Assembly (NCBI GenBank): GCA_003242955.1
Contig: QJPH01000539.1
Span: 1-44,729 of the forward strand
Reading direction: 5' to 3'
Length of the DNA stretch: 44,729 bases
DNA from: Candidatus Methylumidiphilus alinenensis
GTDB taxonomy: Bacteria > Pseudomonadota > Gammaproteobacteria > Methylococcales > Methylococcaceae
In this document: piece by piece, positions 1 through 44,729 of the stretch
Layout: every line of letters starts with the position of its first letter
Numbering within the stretch: position 1 is the first letter of the stretch
Program-made: the position numbers and the translations under genes
The notes under the pieces: model-generated
The model's input: the letters and a program-made list of their open reading frames with translations, nothing else
Database searches by the model: none
Told to the model about the DNA's origin: nothing

Positions 1-1
1 T

Positions 2-2278
2 CCTGCCGTGAATGGCAGTGGCAGTACCGCAACAATGACGGCACAGACACCCAGTAGCCGCACGATTCTTAGCTGGAACGGCTCGACAGGCATTCCCTTT
101 GCGTGGAATAGTTTGACTAGCGCCGAGCAAACTGCTTTAAGCTCAGACCCCGTCATTGCCAGTTCTTCTCTGTATAAATGTAATACTTCTGGCTCCGCAG
201 CGACCTGCACCGGTAGCGATGTACTCAATTACCTGATCGGTGTGCGAGGCAACGAACAAGCGGATGCCACTCCAGGGCCATTCCGTACCCGCAGTGGAGT
301 CCTAGGTGACATCGTCGATTCCAGCCCGGTTTATGTCGGTACACCGGTCGCGAATTACCCTACCTCAGCCCCTTGGTCTGACCTTCTATATTCAAGCTCA
401 ACAATGCCTGAAAACAAAACCACCAACAGCTATGCCACCTATCAAACCAACCAAGCGGGGCGCATGCAAATGGTGTATGTCGCCAGCAACGACGGGTTGT
501 TACATGGTTTTCAAGCGGGTCAACAAGTCACTTCCACTGTTACGACTTGCAGTAAAAGCCGTCCCACTGGTGGAACCACCACAAGCGGAAACACTACAAC
601 AACCATAACTTATTCAATCACTAATTGTGTAGTCTCTGGTACTAGTTATACTTATACGATAACCACAATAACATCGACGTATACGAATAATACCGGTACA
701 GAACTGCTGGCCTACATGCCGCAAACTGTAGCACTTGAAATTGCGCAAAATAACACCACGGCATTTTTGACCAACTACAACTTCACCGACCCATCCTATA
801 CCCATCGTTTTTTCGTAAACCAAACACCAGGCATAGGTGAACTTTATTACAATAATGCTTGGCATACTTGGCTGGTGGGCGGGTTAGGCGGTGGCGGCCC
901 TGCGATCTACGCGTTGGATGTTACCGAGCCAACTACCAATGCGAGTATTTCCTATGCACCCATTTTTTCACAAAGCAATGCTTCCAGTTTGGTTGTGAAT
1001 GAACTCAACACTAGCAACATTCAATCGGTATGCGCCATTCATTCACCGACAAATTATTGCCTTGATGATTTTGGCTGGAACTACGGAACGCCTATCATAT
1101 CACGCATGCACAACGGCAGTTGGGCGGTGATCTTCGGTAACGGCTATAATAGCAACAACGGAACAGCAGCCATATTCATCGCGACCATCACCAATACCTC
1201 AACCTGTATTGGCACGACTCCTTGCACTAGCTTGCCAACTTGGACAGTTTACGACTTGGAAACGAATACCCAAATGCCGAATGGTATTAATTATGTAACC
1301 CCAGCCGACTTAGATGGTGACAATGTGGTCGATTATCTTTACGCAGGGGATCTTTTTGGCAATATCTGGCGGTTTGATGTCACCAGCAGCAATCCTTCCA
1401 ACTGGACAGCATCAACCTTCGGCGTGGCCGGATCATCCCCCGGCCCACTTTTTACTGCAACGAACGCTGCCGGGATTGCACAACCCATTACCACTGCTGT
1501 AGCTTTAACAAAACTTGCACAGACTGGTTCTTTGCTACCTAGGGAAATAATCCTTTTTGGCACAGGTAAGAACATCGATGCTTCCGATTTACTCCCAAAT
1601 AACACGACCTACGGCGTACAAAGCATTTATGGCGTTTGGGACTGGAACATGTCGGCTTGGAACACCCTGAGTGGTTCTGATTACGATAATCTGGCGGCAC
1701 CGCAAACCATTTATCGCAGTAATTTAGTACAGCAAACCATTACCCAAACTTCTGGCAACTATCGGACGCTTTCAGGAAATACGATTTGCTGGGCGGATTT
1801 GGCGACTTGTTACCTTTATAATCAATTTGGTTTTTACCTAGACCTATCCTCCCCTGGTGAAGAAGTGATTTATAATCCACTTCTAGTAAGTGGTTTATTT
1901 ATGGTCAACACCACAATTCCATCGTCATCAACCCAAGGACTTACGTGTTCGCCGGGTTTGCCTCCTGGTGGTTGGACTATGGCTATCAATCCGATAAACG
2001 GTGGCGTTCTTCTCAATGGACTGTCAGTATTTGCCAATAGTTCGGGTCAATTTGCCAATATCAACGGTTCTCCTGTCAGTGGCCTGTATGTCAGCGCGGT
2101 GGGAACACCACAAGCGATTCAGTACAATAGCATTAATTACATCATCAACAAAACTGCCAGTGGTGGAGTCAATGTATCAAAGTTTCAACCCAATAGCTGT
2201 ATCGGCACCGGCTGTACCACTACTCCTACCACGACTGGTGGCAAAGGCCAACGATTAAATTGGATTCAGTTGCGTTAA
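2..2278 (+). CDS. pilY1: PilY1-like type IV pilus tip/assembly protein, C-terminal part (cut by window edge)
   Basis: The reading frame is open at the left edge, so this is the C-terminal ~758 residues of a larger protein. PilY1/PilC proteins sit at the pilus tip or outer membrane, promote pilus extension and mediate adhesion and surface sensing. Visible are beta-propeller-like strands (SNDGLLHGFQAG, GGPAIYALDVTEP, WAVIFGNGYNS) and an Asp-rich loop, DLDGDNVVDYLYAGD, near residue 434 counted from base 8; this matches the calcium-binding loop known in the PilY1 propeller. The sequence is very rich in Ser, Thr and Asn, as expected for a secreted surface protein. The pilin gene follows after 18 bp, the usual order at the end of a minor-pilin operon. 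The N-terminal half, often a von Willebrand A domain, lies outside the window. Confidence 0.9.
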   Translation, partial: PAVNGSGSTATMTAQTPSSRTILSWNGSTGIPFAWNSLTSAEQTALSSDPVIASSSLYKCNTSGSAATCTGSDVLNYLIGVRGNEQADATPGPFRTRSGVLGDIVDSSPVYVGTPVANYPTSAPWSDLLYSSSTMPENKTTNSYATYQTNQAGRMQMVYVASNDGLLHGFQAGQQVTSTVTTCSKSRPTGGTTTSGNTTTTITYSITNCVVSGTSYTYTITTITSTYTNNTGTELLAYMPQTVALEIAQNNTTAFLTNYNFTDPSYTHRFFVNQTPGIGELYYNNAWHTWLVGGLGGGGPAIYALDVTEPTTNASISYAPIFSQSNASSLVVNELNTSNIQSVCAIHSPTNYCLDDFGWNYGTPIISRMHNGSWAVIFGNGYNSNNGTAAIFIATITNTSTCIGTTPCTSLPTWTVYDLETNTQMPNGINYVTPADLDGDNVVDYLYAGDLFGNIWRFDVTSSNPSNWTASTFGVAGSSPGPLFTATNAAGIAQPITTAVALTKLAQTGSLLPREIILFGTGKNIDASDLLPNNTTYGVQSIYGVWDWNMSAWNTLSGSDYDNLAAPQTIYRSNLVQQTITQTSGNYRTLSGNTICWADLATCYLYNQFGFYLDLSSPGEEVIYNPLLVSGLFMVNTTIPSSSTQGLTCSPGLPPGGWTMAINPINGGVLLNGLSVFANSSGQFANINGSPVSGLYVSAVGTPQAIQYNSINYIINKTASGGVNVSKFQPNSCIGTGCTTTPTTTGGKGQRLNWIQLR

Positions 2279-2296
2279 TTTTATCAGGAATGACAA

Positions 2297-2749
2297 ATGA
2301 AAAAGCATCAAATTATTAACATTCAATCAGGCTTTACCTTTATTGAATTAATTATTGCCGTATCGATTGTTGGTATTCTTGCAATATTTGCCTATCCAAA
2401 CTATTTAAAAAGTACACAAAAATCCCAACGCACTGCCGCCAAAACCGCATTATTGGATTTAGCCAGCCGTGAAGCTATATATTATTCTACAAATAATTCT
2501 TACACCGCGACGATGACTACTCTTGGCTATGCCAACAATTACCCAGCCAGCAGTCCGACTTCTTATGTTGTTCCTAATGCCACTACACCTTACTATACAT
2601 TGACTGTCGTGCTAGATGCCAATGACCCCGGATATACTGCGACAGCCACGCCTACGGGAACTCAGGCTAAGGATCAATGCGGCTCCTATACAATCAATTA
2701 TCTAGGGATTAAAACTCCTGCTAATACTACAAGCCTTATTTGTTGGTAG
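2297..2749 (+). CDS. pilE: Type IV minor pilin, PilE-like
   Basis: A 150-residue prepilin. It has a short basic leader ending in Gly12, then the class III signal FTFIELIIAVSIVGILA. PilD would cleave after Gly12 and methylate Phe13; Glu17 is the conserved +5 glutamate. The hydrophobic helix serves for membrane storage and filament packing. The C-terminal region holds two cysteines (about 128 and 149) in the spacing of the pilin D-region disulfide loop. It lies 18 bp after pilY1 with an AGGA-like site before the ATG, consistent with the pilY1-pilE minor-pilin order. The stop codon is followed at once by the left end of a TA-flanked MITE, so the operon probably ends here. Confidence 0.9.
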   Translation: MKKHQIINIQSGFTFIELIIAVSIVGILAIFAYPNYLKSTQKSQRTAAKTALLDLASREAIYYSTNNSYTATMTTLGYANNYPASSPTSYVVPNATTPYYTLTVVLDANDPGYTATATPTGTQAKDQCGSYTINYLGIKTPANTTSLICW

Positions 2750-2799
2750 TTACAGCGTTTTATATATCTACTCCCATTTCATTCTAAAAATATCTATGT

Positions 2800-2998
2800 G
2801 ATGTAGGATTGGCTGAGCTTGCGAAGCACATCAAGCGTGAAGTGTCTGAAAACTCGAAAGATGCGCCTCGTTCCTCGGCACGTAAGCGTTCACTCCCCCC
2901 TGGGAACGTGGGCGTCTCGCCCGCTGAAGGCGGCCAAGATGGCCGCGCTCCCAGGATAAAGACAGGGGTAGTGAACGCTTACCTCGGCACATCCTACG
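2800..2998. repeat. Palindromic repeat nested in MITE copy 1
   Basis: The left arm GTAGGATTGGCTGAG (from 2803) pairs imperfectly with the right arm CTCGGCACATCCTAC (ending 2997). The right arm is itself split by the GTAAGCG element at 2882-2982, whose 8-bp target duplication CTCGGCAC is part of the arm. It therefore predates that insertion. Confidence 0.6.
2882..2982. mobile_element. IS66-end-like MITE, copy 1
   Basis: A 101-bp element with perfect 12-bp ends GTAAGCGTTCAC / GTGAACGCTTAC, flanked on both sides by CTCGGCAC (2874-2881 and 2983-2990). An 8-bp duplication and ends beginning GTAAGCG are what is known of IS66-family transposons. It encodes no transposase, so it would need one in trans. 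The interior carries a GGCGTCTCGCC stem and a GGCCAAGATGGCC stem. Other copies lie at 26896-26996 and 39556-39652. Confidence 0.8.
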
Positions 2999-3178
2999 TT
3001 ATTACTTATTATTCGTGTTAAATTTTAGTATTAGTTACTTACATAATACACCCCCATGTCGGCAAAGGGTTGCCGACCTACTGCATTTCAAGGATTGTAG
3101 GGCGGCAACCATTTGCCGCCAACTATTTCAAAACTTAAACAAAGTAATTTTGTGACATTAAAAACGCTGTAACTTGTG

Positions 3179-4765
3179 ATGTCGAAAACACCGTATTTAA
3201 TCCATCAATTGATTTGCCCCTGTACACAACTGCAACCAGGTGGCATTGCCGTCAAGGACGGTGTCAGAACCCTTGATTATCAAGCACTCAACGAACAAAG
3301 TTTGCAGACGGGAAATCTTTTTTTATTGTGTGGGCTCCAGCGCTTTGACCGTGTCGCAATCTATCTGGAAAAACGCATTGAAGGGGTGCTGGCCTTGTTT
3401 GGCACTGCTTTGGCCGGGGGTGTTTTTGTCCCGGTAAATCCATTGCTAAAGTCTGGACAGGTGAGCCACATACTGAATGACTGCAATGTGAAAATACTGG
3501 TGACATCACCTGAACGGCTTGAACTATTGCGCCCGGTTTTGCAAAGTTGCAGGGATTTGCGCACGGTGGTGTTGGTGGGCGATAAGTTGTTTGACGGCCT
3601 CGCCGGCATTGAAGTGGTAGGATGGCACGCCCATGGCTGTTTGCCAGACCAACCCCGTCACCGAATGGTTGACACCGACATGGCGGCAATCCTCTACACT
3701 TCGGGCAGTACAGGAAAACCCAAAGGTGTAGTGTTTTCACATCGTAACCTTGTGGCAGGGGCGGCAAGCGTGTCGCAATACTTGGCGAACCATTCGGATG
3801 ATCGCATTCTTTGTGTTTTGCCTCTAAGCTTCGACTACGGGCTTTCCCAACTGACGACCGCTTTCCATGCCGGTGCTTGCGCGGTTTTGATGAATTACTT
3901 ATTGCCACGGGATGTAATCCGAACTGTGGAGAAGGAAAAAATAACCGGCTTGGCCGCCGTGCCGCCCTTATGGATACAGTTGGCCCGGTTGGATTGGCCG
4001 ACTGGAACAGACGGACATCTTCGCTATATTACAAATTCAGGGGGAGCCATGCCCACTGCAACGCTAAATGCGATGCGGGCCAAATTGCCTAACACCAAGC
4101 CATTTTTGATGTACGGGCTAACTGAGGCGTTTCGCTCGACTTATCTGCCTCCCGATGAGATAGATAGGCGACCCGGTTCGATAGGCAAGGCAATCCCCAA
4201 TGCCGAGATCATGGCTGTACGCCATGATGGCACACTTTGCGGACCCGGTGAGGAAGGGGAGTTGGTGCATCGCGGGGCGCTTGTGACGTTGGGTTATTGG
4301 AACGACCCTGCAAACACGGCGGAACGTTTTAAACCATCACCTGGGCAACTCGCTGGATTGCCCCGGCCAGAAATGGCGGTGTGGTCGGGAGACTCGGTGA
4401 CAATGGACAAGGACGGTTTTTTTTATTTCGTCGGAAGGCGTGATGAAATGATCAAGACATCGGGATACCGGGTTAGCCCCACCGAGGTCGAGGAAGTCAT
4501 TTACGCCACTCAAACGGTCATCGAAGTAGCGGCGGTGGGTGTACCCCATCCTTTGCTTGGGCAGGCCATAGTGTTATTCGTTTACAAGACCGATTGGAAT
4601 GCACTAGACGCAGAGCTTATCCTAGGGGAGTGTCAGCGGCAATTGCCTGGGTTCATGGTACCGGCCCGCGTAATTCATCATGGGGAGCCTTTGCCGCGCA
4701 ACCCCAATGGCAAGATCGACCGAAAGCGTCTGGTGGAAGAGTTAATTGACCTCAAACGAGCTTAA
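3179..4765 (+). CDS. Acyl-CoA ligase (AMP-forming), exosortase A system-associated
   Basis: A 528-residue ANL-superfamily adenylating enzyme. The P-loop YTSGSTGKPKG is near residue 174, followed by the acyl-binding region, MYGLTEAFRSTYLPPD, YFVGRRDEMIKTSGYRVSP and the C-terminal catalytic lysine region NPNGKIDRKRL. Sequence and pairing with the next gene match the ligase known from exosortase A (EpsH/PEP-CTERM) exopolysaccharide loci; its substrate is not established. The ATG at 3179 is preferred over the adjacent GTG at 3176, but neither has a clear Shine-Dalgarno site because the MITE ends only 5-8 bp upstream. The stop is 3 bp before the decarboxylase start, so the pair is surely co-transcribed. 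No exosortase, glycosyltransferase or PEP-CTERM gene is in the window. Confidence 0.88.
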   Translation: MSKTPYLIHQLICPCTQLQPGGIAVKDGVRTLDYQALNEQSLQTGNLFLLCGLQRFDRVAIYLEKRIEGVLALFGTALAGGVFVPVNPLLKSGQVSHILNDCNVKILVTSPERLELLRPVLQSCRDLRTVVLVGDKLFDGLAGIEVVGWHAHGCLPDQPRHRMVDTDMAAILYTSGSTGKPKGVVFSHRNLVAGAASVSQYLANHSDDRILCVLPLSFDYGLSQLTTAFHAGACAVLMNYLLPRDVIRTVEKEKITGLAAVPPLWIQLARLDWPTGTDGHLRYITNSGGAMPTATLNAMRAKLPNTKPFLMYGLTEAFRSTYLPPDEIDRRPGSIGKAIPNAEIMAVRHDGTLCGPGEEGELVHRGALVTLGYWNDPANTAERFKPSPGQLAGLPRPEMAVWSGDSVTMDKDGFFYFVGRRDEMIKTSGYRVSPTEVEEVIYATQTVIEVAAVGVPHPLLGQAIVLFVYKTDWNALDAELILGECQRQLPGFMVPARVIHHGEPLPRNPNGKIDRKRLVEELIDLKRA

Positions 4766-4768
4766 CCG

Positions 4769-6001
4769 ATGAATCCACTTGGCCAACATACAATCGCCTT
4801 GCCTTTCCCGGTCTTGGATAACAGCCTGGTCATCGGCGGCGTTCCTATTGACCAGTTGGCAGCACGGATCGGACAGACTCCTTTTTATGCATATTCCCGC
4901 GGACTGATCAATGAGCGGATTGGGCAACTGCGTTCGGCTCTTCCTGCAGATATCCATCTTCATTATGCCATCAAATCCAACCCAATGCCGGCACTGGTCC
5001 AGCATCTTGCAACCCGGGTGGACGGATTCGATGTGGCTTCCGCCGGCGAACTGAAAACCGTACTGGATACGACCATGCCGCAGGAAAAAATCAGCTTTGC
5101 CGGGCCTGGAAAAACCAAACGGGAACTCCGGCAGGCGGCAGCGGCTGGAATTATCGTCAACATTGAATCCGGGCGAGAAATGCAACTGCTGGCAGATATC
5201 GGTGCCAGCCTAGGTGTCAAGCCCAAGGTGGCAATCCGGGTGAATCCTGATTTTGAACTCAAGTCTTCCGGCATGAAGATGGGGGGAGGTTCTAGGCAAT
5301 TTGGCGTGGATTCCGAACAGGTGCCGGCTCTACTGGCGGGGATGAGTGGATTGGAATTGGATTTTTACGGCTTCCAGATTTTCTCCGGTTCGCAAAATCT
5401 CCGGGCGGAATCCATTATGGAAGCACAACAAAAGACGCTCGATCTTGCACGGCAATTGGCGGCAGATGCACCCGCTCCGGTACGCTTGCTTAATCTGGGG
5501 GGAGGTTTCGGAATTCCTTATTTTCCGGGGGAGCAGTCGCTAGACTTGGTCAAAGTGGGCGCTCATCTGGCAAGTCTGATGCCGTCCGCAAGATACGACT
5601 TTCCTGAGGCCGAATTTGTCATCGAATTGGGCCGTTATATCGTCGGGGAGGCCGGAATTTATGTGTGTAGGGTGATTGACCGCAAAATATCCAGGGGGCA
5701 AGTGTTCCTGGTGGCCGACGGAGGACTGCACCATCATCTGGCCGCTTCCGGTAATTTCGGGCAGGTGATCCGCAAAAATTACCCGGTGGTGGTTGGCAAC
5801 CGGGTTATCGGCGAATCGGACAGAACCGCTTCCGTGGTGGGGCCATTGTGTACGCCCTTGGACATTTTGGCAGACAAGATGCAACTCGCCCATGCCCAGG
5901 AGGGTGATCTTATTGTGGTGTTCCAGTCCGGTGCTTATGGCTTCACAGCCAGCCCAAGGGAATTTTTGGGGCATCCTCAGCCGCTGGAGATATTGATCTG
6001 A
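4769..6001 (+). CDS. PLP-dependent decarboxylase, exosortase A system-associated
   Basis: A 410-residue fold-III (alanine-racemase-type barrel) decarboxylase related to diaminopimelate, ornithine and arginine decarboxylases. The PLP lysine is Lys69 in HYAIKSNPMP. A glycine-rich phosphate-binding loop follows (LLNLGGGFGIPYF), then the ELGRYIVGEAG segment and the GPLCTPLD / GAYGFTASP active-site motifs, where the Cys and Tyr contribute to the dimer-shared site. It is translated immediately after the acyl-CoA ligase, as the pair is found in exosortase A polysaccharide clusters. The substrate may be an amino acid that is decarboxylated and then attached by the ligase; that is inference. A palindromic element begins 22 bp after the stop. 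Confidence 0.88.
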   Translation: MNPLGQHTIALPFPVLDNSLVIGGVPIDQLAARIGQTPFYAYSRGLINERIGQLRSALPADIHLHYAIKSNPMPALVQHLATRVDGFDVASAGELKTVLDTTMPQEKISFAGPGKTKRELRQAAAAGIIVNIESGREMQLLADIGASLGVKPKVAIRVNPDFELKSSGMKMGGGSRQFGVDSEQVPALLAGMSGLELDFYGFQIFSGSQNLRAESIMEAQQKTLDLARQLAADAPAPVRLLNLGGGFGIPYFPGEQSLDLVKVGAHLASLMPSARYDFPEAEFVIELGRYIVGEAGIYVCRVIDRKISRGQVFLVADGGLHHHLAASGNFGQVIRKNYPVVVGNRVIGESDRTASVVGPLCTPLDILADKMQLAHAQEGDLIVVFQSGAYGFTASPREFLGHPQPLEILI

Positions 6002-6022
6002 AACGCCAACAGCAACACATTA

Positions 6023-6206
6023 CCTGATTAGCAAGTTGTTTCAGCCAAACTCAAAACACCGTCATACCGGCAGGGATTGCCGGTATCCAGAACACAGGGA
6101 GGTGAATCTAGATTGCCCTCCATGGCTACTGGATTCCGGCAATCCCTGCCGGAATGACGATTACGGCTAGGTGTTAGAAATTGGCTGGGCAATCTTGCTA
6201 ATCAGG
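6023..6206. mobile_element. 184-bp palindromic element with 8-bp target duplication
   Basis: The ends CCTGATTAGCAAG / CTTGCTAATCAGG are perfect inverted repeats. The element is flanked by ACACATTA at 6015-6022 and 6207-6214. The right duplication includes the TAA stop codon of the minus-strand YVTN gene, so insertion happened at the gene end without damaging it. The core is the 100-bp palindrome at 6060-6159. Confidence 0.8.
6060..6159. repeat. 100-bp CGTCATACCGGCA palindrome, copy 1
   Basis: Stem CGTCATACCGGCAGGGATTG ... CCCTGCCGGAATGACG. An inverted copy of the same length at 44276-44375 is similar over its full span, about 85 percent by eye. A partial relative lies around 34262-34305. Repeats of this type are widespread in proteobacterial intergenic DNA. 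Confidence 0.75.
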
Positions 6207-6211
6207 ACACA

Positions 6212-7522
6212 TTATGGGAGAAATGTGGGGTAAGCCAATGTTGTTCCGTTTTCTCCGCCGATGTTCAATCGCACCGTGACTGGATTGTTTATATCGAACA
6301 ATTTTGCATTGAAAGCGTAAACATTCAGCAAATACTGGTTGTTCGCCAACAATTGAAGCAGCACTTCCACCGTCTCGCCCTGGAACGTTCCACCAAACCA
6401 ATAAGCACCCCACCACTCGGGTTTGAAGGAACCTGCGGGAATGTACAGGGCAAAATTGCCGATATTCAACGTGGTCGCTTGGATCGCGGGGGCAATGCCG
6501 ACGCTGGATAAGCCCAAGGTGAAGTTGGATGAGAAGGACAATGCTCCATTTTTTGGTGAAATCGAGAGGTTTTGGACGTTGAAGGCACTGAAAGGCGTGG
6601 AGGTCGTGGGCAAGACATTGCCAACGCTCAACAGGTATGGACCTAGTTGGATTGTCTTAGTTACGGCATTGCTTGCAATGTCAATCACCGACAAGGTGCC
6701 ATCGCTATAACTCGCCACATAGGCAGTTGTGCCATCCGGGGTGATGGCAACACCTGTGGGGTAACGCCCTACCGGGATCGTGGCTGTGACTGTATTGGTG
6801 CTTGTGTTAGTCACGGTAACAGTGCCAAACAAGGCAAAATTCGTGGTGTAGGCCAAACTGCCATCGGGCGTGATGGCAACGTTGTTAGGACCGTTGCCCA
6901 CCGTTGCCTGGGCCGTCACCATACGAGTGTACGTGTCAAACACCGAGACGGTGCCAGAAGGGGCTCCTTTTTTGGGATACACAATATAGGTGTATTTTCC
7001 ATCCGAACTAAAAGCCCGGCCATAGGGACGACCATTGACTGTTAGGGTGGTAAGCACATTTTTCGAAGCCGGGTCTATCAAAGTGACGGTGTTGGCAAAA
7101 TAATTGGCAACATAAATAAGGTTGGAGGAGACTGGTGTGGTCGAATTCGCGGCTACAACCGTCACGGAAGTGGTTGGCTGTGTGTCGGCTAACACGTTAG
7201 TGGCATTGGTTACTTCGAGTGTTGCTGTGATCGTCGATCCGACCGTTGCAGTGGTAGCTATTTGATAGTTTACGGTTTGTCCAGCCTGGCTTGTACCGTC
7301 AGAAAAATTCCAAGTGTAGGTAAGCGGTAACGCATTCGGGTCGGTTTCGGTCGCTGTACCCGAAAAAACCACTGAACTGCCTTGGACTCCCGTCGTTGGA
7401 TTGGATGCCGGGGCGGTAATGCTGACTTGCGTCGGTTGGGCCAAGACACCTGCTGAAAATCCGATCATCGCAATGACCGACAAATACAGTGCGAATTTTG
7501 CAATCAATGATTTTGTATCCAC
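6212..7522 (-). CDS. Secreted PKD-domain / YVTN beta-propeller protein
   Basis: A 436-residue exported protein. Residues 1-28 form a signal peptide (Lys, then a hydrophobic stretch, ending VLAQ). Residues ~33-125 form an Ig-like PKD domain with the YTWNFSDGTSQAG signature. Residues ~132-300 carry tandem propeller repeats of the YVTN type: LIYVANYFANTVTLIDP, AYTTNFALFGTVTVT and AYVASYSDGTLSVIDI, each with GxxPxGVAITPDG-like connectors. The last ~135 residues are not recognised; they are strand-rich and end in NIGGENGTTLAYPTFLP. Such proteins are cell-surface or periplasmic and often act in adhesion or as redox-enzyme scaffolds; the role here is unknown. It is monocistronic, with mobile elements on both sides. 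Confidence 0.8.
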   Translation of the reverse strand: MDTKSLIAKFALYLSVIAMIGFSAGVLAQPTQVSITAPASNPTTGVQGSSVVFSGTATETDPNALPLTYTWNFSDGTSQAGQTVNYQIATTATVGSTITATLEVTNATNVLADTQPTTSVTVVAANSTTPVSSNLIYVANYFANTVTLIDPASKNVLTTLTVNGRPYGRAFSSDGKYTYIVYPKKGAPSGTVSVFDTYTRMVTAQATVGNGPNNVAITPDGSLAYTTNFALFGTVTVTNTSTNTVTATIPVGRYPTGVAITPDGTTAYVASYSDGTLSVIDIASNAVTKTIQLGPYLLSVGNVLPTTSTPFSAFNVQNLSISPKNGALSFSSNFTLGLSSVGIAPAIQATTLNIGNFALYIPAGSFKPEWWGAYWFGGTFQGETVEVLLQLLANNQYLLNVYAFNAKLFDINNPVTVRLNIGGENGTTLAYPTFLP

Positions 7523-7609
7523 AGGGAAGCCTCGAATATATTTAGAAATATCAAATGACCCATTTCACAAGTATATAACTTTATTTACTAGGTAACACGC
7601 AGTTTCACC

Positions 7610-7772
7610 AGCAATTCTCATTTTGGCAAAGATTAATAAGGGCGGGTTTGGAACCCGCCGCTACTCAGGCAATTTAATTTTGAATTATCAATGTATTATG
7701 AACAGGATGCGGAATGTCGATTGGTAGGGCGGGTTCTAAACCCGCCCGGTTTTGTTCAAAATGAGAATTGAT
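7610..7772. mobile_element. Palindromic element with 10-bp flanking direct repeat
   Basis: The ends CAATTCTCATTTT / AAAATGAGAATTG are inverted repeats. GCAGTTTCAC occurs directly outside both ends (7599-7608 and 7773-7782), as expected of a target duplication. Inside are two GGGCGGGTTnnnAACCCGCC hairpins, at 7642-7660 and 7729-7748. A similar hairpin occurs at 34704-34723. Confidence 0.65.
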
Positions 7773-7821
7773 GCAGTTTCACATCCTTATTGAATTTTGT
7801 CCACCCTAGAAATTGACTTTA

Positions 7822-7986
7822 GGTGATTTCCAATAATGAATCCACCAAAACCGAAATGAATTGTCCACGAAAATCACCAACAATTCCTCCACAAATCACC
7901 TTGCCAAGCTGGAGCTTGGCGTTCCTTCTGGGAGCGCCAAGCCCCAGCTTGGCCTTTGGATGGGATGTTCTTTATTGGATATCACC
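7822..7986. mobile_element. GGTGATWTCCAA-ended element, copy 1
   Basis: Ends GGTGATTTCCAATAA / TTATTGGATATCACC, each adjoining TTA outside. A strong inner stem, GCCAAGCTGGAGCTTGGC ... GCCAAGCCCCAGCTTGGC, fills the middle. The same ends bracket 34429-34700, and the end sequence GGATGTTCTTTATTGGATA is shared exactly. Confidence 0.65.
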
Positions 7987-7987
7987 T

Positions 7988-8032
7988 TACTAGCCCCCCC
8001 TTTTGCAAAAGGAGGGTTAAGGGAAGATGCAA
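7988..8032. repeat. C-run/G-run hairpin downstream of trxB
   Basis: TAGCCCCCCCTTTTGCAAAA followed by GGAGGGTTA: an imperfect stem just past the minus-strand trxB stop. Related hairpins occur at 12500-12543, 15868-15892 and 31785-31820. It may also act as a terminator for trxB, but lacks a clear U tract. Confidence 0.5.
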
Positions 8033-8050
8033 AGTGGGGACTGGAGAAAA

Positions 8051-9046
<996 letters not shown>

Positions 9047-9100
9047 TTAAACCACAGTTATTTTGAAAAATAACCGGCATTTCTTAATTTTTCTGATTTG

Positions 9101-11455
9101 GTGAGAATTTTGTCACAAATAGACAAGAAAGTTCCAGTAGCCGCCGACATCGGCGCAAGTCTTAACAAAGGGTTTCGCGAATTGGTGTTCCTGGCCCTTG
9201 CAGCAATCGCCTTGTTTTATCTGATTTCCTTGATTACATTCAACTTGGAGGATGCAGGCTGGAGCCATACCGGTCCGGTGAACGGCATCAGCAATGCTGC
9301 GGGATCGGTGGGTGCCTTGGTGGCTGACTTTAGCTTGACCATGGTTGGCATCGTTGCATTTGCACTTCCATTTATACTAGCCATTTATGGACACACTATT
9401 TACAAATGCCAACGGCCTTGGTCATTAAACCCGTTTGTCTATCTTTTTAGATTTGTGGGCCTTGCTCTGATCCTTGCATCGGGTTGTGCATTGGCGGACA
9501 TCCATTTGGAAGGTTTGCCGCAAAAACTCCAGCTTGAACTGCCCCAAACGTCCGGCGGCATTTTGGGCCTTGTAATCCACAACTGGCTTTTGGCCGATTT
9601 TGGCCTCACCGGGACATCAGTGTTGCTGGGTTCATCCCTGCTGGTAGGCATTTCGCTTTTCACCGGTGTCTCCTGGCTGGTCATGGTCGATGCCATGGGC
9701 AAGTACTCACTGCTCATCGTAAATGGCTTTTTCTCGGTGTTCCAAGGTGTTGGGCATGTTTCTGAACTGGAATCCAGCAACGAACCCACTGTATCCGCCA
9801 AAAAGGCCAAGCCAGCCAAAAACGACTTGCCTGGCAAAGCACAGCCAAACCCAAAGGGCTCCACCACCCAAGAGAAAAGCGAGCTAGCCAAGCAACCTAA
9901 TACTAAAAGTGGCAAGCTTGGAGAACTCTCAAATGCACAACCCGGCGAATTGCCACCGCTGGCTTTGCTTAACCAGAAGTCTGCCAAAACCAAAGGATAC
10001 TCGCGGGAAGACTTGGATAAGATGTCGCGCCTGCTGGAAAGCATCCTAGGCGAGTTTGGCGTTGAAGTGCAGGTAGTGGATGTGCTTCCCGGCCCAGTGA
10101 TTACCCGTTTCGAGGTTCAGCCCGCCCCTGGGATAAAAGCCAGCCGCATTAGCGGGTTGGCAAAGGATTTAGCCCGTGCACTGATGCTCACCAGTGTACG
10201 CGTTGTGGAAATCATCCCTGGCAAATCCGTCATTGGCTTGGAGATTCCCAATGAGGAGAGGGAAATAGTGTTGCTCCATTCGGTGCTGGCCTCCAATGTT
10301 TACCAAAACTCCGAGTCTCCTTTGACGATGGTGCTTGGCAAGGACATTAGCGGTGAGCCAGTGGTGGCCAACCTAGCCAAGATGCCGCATCTGTTAGTGG
10401 CGGGCACCACGGGGTCAGGCAAGTCGGTGGCCGTCAACGTGATGATCCTGAGCATGCTGTTCAAGGCAGGGCCTGACCAAGTGCGCATGATTATGATCGA
10501 CCCCAAAATGCTGGAATTGTCAATCTATGAGGGCATCCCGCACCTGCTGACACCCGTTGTCACTGACATGAAAGAGGCCGCCAATGCGCTGCGTTGGTCG
10601 GTGGCTGAAATGGAACGGCGCTACAAGCTCATGTCCCTGCTTGGGGTAAGAAATTTGGCTGGATACAATCAAAAAATCCGCGATGGGCTGGAAGCCAATC
10701 AACCCATACTTGATCCGTTATGGAATCCCAACACAAGCGTATCAGAAAATGAAGGCCCGTCGCCCCTAGGCGAATTGCCCTTCATTGTCATCATCATTGA
10801 CGAGTTGGCGGATATGATGATGATAGTCGGCAAAAAAGTGGAGGAGTTGATTGCCCGTCTTGCACAAAAGGCACGTGCAGCTGGCATCCATCTAATTTTG
10901 GCGACACAACGCCCGTCAGTGGATGTTCTCACTGGCTTAATCAAGGCCAATATTCCCACTCGGCTGTCGTTCCAAGTGTCGTCACGCATCGACTCTCGCA
11001 CCATCATTGACCAAGGCGGGGCGGAAACCTTACTGGGCAACGGAGACATGCTGTTCCTGCCGCCTGGTTCTGGCATTCCCATGCGTGCCCATGGCGCTTT
11101 TGTTTCTGACCAAGAAGTGCATAATGTGGTGGAATTTCTCAAGCGCACAGGCAAACCGGATTACATTGAGGAAATCACCCGATTCAGCGAAGACACGCCT
11201 GATTTTGGCGGCGGCTCGAAAGGAGGGGCCAGTGGCGGAGATGGCGGGGAAGAGTCGGATGCGCTCTATGACGAAGCGGTGCGCTTTGTGACAGAAAGCC
11301 GCAAAGCTTCCATCTCCAGTGTGCAGCGGCGTTTCAAGGTGGGCTACAACCGCGCGGCAAGAATGATAGAAGACATGGAAAAGGCTGGCATTGTCAGTCC
11401 ATCCGATAACAACGGTTCGCGGAGTGTGCTGGCTCCACCGCCGCCGGATATTTGA
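9101..11455 (+). CDS. ftsK: DNA translocase FtsK
   Basis: Membrane-anchored ATPase that pumps the terminus region through the septum and activates XerCD at dif. Residues ~25-205 hold four hydrophobic segments; a short Pro/Lys/Ser-rich linker runs to ~300, and the motor occupies ~300-690. Walker A GTTGSGKS is near 435 and Walker [12 protein letters not shown] near 563. The C-terminal gamma winged helix ([13 protein letters not shown]...[13 protein letters not shown]) would read KOPS sites. At ~784 residues it is much shorter than E. coli FtsK because the linker is short, which is normal outside enterics. The start is uncertain: TTG at 9098 and GTG at 9101 are adjacent and neither has a strong Shine-Dalgarno site. 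Confidence 0.95.
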
Positions 11456-11796
11456 GAAAGACCATAGGCTACTCGAAATAGTTCTTGAATTGCCTTTTAA
11501 CTGATGTTAAGTGCGTTGTCAGGTAGCAATTACCATCTGATGTTACGTAAATGTGCAGGCCGTAGCCCGGATGGAGCCGCTTGCGGCGTAATCCGGGTTT
11601 TCGGCCAGAACCTCCCGTGTCGTTGCGCCGTTGCGTGAGATAAAAATCTTTGCCCATTGAATGACATGCCGCATTGCGAAAGGCAAAAGAAGGTCTCACG
11701 CAACGGCGCAACGTAAAAGCGCATCTGATGGGTGATACGGCAAGGTCCAGGTTTACAAATTGACCCCGCAACAACTCGATACGCTCTGTAAGGCGG
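11456..11796. other. Intergenic repeats between ftsK and purN
   Basis: Contains a CCCGGATGGAGCCGCTTGCGG-type GC-rich repeat (about 11567-11600) and one GTTGCGCCGTTGCGTGAGA palindrome (11621-11713). The minus-strand frame at 11469-11804 runs through both repeats and has no recognisable protein similarity. Confidence 0.5.
11621..11713. repeat. CGTTGCGCCGTTGCGTGAGA palindrome, copy 1
   Basis: Long inverted repeat CGTTGCGCCGTTGCGTGAGA ... TCTCACGCAACGGCGCAACG with about 50 bp between the arms. Other copies are at 16081-16188 and 34140-34236, with a right-half remnant at 40726-40780. Confidence 0.75.
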
Positions 11797-11853
11797 TTAG
11801 ACATCGGAGGGATGCTGAAACAGCGCCAGTTTATCTTCCAAACGGGCTGTCAT
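11797..11853 (-). pseudogene. Possible 5' remnant of a gene translationally coupled to purN
   Basis: An ATG at 11853 overlaps the purN TGA stop as ATGA, the usual sign of coupling. The frame reads MTARLEDKLALFQHPSDV and stops after 18 codons. Another frame continues from 11804 as MSNRLTERIELLRGQFVNLD before running into repeat DNA. It looks like the start of a former downstream gene broken by frameshift and repeat insertion, but the family is not recognised. Confidence 0.3.
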
Positions 11854-12470
11854 GTCACTGGATTCATTGTCCGATAACCTGGAATAGCAATTTCCCCGCA
11901 CCTAATCCTATCTAATATTCTTGGGAAAAAAGCATGTTCGGTTTTTAATACCCGTTCTTGCAGGGTCTGTGGTGTGTCGTCCGGCAACACGGGAACCTTC
12001 TCCTGGCCGATGATTGCCCCGCTATCATATTCTTCAGTCACTAGATGGATGGTGACCCCGGTTTCTTTTTCCCCAGCGGCCAAAACTGCTTCATGCACAT
12101 GAATGCCATACATACCCTGTCCGCCAAATTTTGGTAGAAGGGCAGGGTGGATATTCAATATGGCCCCATCAAACCGAGTCAAGGTTTTTACACCTAATTT
12201 TTTCATATAGCCTGCCAAGATAACCATATCCACACGATGTGCGATCAAGGCATCCAAAATTGCCTGATCCAACAGTTCCGGGGTTGGATGGGTTTTCAAA
12301 CTCAGGTGGTAATGGGGGATAGACTCCCGCCCGGCCCTTGCCAATGCGCCGGAGACGGCATTATTGCTGATGACCACGACGGGTGTGGCCTGCAAAGCAC
12401 CTGTTTTACAGGCTTCAATGATCGCCTGCATGTTGCTGCCGTTGTGTGAAGCGAGAAAACCCAGTTTCAT
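11850..12470 (-). CDS. purN: Phosphoribosylglycinamide formyltransferase
   Basis: Transfers a formyl group from 10-formyltetrahydrofolate to GAR, step three of purine synthesis, in the cytoplasm. The formyltransferase fold shows LGFLASHNGSNMQAI (phosphate binding), the catalytic NIHPALLPKFGG motif with its Asn and His, GIHVHEAVLAAGEKETGVTIH, and EEYDSGAIIGQ with the conserved Asp. The 206-residue length is typical. The start is placed at ATG 12470 rather than TTG 12482 because GAGG lies 6 bp before that ATG. It lies downstream of trmL across a 73-bp gap holding a C/G-run hairpin. No purM neighbour is present, so the usual purM-purN pairing is absent here. Confidence 0.93.
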   Translation of the reverse strand: MKLGFLASHNGSNMQAIIEACKTGALQATPVVVISNNAVSGALARAGRESIPHYHLSLKTHPTPELLDQAILDALIAHRVDMVILAGYMKKLGVKTLTRFDGAILNIHPALLPKFGGQGMYGIHVHEAVLAAGEKETGVTIHLVTEEYDSGAIIGQEKVPVLPDDTPQTLQERVLKTEHAFFPRILDRIRCGEIAIPGYRTMNPVT

Positions 12471-12499
12471 TATGTGCCTCAATGTTGATGGTTTCGGTA

Positions 12500-12543
12500 A
12501 ATCCCCCTACCTCCCCTTTGTATAAGGGGGCAGGGGGGATTTC
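12500..12543. repeat. AAATCCCCC...GGGGGATTT hairpin between trmL and purN
   Basis: AAATCCCCCTACCTCCCC pairs with GGGGGCAGGGGGGATTT around TTTGTATAA. It lies directly after the trmL stop on the minus strand and may attenuate transcription into purN. Similar hairpins occur at 7988, 15868 and 31785. Confidence 0.6.
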
Positions 12544-13011
12544 TTAACGCCCACTCCCGCTGAATCCGCATTGCCGCCATGCCTCGAATAGGACTAGCGC
12601 CACCGCGTTGGATAGGTTGAGGCTACGGCTTTCGGCTACCATCGGAATAAAAAGCCGGTTTTCAACGGACACCGACTCGCGCACTGGGGCGGGTAGCCCA
12701 CGCGACTCGGGTCCGAACAGAAAAGCATCCCTAGCCCTAAACTGCGGCTCGGCATAACAGCGCCCACCCTTGGTCGTCAGTGCAAACAATCTTTCAGGTT
12801 TGATTGCACTTAGGCAGTCTTCAAGTGCCTCATGTACCTGCACCGATGCCCATTCGCGGTAATCCAACCCGGCACGGCGCAATTTTTTATCGTCCAGATC
12901 GAAACCCAAGGGCTTGATCAGATGGAGGCTGGCTCCCATATTGGCGCAAAGACGGATGATGTTGCCAGTGTTTGGCGGTATTTCTGGTTCGTAGAGCAGA
13001 ACGTTGAACAC
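12544..13011 (-). CDS. trmL: tRNA (cytidine/uridine-34-2'-O)-methyltransferase TrmL
   Basis: A SPOUT-class methyltransferase that methylates the wobble ribose of tRNA-Leu isoacceptors. It has the N-terminal [21 protein letters not shown], then [14 protein letters not shown] and [26 protein letters not shown], which forms the trefoil-knot SAM site. The GTG start at 13011 gives 155 residues, close to E. coli TrmL. A longer upstream frame would add residues that overlap glgP and do not resemble the family. It begins 13 bp after the glgP stop, so it is probably co-transcribed with it. Confidence 0.92.
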
Positions 13012-13024
13012 TTTATGAATGTTT

Positions 13025-15535
13025 CTATTCCGCTGGCAACGGGCAAACAGGTTCCAATCTCCAAATATCGCGGTTATATTCACTAATAGTTCGATCGCTG
13101 GAGAACTTGCCACTAGCCGCAGTGTTGAGGATGCTCATCTTCGTCCATGCCTCTTGGTCGAGGTAGGACTCGGCAGCCCTCCGTTGCGCTTGGACATAGC
13201 TGCCGAAATCCGCCGCAGTCATCCAAGGATCGTGGGGATTGCGAATCGAATGGATGATCGGATCGAAAATATTTGGCTCAAACTGGTTGAAATGGCTTAT
13301 TTCCAGATAATGCATGACCCGGCTGAGTTCCTCGTTGGCGGCAATGATGGCATTGGGGTCATAGTTGCCGCGTGTCCTTTCCACTTCTTCCGCCGTCAAG
13401 CCAAACAGAAAGAAATTCGCGTCGCCCACTTCCTCGCGTATCTCAATGTTTGCTCCATCCAAAGTGCCGATGGTCATTGCGCCGTTAATCATGAACTTCA
13501 TGTTGCCCGTGCCGGAAGCCTCTTTGCCAGCGGTGGATATTTGTTCGGATAGATCCGTGCCCGCGCAAATGACCTCCATCGCTGAGACCCGGTAATTGGG
13601 TACGAAAACCACATTCAAAAGGCCGACCGCCGCCGGATCTTTACTGATCACATTAGCCACATTATTGATGAGCTTGATGATGAGCTTGGCCATGAAATAA
13701 CCCGGTGCGGCCTTGCCGCCGAACAATACGCAGCGGGGTGTCCAATCGGCGGTGTCACCGCGCTTGATCCGGTCGTAAAGGTGGATCACATGTAGTGCAT
13801 TCAACAACTGCCGTTTATATTCATGGATGCGCTTGACCTGCACATCGAACAACATGTCTGGGCTGGCCCCATTCGTACCCATCTCGATCTTCTTGAATTC
13901 CAACAGGCGCACTTTATTGTCTCGCTTGATCTGCTGCCAGCGGGCGCGAAATTTGGCATCTTCCGCGTAGGGTGCCAACTTGCTTAACTGGGACAAATCG
14001 GTGATCCACGCATCGCCGATGGTTTCTGTTATCAGTGCCGACAACTTGGGGTTACACCAAGCCAGCCAGCGGCGCGGGGTGACACCGTTGGTTTTGTTAT
14101 TGAATTTCTTCGGCCACAACTCATAAAAATCGCGAAACAGCCCCTGCTTCAATAGGTCGGAATGTAATTCAGCCACGCCGTTGACCGAGTAACTTCCGAC
14201 GATAGCCAAGTAGGCCATGCGCACTTGCTGCTCCCAGCCTTCCTCGATGAGCGACATACGGGCCATGCGGTCGAAATCGCCGGGCCAGCGGTTGGACACT
14301 TCGGCCATAAAACGGGCGTTGATATCAAAGATAATCTCCAGCAAGCGCGGCAGCAGTTGCCGGAACAGCCGCACCGGCCAACGCTCCAACGCCTCCGGCA
14401 ACAAGGTGTGGTTAGTGTAGGCCATGGTGTGCCGGGTGATGGACCAGGCTTCGTTCCACTCGATGTCATACTCATCCAATAACAGGCGCATTAGCTCTGC
14501 CACGGCGATGCTAGGATGGGTGTCGTTTAATTGGAAGCAGTTCTTCTCGGCAAACTGACTGAAATCCTTGCCGTGTTTGCGTATCCACAGCCTAATCGCA
14601 TCCTGCAAACTGGCGGAGGCGAGAAAATACTGCTGGCGCAGACGCAATTCCTTGCCGCTTTCACTGGCGTCATTGGGATAAAGCACCATCGTTATGTTTT
14701 CAGCCTTGTTCTTCCTTTCCACCGATCCGGCATAATCGCCGGCATTGAATTCGCCCAAGTCGAACTCGTCAGTGGCACCGGCCTTCCATAAACGCAAGGT
14801 GTTGACCGTTTCGTTTTGGTAACCTGGAATGGGGATGTCAAAAGGCACAGCCAATACGTCGTGGGTGTCCACCCAGACGACACGCTTGATTCGGTCATGG
14901 CCTTCTTGGGTTTCGGTGTGCCCACGAAAACGGATGCGCTGGGTCAATTCCGGGCGCTCGATTTCCCAGACATGACCATTGCGCAACCAATGGTCGGGTT
15001 CCTCGACTTGGTTGCCGTCTTCGATGTTTTGCCGGAACATGCCGTATTCGTAGCGCAGTCCGTAACCCATCACCGGCAATTGCAGCGTAGCGCAACTGTC
15101 GATGAAGCAGGCCGCCAAACGCCCTAGGCCGCCATTGCCTAGCCCCGCGTCCGGCTCGCTTTCCACCAGTTCCTCCAAATCCAAGCCCAGATTATGCAAA
15201 GCCTCATGCAAGGGGTTCTCCAAACCTAAATTCAGCATGGCGTTGCCGAAAGTGCGGCCCATTAGAAACTCTAGAGACAAGTAATAAGCACGTTTGGTGT
15301 CACCTTCCTCGTAAGCGTATGCCGTGTTCTTCCAACGCTCCATCAAACGGTCGCGCACTGCCAAGGCCAGTGCAGTGTAACTATAATGGGCAGACTTGCA
15401 GCTTTTATCCCGGCCCAACGTGTAATTGAAGTGTCGGCTGATATCCTCGACCAGTGGTCCGGCATCCATTCCCAAAGGGGGTTTTTCGGTCAGGGCAGGC
15501 GTAGGCGTACTTTTGACGAGCAGTTTATTAATCAT
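13025..15535 (-). CDS. glgP: Glycogen/alpha-glucan phosphorylase
   Basis: An 836-residue PLP enzyme (GT35) releasing glucose-1-phosphate from glycogen. Recognisable are the N-terminal [35 protein letters not shown], the active-site segment [27 protein letters not shown]-like [16 protein letters not shown], and [19 protein letters not shown], which carries the PLP lysine. Length matches the bacterial family. With the GH57 enzyme at 27085 it points to glycogen storage. It is first of three co-directional minus-strand genes (glgP, trmL, purN) with a 13-bp gap to trmL. No strong ribosome site is visible before the ATG. Confidence 0.96.
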
Positions 15536-15867
15536 GGCAAGCTATTTGGTCAGTGGCTAGTGGCTAAGGCTGGTGGTTAGTGTCTTACGGGTTTCTACGC
15601 CTAAGCGTTAAAAACCATGGCAAGCCATAAGCTACAAAGCGGGTTGTAAGAGGATGAGGAGAAGATAAGCAATAAACATTCCCTTTGCGCTTAGAACGCC
15701 AGGTGCGCCAGTCTGCTGCCCCATACTGTTGTTAAATCCTTTATTATCTCACTAAACTGGGGCTTGATTGAACCAAAAGAAGGAAATGCAGTGAATAGTG
15801 GCTAGTGGGAAAATTGTAACCGACAGGGTTAGCAATGCAATGCGGGAGATTTGTGGCTCAATCTTGG

Positions 15868-15892
15868 TCCCCCCCTTTGCAAAAGGGGGGTT
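15868..15892. repeat. C-run/G-run hairpin
   Basis: CCCCCCTTTGCAAAAGGGGGG, a near-perfect short stem of the same family as those at 7988, 12500 and 31785. Confidence 0.6.
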
Positions 15893-16080
15893 AGGGCAAG
15901 CCTCTCCGAAAGTGCGTTGTTTTTTTGAGTGTGGCCTAAAATGCTTAGCATAAACAAGAGGTTGTTGGTATATCATGGGCAAAGACTATTGTTTCTATTG
16001 CATCCACAATTTATCAAACCCCCCAAACAAAAAATCGTGAAGCGAATGAAGCATCAGGCAAACCTATGTATGGCTCTTAA

Positions 16081-16188
16081 CGTTGCGTCGTTGCGCCGTT
16101 GCGTGAGTCAAAAAAATCTTTGCTCAACGGCATGGTCAAACTGTATGGCGAGGAAGCAAAAAGAAATTTTCACGCAACGGCGCAACGT
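16081..16188. repeat. CGTTGCGCCGTTGCGTGAG palindrome, copy 2
   Basis: Arms GTTGCGCCGTTGCGTGA / TCACGCAACGGCGCAAC, extended outwards by GCTCTTAACGTTGCG and CGCAACGTTAAGAGC (16074-16196). The inner segment GGCGAGGAAGCAAAAAGAAA is shared with the remnant near 40725. Confidence 0.75.
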
Positions 16189-16241
16189 TAAGAGCAAAGC
16201 ATTAATTCAACAGCATTGCCCCTACCCCGATGCGCCACGTT

Positions 16242-16333
16242 GTTTGTAACCCCGTTGCTTACGTTTTGTGTGCAAGCATGCCTTGCCAAACTACAAAAAG
16301 TTACCAACGGGATTACAAATCCCGTCCGGCTGC
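16242..16333. repeat. Dispersed repeat shared with 41742-41834 (inverted)
   Basis: Read on the minus strand: GGGATTTGTAATCCCG, TTTTTGTAGTTTGGCA, GCACACAAAACGTAAGCAAC and GGGGTTACAAA. The same modules in the same order occur on the plus strand at 41742-41834. Confidence 0.65.
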
Positions 16334-16357
16334 GTGATAATTGACGGCATGGTAAAG

Positions 16358-17008
16358 CTAGGGCATTACCTGTTGAAACAAGTCAGGAAAATCATTTTTC
16401 AGATACCAGCGTAGCATTCCTGCAAAGGCACTATTGTCTGATATGGCCTTCCTAATAGAATCCATGTCCAGCTTCTCGATGGCAAGCGAGAGATCGTTAT
16501 AGACTCTCAACATTTTTTGCCGAAGGATGGCGGCCTCGTCTGTCTTCATAGCCGTTGTTCCTTTCCCAGCAAGCGCTTTTTCCAAGAGTTGACGGGTGTT
16601 TTCGCCTTCCTGTTTTTTGGGGCAGGACGGACTGAGTAGAATGTCAACCGTGGTTTTTGGAAAAGGGGTGAAGTGGATTTCAATGGACTCCCACACTTGA
16701 TCGGCGGCATCGGTGCAGTTTAGCAGAGGCCAGAAATTGGCCCCCTTGATATTATTGCAGTGTCCACATGAATAAAAGAGGTTATTCCAAGCGTATTTCT
16801 TGGGAAGGTCGTTCTGATGAGGCTCAAAATGCTCTATCTGAATCGAGGTGACTTCATTGTCCTCGCATAGATAACACTTCGAATGGAAATCCGTCTTAAT
16901 TTTCTCGTAAACAGGTCCGGCCCGGTATACGTTGGCATCGTCCTTGTTTTTTGCGGCATCAAGCAGCGGTTGTAATTCTGCACCATCGCTTTTTTGGATA
17001 TAGATCAC
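16358..17008 (-). CDS. ptuB: Septu-type HNH endonuclease (PtuB-like)
   Basis: A 216-residue HNH nuclease of the family found in Septu and retron-associated ATPase/HNH modules. Zinc-type cysteine pairs are visible as CYLC (45, 48) and CGHC (81, 84) around the HNH core: IEHFEPH gives His60, NNLFYSC gives the middle Asn, and HCNNIKG the last residues. The GTG start at 17008 overlaps the stop of the ATPase gene as GTGA, so the two are translationally coupled. In Septu, PtuB is the nuclease and PtuA the sensing/regulating ATPase that together restrict phage. No reverse transcriptase or retron RNA was recognised nearby, so a plain two-gene Septu is most likely. Confidence 0.85.
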   Translation of the reverse strand: MIYIQKSDGAELQPLLDAAKNKDDANVYRAGPVYEKIKTDFHSKCYLCEDNEVTSIQIEHFEPHQNDLPKKYAWNNLFYSCGHCNNIKGANFWPLLNCTDAADQVWESIEIHFTPFPKTTVDILLSPSCPKKQEGENTRQLLEKALAGKGTTAMKTDEAAILRQKMLRVYNDLSLAIEKLDMDSIRKAISDNSAFAGMLRWYLKNDFPDLFQQVMP

Positions 17009-18285
17009 CGGGCAGACTCCTTAGCCCGAAGGGAGCGATATTGGGCAACCAGTTCGGGAGCACTTTCATAATCGATATTATCCAACTGTATTCGGATTCG
17101 GTTGAGTTCGTCGTTTTCCTCTTCCATGAGATTGCTTTCTTTGGCGAGTTCGCTGTATCTCGAAACCCTGTTCTTTATCTCATTGGAATAAAGATCCAAA
17201 TCGAAATAACTTTCTACCACTGTACTAGCAGCCATGGGAGCCATGTGTTCCCAACGCTCTTTAGATTCCAGATCGAAAACCACCGCATCATTCAGAGAAG
17301 TCATTACAAAGGGTGAATGTGTGGTGACGATGAACTGGATGTTGGGGAAAAAATCGGTCAAAAACGGCAGAATCGCTTTTTGTAGTTTGATGTGTAAATG
17401 AGTTTCGATTTCATCAATCAGCACAATGCCGGGGACGTTATAGTTGCCGGGTGTCACGGCCTCCATGCGTAGTAGAAGTTCGGCGACGATGTGTATGACC
17501 GAAGAAAACCCATCCGATAGTTGATTATCCACCATACGGAAAGGTTCGTGTCCAGGGATGTTAATCTTGTAATCGAAATTATCGATATCGTACTCAAGAG
17601 TAAGACTATGGTCTTGGAAAAGTTCCTGAAACTTCACCTCGATTTTTTTTATCCAGCTTTCGATTTCGCTAGACCTGGCTTTATCGTTTCTTAATTGAAG
17701 CTGAGCTGCTCGGTTTTTCTGATTAACCAGAAACTGAAGGAAGCGGGTGCCAGGAGAGTTAGGAGTGACTACAATGGGGTTGACTTTGGCTAGATCAAGC
17801 TTTTGAGGCCCAGACACAGCTTGGATTTGAGAAAAACGCCGAGCCTCAAAGAAGCTGATCAGGAACTCTCCCTTTTCATACAACTCCGCAAGACCTATTA
17901 AATCGGATATGTTCGGTATTACGGCATTGTACTTGGCAATAATAGGGTTAATAAGACGAATATCTTCAGAGGTTCGAAAAATCTCTCCTTGATCGGTTAT
18001 TTTTTGCTCTTCCGAATCTTTTAGTGCCAAGGAAGATTCGAGTGATGTGATACGATTTTCATAATTAGCTTTAACCTGTTTCCAATTTTCCACCTTAACC
18101 AATTCTCGGGTATGGATGCCTTCGAGATAGTCTTTGAGAAAAACAAGCAGAGATGTTTTACCGCTGCCGTTAGGACCAGTGAGAATGAGGTGACGCGGTC
18201 GCGATTCATCAATTTCTATTTTAAAATCTTGAAGGTGGCGAACTTTATTCACCTGTATGGATTTTATGAACGGTGCATTGCCCAT
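17005..18285 (-). CDS. ptuA: Septu-type AAA/ABC-like ATPase (PtuA-like)
   Basis: A 426-residue SMC/OLD-like ATPase. Walker A GPNGSGKTS lies at residues 37-45, Walker B IVLIDEIETHLH near 288-299 with Asp291-Glu292, and a switch His in FIVTTHSPFVM. The signature region NQLSDGFSSVIHIVAELLL lies between them. The C-terminal ~90 residues are helical and charged. An AGGG site lies 8 bp before the ATG. The gene overlaps ptuB. Known Septu PtuA forms a complex with PtuB and responds to nucleotide levels during phage infection. It is more AT-rich than the core genes around it, fitting horizontal acquisition. A TA-flanked MITE lies 48 bp upstream and could influence its promoter. Confidence 0.85.
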   Translation of the reverse strand: MGNAPFIKSIQVNKVRHLQDFKIEIDESRPRHLILTGPNGSGKTSLLVFLKDYLEGIHTRELVKVENWKQVKANYENRITSLESSLALKDSEEQKITDQGEIFRTSEDIRLINPIIAKYNAVIPNISDLIGLAELYEKGEFLISFFEARRFSQIQAVSGPQKLDLAKVNPIVVTPNSPGTRFLQFLVNQKNRAAQLQLRNDKARSSEIESWIKKIEVKFQELFQDHSLTLEYDIDNFDYKINIPGHEPFRMVDNQLSDGFSSVIHIVAELLLRMEAVTPGNYNVPGIVLIDEIETHLHIKLQKAILPFLTDFFPNIQFIVTTHSPFVMTSLNDAVVFDLESKERWEHMAPMAASTVVESYFDLDLYSNEIKNRVSRYSELAKESNLMEEENDELNRIRIQLDNIDYESAPELVAQYRSLRAKESAR

Positions 18286-18332
18286 GTGTTGCCCTATTGT
18301 CTTTATGCTTTTGAAAGCATTAATGTAGGAGA

Positions 18333-18492
18333 TACAGCGTTTCCTATATCTATTTGTTACTTACATATATACGCGCATCTCGGCAAAGGGTTGCCGACCT
18401 ACTGCATATCAAGGATTGTAGGGCGGCAACCCTTTGCCGCCAACTATTTCAAAACTTAAACAAAGTAATTTTGTGACATTAAAAACGCTGTA
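18333..18492. mobile_element. TA-flanked MITE copy 2
   Basis: 160 bp from TACAGCGTTTCC to AAAAACGCTGTA, with an inner stem GGCAAAGGGTTGCCGACC / GGCGGCAACCCTTTGCCGCC. It is nearly identical to the right half of copy 1. It lies between the Septu promoter side and the rnfH stop. Confidence 0.85.
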
Positions 18493-18528
18493 TTTCGTGA
18501 TTTTCGTGGACCAATTGCAGTTTTTAGT

Positions 18529-18798
18529 TTACCGCTTCGCTGCCCTTGTCCGCCGCATTTCTTTGGGATCGACCAGCAACGGGCGGTAGATTTCCACCCG
18601 GTCGCCTGCCCTGAGAACCTGATCCAGCTTGAACAGCCTACCGAAAATCCCCACCCTGTTGTTTGCCAGGTCAATTTCTGGAAAACGCTGCAATATCCCC
18701 GATTCAATGATTGCCGCCTCTATTGTGGAGCCATCGGCAATGTCAAGCGTCAGGATAACTTGCTCGGACGGTTTGGCATAGGCAACTTCAATCCGCAT
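18529..18798 (-). CDS. rnfH: RnfH family ubiquitin-like protein
   Basis: An 89-residue protein of the RnfH/UPF0125 family with a beta-grasp (ThiS/ubiquitin-like) fold. It shows MRIEVAYAKPSEQVILTLDI, the IGIFGRL-like VGIFGRLFKLDQVLRAGDRVEIYRPLLVDPKEMRR and a basic tail. Its exact role is unsettled; it is conserved next to ratA. The ATG at 18798 is chosen because AAAGAAG precedes it and the family starts there. It overlaps the ratA 3' end by 11 bp, so the two are translationally linked. Confidence 0.9.
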   Translation of the reverse strand: MRIEVAYAKPSEQVILTLDIADGSTIEAAIIESGILQRFPEIDLANNRVGIFGRLFKLDQVLRAGDRVEIYRPLLVDPKEMRRTRAAKR

Positions 18799-19243
18799 CT
18801 TCTTTGTGTTGATAGTCATAAACGGCTTTCGCGCGTTCGTTGAAGGCATCGATCATCGTGTTGCAGATTTGGTTGAAGATCGTGCCAAACGCTAGGTTTG
18901 CCAGTTTGCCGGTCATTTCAAATTCAAGGTCAAAGCTGATCTTACTAGCATCCTTCCGTAAAGGGGTGAAGTTCCAAACGCCTTCGAGATGGGAGAACGG
19001 GCCTTCCAGCAAACTGATACGGATTTGGTCCGGGGCAAGAAGGGTGTTGCGGGTGGCAAAAGACTTCTGGAACCCAGCCTTGGATATCTCCAATTCGGCA
19101 TCCACCACATCGCCCGAACGTCTCAGGATGCGGCTGGCGGAACACCAAGGCAAAAAACGGGGATAGGATTCGACATCTTCAACCAATTCGTACATCAAAT
19201 GCGCCGGAAAACGAACCAGCGCGCTTCTGCTGACCGTGGTCAT
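18788..19243 (-). CDS. ratA: RatA/Coq10-type START-domain protein
   Basis: A 151-residue SRPBCC/START-fold protein of the RatA (PasT) family. It has TVSRSALVRFPAHLMYELVEDVESYPRFLPWCSASR at the N terminus and FNQICNTMIDAFNERAKAVY at the C-terminal helix. Members resemble mitochondrial Coq10, which binds ubiquinone; RatA was also reported to block ribosome subunit association. The order ratA-rnfH, divergent from smpB, is the gammaproteobacterial arrangement, but here a symporter gene separates ratA from smpB. It starts 3 bp beyond the symporter stop, implying one transcript. Confidence 0.93.
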   Translation of the reverse strand: MTTVSRSALVRFPAHLMYELVEDVESYPRFLPWCSASRILRRSGDVVDAELEISKAGFQKSFATRNTLLAPDQIRISLLEGPFSHLEGVWNFTPLRKDASKISFDLEFEMTGKLANLAFGTIFNQICNTMIDAFNERAKAVYDYQHKEDAD

Positions 19244-19246
19244 GGC

Positions 19247-20605
19247 TTATATCAACCCCATTGCGTCTAAGAAGACCAGGGCCACGCCCAAGGGTGCAAT
19301 ATAGCGCACCAAAATCAGCCAAGCCTGATAATGGCGGGGGTCTTGCAGCTTCAGTTCGGACTCGCTGTCGGTCCTTGACATGATCCAGCCGGCAAAGACG
19401 GCGACAAGCACACCGCCGATGGGCAGCATGATTTCGGCGGTAAGCATGTCCACCCATTCATAAATTGTCTTGTCGAACCATTTCACATCGGACCAGACAT
19501 TGAAGGAAAAGACAGTCCCAAGGCCCAAAAACCAGCAGGCCGCTCCGCTAAACCAGCAGGCTTTTTCCCTGTCCATCCCCTTGTTTTCGGACAGAAAAGC
19601 CACTGCCGGTTCAATCAAGGCGACGGAGGAAGTGATGGCAGCGAAAAAAATCAACGCAAAGAATAACATGCCGAACAGCCAACCCCCCGGCATTTGACCG
19701 AAGGCGATGGGCAAGGTCTCGAAAATCAGCCCAGGACCCATCGACGGCGACAGGCCATTGGCGAAAACCAACGGAAATATGGCCATCCCTGCCAGCAGGG
19801 CCACCAAGGTATCGGCGGCGATGACAAACAAGCTAGACCGGGCAATCGAAACATCCGACGGCAAATAAGAGCCATAGACCATGATGGAACCCATGCCCAG
19901 GCCCAGTGAAAAGAAGGCCTGCCCCAAAGCCACCAGCACCCCACCCCCGGTCAGTTTGCTGAAATCCGGGTTGAATAGAAAGGCCATGCCTTTGCCAAAT
20001 CCGCCGGAATTCATGGCGTAAACATCCAAAACCAACAGCATCAGCAGCAGGGCGGGCATCATAAAGCGCGACAGGCGTTCCAATCCGCCGCTGACACCCC
20101 GGCTGACGATGAACATCGTTGCCACCATGAAGAAAGTATGCCAAATACCCAAGAATTCGGGGGAGGCCTTGAAATTCTCAAACAAACGGGTGGAACTGGC
20201 GGCATCAATATGTTCAAACAAGGCACTGTTGATTTTGAAGAAGTAGGCCATGGCCCAACCGGCAATGACGCTGTAATAGGAGAGTATTAGAAATCCAGAG
20301 ACGACTCCCAGCCAACCGGCGTAACGCCAAAGCGGGCTAGCTTTGGCGTCTTCGGCCAAGCTCCGCATGGTGTTGATCGGACTCTGCTTGCCGCGCCGCC
20401 CCAGCATGGTTTCGGCGATCATGATGGGAATGCCTATGGCCACAACGCTAAGGAGATAAACCAATACAAATGCGCCACCACCGTTATCCCCGGCCAGATA
20501 GGGAAACTTCCAGATATTGCCCAAGCCGATAGCCGATCCGCTCGCAGCCAGTATAAAAGCCAGTCGCGAGGACCATTGCGCGTGGACGAAACGTTGTTCG
20601 GTCAT
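19247..20605 (-). CDS. Sodium:neurotransmitter symporter (SNF/NSS) family transporter
   Basis: A 452-residue inner-membrane protein with 11-12 hydrophobic helices. TM1 has the family signature WSSRLAFILAASGSAIGLGNIWKFPYLAGDNGGGAFVLVYLL, whose unwound GSAIGLGN region binds sodium and substrate as in LeuT. Bacterial members import amino acids or similar solutes with Na+. The ATG at 20605 is chosen because the signature begins 10 residues later; the frame extends further upstream but without similarity. It is divergent from smpB across about 130 bp. The actual substrate cannot be told from the sequence. Confidence 0.92.
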   Translation of the reverse strand: MTEQRFVHAQWSSRLAFILAASGSAIGLGNIWKFPYLAGDNGGGAFVLVYLLSVVAIGIPIMIAETMLGRRGKQSPINTMRSLAEDAKASPLWRYAGWLGVVSGFLILSYYSVIAGWAMAYFFKINSALFEHIDAASSTRLFENFKASPEFLGIWHTFFMVATMFIVSRGVSGGLERLSRFMMPALLLMLLVLDVYAMNSGGFGKGMAFLFNPDFSKLTGGGVLVALGQAFFSLGLGMGSIMVYGSYLPSDVSIARSSLFVIAADTLVALLAGMAIFPLVFANGLSPSMGPGLIFETLPIAFGQMPGGWLFGMLFFALIFFAAITSSVALIEPAVAFLSENKGMDREKACWFSGAACWFLGLGTVFSFNVWSDVKWFDKTIYEWVDMLTAEIMLPIGGVLVAVFAGWIMSRTDSESELKLQDPRHYQAWLILVRYIAPLGVALVFLDAMGLI

Positions 20606-20734
20606 ATTCACCCCAAAGTTAGATGATTGGTTGTCATAAGAGCATATTTTAGCACTGTCGTCCTCTTTACATCTCGAAATGAGGTAAAATAACATTCATC
20701 CCAACATAATCCCAGGCAGTGTCAAAACAACCGA

Positions 20735-21214
20735 ATGGCAGTAAAGAAAAAAAAATCGGCGCACGGTGAATCGACTATCGCCGTCAACCGTCAGGCTACC
20801 CATGAATATTTTATTGAGGAGCGTTATGAGGCGGGGATTGTGCTCATGGGGTGGGAAGTAAAAAGCTTGCGTGCCGGAAAGCTTCAACTCAAGGAAAGTT
20901 ATGTCATCATCAAGGATGGAGAAGCTTGGTTGCTCGGTTCCCATATTTCGGCGTTGCTTTCCGCCTCCACCCATGTGGTCGCCAATTCCACCCGGACACG
21001 TAAATTGTTGATGCATAAGCATGAGCTTTTCAAACTCATCGGCTTAGTGGAACGCAAGGGTTACACCCTAATACCATTAGCCATGTATTGGAACAAGGGT
21101 AGGGCCAAGCTTGAAATCGGCCTGGCCAAAGGCAAGCAACTGCATGACAAACGCGCCACAGAAAAAGATAGGGACTGGCAGCGCGAGAAACAACGGGTGA
21201 TGAAAGAACGCTAG
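20735..21214 (+). CDS. smpB: SsrA-binding protein SmpB
   Basis: A 159-residue RNA-binding protein that delivers tmRNA to stalled ribosomes. The OB-fold core shows [58 protein letters not shown] and [30 protein letters not shown]. The basic C-terminal tail ([23 protein letters not shown]) enters the mRNA channel. The length is canonical. No tmRNA gene (ssrA) was recognised in the window. It is divergent from the symporter-ratA-rnfH group. Confidence 0.97.
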
Positions 21215-21237
21215 TGAGCGTGATTGAAAGTAATTAC

Positions 21238-21303
21238 TGGTGTGCAAGACTTGCCGTGCGAGGGTAGGCAGCATTGGCAAGGCAAGCCTTGCACTCCAGG
21301 TGA
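21238..21303. repeat. Imperfect GTGCAAG...CTTGCAC palindrome after smpB
   Basis: GGTGTGCAAGACTTGCC and GGCAAGCCTTGCACTCC face each other across a short spacer 24 bp after the smpB stop. It has no clear T tract; it may be a dispersed repeat or a weak terminator. Confidence 0.4.
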
Positions 21304-21402
21304 TATCAAATTGCGCCTAAGTAGATGCGATCAGTTTGAATCAAACCCCACTAATTTAAGATTTAAAGTTTTCAAAAAGTCACTGTTGTAGAAGATCTAC
21401 CG

Positions 21403-22695
21403 ATGAAATTTACAAATTTTGCCTTGGTTTCCTGTCATACCTTCCGCCCTCTTTCAGTATTGCTGTTATTGGGAGTTGCCGCATTGGCAAGCCCCCTGAA
21501 ATCAGAGGCGGGGCCTTACTCCGCGCTGGTTGTAGAGGTTGAATCGGATAGGGTTCTTTACGAGCAGAACGCCGATGAATTGCGCCATCCCGCCTCGCTT
21601 ACTAAAATGATGACCCTTTACCTTGTGTTCGAGGCGCTTTCCCGGAACGAGTTATCGCTTGGCGACAACATGGTGGCATCGCCTTTTGCAGTTTCCAAAC
21701 CCCCATCGCGATTGGGTTTGAGGGCGGGAGACACGCTCACTGTCGAGGAAGGCATATTGGGCTTGGTAACCCAATCGGCTAACGACGCTGCCACGGTGAT
21801 CGCCGAGACTTTGGCTGGGTCGGAACCGGCCTTTGCCGAAATGATGACCCAAAAGGCACGCCAACTGGGGATGGGCAATACGGTTTTTCGCAATGCGCAA
21901 GGTTTGCCCGACCCTGCCCAAGTCACTACGGCATGGGACATGTACCGGCTGGCCAAGGCTTTGCTGAAAAATTTTCCTGAGTATTATTCTTATTTCTCCA
22001 CCGATAGCTTCTGGTTCAGGGATCATAATTTCCGTAACCATAACCATTTGTTGGACAAATATCCTGGTACAGATGGCATTAAAACCGGCTTCATCAATTC
22101 GTCAGGTTTTAATCTTGTCGCCTCGGCTAAGCGTGATGGCGTGCGTCTAGTCGGTGTGGTTTTTGGTGGCATCTCCCATTCCCTCCGTGATGCCCACATG
22201 ATGGAGATATTGGACGACGGTTTTGCCCAAATGGAAGGTAAGGAACCAGCGTACCATCTGGCGAATTTCAACGGTTCGCAGTTTCCGGCACTTTTGCACA
22301 AACCCTCCGGCTTGGAAAAGAGAACTAGCCAACCACCCGACGAACTGGAAGAGCAAGACAGTCAGCCTGAACCCATCAATCAGAAACTTTGGGAACCAAC
22401 GCCAAAAAAGGCCGTAGCCGAACCGCCACATGTTAAAGATGACCATGCAGCCTCATGGGAAATCAGGGTTGGTGCTTTTACCGAACAGAAAGAGGCGGAA
22501 CATCGCCTTGCAGAGGCTTCCAAAACAGCCCCTTTTGCGTTCCGCCATGCCAAATCTGGAATTATCTCCCATACCCATCGTGGAAAAAAGACTTACATCG
22601 CTTTTTTCAACGGACTTAATAAGGAAGATGTGGCGTTGGCTTGCCAGTCTTTGAAGCGGAAGAAACTTGAATGTTCGCCATCGGCTTCTGGTTGA
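21403..22695 (+). CDS. D-alanyl-D-alanine carboxypeptidase (PBP5 family) with C-terminal SPOR domain
   Basis: A 430-residue periplasmic peptidase trimming the terminal D-Ala of peptidoglycan pentapeptides. Residues 1-36 are a signal peptide. The three active-site motifs are SLTK (65-68, Ser65 nucleophile), SAN (125-127) and KTG (227-229). After a Pro/Glu-rich linker (about 305-350) the last ~75 residues (SWEIRVGAFTEQKEAEHRL...) form a SPOR domain, which binds denuded glycan at the septum. It lacks the usual PBP5 C-terminal amphipathic membrane helix, so septal targeting by SPOR replaces it. This PBP5-SPOR fusion is known from other proteobacteria. It is monocistronic. Confidence 0.92.
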   Translation: MKFTNFALVSCHTFRPLSVLLLLGVAALASPLKSEAGPYSALVVEVESDRVLYEQNADELRHPASLTKMMTLYLVFEALSRNELSLGDNMVASPFAVSKPPSRLGLRAGDTLTVEEGILGLVTQSANDAATVIAETLAGSEPAFAEMMTQKARQLGMGNTVFRNAQGLPDPAQVTTAWDMYRLAKALLKNFPEYYSYFSTDSFWFRDHNFRNHNHLLDKYPGTDGIKTGFINSSGFNLVASAKRDGVRLVGVVFGGISHSLRDAHMMEILDDGFAQMEGKEPAYHLANFNGSQFPALLHKPSGLEKRTSQPPDELEEQDSQPEPINQKLWEPTPKKAVAEPPHVKDDHAASWEIRVGAFTEQKEAEHRLAEASKTAPFAFRHAKSGIISHTHRGKKTYIAFFNGLNKEDVALACQSLKRKKLECSPSASG

Positions 22696-23027
22696 TTGAT
22701 AATGTTTGTCTATAGATAGACTATTTATAGATAAATGGCTTGAATCCTGCCAAGTGGGAAATTAAAATCAATATCAATTGCTAGCTTTACAGCGTTTTTT
22801 ATATCACAAGTTACTTACATAATGTTCGTCTGTGTCGGCAAAGGGTTGCCGACCTACTGCGTAACAAGGGCCGTAGGGCTGCAACCCCTTGCCGCCAACG
22901 ATAAACAAAGTAATCAATGGACATTGAAAACGCTGTAAGTGGCAAATAGTTCTTTGATTAATCCACTGGTTTATAACTGTACGCTTGGCGACTCCAACAA
23001 TCGCCAGCTTAAGGTTAGGGGGTTGCC
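22696..23027. other. Intergenic region with MITE, upstream of PAS-like gene
   Basis: Contains TA-flanked MITE copy 3 and about 90 bp that must hold the promoter of the 23028 gene. No coding sequence was seen. Confidence 0.5.
22788..22937. mobile_element. TA-flanked MITE copy 3
   Basis: 150 bp with ends TACAGCGTTTT / AAAACGCTGTA, perfect over 11 bp, and inner stem GGCAAAGGGTTGCCGACC. More diverged inside than copies 1 and 2. Confidence 0.85.
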
Positions 23028-23600
23028 ATGTTAGACGATGACTGTTGCGTATCCTATCGAATCAACGGACATGACGAAATTATTTCCGTCAACGATGACT
23101 GGTGTCGCTATGCCAGCGACCATGGTTGGCAGGGGATTTCACCCGAAAAGGTATTGAATAAACCGGTTTATAATTACATCACCGATTCAACCACTTCAAG
23201 GCTTTACCAATATCTTTTCAAGCGGGTCCGCGGCGGTTCCACAGTACGTTATCAGTTTAATTGCGAATCCAGTTCCCATCGGCGTTTGATGGAAATGACA
23301 GTCACGTCATTAGGTGACCGAGGCGATGTCGAATTAAAGGCAAGGATGCTGTGCAAACAAGCCCGTATGCAACAATTTGACCCGGCAAACAACCCACAAA
23401 ATGATGAATACCTAAAAGCTTGTGGATGGTGTTACCGGATTGATATAGAGGGAAATTGGATTCATGTCGAGGATGCCGTGGGCAAGTTGGGGATGTTTGA
23501 ATTTTCCCGTCTTCCACAAATGACGCACGGTATATGCAAATATTGCTTTGCAGGAATGCTAAAAGATGTGTCAACAGCATTGCCCTTGCAATCCAGCTAG
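23028..23600 (+). CDS. PAS-like protein with CxxC...HGICxxC cysteine motif
   Basis: A 190-residue soluble protein. Residues ~5-105 resemble a PAS-type sensor region (ISVNDDWCRYASDHGW, VLNKPVYNYITDSTTSRLYQYLFKRVR, strand-rich end). Residues ~130-175 contain CGWCYRIDIEGNWIHVEDAV, then THGICKYC. That CxxC/HGICxxC arrangement occurs after PAS domains in many sensor proteins, where it may bind metal or act as a redox switch; here it is followed only by a short tail. It has a strong ribosome site (AGGGGG, 6 bp before ATG). No output domain is present, so it would have to signal through a partner. Confidence 0.65.
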   Translation: MLDDDCCVSYRINGHDEIISVNDDWCRYASDHGWQGISPEKVLNKPVYNYITDSTTSRLYQYLFKRVRGGSTVRYQFNCESSSHRRLMEMTVTSLGDRGDVELKARMLCKQARMQQFDPANNPQNDEYLKACGWCYRIDIEGNWIHVEDAVGKLGMFEFSRLPQMTHGICKYCFAGMLKDVSTALPLQSS

Positions 23601-23611
23601 GGCGGAATTTG

Positions 23612-24103
23612 TCACTCAATAATTTTTTGCCAGAATAGGGCTTTGCCAGCTTTAGGATCAAGCTGGTAAGCGTTGTAGCCGCTCGCCTTATAAGCCGCTT
23701 GAGCGATGTTATTGCCTTCCAAAACTTCCAGCGTGAGTTTGCAGCATCCTAATGACCAAGCGATTGCTTCGGCTTTTGACAGGAGCATTTTTGACAGGCC
23801 CATTCCCCGGTATTTTTTTGCGACGATGAGGTCATGAATATTCAACAGCGGTTTGCAGGCAAAGGTAGAGAACCCTTCAAAGCAAATTGACAGCCCCGCC
23901 GGGTCATCATAAAAATAAGCGAGGATGACGTGTACCCCATGCCGTTTTTGCAGTTCGGCAATAAGATTTTGCTTGACGAAGGTCGATAACTCGCAATTCC
24001 CCCCCATCTCGTCTTGGGCATACTCGTTGAGCAGGTTTAAGATAGCTGTCCCATGGTCGGGATTGAGTAAATCAGCTTTGATTATATCAATTACGTCACC
24101 CAA
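23612..24103 (-). CDS. GNAT family N-acetyltransferase
   Basis: A 163-residue acetyl-CoA-dependent acyltransferase. The GNAT core is clear: NIHDLIVAKKYRGMGLSKMLLSKAEAIAWSLGC holds motif A with the acetyl-CoA pyrophosphate loop (RGMGLSKML), and LEVLEGNNIAQAAYKASGYNAYQL is motif B. The substrate is unknown. The frame opens with TTG at 24103; no better ATG keeps the N-terminal helix, so the start is tentative. It converges on the PAS-like gene, with 11 bp between stops. Confidence 0.85.
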   Translation of the reverse strand: MGDVIDIIKADLLNPDHGTAILNLLNEYAQDEMGGNCELSTFVKQNLIAELQKRHGVHVILAYFYDDPAGLSICFEGFSTFACKPLLNIHDLIVAKKYRGMGLSKMLLSKAEAIAWSLGCCKLTLEVLEGNNIAQAAYKASGYNAYQLDPKAGKALFWQKIIE

Positions 24104-24162
24104 GTTTATGTCTCAATTTCAATGCCCAATGGAAACTCTGGAACAAGGGACGATCTCTCTAT

Positions 24163-24236
24163 GTAAGCGTTCAGACACCCCGCACAACTTTTAGCCCTAG
24201 AAAACGAGGCATAGTGACGGGGGGTCTGAACGGTTA
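24163..24236. repeat. GTAAGCGTTCAGAC palindrome
   Basis: GTAAGCGTTCAGACACCCC faces GGGGGGTCTGAACGGTTAT. The left end resembles the IS66-like MITE ends, but no matching target duplication was found. It lies upstream of the GNAT gene and downstream of the small membrane ORF. Confidence 0.55.
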
Positions 24237-24246
24237 TGGTGGATTT

Positions 24247-24330
24247 CTATTTTTGTTTGAAAACCCTCCAGAGAATGATCGCCACCGCCACAAATGCCGC
24301 AATTTCAATGAAAATTTTCGCCGTGTGCAT
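24247..24330 (-). CDS. Tiny single-helix membrane protein (27 aa)
   Basis: ATG at 24330 preceded by GGGGAGG with 7 bp spacing, the strongest ribosome site in the neighbourhood. It encodes MHTAKIFIEIAAFVAVAIIL followed by WRVFKQK: one hydrophobic helix and a basic C-terminal end, a typical small inner-membrane protein. No family was recognised. It is co-directional with ubiG, whose stop lies about 85 bp upstream, so it may be the last gene of the ubiG transcript. Confidence rests on the ribosome site and amphipathic composition only. Confidence 0.5.
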   Translation of the reverse strand: MHTAKIFIEIAAFVAVAIILWRVFKQK

Positions 24331-24414
24331 TTCAATGCCTCCCCTTAGTTTTTGGTTTTTTTGCCAGGGTCTAATCTTAACTTGGTTTCGTTACATGTGC
24401 ATTATCGAAGATGA

Positions 24415-25188
24415 TTACCAATCCAATGCTTCGGTAAAATCTCCTTGCCCGGTCCCTTTCCTTGCCGTCAGTATGTAATTGACGCCCATGTAAGCGCTAA
24501 GCCGGAACCGCCGCGTAAAAGGGTTCACAACAACTCCCGTGTTGGCAAAGACAAGCATTCCATCCGTTGCCAGCAAGTTTTCTATTTCCACGGGCGTGGG
24601 GAAACGCGACCAGTGATGGGTTCCACGTGGCAGCCAGCGCAAAACATATTCCGCCATGACAATGGCTCCCAGCCAGGAGGCAATGGTGCGATTGATCGTG
24701 GCGACTACCATGACCCCGTCAGGCCGCACCAACTTCATGCAGGCATTAAGGAATAAATCCAATTCAGCCACATGTTCCACCACCTCCATGTTCAACACCG
24801 CATCGTAAAGCTCCCCCCGTCCGGCGAGTATTTCAGCGCTGGCGATTTCGTAGTCTATGGACAACCCGCCCAATTCCGCATGTTGGCGAGCGATGATGAT
24901 ATTCTTTGCTGCCACATCCACGCCATGGACTGACGCGCCCAAGCGCGCCACAGCTTCGCTAAGAATCCCCCCGCCGCAGCCAATGTCGAGTATTCGCAGA
25001 CCCCGCAAAGGTTTTTCCGCGTTGGCATCCAGTTCAAACGCAGTGCATAAAAGGTCGCGGATGTAGTTTGATCGGAGTTCATTCATGCAATGCAGCGGCC
25101 AGAATGGCCCGTTTTCCTGCCACCATAATGCTGCTAGCCCTTGAAAAAAGGCGACTTCCCTTGGGTCAATGCTCGTTTGCTCGTTCAT
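24415..25188 (-). CDS. ubiG: Ubiquinone biosynthesis O-methyltransferase UbiG
   Basis: A 257-residue SAM-dependent methyltransferase performing both O-methylations of ubiquinone synthesis. The N terminus has the UbiG signature FQGLAALWWQENGPFWPLHCMNELRSNYI. The SAM site is LRILDIGCGGGILSEAVARLGASVHGVD; later come VLNMEVVEHVAELDLFLNAC and ATINRTIASWLGAIVMAEYVLRWLPRGTHHWSRF. Length is close to E. coli UbiG. GAGG lies 8 bp upstream of the ATG. It is divergent from the DUF1631 gene across 84 bp. Confidence 0.94.
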   Translation of the reverse strand: MNEQTSIDPREVAFFQGLAALWWQENGPFWPLHCMNELRSNYIRDLLCTAFELDANAEKPLRGLRILDIGCGGGILSEAVARLGASVHGVDVAAKNIIIARQHAELGGLSIDYEIASAEILAGRGELYDAVLNMEVVEHVAELDLFLNACMKLVRPDGVMVVATINRTIASWLGAIVMAEYVLRWLPRGTHHWSRFPTPVEIENLLATDGMLVFANTGVVVNPFTRRFRLSAYMGVNYILTARKGTGQGDFTEALDW

Positions 25189-25272
25189 GATTATGCCTCA
25201 AGGCTTAACGTAATTGCCGTTTACCCCTATACTTTACATTAAGATTTGCTTTTCAATCATACAAAGACTGAC

Positions 25273-26634
25273 ATGGCGGCAACCACTTCTTATCAACCCG
25301 ATGCATTCAATGCCTTCGTAGTGCTGCTCAGGTACGCCGAGTCCCAGGCCAGGAAAAATGCCACCGAGCCATCGCCCGATTTCGATCCCAGCGCTATTAT
25401 TGGGGCGTTGCGGAAATTGTACAATATAAAATCGGACTCGCAGCATCTATATTTGAATGCCCCCGCACTTTTGGCTGGACTGGAGCAAACACTTGCACAA
25501 AGCGGACAGGTAGGGTTACTCGGCAATTTGGAAGTCAGCGAAACTCTACAGATCGTCGGCTTGTTACTGGATGCAATTATGGCCGATTCCGCGATTCCAG
25601 TTGGGGTCACACCGTATTACAAGAGGTTGCAATTTCCCCTTCTCATTGCCGCCTTCGCCGACCCTACTCTATTGGAGGCTAGAAACCACCCGGCACGCGA
25701 ACTACTCAACCAACTTGCTTATCTATCCCTGGCCACCAGTGCGAAAGGGAACATTGATAATCCGCAATTGCTACAATCAGTCGAACAAACCATTGGTCTT
25801 GTCACTATTGATTCAGCCAGCGAACCGGGTGTGTTTGCGAAAGCCTTGGATGCATTGTCAAAACTGACCATGCCTTTAATAAAATCGTTTGCAATGCGAC
25901 TTGAGCGTGTCATTGATACTTGTCAGGGCGGACATCGGTTGGAGCGGGCCCGCTTGCTAGTGAGCAAGGAAATCGATGCTAGGCTTGGGGGCAAGTCCGT
26001 ACCCAAAATAATTTTGGATTTGCTCGCCGGAGGCTGGCAACAACTCCTTGTCCTGACTTGTTTGCGGCAGGGGACCGATGATGAAAGATGGCAGCAGGAA
26101 TTGAATTTAATTGACCAGTTAATGAATGCAATCGGCAAAGACGATCCGGCAACTCAACTCAGCCAAACCCAGTCCCAAGAATTGAAAAAGTTCATGTTGG
26201 AAGGATTGTATAGCGTTGGCACGGAACCTTCCACGCCTAACCGTTTGGCTGATGAGCTTGAAAAACTGTTGATGCATGACGGTGGAAATAAGGCGATTGA
26301 TTATGTTACCGTTCCGCCGTCAGACACTGAGCGTGATGAAAGGGGTGAACAACTGCGCATCCGGCTGCAAGGATTCAACATAGGCCAATGGCTCAAATTT
26401 GCTTCCGAGGGGAATGTGTGGATGCCTTTGCGCTTGACTTGGATGGGGCAGGATCCTCCGCGTTATGTTTTCGTGAATCAGAAAGGCATGAAAACACTTG
26501 ATCTGGACGCGGAGAAGTTCGCACAGATGATTGACGACAGGCGCGCCAGCCGAATTGAGAGCCTAGAGGAGTTCCCTGTCGTGGAGAGGGCCGCCAAATC
26601 TTTGCTCTACACCCTTCGCGAACGTATGCGCTAA
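25273..26634 (+). CDS. DUF1631 family protein (short form)
   Basis: A 453-residue cytoplasmic protein of unknown function, mostly helical. The diagnostic parts are HRLERARLLVSKEIDARLGGKSVPKIILDLLAGGWQQLLVLTCLRQG in the middle and the C-terminal LRLTWMGQDPPRYVFVNQKGMKTLDLDAEKFAQMIDDRRA, which resembles a PilZ-like beta segment seen in DUF1631 proteins. Typical members are longer (about 700 residues or more), so this is a short variant or lacks an N-terminal region. ATG 25273 is preferred over TTG 25246 (no ribosome site for the latter). Divergent from ubiG. Confidence 0.75.
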   Translation: MAATTSYQPDAFNAFVVLLRYAESQARKNATEPSPDFDPSAIIGALRKLYNIKSDSQHLYLNAPALLAGLEQTLAQSGQVGLLGNLEVSETLQIVGLLLDAIMADSAIPVGVTPYYKRLQFPLLIAAFADPTLLEARNHPARELLNQLAYLSLATSAKGNIDNPQLLQSVEQTIGLVTIDSASEPGVFAKALDALSKLTMPLIKSFAMRLERVIDTCQGGHRLERARLLVSKEIDARLGGKSVPKIILDLLAGGWQQLLVLTCLRQGTDDERWQQELNLIDQLMNAIGKDDPATQLSQTQSQELKKFMLEGLYSVGTEPSTPNRLADELEKLLMHDGGNKAIDYVTVPPSDTERDERGEQLRIRLQGFNIGQWLKFASEGNVWMPLRLTWMGQDPPRYVFVNQKGMKTLDLDAEKFAQMIDDRRASRIESLEEFPVVERAAKSLLYTLRERMR

Positions 26635-26787
26635 AAGGCAAACAGCGAAACCTTCATGAAAGAAAATGCCCAATGTTTCGTGTTTGACGCAAATTTTTAT
26701 TCTTATAGGGTTTGCTTTCTTCCAAACGACTACTCCCCCGGTAACAGGGATAGATTTTGGGGGTTTGTCACCCAACTTCCAAATGCC

Positions 26788-26865
26788 ATGTGGCTGATTA
26801 CCCGGAATCTGCTTCCTGCCCTGCTCGGTTTTGGGTTGTTTTTCTATCTGCTTAGAAAGAAATGA
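26788..26865 (+). CDS. Doubtful 25-aa hydrophobic ORF
   Basis: MWLITRNLLPALLGFG followed by LFFYLLRKK would be a single membrane helix with a basic end. There is no convincing ribosome site before the ATG; the frame can be extended upstream to 26656. It is listed only because of its membrane-protein-like composition. Confidence 0.2.
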   Translation: MWLITRNLLPALLGFGLFFYLLRKK

Positions 26866-26895
26866 ACGTCTCCAATGCCACCAGTGAATATCATT

Positions 26896-26996
26896 ATAAG
26901 CGTTCACTCCCCCGCCTTTTGCCGGGAGCGCGGCCATCTTGGCCGCCATTTCAGCGGGCGAGACGCCCTCGCTCCCAGGGGGGAGTGAACGCTTAC
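26896..26996. mobile_element. IS66-end-like MITE, copy 2 (inverted orientation)
   Basis: Ends ATAAGCGTTCAC / GTGAACGCTTAC, one base changed at the left tip. It is flanked by ATATCATT (26888-26895) and ATTTCATT (26997-27004), an 8-bp duplication with one mismatch. The interior is the reverse complement of copy 1. Confidence 0.8.
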
Positions 26997-27084
26997 ATTT
27001 CATTAAACACGCCTTTTACATAAAGAGACTGTTCACAATTCCAATTTGCGCATAAAGTAGCGGTTATTATCATCGGAGACCTCA

Positions 27085-28257
27085 ATGACCAACATTCACC
27101 ATGCCCTCGTCCTCAACCTTCACCAACCGCCAAACAATCTGGAGCATCTGTTTGCCAAAAATGAATGGGAGGCGAAGGAAATACTCTTCGCCTATGACCG
27201 CATCGCCCGTTCATTGTGGGGTTACGAGGACGTAGGGAGGGTGCATGTCTCGCTTTCAGGAACTTTGCTGGAAAGCTTGTCGAGTAGGGAATTCCAGGAA
27301 AAGACTTACGGAGTCGTCGATACCGGATCGCTACTTTGGCATTGGCAAAACCGCAATATCATCGAAATTTTAGGCACTGGATATTACCATCCGGTGTTCC
27401 CGTTGATTCCTCAGGCAGATTGGGATGAGCATCTAGTACGCTGGCGCGCCATCGCACGGCATCTATTCTGGCGCGAGAACTTCAAAGGATTCTGGCCCCC
27501 TGAAATGGGCTTCTGCATGGAGATGATTCCCCACCTTGCCAAACAGGGCTATCGCTATGTAATTGTCGATAGTGAACACGTAGAACCCAAAAGCGCCATG
27601 CGTTGGGAAGAATTGCGTTACCGTCCTCACATTGCACGGCATGGCGGGGCTGAAATCATCGTTGTGGTGCGTGACCGCGATCTTTCCGATGCCCAAGAGG
27701 CCGGAATGGAATTCGGCTGGTTCGAGTGGGAGGTGGCGCAAAGGACCAAATGGTGCGATTTCGAGCCGCTGGTGACCACCGCCACCGACGGCGAAAACGG
27801 CGGCTGGTTCCGCAATGTGACCGAGGGGAGCAACTTCTGGAGTTGCTTCTACCGCGAATTGATGGACCGTGCGCGTGGCGAGGGGACGATCAAGCCCACC
27901 TTCATCGATGCCTATCTGGATAAATTTGGCGCAACCGGCGAAGTGATTGTCAAAGAAGGCGCATGGAACACCGGTTGGCACCACGGGCGAGGCTTCGTCC
28001 AGTGGACCGGCTCGCAGGTGCAAAAGGATGCCTTGGCGCGGGTTGCGGAAATTAGTGGTTTGGTGAATGCCGCATGGGCTAAAGCCATAGAAGCCGAGTT
28101 GCACGACACTGAAACATGGCACGCGTTGACGGAAGCCCATTGGCATTTGTTGCGCGGGGAAACCAGTTGCAACTTCTACTGGGGGGAGGATTGGGTCCAT
28201 CGTGCCCATGAAGATTTAGATGCAGCTTGCGCGGCCTTGCAGCGAGTACCTAGTTAA
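27085..28257 (+). CDS. Glycoside hydrolase family 57 protein
   Basis: A 390-residue alpha-glucan-active enzyme. GH57 motifs are visible in order: LNLHQPP (residues 11-17, motif 1), FWPPEMGF (Glu140, nucleophile position of motif 3) and ATDGENGGWF (Asp235, acid/base position of motif 4). The length is that of the short bacterial GH57 group; whether it is an amylase, glucanotransferase or branching-type enzyme cannot be told. A GGAG site lies before the ATG. A role in glycogen turnover alongside glgP is likely by inference, though the genes are 11 kb apart. Confidence 0.88.
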   Translation: MTNIHHALVLNLHQPPNNLEHLFAKNEWEAKEILFAYDRIARSLWGYEDVGRVHVSLSGTLLESLSSREFQEKTYGVVDTGSLLWHWQNRNIIEILGTGYYHPVFPLIPQADWDEHLVRWRAIARHLFWRENFKGFWPPEMGFCMEMIPHLAKQGYRYVIVDSEHVEPKSAMRWEELRYRPHIARHGGAEIIVVVRDRDLSDAQEAGMEFGWFEWEVAQRTKWCDFEPLVTTATDGENGGWFRNVTEGSNFWSCFYRELMDRARGEGTIKPTFIDAYLDKFGATGEVIVKEGAWNTGWHHGRGFVQWTGSQVQKDALARVAEISGLVNAAWAKAIEAELHDTETWHALTEAHWHLLRGETSCNFYWGEDWVHRAHEDLDAACAALQRVPS

Positions 28258-28309
28258 ACATATTAAACATAATGCAAGTTTTGCCTTGTCTCTCATTAGG
28301 GTCTGAGCA

Positions 28310-29467
28310 ATGACCCTATCTCCCTTAGGAATTGAATTGTCAATCCCCTTGCAAGTGACCACAAAAGTATCGATTGACAAACTGATTCTAGACCATGCGA
28401 ACCCACGCTTCGTTGAGGCTGGTCGAAAAATATCTGATGAGAGTGTCATCGCCCAACTTTATCGCAGCGAGGAGTTGGGAGAGCTTTTACAATCGATAGC
28501 CGCAAATGGCTACTTAGACATCGAACCTCTGATTGTCATGTTTGATGAGTCGGGGGACAAGCTGATTGTCTTGGAGGGAAACCGGCGTTTTGCGGCTATC
28601 CGCCTGTTTCGTGAACCTACTCTGGTTGATCAGATCTTTGCCAATGAGCGTTTACGTATCTCCGTTCCAACAATCCCCCCCGAAATTCGCCACACATTGG
28701 AAAAAGTATCCGTATATCGGGTTCCAAATCGTGATGCAGCCCGTTCGTTTATTGGTTTCAAGCACATCAATGGTGCTGCCAAGTGGAATTCTTATGCCAA
28801 AGCGAGGTTTGCGGCAGACTGGTATCGTGATGCTAAAAGCAATGTCACTCTAGGAGAAATTTCGGAAAAAATTGGTGATAAGCATGACACCATAAAAAGG
28901 ATGGTAACAGCTATCTACGTACTTGAGCAGGCTGAGAAATATCATATATTCTCAATGGATGATCGCAAGGTTGTAAAGTTTAACTTCTCGCATCTATACA
29001 CTGCGCTGTCACGGACGCAATACATGAACTTCTTGGGGCTGGAGTTAGCTTGGTCACGTTACGATCCCAAGCCTGATCCTGTTCCAGAAGATAAGCTAGA
29101 TCACTTACGTGAAGTTCTGGTGTGGATTTATGGTTCAAAAGAAGGGGATAAGGAGCCTGTTGTCCAATCGCAGAACCCGGATATTAAACGGCTGGGTGAG
29201 ACCTTGACCAATGCCGAAGGACTGCATATGCTTAGGGCGGGGCGTACATTAACTGAGGCGCACGCCTGCACACATTCCGCAGACGAAAAATTATCGTCAT
29301 CTTTGATCAAAGCGCGTGGAATGCTGCGTGAGGCAGTGAATAGCCTACGGGGATATGATGGTCAGGATCAATCGCTTCTCAATATTGCAGAAGATATCTC
29401 AGAAACGGCGGAAACTATCTACAATCGCATGAGGAAAAAAAGCAAAGATGCGATGGGGAAGGATTAA
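28310..29467 (+). CDS. ParB N-terminal-domain (ParB/sulfiredoxin-fold) protein
   Basis: A 385-residue protein. Residues ~20-105 form a ParB/Srx-type domain: SIDKLILDHANPRF, LLQSIAANGYLDIEPLIVM and VLEGNRRFAAIRLF, where EGNRRFAA (89-96) corresponds to the nucleotide-binding GERRxRA box of ParB. A central helical region (GEISEKIGDKHDTIKRMVTAIYVLEQA) looks like an HTH. The C-terminal ~120 residues are helical. It overlaps the next gene by one base (TAATG) and begins a three-gene unit. No parA partner is present, so chromosome partitioning is unlikely. Stand-alone ParB-like proteins beside DNA methyltransferases are common in mobile defence or modification loci. Confidence 0.8.
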   Translation: MTLSPLGIELSIPLQVTTKVSIDKLILDHANPRFVEAGRKISDESVIAQLYRSEELGELLQSIAANGYLDIEPLIVMFDESGDKLIVLEGNRRFAAIRLFREPTLVDQIFANERLRISVPTIPPEIRHTLEKVSVYRVPNRDAARSFIGFKHINGAAKWNSYAKARFAADWYRDAKSNVTLGEISEKIGDKHDTIKRMVTAIYVLEQAEKYHIFSMDDRKVVKFNFSHLYTALSRTQYMNFLGLELAWSRYDPKPDPVPEDKLDHLREVLVWIYGSKEGDKEPVVQSQNPDIKRLGETLTNAEGLHMLRAGRTLTEAHACTHSADEKLSSSLIKARGMLREAVNSLRGYDGQDQSLLNIAEDISETAETIYNRMRKKSKDAMGKD

Positions 29468-30468
29468 TGGGCATCGCACTCTATTTTCCCCAAGACGAAT
29501 TTGGCAAAGGGCAATCTAATTTTGATCTCGCCGCCGATTACCTGGAATTGACGGCCTTTTTTTCTGCGGATCGTATTGCCTTCACGACTGATCTTGTCAA
29601 CGCAGAGGAGATTGGAGCAGAAGAAGACTACTTCGATGTTGATGAAGAAATGACCAACCGGGAAGAGATTGTTTCTGGGGCGGTGGCTAGAGTCAGTGGA
29701 CGTATCCATAGTTTGGGTTCATCGTATCCATTTGAGATCGACGACAATGGCGATGTGCTTGCCTTCACCGGGATGGAATTGACAATCGGTCAGGCGGCGT
29801 ATTTGCTCTGTTTAGTGTTGTCAAACTTAAAGTCGGTGTCGCCAGTATTGGACGGAACCCCAGTTTACCCAAGCGAGGCGGAAATCTGTTCGTTGCGCCA
29901 GTATTTCCAATATTTTGCCACAGCTGCACTGGCTGCCGAAATTCGCGGACAAGCGTGGTCTTTCGGTTTTCCACGACCAGACACATCAGACTTTAACACA
30001 AAGCTGGAAGACATTTGGCGCGTACTCAAGGATGGACGGGTGCAGTCTGCGCGGGGTGCGCCAACTTACCCTAAAGATGACCAGATTGACGTGTTTGCGG
30101 CACGGCTGCATCCCGATGGCCTGCCAGGGTTTTTGTTTGCCGCTGCCCAAGTCGCAACAGGTGCAAACTGGCAAGCAAAGTCTATTTATTCGCATCTGAC
30201 TAAGGTTTTCCCCAGCCGTTGGTTTGGTGAGCAACCGGTGACAACCATGGTCTGTTATCACATTATCCCGTTCTCGCGGGCGGATGATAGCTTCTTCGAT
30301 GATGTCCGTGTCCTTGGCAATGTCTTGCACCGCTTACGAGTTCCTTACCGGGTTCAAGAGGCGGTCATGCTCATTGAGCAGGGCGTGTTGATCGAAGCTT
30401 TTGACCTTTTACCGAAAGCTGTCCAGTGGCTTAAGACTTACAGCCGCCGTGGATTGGAGGCGGTATGA
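29467..30468 (+). CDS. Protein of unknown function in ParB-like/methyltransferase operon
   Basis: A 333-residue soluble protein with no recognised family. The N-terminal ~65 residues are strongly acidic (AEEIGAEEDYFDVDEEMTN). The middle (ELTIGQAAYLLCLVLSNL, YFQYFATAALAAEIRGQAWSFGFPRP) is helical and hydrophobic without being a clear membrane segment. The C-terminal part contains AARLHPDGLPGFLFAAAQVATGANWQAKSIYSHLTKVFPSRWF. It shares one base with the upstream gene and four with the downstream one (ATGA), so all three are translationally coupled and probably act in one complex. This gene is the system-specific component. Confidence 0.75.
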   Translation: MGIALYFPQDEFGKGQSNFDLAADYLELTAFFSADRIAFTTDLVNAEEIGAEEDYFDVDEEMTNREEIVSGAVARVSGRIHSLGSSYPFEIDDNGDVLAFTGMELTIGQAAYLLCLVLSNLKSVSPVLDGTPVYPSEAEICSLRQYFQYFATAALAAEIRGQAWSFGFPRPDTSDFNTKLEDIWRVLKDGRVQSARGAPTYPKDDQIDVFAARLHPDGLPGFLFAAAQVATGANWQAKSIYSHLTKVFPSRWFGEQPVTTMVCYHIIPFSRADDSFFDDVRVLGNVLHRLRVPYRVQEAVMLIEQGVLIEAFDLLPKAVQWLKTYSRRGLEAV

Positions 30469-30719
30469 GGCACCGATTTCATGCGATATGCCCAAACTTT
30501 GCAATGTTTCCAGAAACTTTCGTCGAAAAGCATCTTGCTGCAAGTAAATATGATGGAATTGTATTCGATCCATTCTGCAGTCGCGGGACAACCATTTTCG
30601 AATCGCTATTGCGTGATCGAAATGCAGCCGGTTGTGATGTGCATTCGGTTGCAGCCTGCATTACGGGTGCAAAAGCATCGCCCACAGTTGAGCACGATTT
30701 CTGTTTTATTGTCAATTGA
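30465..30719 (+). pseudogene. Truncated DNA methyltransferase (N-terminal ~75 residues)
   Basis: The start overlaps the preceding stop as ATGA. The frame begins MRHRFHAICPNFAMFPETF and holds the SAM-binding motif FDPFCSRGTTIFESLLRDR (Asp35 to Gly41) and AAGCDVHSVAACITGAKA, the pattern of N4/N6 amino-methyltransferases. After residue ~73 similarity stops, and the frame ends 10-12 codons later. The catalytic (D/S)PP(Y/F) motif IV and the recognition domain are missing. The sequence then runs straight into the dusA promoter region, so a deletion removed the 3' end. The protein should be inactive as a methyltransferase. Confidence 0.75.
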
Positions 30720-30763
30720 TTCGGGCAAGGATTCCAATGGATACCAGAAAAATGCCATAATTC

Positions 30764-31765
30764 ATGACTGAAAAACTTCAAGCCCCTATTCTTTGGCCAT
30801 CGTCCCACCGCCTCTGCCTAGCCCCCATGCTTGAGTGGACGGATAGGCATTTCCGCTATTTTTTGCGGCTGGTTTCGAAACGGATTTTTCTCTATTCCGA
30901 GATGGTCACCACCGGTGCGGTTTTACAGGGCGACCGTAGCCGGTTATTGGCTTTCGACGCTGCAGAACATCCTGTGGCTCTGCAATTGGGGGGCAGCGAT
31001 CCTGCGGATTTAGCCGAGTCCAGCCGCATTGCAGAGTCTTTCGGTTATGACGAAGTGAATCTGAATGTAGGTTGCCCTAGCGACCGGGTGCAAAGTGGAC
31101 GTTTTGGGGCTTGTTTGATGGCGGAGCCAGAATTGGTGGCAGACTGCATGCTGGCTATGCGCAAGGCGGTTAATATCCCTGTGACAGTAAAAACTCGCAT
31201 CGGCATTGACAACCGGGACTCTTACCGTGAACTGGCTCATTTCGTCCGCACAGTGGCAGACGGCGGTTGCACGACTTTCATCATCCATGCACGGAAGGCA
31301 TGCCTGAAAGGACTTTCCCCAAAAGAGAACCGCGAGGTTCCTCCGCTTCGTTATGACATGGCAAGGCAGCTTAAAGAGGATTTTCCACATCTCGAAATTG
31401 TACTGAATGGTGGTATTATGAATCTTCAAGAGTGTTTGGAGCATCTCCAGACATTCGACGGGGTCATGCTGGGACGATCCATTTACCATAACCCCTATTT
31501 ATTGACTGAAGCGGATCGTGTGCTATTCGGTGACAACCACCCAGTTCCCACCCGTGAAGCTATTCTGCAAGCCTTGCTTCCTTATGTAGAAAGGGAATTA
31601 GCGCAGGGAACACGCTTGCAATCCATTTGCCGCCACATTCTTGGTTTGTTCCATGGTGCGCCAGGGGGACGCTTATGGCGTCGGCATCTCAGCGAGAACG
31701 CGGTCAAGCCCGGTGTTGGCGTGGAGGTTTTACGGGCAGCTTTGGAGCTTACGCGGTATAATTAG
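30764..31765 (+). CDS. dusA: tRNA-dihydrouridine synthase A
   Basis: A 333-residue FMN enzyme reducing uridines 20/20a of tRNA. The TIM barrel starts with HRLCLAPMLEWTDRHFRYFLRL; the active-site segment NLNVGCPSDRVQSGRFGACLM carries the catalytic cysteine. FMN-binding TVKTRIGID, FIIHARKACLKGLSPKENREVPPL (DusA-specific) and LNGGIMNLQECLEHLQTFDGVMLGRSIYHNPYLL follow. Length matches DusA. It lies 44 bp after the truncated methyltransferase and is followed closely by folE. Confidence 0.96.
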   Translation: MTEKLQAPILWPSSHRLCLAPMLEWTDRHFRYFLRLVSKRIFLYSEMVTTGAVLQGDRSRLLAFDAAEHPVALQLGGSDPADLAESSRIAESFGYDEVNLNVGCPSDRVQSGRFGACLMAEPELVADCMLAMRKAVNIPVTVKTRIGIDNRDSYRELAHFVRTVADGGCTTFIIHARKACLKGLSPKENREVPPLRYDMARQLKEDFPHLEIVLNGGIMNLQECLEHLQTFDGVMLGRSIYHNPYLLTEADRVLFGDNHPVPTREAILQALLPYVERELAQGTRLQSICRHILGLFHGAPGGRLWRRHLSENAVKPGVGVEVLRAALELTRYN

Positions 31766-31784
31766 CTGATGTTACGCGCCGCTA

Positions 31785-31820
31785 TTCCCCCCTTTGGAAA
31801 AGGGAGGCTAGGGGGATTTT
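31785..31820. repeat. C-run/G-run hairpin between dusA and folE
   Basis: TTCCCCCCTTTGGAAAAGGGAGG followed by CTAGGGGGA: the same hairpin family as at 7988, 12500 and 15868. It lies in the folE leader. Confidence 0.55.
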
Positions 31821-31843
31821 CTGAAACAATTTGCCCGGAACCC

Positions 31844-32389
31844 ATGATGGAAAAGCAGTTTTCCCAACTCATTCAAGCAATCGGCGAGGACATTACGCGG
31901 GAGGGCTTGGTCGATACCCCCAAGCGTGCAGCAGCGGCTTTCCGCTTCCTCAATAACGGCTATCACAAAAGCCTGGAAAATGTTCTTAATAATGCAATAT
32001 TCGAATCTGATACCGAAGACATGGTCATCGTCAAGGATATCGAATTGTATTCGCTATGCGAACACCACTTGCTGCCCTTCATAGGCAAGTGCCATGTCGC
32101 CTACCTGCCTACGGGCAAGGTGCTGGGGTTGTCCAAGATTGCCCGCATTGTCGATATGTACGCCCGCCGCCTGCAAATCCAAGAGCGACTGACCAAACAA
32201 ATTGCCGACGCAATCCAAGTGGCGGTCAATCCCCGTGGGGTTGCCGTGGTCATTGAGGCCAAACATTTGTGCATGATGATGCGCGGCGTGGAAAAGCAAA
32301 ATTCTGTCATGACGACTTCTTCCATGCTCGGGCTGTTTCGCGAGAATATCAGTACCCGCTCGGAATTTTTAAACCTTATCAAACGATAG
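31844..32389 (+). CDS. folE: GTP cyclohydrolase I
   Basis: A 181-residue enzyme opening GTP to dihydroneopterin triphosphate, first step of folate synthesis. It shows [21 protein letters not shown], the zinc site [39 protein letters not shown] (Cys and His ligands), [11 protein letters not shown] and the second Cys in [22 protein letters not shown]. The frame extends upstream to 31769 through a hairpin repeat; ATG 31844 (or the adjacent 31847) agrees with the family N terminus. Followed after 14 bp by hemH. Confidence 0.95.
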
Positions 32390-32403
32390 GCAACAACGGA
32401 CCA

Positions 32404-33390
32404 ATGAACCGACCCTTCACCAATACCGCAGTGCTGCTGGTCAATCTTGGCACACCCGAGCACCCTACCGCTGCTTCGGTGCGGCGATACTTGGGCGAGT
32501 TTCTCGCTGATCCGCGTGTCGTTGAAATCCCCAAGCCCATTTGGTGGTTGATTCTGCATGGCATAGTGCTAAGGGTGCGCCCGGCCAAATCCGCTAAGGC
32601 ATATCAAAGCATCTGGATGGATCGCGGTTCGCCTTTGATGGTGTTCACTAAAGATTTGGCAGAGGCGTTACGCCAAGAACTGCATGAACGCGGAGTGGAC
32701 GAGCTGGCAGTTGAAATCGCCATGCGCTACGGGAACCCTTCCATTCCAGATCAATTGGCCCGGCTTAAAGAGTCAGGTGTGCAAAGGTTTATCATATTGC
32801 CTTTATATCCCCAATACGCGGCGGCCACCACGGCCTCAATTTTCGACAAGGTGGCTGAGATTTTCGTGCGCCAGCGGCATGTGCCGGCATTGCGCTTCAT
32901 CAGCGATTATCACCTTGACGAGGGTTACATTGCCGCAGTTGCTGCAAGTATCGAACGATTCTGGCAGACTCACGGACGCTCAGAAATGCTGCTGTTTTCC
33001 CTGCACGGCCTACCTGCCGTCAGCCGCAAACAGGGCGATCCCTATTATTACCAGTGCGTTGCTTCAACCCAGTCCATTGCGGCCAAATTGGGCTTGGAGG
33101 ATGGCGCATGGAAATTGGTGTTCCAATCCCGTTTTGGTGCTCAAGAATGGCTCAAGCCGTATTGCGTGGATACATTGAAGGAACTGCCGGGGCTAGGTGT
33201 CAAATCAGTGGATGTCGTTTGCCCTGGCTTTGCCGTGGATTGCCTGGAAACCTTGGAAGAAATTGCCATCGCTAATAAGGAGATTTTTATCGAAGCCGGT
33301 GGAATAAGTTACCGCTACATTCCCGCACTGAACGCCAGTCAGGAGCATGCGAAGGTGTTGGCGGACTTAATTTTTAACGTGTCTGTATAA
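32404..33390 (+). CDS. hemH: Ferrochelatase
   Basis: A 328-residue enzyme inserting iron into protoporphyrin IX, last step of heme synthesis. It has AVLLVNLGTPEHPTAASVRRYLGEFLADPRVVEIP, AMRYGNPSIPDQLARLKESGVQRFIILPLYPQYAAATTAS, the catalytic histidine in LLFSLHGLPAVSRKQGDPYYYQC, FQSRFGAQEWLKPY and VVCPGFAVDCLETLEEI. ATG 32404 follows an acaacgg/GGACC segment and matches the family; the longer frame upstream overlaps folE. It probably shares a transcript with folE. A PLD-like gene begins 5 bp after its stop. Confidence 0.95.
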   Translation: MNRPFTNTAVLLVNLGTPEHPTAASVRRYLGEFLADPRVVEIPKPIWWLILHGIVLRVRPAKSAKAYQSIWMDRGSPLMVFTKDLAEALRQELHERGVDELAVEIAMRYGNPSIPDQLARLKESGVQRFIILPLYPQYAAATTASIFDKVAEIFVRQRHVPALRFISDYHLDEGYIAAVAASIERFWQTHGRSEMLLFSLHGLPAVSRKQGDPYYYQCVASTQSIAAKLGLEDGAWKLVFQSRFGAQEWLKPYCVDTLKELPGLGVKSVDVVCPGFAVDCLETLEEIAIANKEIFIEAGGISYRYIPALNASQEHAKVLADLIFNVSV

Positions 33391-33395
33391 TTCAA

Positions 33396-34100
33396 ATGGC
33401 AAAATTTTTAAACACAAGTGCTACCAATTATTTTCTTGAGGAACTAATCAAGGACGCACGGGACCGGCTTATTTTGATTAGTCCTTTTTTAAAACTAAAT
33501 GATCGCATTAAAGAGTTACTGGTAGACAAGAATCGTCTAAAAATAGATGTGAGGATTGTCTATGGCAAGAGTGAATTACTGCCTGAAGAGATTAACTGGC
33601 TAAAGGAATTGAGTTACATCAGAACTAGCTTTTGCAAAAACCTTCACGCAAAATGCTATATGAATGAAGAATTATGCATTGTCACCAGTCTGAATCTTTA
33701 TGAGTTTAGCCAAATAAACAACAATGAAATGGGAATTTTAATCCGACGGGCGGATGATGTCGATCTTTACAAAGATGCCTATGACGAAGCTCAACGGATT
33801 ATTCGGATTAGTGAAGAAGTGCGAATCTCTCTTGAGCGAGTACACAACGAAAATGAGGCAAATTCTGAGGCAAAATCAGAGTCGGAAGACGTTGTAGATA
33901 AGCTCACAACGTCAAAATTAGCGCAGAAACTAGGGATGAAAACCAATGATCTATTGGAACGCTTCATTAGCATTGGATATCTGGATGCCCGCGATGGAAA
34001 ACATTACATTACCGCTAAAGGCAAGGATGCTGGCGGAGAGTTCCGTATGAGCCAAAAATATGGTCCGTATTTTATTTGGCCCGATTCATTGAAGCTGTAA
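33396..34100 (+). CDS. Phospholipase D-like protein with single modified HKD motif
   Basis: A 234-residue protein. Residues ~8-140 form a PLD-like domain: NYFLEELIKDARDRLILISPFLKL, KIDVRIVYGKSELLPEEINWL and LHAKCYMNEELCIVTSLNLYEFS. His84 and Lys86 are present, but the aspartate of HxKx4D is Glu91. After a charged linker (ENEANSEAKSESEDV) a winged-helix-like segment follows (KLAQKLGMKTNDLLERFISIGYLDARDGKHYITAKGKDAGG). One HKD per chain means dimers would form the active site, as in small PLD nucleases. It is clearly more AT-rich than hemH, 5 bp upstream, so it is probably acquired. Role unknown; a nuclease-type defence or repair function is plausible. Confidence 0.7.
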   Translation: MAKFLNTSATNYFLEELIKDARDRLILISPFLKLNDRIKELLVDKNRLKIDVRIVYGKSELLPEEINWLKELSYIRTSFCKNLHAKCYMNEELCIVTSLNLYEFSQINNNEMGILIRRADDVDLYKDAYDEAQRIIRISEEVRISLERVHNENEANSEAKSESEDVVDKLTTSKLAQKLGMKTNDLLERFISIGYLDARDGKHYITAKGKDAGGEFRMSQKYGPYFIWPDSLKL

Positions 34101-34139
34101 GTGTTGCTCTATCGATCACCAGCGACAATGCATTGCTTT

Positions 34140-34236
34140 TAGCGTTGCGCCGTTGCGTGAGACTTTCTTTTTGCTACTTCTCCATACGGTTTTGCTGTGT
34201 AGTTGAGGAATGGTTTTTTCTTACGCAACGTAAAAA
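34140..34236. repeat. CGTTGCGCCGTTGCGTGAGA palindrome, copy 3
   Basis: Left arm CGTTGCGCCGTTGCGTGAGA; the right arm is shortened to TTACGCAACG. Related to copies at 11621 and 16081. Confidence 0.7.
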
Positions 34237-34428
34237 GAAGCACTCCCATTTCACTCAAACGCCTCCCTGTGTTCTGGCTACCGGGATTCCCTACCAGCAT
34301 GATGGCTCTGTCAACAGTATTGGGTGGTAGAGAGGACTTTCCATCCAAGGCAGCTATGTCAGGCTGGGCAACGAAATCACCCTAAACACCCGCCAGTTCA
34401 AGTTTTGGGACAAACCTGAACCACTTTA

Positions 34429-34700
34429 GGTGATTTACAACAAAGAACATACCATCAAAAGTTTCATGAATGGCTAATTCCCCGGTCAGATCATGTTCAA
34501 GGGTCGATATAGGTTCTTGGTTCATTGGGATATCCATGGGGGTAGCACTACTCTCACCGCGATATGACAGCAATGATGCACCATTGCCGACCGCCAATCA
34601 ATGTTCAGATACTCGGGTCCATCCCACTCAAGGAAACGCCCACGTCGATGAAACAGTCATTGATCCCTACTTTCAGGGATGTTCTTTATTGGATATCACC
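34429..34700. mobile_element. GGTGATWTCCAA-ended element, copy 2
   Basis: Starts GGTGATTTACAACAAAGAAC and ends GTTCTTTATTGGATATCACC, with TA-containing flanks (TTA / TAA). It is 107 bp longer than copy 1 at 7822-7986; the interiors are unrelated by eye and no protein was recognised. Confidence 0.6.
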
Positions 34701-34740
34701 TAAGGCGGGTTCTGAACCCGCCCCTACGTCGTCCGTTCCC

Positions 34741-35232
34741 CTAAACCGTCAACCCGCGCTCCCCGCGCAATATGCCGGTGGTGCCGGAACGCACGACTTC
34801 AATGATGTTTTCCTCGCCTACCGTATTCAAGAAAGCGTCCAGTTTGGATTTTTCGCCGGTGATTTCGATGATGAAGGTGGTGGCAGTCACGTCAAGGATG
34901 TTGCCCCGGAATATTTCCGCCAGACGCATGATTTCTTCGCGCCCGCCATTCACAGCACGGGTCTTCACCATCATCAACTCGCGTTCGATATGGGTGGACT
35001 CGGAAATATCAATCAGCTTGACCACATCAATCAGTTTATTGAGTTGCTTGGTGATTTGCTCGATGATTTCATCGCTACCGGTGGTGACCAATGTCATCCG
35101 GGACAGGGTGGAGTCTTGGGTCGGGGCGACGGTCAGCGATTCGATGTTGTAGCCTCGCGCCGAGAACAGACCCGCCACTCGAGCCAAGGCACCGGATTCG
35201 TTTTCAATCAGAATGGAAATGATATGACTCAT
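34741..35232 (-). CDS. ilvH: Acetolactate synthase small (regulatory) subunit
   Basis: A 163-residue regulatory subunit of AHAS, which binds valine through its N-terminal ACT domain (HIISILIENESGALARVAGLFSARGYNIESLTVAPTQD) and activates the large subunit. The C-terminal half (FRGNILDVTATTFIIEITGEKSKLDAFLNTV) is the second ACT-like domain. ATG 35232 is the family start and lies 4 bp after the ilvB stop. Confidence 0.96.
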   Translation of the reverse strand: MSHIISILIENESGALARVAGLFSARGYNIESLTVAPTQDSTLSRMTLVTTGSDEIIEQITKQLNKLIDVVKLIDISESTHIERELMMVKTRAVNGGREEIMRLAEIFRGNILDVTATTFIIEITGEKSKLDAFLNTVGEENIIEVVRSGTTGILRGERGLTV

Positions 35233-35236
35233 GGTA

Positions 35237-36967
35237 TTAGGCAAGCTCCGTGTCGGTGTTGACGCCGGGGGCAAGGCGCATCTCGTGGTGGGCCTTGCCG
35301 GCTTCGATCATGGGATAGACGTTTTCAGTCGGGTCAATATGGAAATCCAAGAACACTGTCTTGTCCTTCATTGCCATGGCTTTCTCCAATACGGGGCGAA
35401 CATCCTCGCGCTTGTCGATGCGAATGCCGACATGACCATAGCTTTCCGCCAATTTGACGAAATCCGGCAGGGTTTCCAAGTAGGTTTGGGAATAGCGGCT
35501 GCCATAGCTGAATTCCTGCCATTGCCTAACCATTCCCATGTACCCGTTGTTGAGGTTGACAATCTTAATGGCGGTTCGATACTGCCGGGCTGTCGCCAAT
35601 TCCTGAATGCACATCTGGATGCTGGCTTCGCCAGTGATGCAAAAGACATCCGCATCAGGAAAGGCGAGTTTCGTGCCGATGGCCGCAGGCATGCCGAAAC
35701 CCATAGTGCCAAGGCCACCGGAATTGATCCAACGGCGCGGTTTGTCAAATTTATAAAACTGTGCCGCAAACATTTGGTGCTGGCCGACATCGGAGGTGAT
35801 GTAAGCGTCCCCATGAGTCATCTCCCACAACTGTTCGACCACATATTGTGGCTTGATGACATCGGCGTTGCGGTCAAATCCCAAGCTGTCAAGTGCGCGC
35901 CAAGCGTCAATTTTTTTCCACCATAGCGTCAAAGCCTCTGCATCAGGCTGGATGTCACTGGCCTTGACGAGTTCGATCATTTCCGCAAGCACGGGTTTTA
36001 ATTCACCGACGATGGGAATGTCCACCCGCACGTTTTTGGAAATGGAAGAAGGGTCGATGTCGATATGGATCACTTTGGCGTAGGGGCAAAACTCGGCTAT
36101 GATTCCAGTGATGCGGTCATCAAAGCGCGACCCGGCTGCGATCAACACATCGCATTCATGCATGGCCATATTGGCTTCGTAGGTGCCGTGCATTCCTAAC
36201 ATGCCGACAAATTGCTTGTCGGTGCCGGGGTAAGCACCCAGCCCCATCAGCGTGTTGGTGATCGGATAACCCAGCAACCGGGTGAGTTCGGTAAGTTCCT
36301 CCGATGCCTCACCTTGGACAATGCCACCTCCCGAGTAGATCATTGGTCGCTTGGCGGCAAGCAACATATCCACTGCTTTCTTAATCTGCCACCGGTGACC
36401 TTTGACGTGGGGATTGTACGAGCGCAGTGTCACTGACTTTGGATACTCGTAAGGAACCTTGACCCTAGGGTCGGTCAGGTTCTTAGGGATATCCACCAGC
36501 ACTGGACCTGGCCTGCCGGTTGTGGCCAGATAAAATGCCTTTTTAATCGTTGATGCCAGCTTAGTGACATCTTTCACTAAGAAGTTATGCTTGACGCAAG
36601 GGCGGGTGATCCCTGAAATATCGGCTTCTTGGAAGGCATCACTGCCAATGACTGCCATGGGGACTTGGCCACAGAGGATGACCATGGGGATTGAATCCAT
36701 GTGCGCGGTGGCAATGCCAGTGACGGCATTAGTCGCGCCGGGCCCCGAGGTCACCAGCACCACCCCCGGCTTGCCGGAAGAACGGGCATAGCCGTCCGCC
36801 GCATGGGTCGCACCTTGTTCGTGCCGCACTAAGATATGCTTGACCTTGTCTTGTTTGAACAAAGCATCATAGATGTGCAACACCGCACCACCCGGATAGC
36901 CGAATATGTATTCAACGCCTTCGTCAATAAGGCATTGGACTAAAATTTCCCCACCGCTAAGCTCCAC
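35237..36967 (-). CDS. ilvB: Acetolactate synthase large (catalytic) subunit
   Basis: A 576-residue ThDP/FAD enzyme making acetolactate or acetohydroxybutyrate for branched-chain amino acids. It shows [19 protein letters not shown], the catalytic Glu in [42 protein letters not shown], and the ThDP-binding stretch [17 protein letters not shown]...[14 protein letters not shown]. The GTG start at 36967 is chosen over ATG 37012 because GAGAGGG lies 8 bp before the GTG and the next residues ([17 protein letters not shown]) match the family N terminus. It forms an operon with ilvH. Confidence 0.96.
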
Positions 36968-37089
36968 TTTATCTACCCTCTCAATGAATTGGGGGCGTTG
37001 CCAAACGCCCACTAGAATATAAGCGATTTAAACCTGTTAAAACTACTCGCAAAAGCCCTATCAGTCAATAGCGGAACAGCAATTCCCAT

Positions 37090-38778
37090 TCATGCAGCCA
37101 TTAGCTTTTTTTGCAAACCCTGTGGTCCCGAGACGAGTGCCTTCCAATCCCGCGACGAGTCACCGAAAACCAGAAAAGGAGGATTGACCAACGACACTTT
37201 GGCATTGTAACGCAAAGGTTCGCCACACAAATCCATCACCACACCGCCGGCCGCTTCAACGATATAATGGGCCGCCGCCGTCTGCCATTCGTAAGTTGTT
37301 GCCAGGCATGGATACAAATCGGCTTCCCCCTCGGCAATTTTGCAGAGTTTAAGGGAACTGCCGATGACTTTAAACTCATGCCTGCCTAGGCGGTCCAGAT
37401 AGGCATCCACACTAGGCACACGCTGTTCGCTGCCTAGCACGACAGGGCATTGCAATGACTGTTTTCTGGCTTGGATTTCCAGCGGGGGGGCTTGGCCTAG
37501 CGACTTGAAAGCCCCGCAACCCTCGGCGGAAAAATAACAAACTTGCAACAAAGGCGCATAAACTACACCTAGCACTGGTTTTTTGCGATGGATCAAGGCA
37601 ACATCGACAGTAAATTCTCCATTTCGTTTGACGAATTCTTCTGTTCCATTCAAGGGGTCGACGAGCCAGTAGGTTTCCCAACCCCCGCGTTCTTCAAAAG
37701 GTTCTAGGGCCGATTCCGCCGACAACACTGGAAACCTGCCTTCCAACGCCTCCAACCCTTCCGAAAGCCAATGATGGGAGACCAAGTCGGCTGCGGTAAG
37801 CGGAGAATGGTCGGCTTTTTCGCCAATGCGGAAGTCGGTGGCATAAATACCGAGAATCTTTCTGCCCGCCTCGACTACTAGGCTAACGACAGCCTTGAGC
37901 AAAGGCGTCGGTGGTGGTTGGGCGGACGGGGGGGAGCCAGTTATGCCTTCCGCATAGAGGGTCCAAGCACGGGTTTTGTCGCCATAGGCGAGAAAAAAAG
38001 GATTGACCAATGAAGGCTTGGCATTATAAAGCAGGGGCTTGCCTTGTAGGTCAGTAAGCGCCCCGCCGGCGGTTTCGACAATACATTGGGCCGCCGCCGT
38101 ATCCCATTCGCTGGAAAGCCCGATGCGGGGATAAAGATCGGCTTTCCCCTCTGCCACTTGACACGTTTTTAACGAACTCCCGACAGGCAAGAAATGATGC
38201 GCACCGAGCCGGTTCAAATAAACCTCCATGCCATGAGTGGTCTGAAAGCGGCTTCCGACGACTTCGGGCGATTGCGGCGCTTGCATGCGTACATTGATTG
38301 AAAAAGGCTCTTCTTCAGCGACTTTTTTGAATGCCCCGCAGCCCTCGGCGGCAAAATAGCAGGTCTCCAGCAGGGGCGCATAGACCACTCCCAACACCGG
38401 CTTGTTTTGATGAATCAGCGCAATATTGACGGTAAATTCGTTGATTTGCCGGGTAAATTCAATAGCTCCACCCAATGGGTCGATCAACCAATAGGTTTCC
38501 CATGAGCCACGGTCCTCAAACGGGGGTGCATCCGATAGTTTCGACAAGACCGGAAATCCGCTGTTCAAGGCTTGCAGTGCTTCCGATAGGAAGTGATGCG
38601 AGACCAGACCGGCGGCAGTGAGCGGCGAACCGTCAGCCATTGGTCCGACACGAAATTCGGAACGGTAGATTTCAAGAATTTTGTCGCCCGCCTTGACCGC
38701 CAAGGCTACAATGGACCCCATAAATCGTGATGGTGCCTTCATTATCGGACTGGAATGATTTCCTTGGCTGCTGCTCAT
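37090..38778 (-). CDS. cysQ: Fused tandem CysQ-like (inositol monophosphatase family) protein with degenerate active sites
   Basis: A 562-residue protein made of two CysQ-like domains (about 17-275 and 290-555). CysQ normally removes the 3'-phosphate of PAP. By comparison with remembered family motifs, the N half has lost the LTxAD aspartate (LTAAG, Gly57) and DPxDGT (DPLGGA, 100-105), but keeps WDTAA (Asp226). The C half keeps LTAAD (Asp331), has DPLNGT (374-379, second Asp to Asn), and has lost the late metal ligand (EWQTAA, Gln499). The first Glu of SEE is missing in both (LSKLS, LSAES). Both halves keep the fold-forming GVVYAPLL, FxxEGCGAFK and VGSSLK segments. It may be a pseudoenzyme or a regulatory/binding protein. 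Divergent from yrfG across 62 bp. Confidence 0.85.
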   Translation of the reverse strand: MSSSQGNHSSPIMKAPSRFMGSIVALAVKAGDKILEIYRSEFRVGPMADGSPLTAAGLVSHHFLSEALQALNSGFPVLSKLSDAPPFEDRGSWETYWLIDPLGGAIEFTRQINEFTVNIALIHQNKPVLGVVYAPLLETCYFAAEGCGAFKKVAEEEPFSINVRMQAPQSPEVVGSRFQTTHGMEVYLNRLGAHHFLPVGSSLKTCQVAEGKADLYPRIGLSSEWDTAAAQCIVETAGGALTDLQGKPLLYNAKPSLVNPFFLAYGDKTRAWTLYAEGITGSPPSAQPPPTPLLKAVVSLVVEAGRKILGIYATDFRIGEKADHSPLTAADLVSHHWLSEGLEALEGRFPVLSAESALEPFEERGGWETYWLVDPLNGTEEFVKRNGEFTVDVALIHRKKPVLGVVYAPLLQVCYFSAEGCGAFKSLGQAPPLEIQARKQSLQCPVVLGSEQRVPSVDAYLDRLGRHEFKVIGSSLKLCKIAEGEADLYPCLATTYEWQTAAAHYIVEAAGGVVMDLCGEPLRYNAKVSLVNPPFLVFGDSSRDWKALVSGPQGLQKKLMAA

Positions 38779-38840
38779 TTGACTCTAATGATATCGAGTG
38801 GGTGGGTGGACTTAACGACCATCTGTTCTAATATTAACTC

Positions 38841-39533
38841 ATGATTGACTGGGATAAAATTGATAACGTGTTTCTGGATATGGACGGAACCTTGCTGGAC
38901 CTGAATTTTGATAATCATTTCTGGCAAGAATTTGTTCCGCAACGCTATGCCGAACACAACGGGTTGACGCCGGATGAGGCAAAAATCCTTTTGTCCCCTA
39001 GGTTTAGGGCCATGGAAGGCAAGCTGGAATGGTATTGCCTAGATTATTGGAGCGAACAGCTTGACCTTGATATCCCGGCCATGAAACTGGAAATAGCCGA
39101 GCTTATTTCCGTGCTGCCTCATGTGACGGAGTTTCTCGACGCGGTACGCGCCATTGGCAAACGCTTGGTGCTAGTCACCAACGCCCACAGCAAAAGTTTG
39201 GGGCTGAAAATGGAAAAAACCCGGCTGCACTTCTTTTTCGACGCTATTTTTAGTTCCCACGACTTCGGCATCCCCAAAGAAGACCCAAAATTCTGGAGCG
39301 GGTTGGGCATATTGGAACCATTCACTGCACAACGTACTTTGCTAGTGGACGATAGCCTGCCCGTGTTGCGCTCTGCCCGCACATTTGGCATCCGTCATCT
39401 TATCGCCATTCGCAAGCACGACACAACCCGTCCGGCACGGCATATCACTGAATTCAAGGCAATCGAGGATTTTCGGGAAATCATGCCGTGTGGTGGTTTG
39501 CCACCCATCCCGTATTTATCTGAGTTATCATAG
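38841..39533 (+). CDS. yrfG: HAD-family GMP/IMP nucleotidase YrfG-like
   Basis: A 230-residue HAD phosphatase dephosphorylating purine mononucleotides. Motif I is FLDMDGTLLDLNFDNHFW (Asp nucleophile and Asp+2), motif II LVLVTNAHSK, motif III the lysine in GIPKEDPKFW, motif IV TLLVDDSLPVLRSARTFG. The NFDNHFWQEFVPQRYAEHNGL stretch is typical of YrfG. It is divergent from the double-CysQ gene, an adjacency common in gammaproteobacteria. Followed by an IS66-end-like MITE. Confidence 0.92.
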   Translation: MIDWDKIDNVFLDMDGTLLDLNFDNHFWQEFVPQRYAEHNGLTPDEAKILLSPRFRAMEGKLEWYCLDYWSEQLDLDIPAMKLEIAELISVLPHVTEFLDAVRAIGKRLVLVTNAHSKSLGLKMEKTRLHFFFDAIFSSHDFGIPKEDPKFWSGLGILEPFTAQRTLLVDDSLPVLRSARTFGIRHLIAIRKHDTTRPARHITEFKAIEDFREIMPCGGLPPIPYLSELS

Positions 39534-39555
39534 CCCTTTCTTGATTAGCAAACCC

Positions 39556-39652
39556 GTAAGCGTTCACCCACCTGGTAGCGCGGGCGTCTCGCCTGCTGAG
39601 GGTGGCCAAGATGGCCGCACTCCCAGGAAAAAGCGGGGGAGTGAACGCTTAC
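39556..39652. mobile_element. IS66-end-like MITE, copy 3
   Basis: 97 bp with perfect ends GTAAGCGTTCAC / GTGAACGCTTAC, flanked by GCAAACCC (39548-39555) and GCTAACCC (39653-39660), an 8-bp duplication with one mismatch. It lies between yrfG and psd, and the psd frame extends artificially into it. Confidence 0.82.
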
Positions 39653-39700
39653 GCTAACCCCAGTCCCGTAATCCTTAATCTAGGCAAGCTCAAAAATCCG

Positions 39701-40588
39701 ATGTTGAAAACCCTGACTGAACACCTTTTCTCCCTGGTCCAAACCATTCTACCCCAGCACTTTTTATCCGGTGTGATGCATCGGCTGGCTCGCTGCGAAA
39801 ACCGTCCATGGAAAACCGCCTTTATCAAAACCATCGTGTACCTTTACGGTGTCGATCTAGGCGAGGCCAAGGAAACTAACCCAGACGCCTATGCCAGTTT
39901 CAACGCTTTTTTCACACGGGCACTGAAACCGGATGCCCGCCCCCGATGCAACGACCCAGATGCCTTGCTCTGCCCCGCCGACGGGGCGATCAGCCAAATC
40001 GGCAACATCACGGCTGGCAGCATCTTCCAAGCCAAGGGCAAGTATTTCAGCGCAATGGAATTGCTAGGCGGTGATGTTGATCGGGCTAAGCCATTTGAAA
40101 ACGGCAAGTTTGCCACCATTTACTTGTCGCCCCGCGATTACCATCGTCTGCACATGCCGTTGAGCGGGACTCTGCGAGAAATGGTCCATGTGCCGGGCCG
40201 CTTGTTTAGCGTCAATGCAGCCACAGTCAACAGCGTGCCAAATCTGTTCGCCCGTAACGAACGTGTTGCGGCGATTTTCGACACCGAAGCCGGCCCGATG
40301 GCCCTCGTGTTGGTGGGTGCGATTTTTGTCTCTAGCATTGAGACCGTCTGGCACGGCGAAGTGACCCCGCCGACGGTCCAGCAAGTCAAGACTTGGACTT
40401 ATAGCGGCGACGCGCCCAGCCTAGCCAAAGGCGAGGAGATGGGGCGCTTCAACATGGGCTCCACCATTATTGTATTATTCGGTGAAAATGCCGTGGCTTG
40501 GGAAGCAAGCTTGCAAGCCGGGGATAAGGTTAAGTTGGGGCGGAGATTGGGGCGGGTGAACAGCGCTTTCAGCAACATCAAAGCATGA
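39701..40588 (+). CDS. psd: Phosphatidylserine decarboxylase proenzyme
   Basis: A 295-residue inner-membrane enzyme making phosphatidylethanolamine. It self-cleaves before the serine of the GST motif (GRFNMGSTIIVLFGENAVAWE) near the C terminus to form the pyruvoyl alpha chain. Also seen are FNAFFTRALKPDARP, CPADGAISQIGNI, the catalytic YLSPRDYHRLHMPLSGTLREMVHVPGRLFSVN and NERVAAIFDTEAGPMALVLVGA. ATG 39701 matches the family N terminus (LKTLTEHLFSLVQTILPQHFLSGVMHRLARC); the upstream part of the frame lies in the MITE. Confidence 0.95.
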   Translation: MLKTLTEHLFSLVQTILPQHFLSGVMHRLARCENRPWKTAFIKTIVYLYGVDLGEAKETNPDAYASFNAFFTRALKPDARPRCNDPDALLCPADGAISQIGNITAGSIFQAKGKYFSAMELLGGDVDRAKPFENGKFATIYLSPRDYHRLHMPLSGTLREMVHVPGRLFSVNAATVNSVPNLFARNERVAAIFDTEAGPMALVLVGAIFVSSIETVWHGEVTPPTVQQVKTWTYSGDAPSLAKGEEMGRFNMGSTIIVLFGENAVAWEASLQAGDKVKLGRRLGRVNSAFSNIKA

Positions 40589-40659
40589 CAAAAACTTTGC
40601 CCAACGATCATCTCGATGCGTATCGACACCCCTGACGATGAGTTGCCAAACGGCAACCC

Positions 40660-40692
40660 ACGGATAACATCCCTCCCAGGGATGTTATCCGT
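40660..40692. repeat. Perfect 15-bp-arm hairpin
   Basis: ACGGATAACATCCCT, loop CCC, AGGGATGTTATCCGT. It sits 71 bp after psd; no T tract follows, so terminator function is doubtful. Confidence 0.7.
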
Positions 40693-40764
40693 ACTTTCAT
40701 GGCAACCGCACAGCCAAGCAGCACGGCGAGGAAGCAAAAAGAAAGTCTCACGCAACGGCGCAAA

Positions 40765-40825
40765 GACGCAACGTAAAAGCTGAATTGCCGAAGTAATCCG
40801 GGGTTTTTTGACCACATTCACCCGG
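40765..40825. repeat. 61-bp direct repeat, left copy
   Basis: Identical to 41898-41958 except for one base (TTCACCC versus TTAACCC). The pair brackets the MntA/HepT genes. The first part continues the GTTGCG palindrome remnant. Confidence 0.85.
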
Positions 40826-40868
40826 TTGGAGTAGGGGCGACCGGCCGGTCGCCCCTACTCCAACCGGG
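40821..40868. repeat. Perfect 48-bp palindrome
   Basis: CCCGGTTGGAGTAGGGGCGA then CCGG, followed by its exact reverse complement with no loop; the centre lies between 40844 and 40845. It overlaps the end of the left 61-bp repeat. Confidence 0.9.
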
Positions 40869-41044
40869 CTATAGCCTACACGTTTGCGTAACATCTGTGA
40901 CTGCTTACGCCGGGTGTTGAGCGTCAGCTACACCCCCAGAAGCTGTAATAACAGTCCCACGCCCCCGGAAGGGTCGTAGTAATCGGTCAATGAACCCCAC
41001 GAACCTTTCTGAAAATTTTGCTGTAGAAGAAATTAAAAGGCCAT

Positions 41045-41404
41045 TTATTCGGCTTCGACATCTTTTTGAATGGTGTGCAGGCCCTCTATCAACTCCGGCA
41101 AAGCCGTCTGTACAGTTTCCCATACCACATCGAGGTTAATATCGAAATAGCCATGTGCGATACGATTTCGCATTCCTCTCATGCTGCGCCATGGAATCTG
41201 TGGATGGCACTCGACAAACTCCGGATGCTGATCCATCAACTTCGTCGCAGCTTCGCCGATGATGATTAAACTCATGATGACAGCTTGTTGTGTCCTCTTG
41301 TCATCAAGAAAGTCTTCCTTGCAAAATTCCTGGACGAAGTCGCAAGCATCTGCGGACGCTTGCCAAATATGATCAATGTAATCGGGCAGACGGTTTTCGC
41401 TCAT
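41045..41404 (-). CDS. hepT: HepT-family RNase toxin (DUF86)
   Basis: A 119-residue HEPN-domain protein. It starts RLPDYIDHIWQASADACDFV and carries the catalytic Rx4-6H motif as RNRIAHGYFDI. VIMSLIIIGEAATKLM is the usual core helix. HepT toxins are HEPN RNases silenced by MntA, which adds AMP to a tyrosine near the HEPN motif; the tyrosine of HGY is present. The start overlaps the mntA stop by four bases (ATGA). The pair is a type VII toxin-antitoxin module. Confidence 0.9.
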   Translation of the reverse strand: MSENRLPDYIDHIWQASADACDFVQEFCKEDFLDDKRTQQAVIMSLIIIGEAATKLMDQHPEFVECHPQIPWRSMRGMRNRIAHGYFDINLDVVWETVQTALPELIEGLHTIQKDVEAE

Positions 41405-41691
41405 ACCGGTCGCGCCTCAGAGAGTATTTTATCCCGAAATTTCGGAGGTAGGTCTCCCGGTGTTAGCAAATCGACTGACACGCCGAGCAGTTCTTCAAGA
41501 TCAACTTGCAGGCCACCAAGGTCGAACAATGTCGCCCCCGGTAGCGTATCTACCAGCAGATCAAGGTCGCTGCCGTCATGGTCAGTACCCTGGGCCACGG
41601 ACCCGAAGACACGGGGATTCGCCGTGCGGAACTGTCTTGTCGCTTCGCGCACAGCGACTCGGTGCAATTGAAGAGCTATTGAAGGTTTCAT
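41401..41691 (-). CDS. mntA: MntA-family nucleotidyltransferase antitoxin
   Basis: A 96-residue minimal nucleotidyltransferase with the GSx10DxD motif (FGSVAQGTDHDGSDLDLLVD), followed by LFDLGGLQVDLEELLGVSVDLLTP. It would AMPylate and neutralise HepT. ATG 41691 is chosen because AGGA lies just upstream; the frame extends further into repeat DNA. It precedes and overlaps hepT, the normal antitoxin-first order. Confidence 0.9.
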   Translation of the reverse strand: MKPSIALQLHRVAVREATRQFRTANPRVFGSVAQGTDHDGSDLDLLVDTLPGATLFDLGGLQVDLEELLGVSVDLLTPGDLPPKFRDKILSEARPV

Positions 41692-41741
41692 TTTCCTAAA
41701 GATATTTTCAGTGATGCTATTGGACGTGGGACTCCACAGCC

Positions 41742-41834
41742 GGAAGGGATTTGTAATCCCGCCCGCAACATTTTGTAGTTTGGCAGACACGATTGCACAC
41801 AAAACGTAAGCAACGGGGTTGCAAACCCCGTCGC
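41742..41834. repeat. Dispersed repeat shared with 16242-16333
   Basis: GGGATTTGTAATCCCG, ATTTTGTAGTTTGGCA, GCACACAAAACGTAAGCAAC and GGGGTTGCAAACCCCG. Same order as the minus strand at 16242-16333. It lies just upstream of the mntA promoter. Confidence 0.65.
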
Positions 41835-41897
41835 GCTTCGAAGATCGAGAAGCGCGGTGCTTATGTCCTTCAAAACGCCTTGTCAATCTCTAACCAC

Positions 41898-41958
41898 GAC
41901 GCAACGTAAAAGCTGAATTGCCGAAGTAATCCGGGGTTTTTTGACCACATTAACCCGG
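41898..41958. repeat. 61-bp direct repeat, right copy
   Basis: Starts GACGCAACGTAAAAGCTG and ends ACCACATTAACCCGG; one mismatch to the left copy at 40765-40825. It separates the toxin-antitoxin pair from the AT-rich operon. Confidence 0.85.
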
Positions 41959-41977
41959 ATTGCACCTCATTTGTTGA

Positions 41978-42670
41978 TTAGCACCCTAGTATTTCCGCTA
42001 TCTCCTTAATCTCGTATGCCGACTGATTAGTTGTAACAAAGCCTTTGCTATTATCAGCATTGTGTCGTATTCGCAATACATCTATTCCAAAATCACTATG
42101 CGCCTGTAAGTCATATTGACTATCACCAATATGAATTATCCGATCAGGAGAAACAGAGCATGTTTTAATAACTTGCATAAACAAATTACTACGAGATTGA
42201 GCTTTATATTCGTGCGCATCCTCAGAAGTAAACACATAATCAAAGTTAATTGCATTTACAGATACAGCTTGAAGTAAAAAATCATTATCTGCATCCGATG
42301 TAAGCACAACATAGTTATAGATTTTATGTAGCTCTTTAACAAGCCATATCGCTCCATCATAAGCTGGGGAATGCGAATGAGAATAACAAATAAACTCTAC
42401 ATATTTAGATATATCGATATTAAAAGAGCGAATAGTTTTGCTTCGTAAGAATACCCTGCGATAGAGTTCCTTAGCATTGCAAAAAGGACCAAAAACACCC
42501 CTTTGCATTTCATCAAACAGGATGTTCAGTTCCTTATGTGTAACATCCCATAGCTCATTCCCCCTTCCATCCAACTCAGGCAGCAGGTTCTTCTCCGCAA
42601 TTGCAACACCAGCATTAACATTGAAAATGGTCCCATATGCATCTAGCGATATTACGTCGTAAATTTTCAT
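41978..42670 (-). CDS. HAD-family hydrolase, dehalogenase-like motif I
   Basis: A 230-residue HAD hydrolase. Motif I is SLDAYGTIFN: the nucleophile Asp is present, but the usual second Asp is Tyr, as in the L-2-haloacid dehalogenase branch. Motif II is VVLTSDAD, motif III the lysine in HEYKAQSRSNLF, and motif IV IIHIGDSQYDLQAHSDFGIDVLRI. The cap domain lies at ~20-100. It is strongly AT-rich compared with most of the window, like the next two genes, and lies 36 bp downstream of the two-TM gene in the same direction. The substrate is unknown; with a nucleotide pyrophosphohydrolase in the operon, a nucleotide-related substrate is possible. Confidence 0.8.
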   Translation of the reverse strand: MKIYDVISLDAYGTIFNVNAGVAIAEKNLLPELDGRGNELWDVTHKELNILFDEMQRGVFGPFCNAKELYRRVFLRSKTIRSFNIDISKYVEFICYSHSHSPAYDGAIWLVKELHKIYNYVVLTSDADNDFLLQAVSVNAINFDYVFTSEDAHEYKAQSRSNLFMQVIKTCSVSPDRIIHIGDSQYDLQAHSDFGIDVLRIRHNADNSKGFVTTNQSAYEIKEIAEILGC

Positions 42671-42706
42671 GATTGTATTAATCTAGACAACTTTTATTGA
42701 GGATTC

Positions 42707-43396
42707 TCAAATTCTCTCAAAGTTAGATTGCAGCGCGATAAAAAGAGAAATATCTTTTCTCCTTAATCTAAGGTTACACGTCTCTGATGGTCGAAAATCC
42801 TTACCATAGTAGTTAACATACATGAACTGACCGTCCGTAGTGATAGACCTAAATATAGGAGTCTCTTTATAGATTCTCACTTCAATATTTGCAGTCAACA
42901 TAGTACTTTTTATCAAACGCAATTCATCAATCGATGCCTGGATTATTTTTTTCCAAGCTACCCAATTATTCCTGTCACCAGTTTCGTCTTCTGCCATCTT
43001 AAAACCAATCTCCTCACATGCCGTATCCAGAAGCAAAAATCTCAGCTTCACATTAGGTTGATGCGCTAGTTTAGTTCGAATTGCGTGTCCACCTTCTGCA
43101 TCGAGTATTGTTCGGGCAGATACCCCGAGAAAATCAAAGCTCTCTTTGCAATTACTTAACTGACTATTCATAACAAGTGTCGTATGAGGCTTATCAATAG
43201 CATCTATGCCATAAGTCTTTATTGATAGAATACGAATAGCTAAATACACTAAAAATGTAATACATAAAAACACAAGAAAAATACAGAAAAAATCATCTTT
43301 ATCAAAACCAGAAACATGATTCAAGATACCTGCCGCAAATACGCTTGAAATAACACCGACAATAAGTGAAACAACTTGTGCCTTAAATTGATTCAT
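42707..43396 (-). CDS. Two-TM protein with C-terminal soluble domain, unknown
   Basis: A 229-residue protein with two N-terminal membrane helices (about 9-27 and 37-57), then a cytoplasmic domain of ~160 residues. That domain has FDFLGVSARTILDAEGGHAIRTKLAHQPNVKLRFLLLD and NIEVRIYKETPIFRSITTDGQFMYVNYYG, a strand-helix rhythm resembling PLD-like folds but with no HKD residues. AAGG lies 7 bp before the ATG. It overlaps the upstream pyrophosphohydrolase gene by 14 bp. Such small TM-plus-sensor proteins often act as effectors in phage-defence operons; that is inference here. AT-rich. Confidence 0.65.
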   Translation of the reverse strand: MNQFKAQVVSLIVGVISSVFAAGILNHVSGFDKDDFFCIFLVFLCITFLVYLAIRILSIKTYGIDAIDKPHTTLVMNSQLSNCKESFDFLGVSARTILDAEGGHAIRTKLAHQPNVKLRFLLLDTACEEIGFKMAEDETGDRNNWVAWKKIIQASIDELRLIKSTMLTANIEVRIYKETPIFRSITTDGQFMYVNYYGKDFRPSETCNLRLRRKDISLFIALQSNFERI

Positions 43397-43706
43397 CTTT
43401 AGACCTTGAATTTATAAGCATAGCCGTAATTATGGCGTATGATGCTATATCCAGAACAGTTTCCCTAACCGATTCATCATGAGACTTATAAGAATTGTTT
43501 CTAACAAAATTCTCAAGTAATGTAAATTTATCACCAAGCCTTACCAAGGCGGCAATATGTGGTTCTATACCAATTCTTGTTGATCTAACAAACGAACCTC
43601 TTGGATCACCCTGTAAATTACTATAATCAGCACGCTTTGTTTTATAAAGTTCAAAAACCTCTTTTTGGACGTTCATAAACAAATCATCCCATTCTTCTGT
43701 TTTCAT
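43383..43706 (-). CDS. Nmad1/MazG-like all-alpha NTP pyrophosphohydrolase
   Basis: A 107-residue helical protein resembling the nucleotide-modification-associated domain 1 (DUF1599) group of all-alpha NTP pyrophosphatases. It has KRADYSNLQGDPRGSFVRSTRIGIEPHIAALVRLGDKFTLLENFV and the second metal-binding helix VRETVLDIASYAIITAMLI; the acidic ligands would be the Asp/Glu of GDKFTLLE and RETVLD. ATG 43706 fits the domain; a longer frame to 43844 adds an unrelated 46-residue stretch. It is first gene of a three-gene AT-rich unit. In phages and islands this domain sits with nucleotide-modification or defence genes. Confidence 0.7.
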   Translation of the reverse strand: MKTEEWDDLFMNVQKEVFELYKTKRADYSNLQGDPRGSFVRSTRIGIEPHIAALVRLGDKFTLLENFVRNNSYKSHDESVRETVLDIASYAIITAMLINSRSKDESI

Positions 43707-43868
43707 TATTCTACCAAAAATCTTTGTTGCAAATTCTGAGAGGCCGGTAATCGTGCTGAATGACTGACAAAATGTACCAAGGAGATGGAATGTGGGGCAA
43801 ACAATGTATTCAAACCAAACCCAATGGAGGCTGTAGTATACCACAGTAGCAGATTTTATAGGTTTTAG

Positions 43869-44255
43869 TTAGAACAACCCGCCATTCAACCGAACCGGCG
43901 GTTTATCTCGCGTGTCAGGTATGAAGGCTTGATGGTCATAGCTCACACCTTCCAATCGCAATTTGTAGAGCAAGTCATTAAGCAAACGCGATTCCTCCGA
44001 TGAAATACGACTGGTCGGATATTTCGTTTGTCCACATTGCGCGGCCGTAGCCACTTCCATGCAGATATGGAACAAGCGCGAACGCTTATCTTGATGGGCA
44101 GGTTCCACCACATCTTGGATGATCTTATCAACCAGCCGACTCAATCCTGAACGTTTAAGGGGGTCATTGAACGCAGAAGGCTGCAGCAAAGGCCGAAAGA
44201 AACATCGGGCACGTTCGGTGGTAATATGGGGATAATCCTTATTGACTAGGCTCAC
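43869..44255 (-). CDS. Unrecognised protein, possibly a fragment
   Basis: The frame runs upstream to 44459, but that part is the 100-bp palindromic repeat in coding disguise. A GTG at 44255 (VSLVNKDYPHITTERARCFF...) gives 128 residues. The sequence is basic and helical (LKRSGLSRLVDKIIQDVVEPAHQDKRSRLFHICMEVATAA) and matches no family known to me. It may be a real small protein or the 3' end of a gene cut by the repeat insertion at 44276. Confidence 0.4.
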   Translation of the reverse strand: MSLVNKDYPHITTERARCFFRPLLQPSAFNDPLKRSGLSRLVDKIIQDVVEPAHQDKRSRLFHICMEVATAAQCGQTKYPTSRISSEESRLLNDLLYKLRLEGVSYDHQAFIPDTRDKPPVRLNGGLF

Positions 44256-44275
44256 GAATAAGTTAAGGAAAAACC

Positions 44276-44375
44276 CGTCGTTCCGGCAGGGAATGCCGGA
44301 ACTCAGAGGCCATGGAGGGCGGACTGGATTCACCTCCCTGTGTTCTGGATACCGGCAATCCATGCCGGTATGACG
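44276..44375. repeat. 100-bp CGTCATACCGGCA palindrome, copy 2 (inverted)
   Basis: Reverse complement resembles 6060-6159 over the full 100 bp, including AGAACACAGGGAGGTGAATC. Short outer arms TAAGTTAAG / CTTAACTTA (about 44258-44385) enclose it. No target duplication was found. Confidence 0.75.
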
Positions 44376-44515
44376 GCTTAACTTAATGGCAGTGTCCCTA
44401 ACCCTCCCCCCGGTGTGGGAGGGAATTTTAGAGCTTAATTCAACAGCATTGAGAGCCAAGGACGGGATACCTCATCACCTGTCACTTTACAATAAGGCCG
44501 GGGATGTGCGATTCC

Positions 44516-44728
44516 TTAATCCAATTGACGCTTCGGCATGGGTGGTACTGGATAGCGTCCCAGCTTGGAATTCCAGTAAGCCCATGAGCGCGGGTCGATA
44601 ATACCTGGAGGTGCGTTGTCGAGGGCTTCGCGAAGGTCGTCATCGCTCAATAAATTACGCAAGAGCTTCATATCTTCGTGCGTCGCACGCGCTAACGCAT
44701 AGGCAACGAAACGGAATGCGTCGGACAT
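44516..44728 (-). CDS. Small conserved-looking protein at window edge
   Basis: 70 residues: MSDAFRFVAYALARATHEDM, then LLSDDDLREALDNAPPGIIDPRSWAYWNSKLGRYPVPPMP. The codons are well used and the composition protein-like. It resembles, from memory, small proteins found beside AbiEii-type nucleotidyltransferase toxins, but I cannot confirm this. The ATG lies one base from the right edge, so the true start may be outside. No partner gene follows it in the window. Confidence 0.5.
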   Translation of the reverse strand: MSDAFRFVAYALARATHEDMKLLRNLLSDDDLREALDNAPPGIIDPRSWAYWNSKLGRYPVPPMPKRQLD

Positions 44729-44729
44729 T

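Follow-up and report, generated by a model that had tools for sequence, protein, structure and literature searches.

The window, by which we mean the whole 44,729-nucleotide stretch of DNA analysed, carries on its minus strand a gene whose single open frame encodes a 562-aa protein. It is flanked by a divergently transcribed nucleotidase gene and by a downstream gene that we take to be acetolactate synthase large-subunit-like. The features of the locus are as follows.

37090–38778, minus strand: fused double CysQ gene, a single ORF of 562 aa with two TIGR01331/PF00459 stretches
37987–38715, minus strand: N-half CysQ domain, from the profile stretch and residue tables
37903–37950, minus strand: proline-rich linker EGITGSPPSAQPPPTP joining the halves, from the sequence; model residues 281–289 have pLDDT <50
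37168–37902, minus strand: C-half CysQ domain, from the profile stretch and residue tables
37093–37128, minus strand: C-terminal tail GPQGLQKKLMAA, LQ-x-L-x-K-LLAA-like, in 5/6 fused proteins
38841–39533, plus strand: yrfG-type GMP/IMP nucleotidase, divergent neighbour (NF011564, 230.1 bits; cut-off 189)
35237–37012, minus strand: putative acetolactate synthase large-subunit-like gene, downstream neighbour, an ORF with a homologue on the same side in those genus loci long enough to include it

The presence of two CysQ-like domains in one chain, proposed by a first-pass annotation of this DNA, was confirmed by a genome profile search. Scored singly against TIGR01331 (CysQ), the halves reached 249.5 and 254.4 bits, both above the cut-off of 228.8, and PF00459 matched two stretches within the protein. 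With 562 residues and two domains, the protein departs from the single-domain CysQ format of about 250–270 aa. It also falls below the cut-offs for HisN (TIGR02067, 147.1 bits against 275.15) and for SuhB-type IMPase (NF008027, 73.5 bits against 332). The closest solved relative is CysQ 3b8b, both by sequence and by predicted fold. The AlphaFold model (mean pLDDT 81.1, pTM 0.59) adopts an IMPase fold with 3b8b as its best PDB match (E 1.3e-21), and shows IMPase-type elements in normal order in both halves, joined by the low-confidence linker at residues 281–289. Because the input alignment spanned the N half only, the model of the C half is less sure.

According to an excerpt of PMC4954947, human IMPase holds Mg-I through Glu70, Asp90 and Ile92, Mg-II through Asp90, Asp93 and Asp220, and Mg-III through Glu70. 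In IMPase-like proteins the motif-1 Asp and the motif-2 Glu pair are strictly conserved, and the Asp, Ile, Asp and Thr of motif 3 are key residues of the active site (PMC5516325, in excerpt). We number E70 to D220 as in human IMPase; K64, R194, H196, K221 and R235 follow the G013 reference row and do not number residues of the window protein. By analogy with Hal2p, we assume that R194, H196, K221 and R235 are nucleotide contacts. The corresponding motifs of the window protein are listed below.

38608–38622, minus strand: N half LTAAG, D47 changed to Gly
38536–38544, minus strand: N half SKL in place of SEE, both Glu lost
38464–38481, minus strand: N half DPLGGA
38098–38109, minus strand: N half EWDT, kept
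37786–37800, minus strand: C half LTAAD, kept
37714–37722, minus strand: C half SAE, only the first Glu lost
37642–37659, minus strand: C half DPLNGT, Asp93 changed to Asn
37279–37290, minus strand: C half EWQT, D220 changed to Gln

The N half thus reads G47, K70, L71, D90, G93, A95 and D220. It has lost K64, D47, E70, E71, D93, T95 and the R-N-G of KRNGEF, and it keeps D90, D220, GSR, GSSLK and LYPR. The C half reads D47, A70, E71, D90, N93, T95 and Q220, having lost E70, D93, D220, the R, S and H of SRSH and the R of LYPR while keeping D47, E71, D90, T95, KRNGEF and GSSLK. Among the four Mg-binding acids (E70, D90, D93 and D220), the N half therefore lacks E70 and D93, and the C half lacks E70, D93 and D220. 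D47 and T95 are both gone from the N half and both present in the C half. In the alignment to 3b8b, every change in either half falls on the expected column. The possibility that a ligand has been overlooked at a shifted position, an objection that the first-pass annotation had raised against its own reading, is thereby removed. Its description of the N half (LTAAG, DPLGGA and a retained WD) agrees with this alignment. For the C half it was right about the retained LTAAD and the WQ in place of WD, but it counted DPLNGT as intact although Asp93 is replaced by Asn. The first Glu of SEE is indeed missing from both halves, with the correction that the N half lacks both Glu and the C half the first only.

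A search of relatives for homologous fusions, one of the checks proposed beforehand, found the fusion in six of seven genomes of the genus (G000, the window's own genome, to G006). The whole fused gene lies on a single contig in G000, G001, G002, G004 and G006. In G003 each half runs to the end of its contig, and the two ends have 52 identical bases in common. The genus locus places the fused gene between yrfG and the acetolactate-synthase-like gene. In G005 the yrfG-side and acetolactate-synthase-side cysQ pieces are on separate, non-overlapping contigs, and this genome was therefore counted as having two cysQ pieces rather than a fusion. An assembly artefact or chance fusion was rejected because the architecture repeats on one contig in five genomes and across overlapping contig ends in a sixth, with the same neighbours. 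The LQ-x-L-x-K-LLAA-like tail is present in G000, G001, G002, G003 and G006; the tail of G004 is different and longer. By eye, it was absent from all 23 single CysQs and all five separate copies (described below) among those compared.

Outside the genus, a single cysQ adjoins yrfG in 7/7 loci examined from other genera. A scan of 311 genomes of the order found CysQ at E 1e-40 in 74, and two CysQ matches in one frame occurred, among the matches listed, in members of the genus only. Of 369 genomes sampled from the class, 266 had CysQ, and nine besides the window's genome had at least two matches; for three of these nine, both CysQ sites were among the matches listed and lay at separate places, while the other six may include a fusion. 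Long tblastn spans at L056, L078 and L126, from three other gammaproteobacterial MAGs, were rejected as further fusions: at each of them an IMPase-family gene stands directly before cysQ as a distinct ORF. Family f8, which includes many genera, accounts for 12 of the CysQ-matching genomes of the order, and CysQ looks patchy there.

The loss of ligands is a property of the fused proteins. Across the six genomes, E70 is lost in 12/12 halves, and each half in every genome lacks two or more of the four Mg-binding acids. The N halves have lost D47 (6/6), E71 (6/6) and D90 (5/6) and keep D93 (5/6) and D220 (6/6). The C halves keep D47, E71 and D90 in all six and T95 in three; D93 is Asn in 6/6, D220 is lost in 5/6 and the Arg of LYPR in 6/6. 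Other parts of the site persist: GSxLK is kept in 12/12 halves, D220 and R194 (6/6) and R235 and H196 (5/6) in the N halves, and K64 (6/6) in the C halves. By comparison, D47, E70, E71, D90, D93, D220 and T95 are intact in 42/42 single-domain CysQs (34 from the order and eight from elsewhere). In a scan of named genomes, for which 80 of 572 relatives were taken, the six acids are intact at 80/80 CysQ loci and T95 at 79; one of these loci, L051, is the N-side piece of the corresponding locus in G005, on the identical contig. Given this conservation, the losses in the fused halves are not due to chance. Retention of R194 and H196 is weak evidence, since these residues vary in 11/80 and 8/80 of the database CysQs. 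The N piece of G005 keeps all six acids with T95 changed to Val, and its C piece, visible from about domain residue 137 on, keeps 44/44 back positions.

Because both halves have lost Mg-binding acids, hydrolysis of PAP by the three-metal mechanism is not expected, and we strongly infer from the residue pattern that catalysis has been lost in the fused protein.

In the tree, the N halves form one clade and the C halves another, each with 100/100 support and with the same inner order; the separate intact cysQ copies form a distinct clade, also at 100/100. Support is weak for the G000–G004 fork within the N clade (82/43) and for the placement of G005. Since the two clades share their inner order, their history is most simply explained by a single duplication and fusion that preceded the divergence of the six species.

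The fused gene is under purifying selection. Pairwise Nei-Gojobori dN/dS was computed leaving out G005, G005x and the two halves of G003, which nearly duplicate those of G001 and lie on different contigs; all of these are included in the tree and the residue table. The ratios, which are rough because many dS values exceed 1, were 0.072–0.147 for the N half (10/10 pairs), 0.091–0.211 for the C half (10/10 pairs), 0.067–0.139 for the separate intact copies (9/10 pairs computable), 0.042–0.148 for yrfG (9/10 pairs) and 0.020–0.067 for acetolactate synthase. The low values in both halves indicate that the fused protein is maintained and does not evolve like a pseudogene. By subdomain, mean dN was 0.149 for the N front, 0.118 for the N back, 0.178 for the C front and 0.272 for the C back, compared with 0.145 (front) and 0.091 (back) for the separate copies. 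The C-half back is therefore the fastest part, at about three times the rate of the separate copies' back. Together with the loss of E70 throughout, the low ratios support the view of the protein as a pseudoenzyme, put forward for the window alone, and extend it to the genus.

The first reading had also described the decay of the two halves as complementary. As a statement about metal ligands this fails: E70 is in neither half in 6/6 genomes, and D93 is in neither half in the window genome, so the halves cannot jointly supply one whole metal site, and simple ligand complementation was rejected. What stands is a skew between subdomains. With loss called by majority, 92 near-invariant columns show 13 losses in the N half (10 front, 3 back) and 16 in the C half (5 front, 11 back), giving a Fisher p of 0.025 on columns that are not independent and with a cut chosen after looking. 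A site-by-site avoidance test over the same columns found nothing, with 2 double losses against 2.3 expected.

The second, normal cysQ that had been suggested as a check is present in five sister genomes. G001, G002, G003, G004 and G006 each carry, away from the fused gene, a separate cysQ with all ligands, and the six acids show no loss in these five copies (G001s–G004s and G006s). The copy in G003 starts at the very edge of a contig and so is not full length; those of G001, G002 and G006 are near mgtE. In G002 (L038:7178-9417) and G006 (L044:4023-6346), mgtE and the separate cysQ have a DUF4276 gene and an AAA_21 ATPase gene between them, a pair that looks to us like a mobile or defence module. 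In G004 the separate cysQ occurs in a further copy, the match to which contains two stops (G004:C192:30692-31279, L042).

We found no separate intact cysQ in the G000 or G005 assemblies, and in G000 a contig gap is possible. Only 582 bases separate the start of the G000 mgtE orthologue from the end of a contig, so loss of the separate cysQ and a gap are indistinguishable there. At the other compared flank in G000, marked by a gene that we take to be lipoyl-synthase-like, different genes come after. The G000 assembly contains cysH. It yielded only one DHH-family match, in a 621-aa frame that we consider RecJ-sized, and no NrnA-like protein was seen in it. A third IMPase-family gene (G000:C135:1010-1708), whose 233 matched residues stay below every NCBIfam cut-off and score best against TIGR01331 (110 of 228.8 bits), is a candidate stand-in phosphatase. 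If an intact cysQ is truly absent from G000, something else must clear PAP, perhaps the fused protein or the C135 gene.

We consider it probable that the gene encodes a conserved, genus-level, fused double pseudo-CysQ that acts by non-catalytic binding of a nucleotide or a protein. An ancestral cysQ beside yrfG would have undergone duplication and in-frame fusion early in the history of one genus of Methylococcales. Both halves would then have lost Mg-binding acids, including Glu70 in every fused half. The product would no longer hydrolyse PAP by the three-metal mechanism and would be retained by purifying selection as a folded two-domain protein. Its most likely mode of action would be non-catalytic: it would bind either the phosphate of a nucleotide, by way of the GSxLK loops that persist and the N half's back-site residues, or a partner protein, as its relative SuhB does. 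In most genomes of the genus, PAP is presumably cleared by the product of the second, intact cysQ located elsewhere. Consistent with this explanation, G005, in which no extra cysQ was found, keeps 44/44 back positions in its acetolactate-synthase-side piece. Counting against it is the G000 assembly, with cysH and no intact cysQ found.

That partner-binding branch also forms an explanation by itself, namely a pure scaffold role with no small ligand, comparable to that of SuhB in rRNA transcription complexes. We regard this as the strongest of the alternatives, though clearly less likely than the broader reading. It draws on the SuhB precedent within the same fold (PMC4807359, in excerpt) and on the tail, found in 5/6 fused proteins and in none of the 28 other CysQs compared. 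Against it, the GSxLK loop is kept in 12/12 halves and would have no obvious use if no ligand were bound, although it may be structural.

It is doubtful that one half is still a phosphatase, with residual activity or an activity changed in substrate or metal. The low dN/dS, the C half's D47, E71 and D90 (6/6, with T95 in 3/6) and the lack of another CysQ find in the window's assembly would fit such an enzyme, but it would have to work without E70 in any half and with no more than two of the four Mg-binding acids left in each half in all six genomes.

About equally doubtful is a composite, circularly permuted site, in which the N-half back and the C-half front, neighbours in the chain through the linker, pack into one pocket. 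Such a pocket would keep most of the nucleotide shell, lacking E70 and D93, and would serve as a PAP receptor or as an enzyme with fewer metals. The skew of losses (Fisher p = 0.025) points this way, as do the residues kept by the N halves (D220 and R194 in 6/6, R235 and H196 in 5/6) and by the C halves (K64, D47, E71 and D90 in 6/6) and the rapid change of the C-half back, where mean dN is 0.272 compared with 0.118 in the N-half back. However, E70 is in no half, D93 is lost from the C-half front in 6/6 genomes, and H196 is missing from both halves in the window genome. Additionally, if losses tend to fall together within a subdomain, independent decay of the two halves would give a complementary picture in about half of all cases, and the site-wise avoidance test was negative. 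The AlphaFold model keeps the normal order of elements in both halves, although such a model may not be able to show a swap. A pocket of C-half front and N-half back is thus weakly suggested by the residue pattern, and since E70 and D93 are missing it could bind but hardly hydrolyse. That the dead halves share one circularly permuted PAP pocket and make the protein a receptor or sensor of PAP (or PAPS) seems to us improbable, a shade more so than the pocket itself. If true, the protein would sense a by-product of sulfur assimilation and relay the signal, a nucleotide sensor made from a split and recombined enzyme.

Least likely by far is a decaying pseudogene, left behind once the separate cysQ took over: active-site decay does coincide with a separate intact copy in five genomes, and mean dN in the C-half back (0.272) is about three times that of the same part in the separate copies (0.091), but the full-length frame is open in 5/5 one-contig genomes and dN/dS is 0.07–0.21 over 20 pairs.

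As far as seen, the putative double-domain pseudoenzyme is found in one genus only, with a single cysQ at the same place beside yrfG in 7/7 other loci and with the G005 locus as a possible intermediate, and it would allow the transition from enzyme to non-enzyme to be followed. The case is also a warning for annotation, since profiles score the fused protein as CysQ though its catalytic residues are gone. In the part of the literature covered by our search we met no IMPase-superfamily pseudoenzymes, nor did any appear among the papers listed on tandem or fused CysQ.

Among known systems, the bifunctional NADP phosphatase/NAD kinase (NF010678) joins, by its name, an IMPase-type phosphatase and a second activity in one chain, a fusion architecture that we assume. 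Its partner is a kinase rather than a second CysQ, and the window protein scores 33.3 bits against a cut-off of 493. The CysQ 3'(2'),5'-bisphosphate nucleotidase (TIGR01331) resembles the fused protein in sequence family, predicted fold and yrfG-adjacent locus; unlike it, the fused protein has two domains with metal ligands lost in both. SuhB, an IMPase acting as a Nus factor, has the IMPase fold as well, and SuhB 6ib7 is among the fold matches of the window protein. It belongs to another subfamily (NF008027, 73.5 bits against 332) and, as the excerpted text of PMC4807359 states, has demonstrated IMPase activity. The same excerpt describes a role of SuhB beyond catalysis, in that the growth defect of E. 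coli lacking suhB is not tied to mutants defective in IMPase activity.
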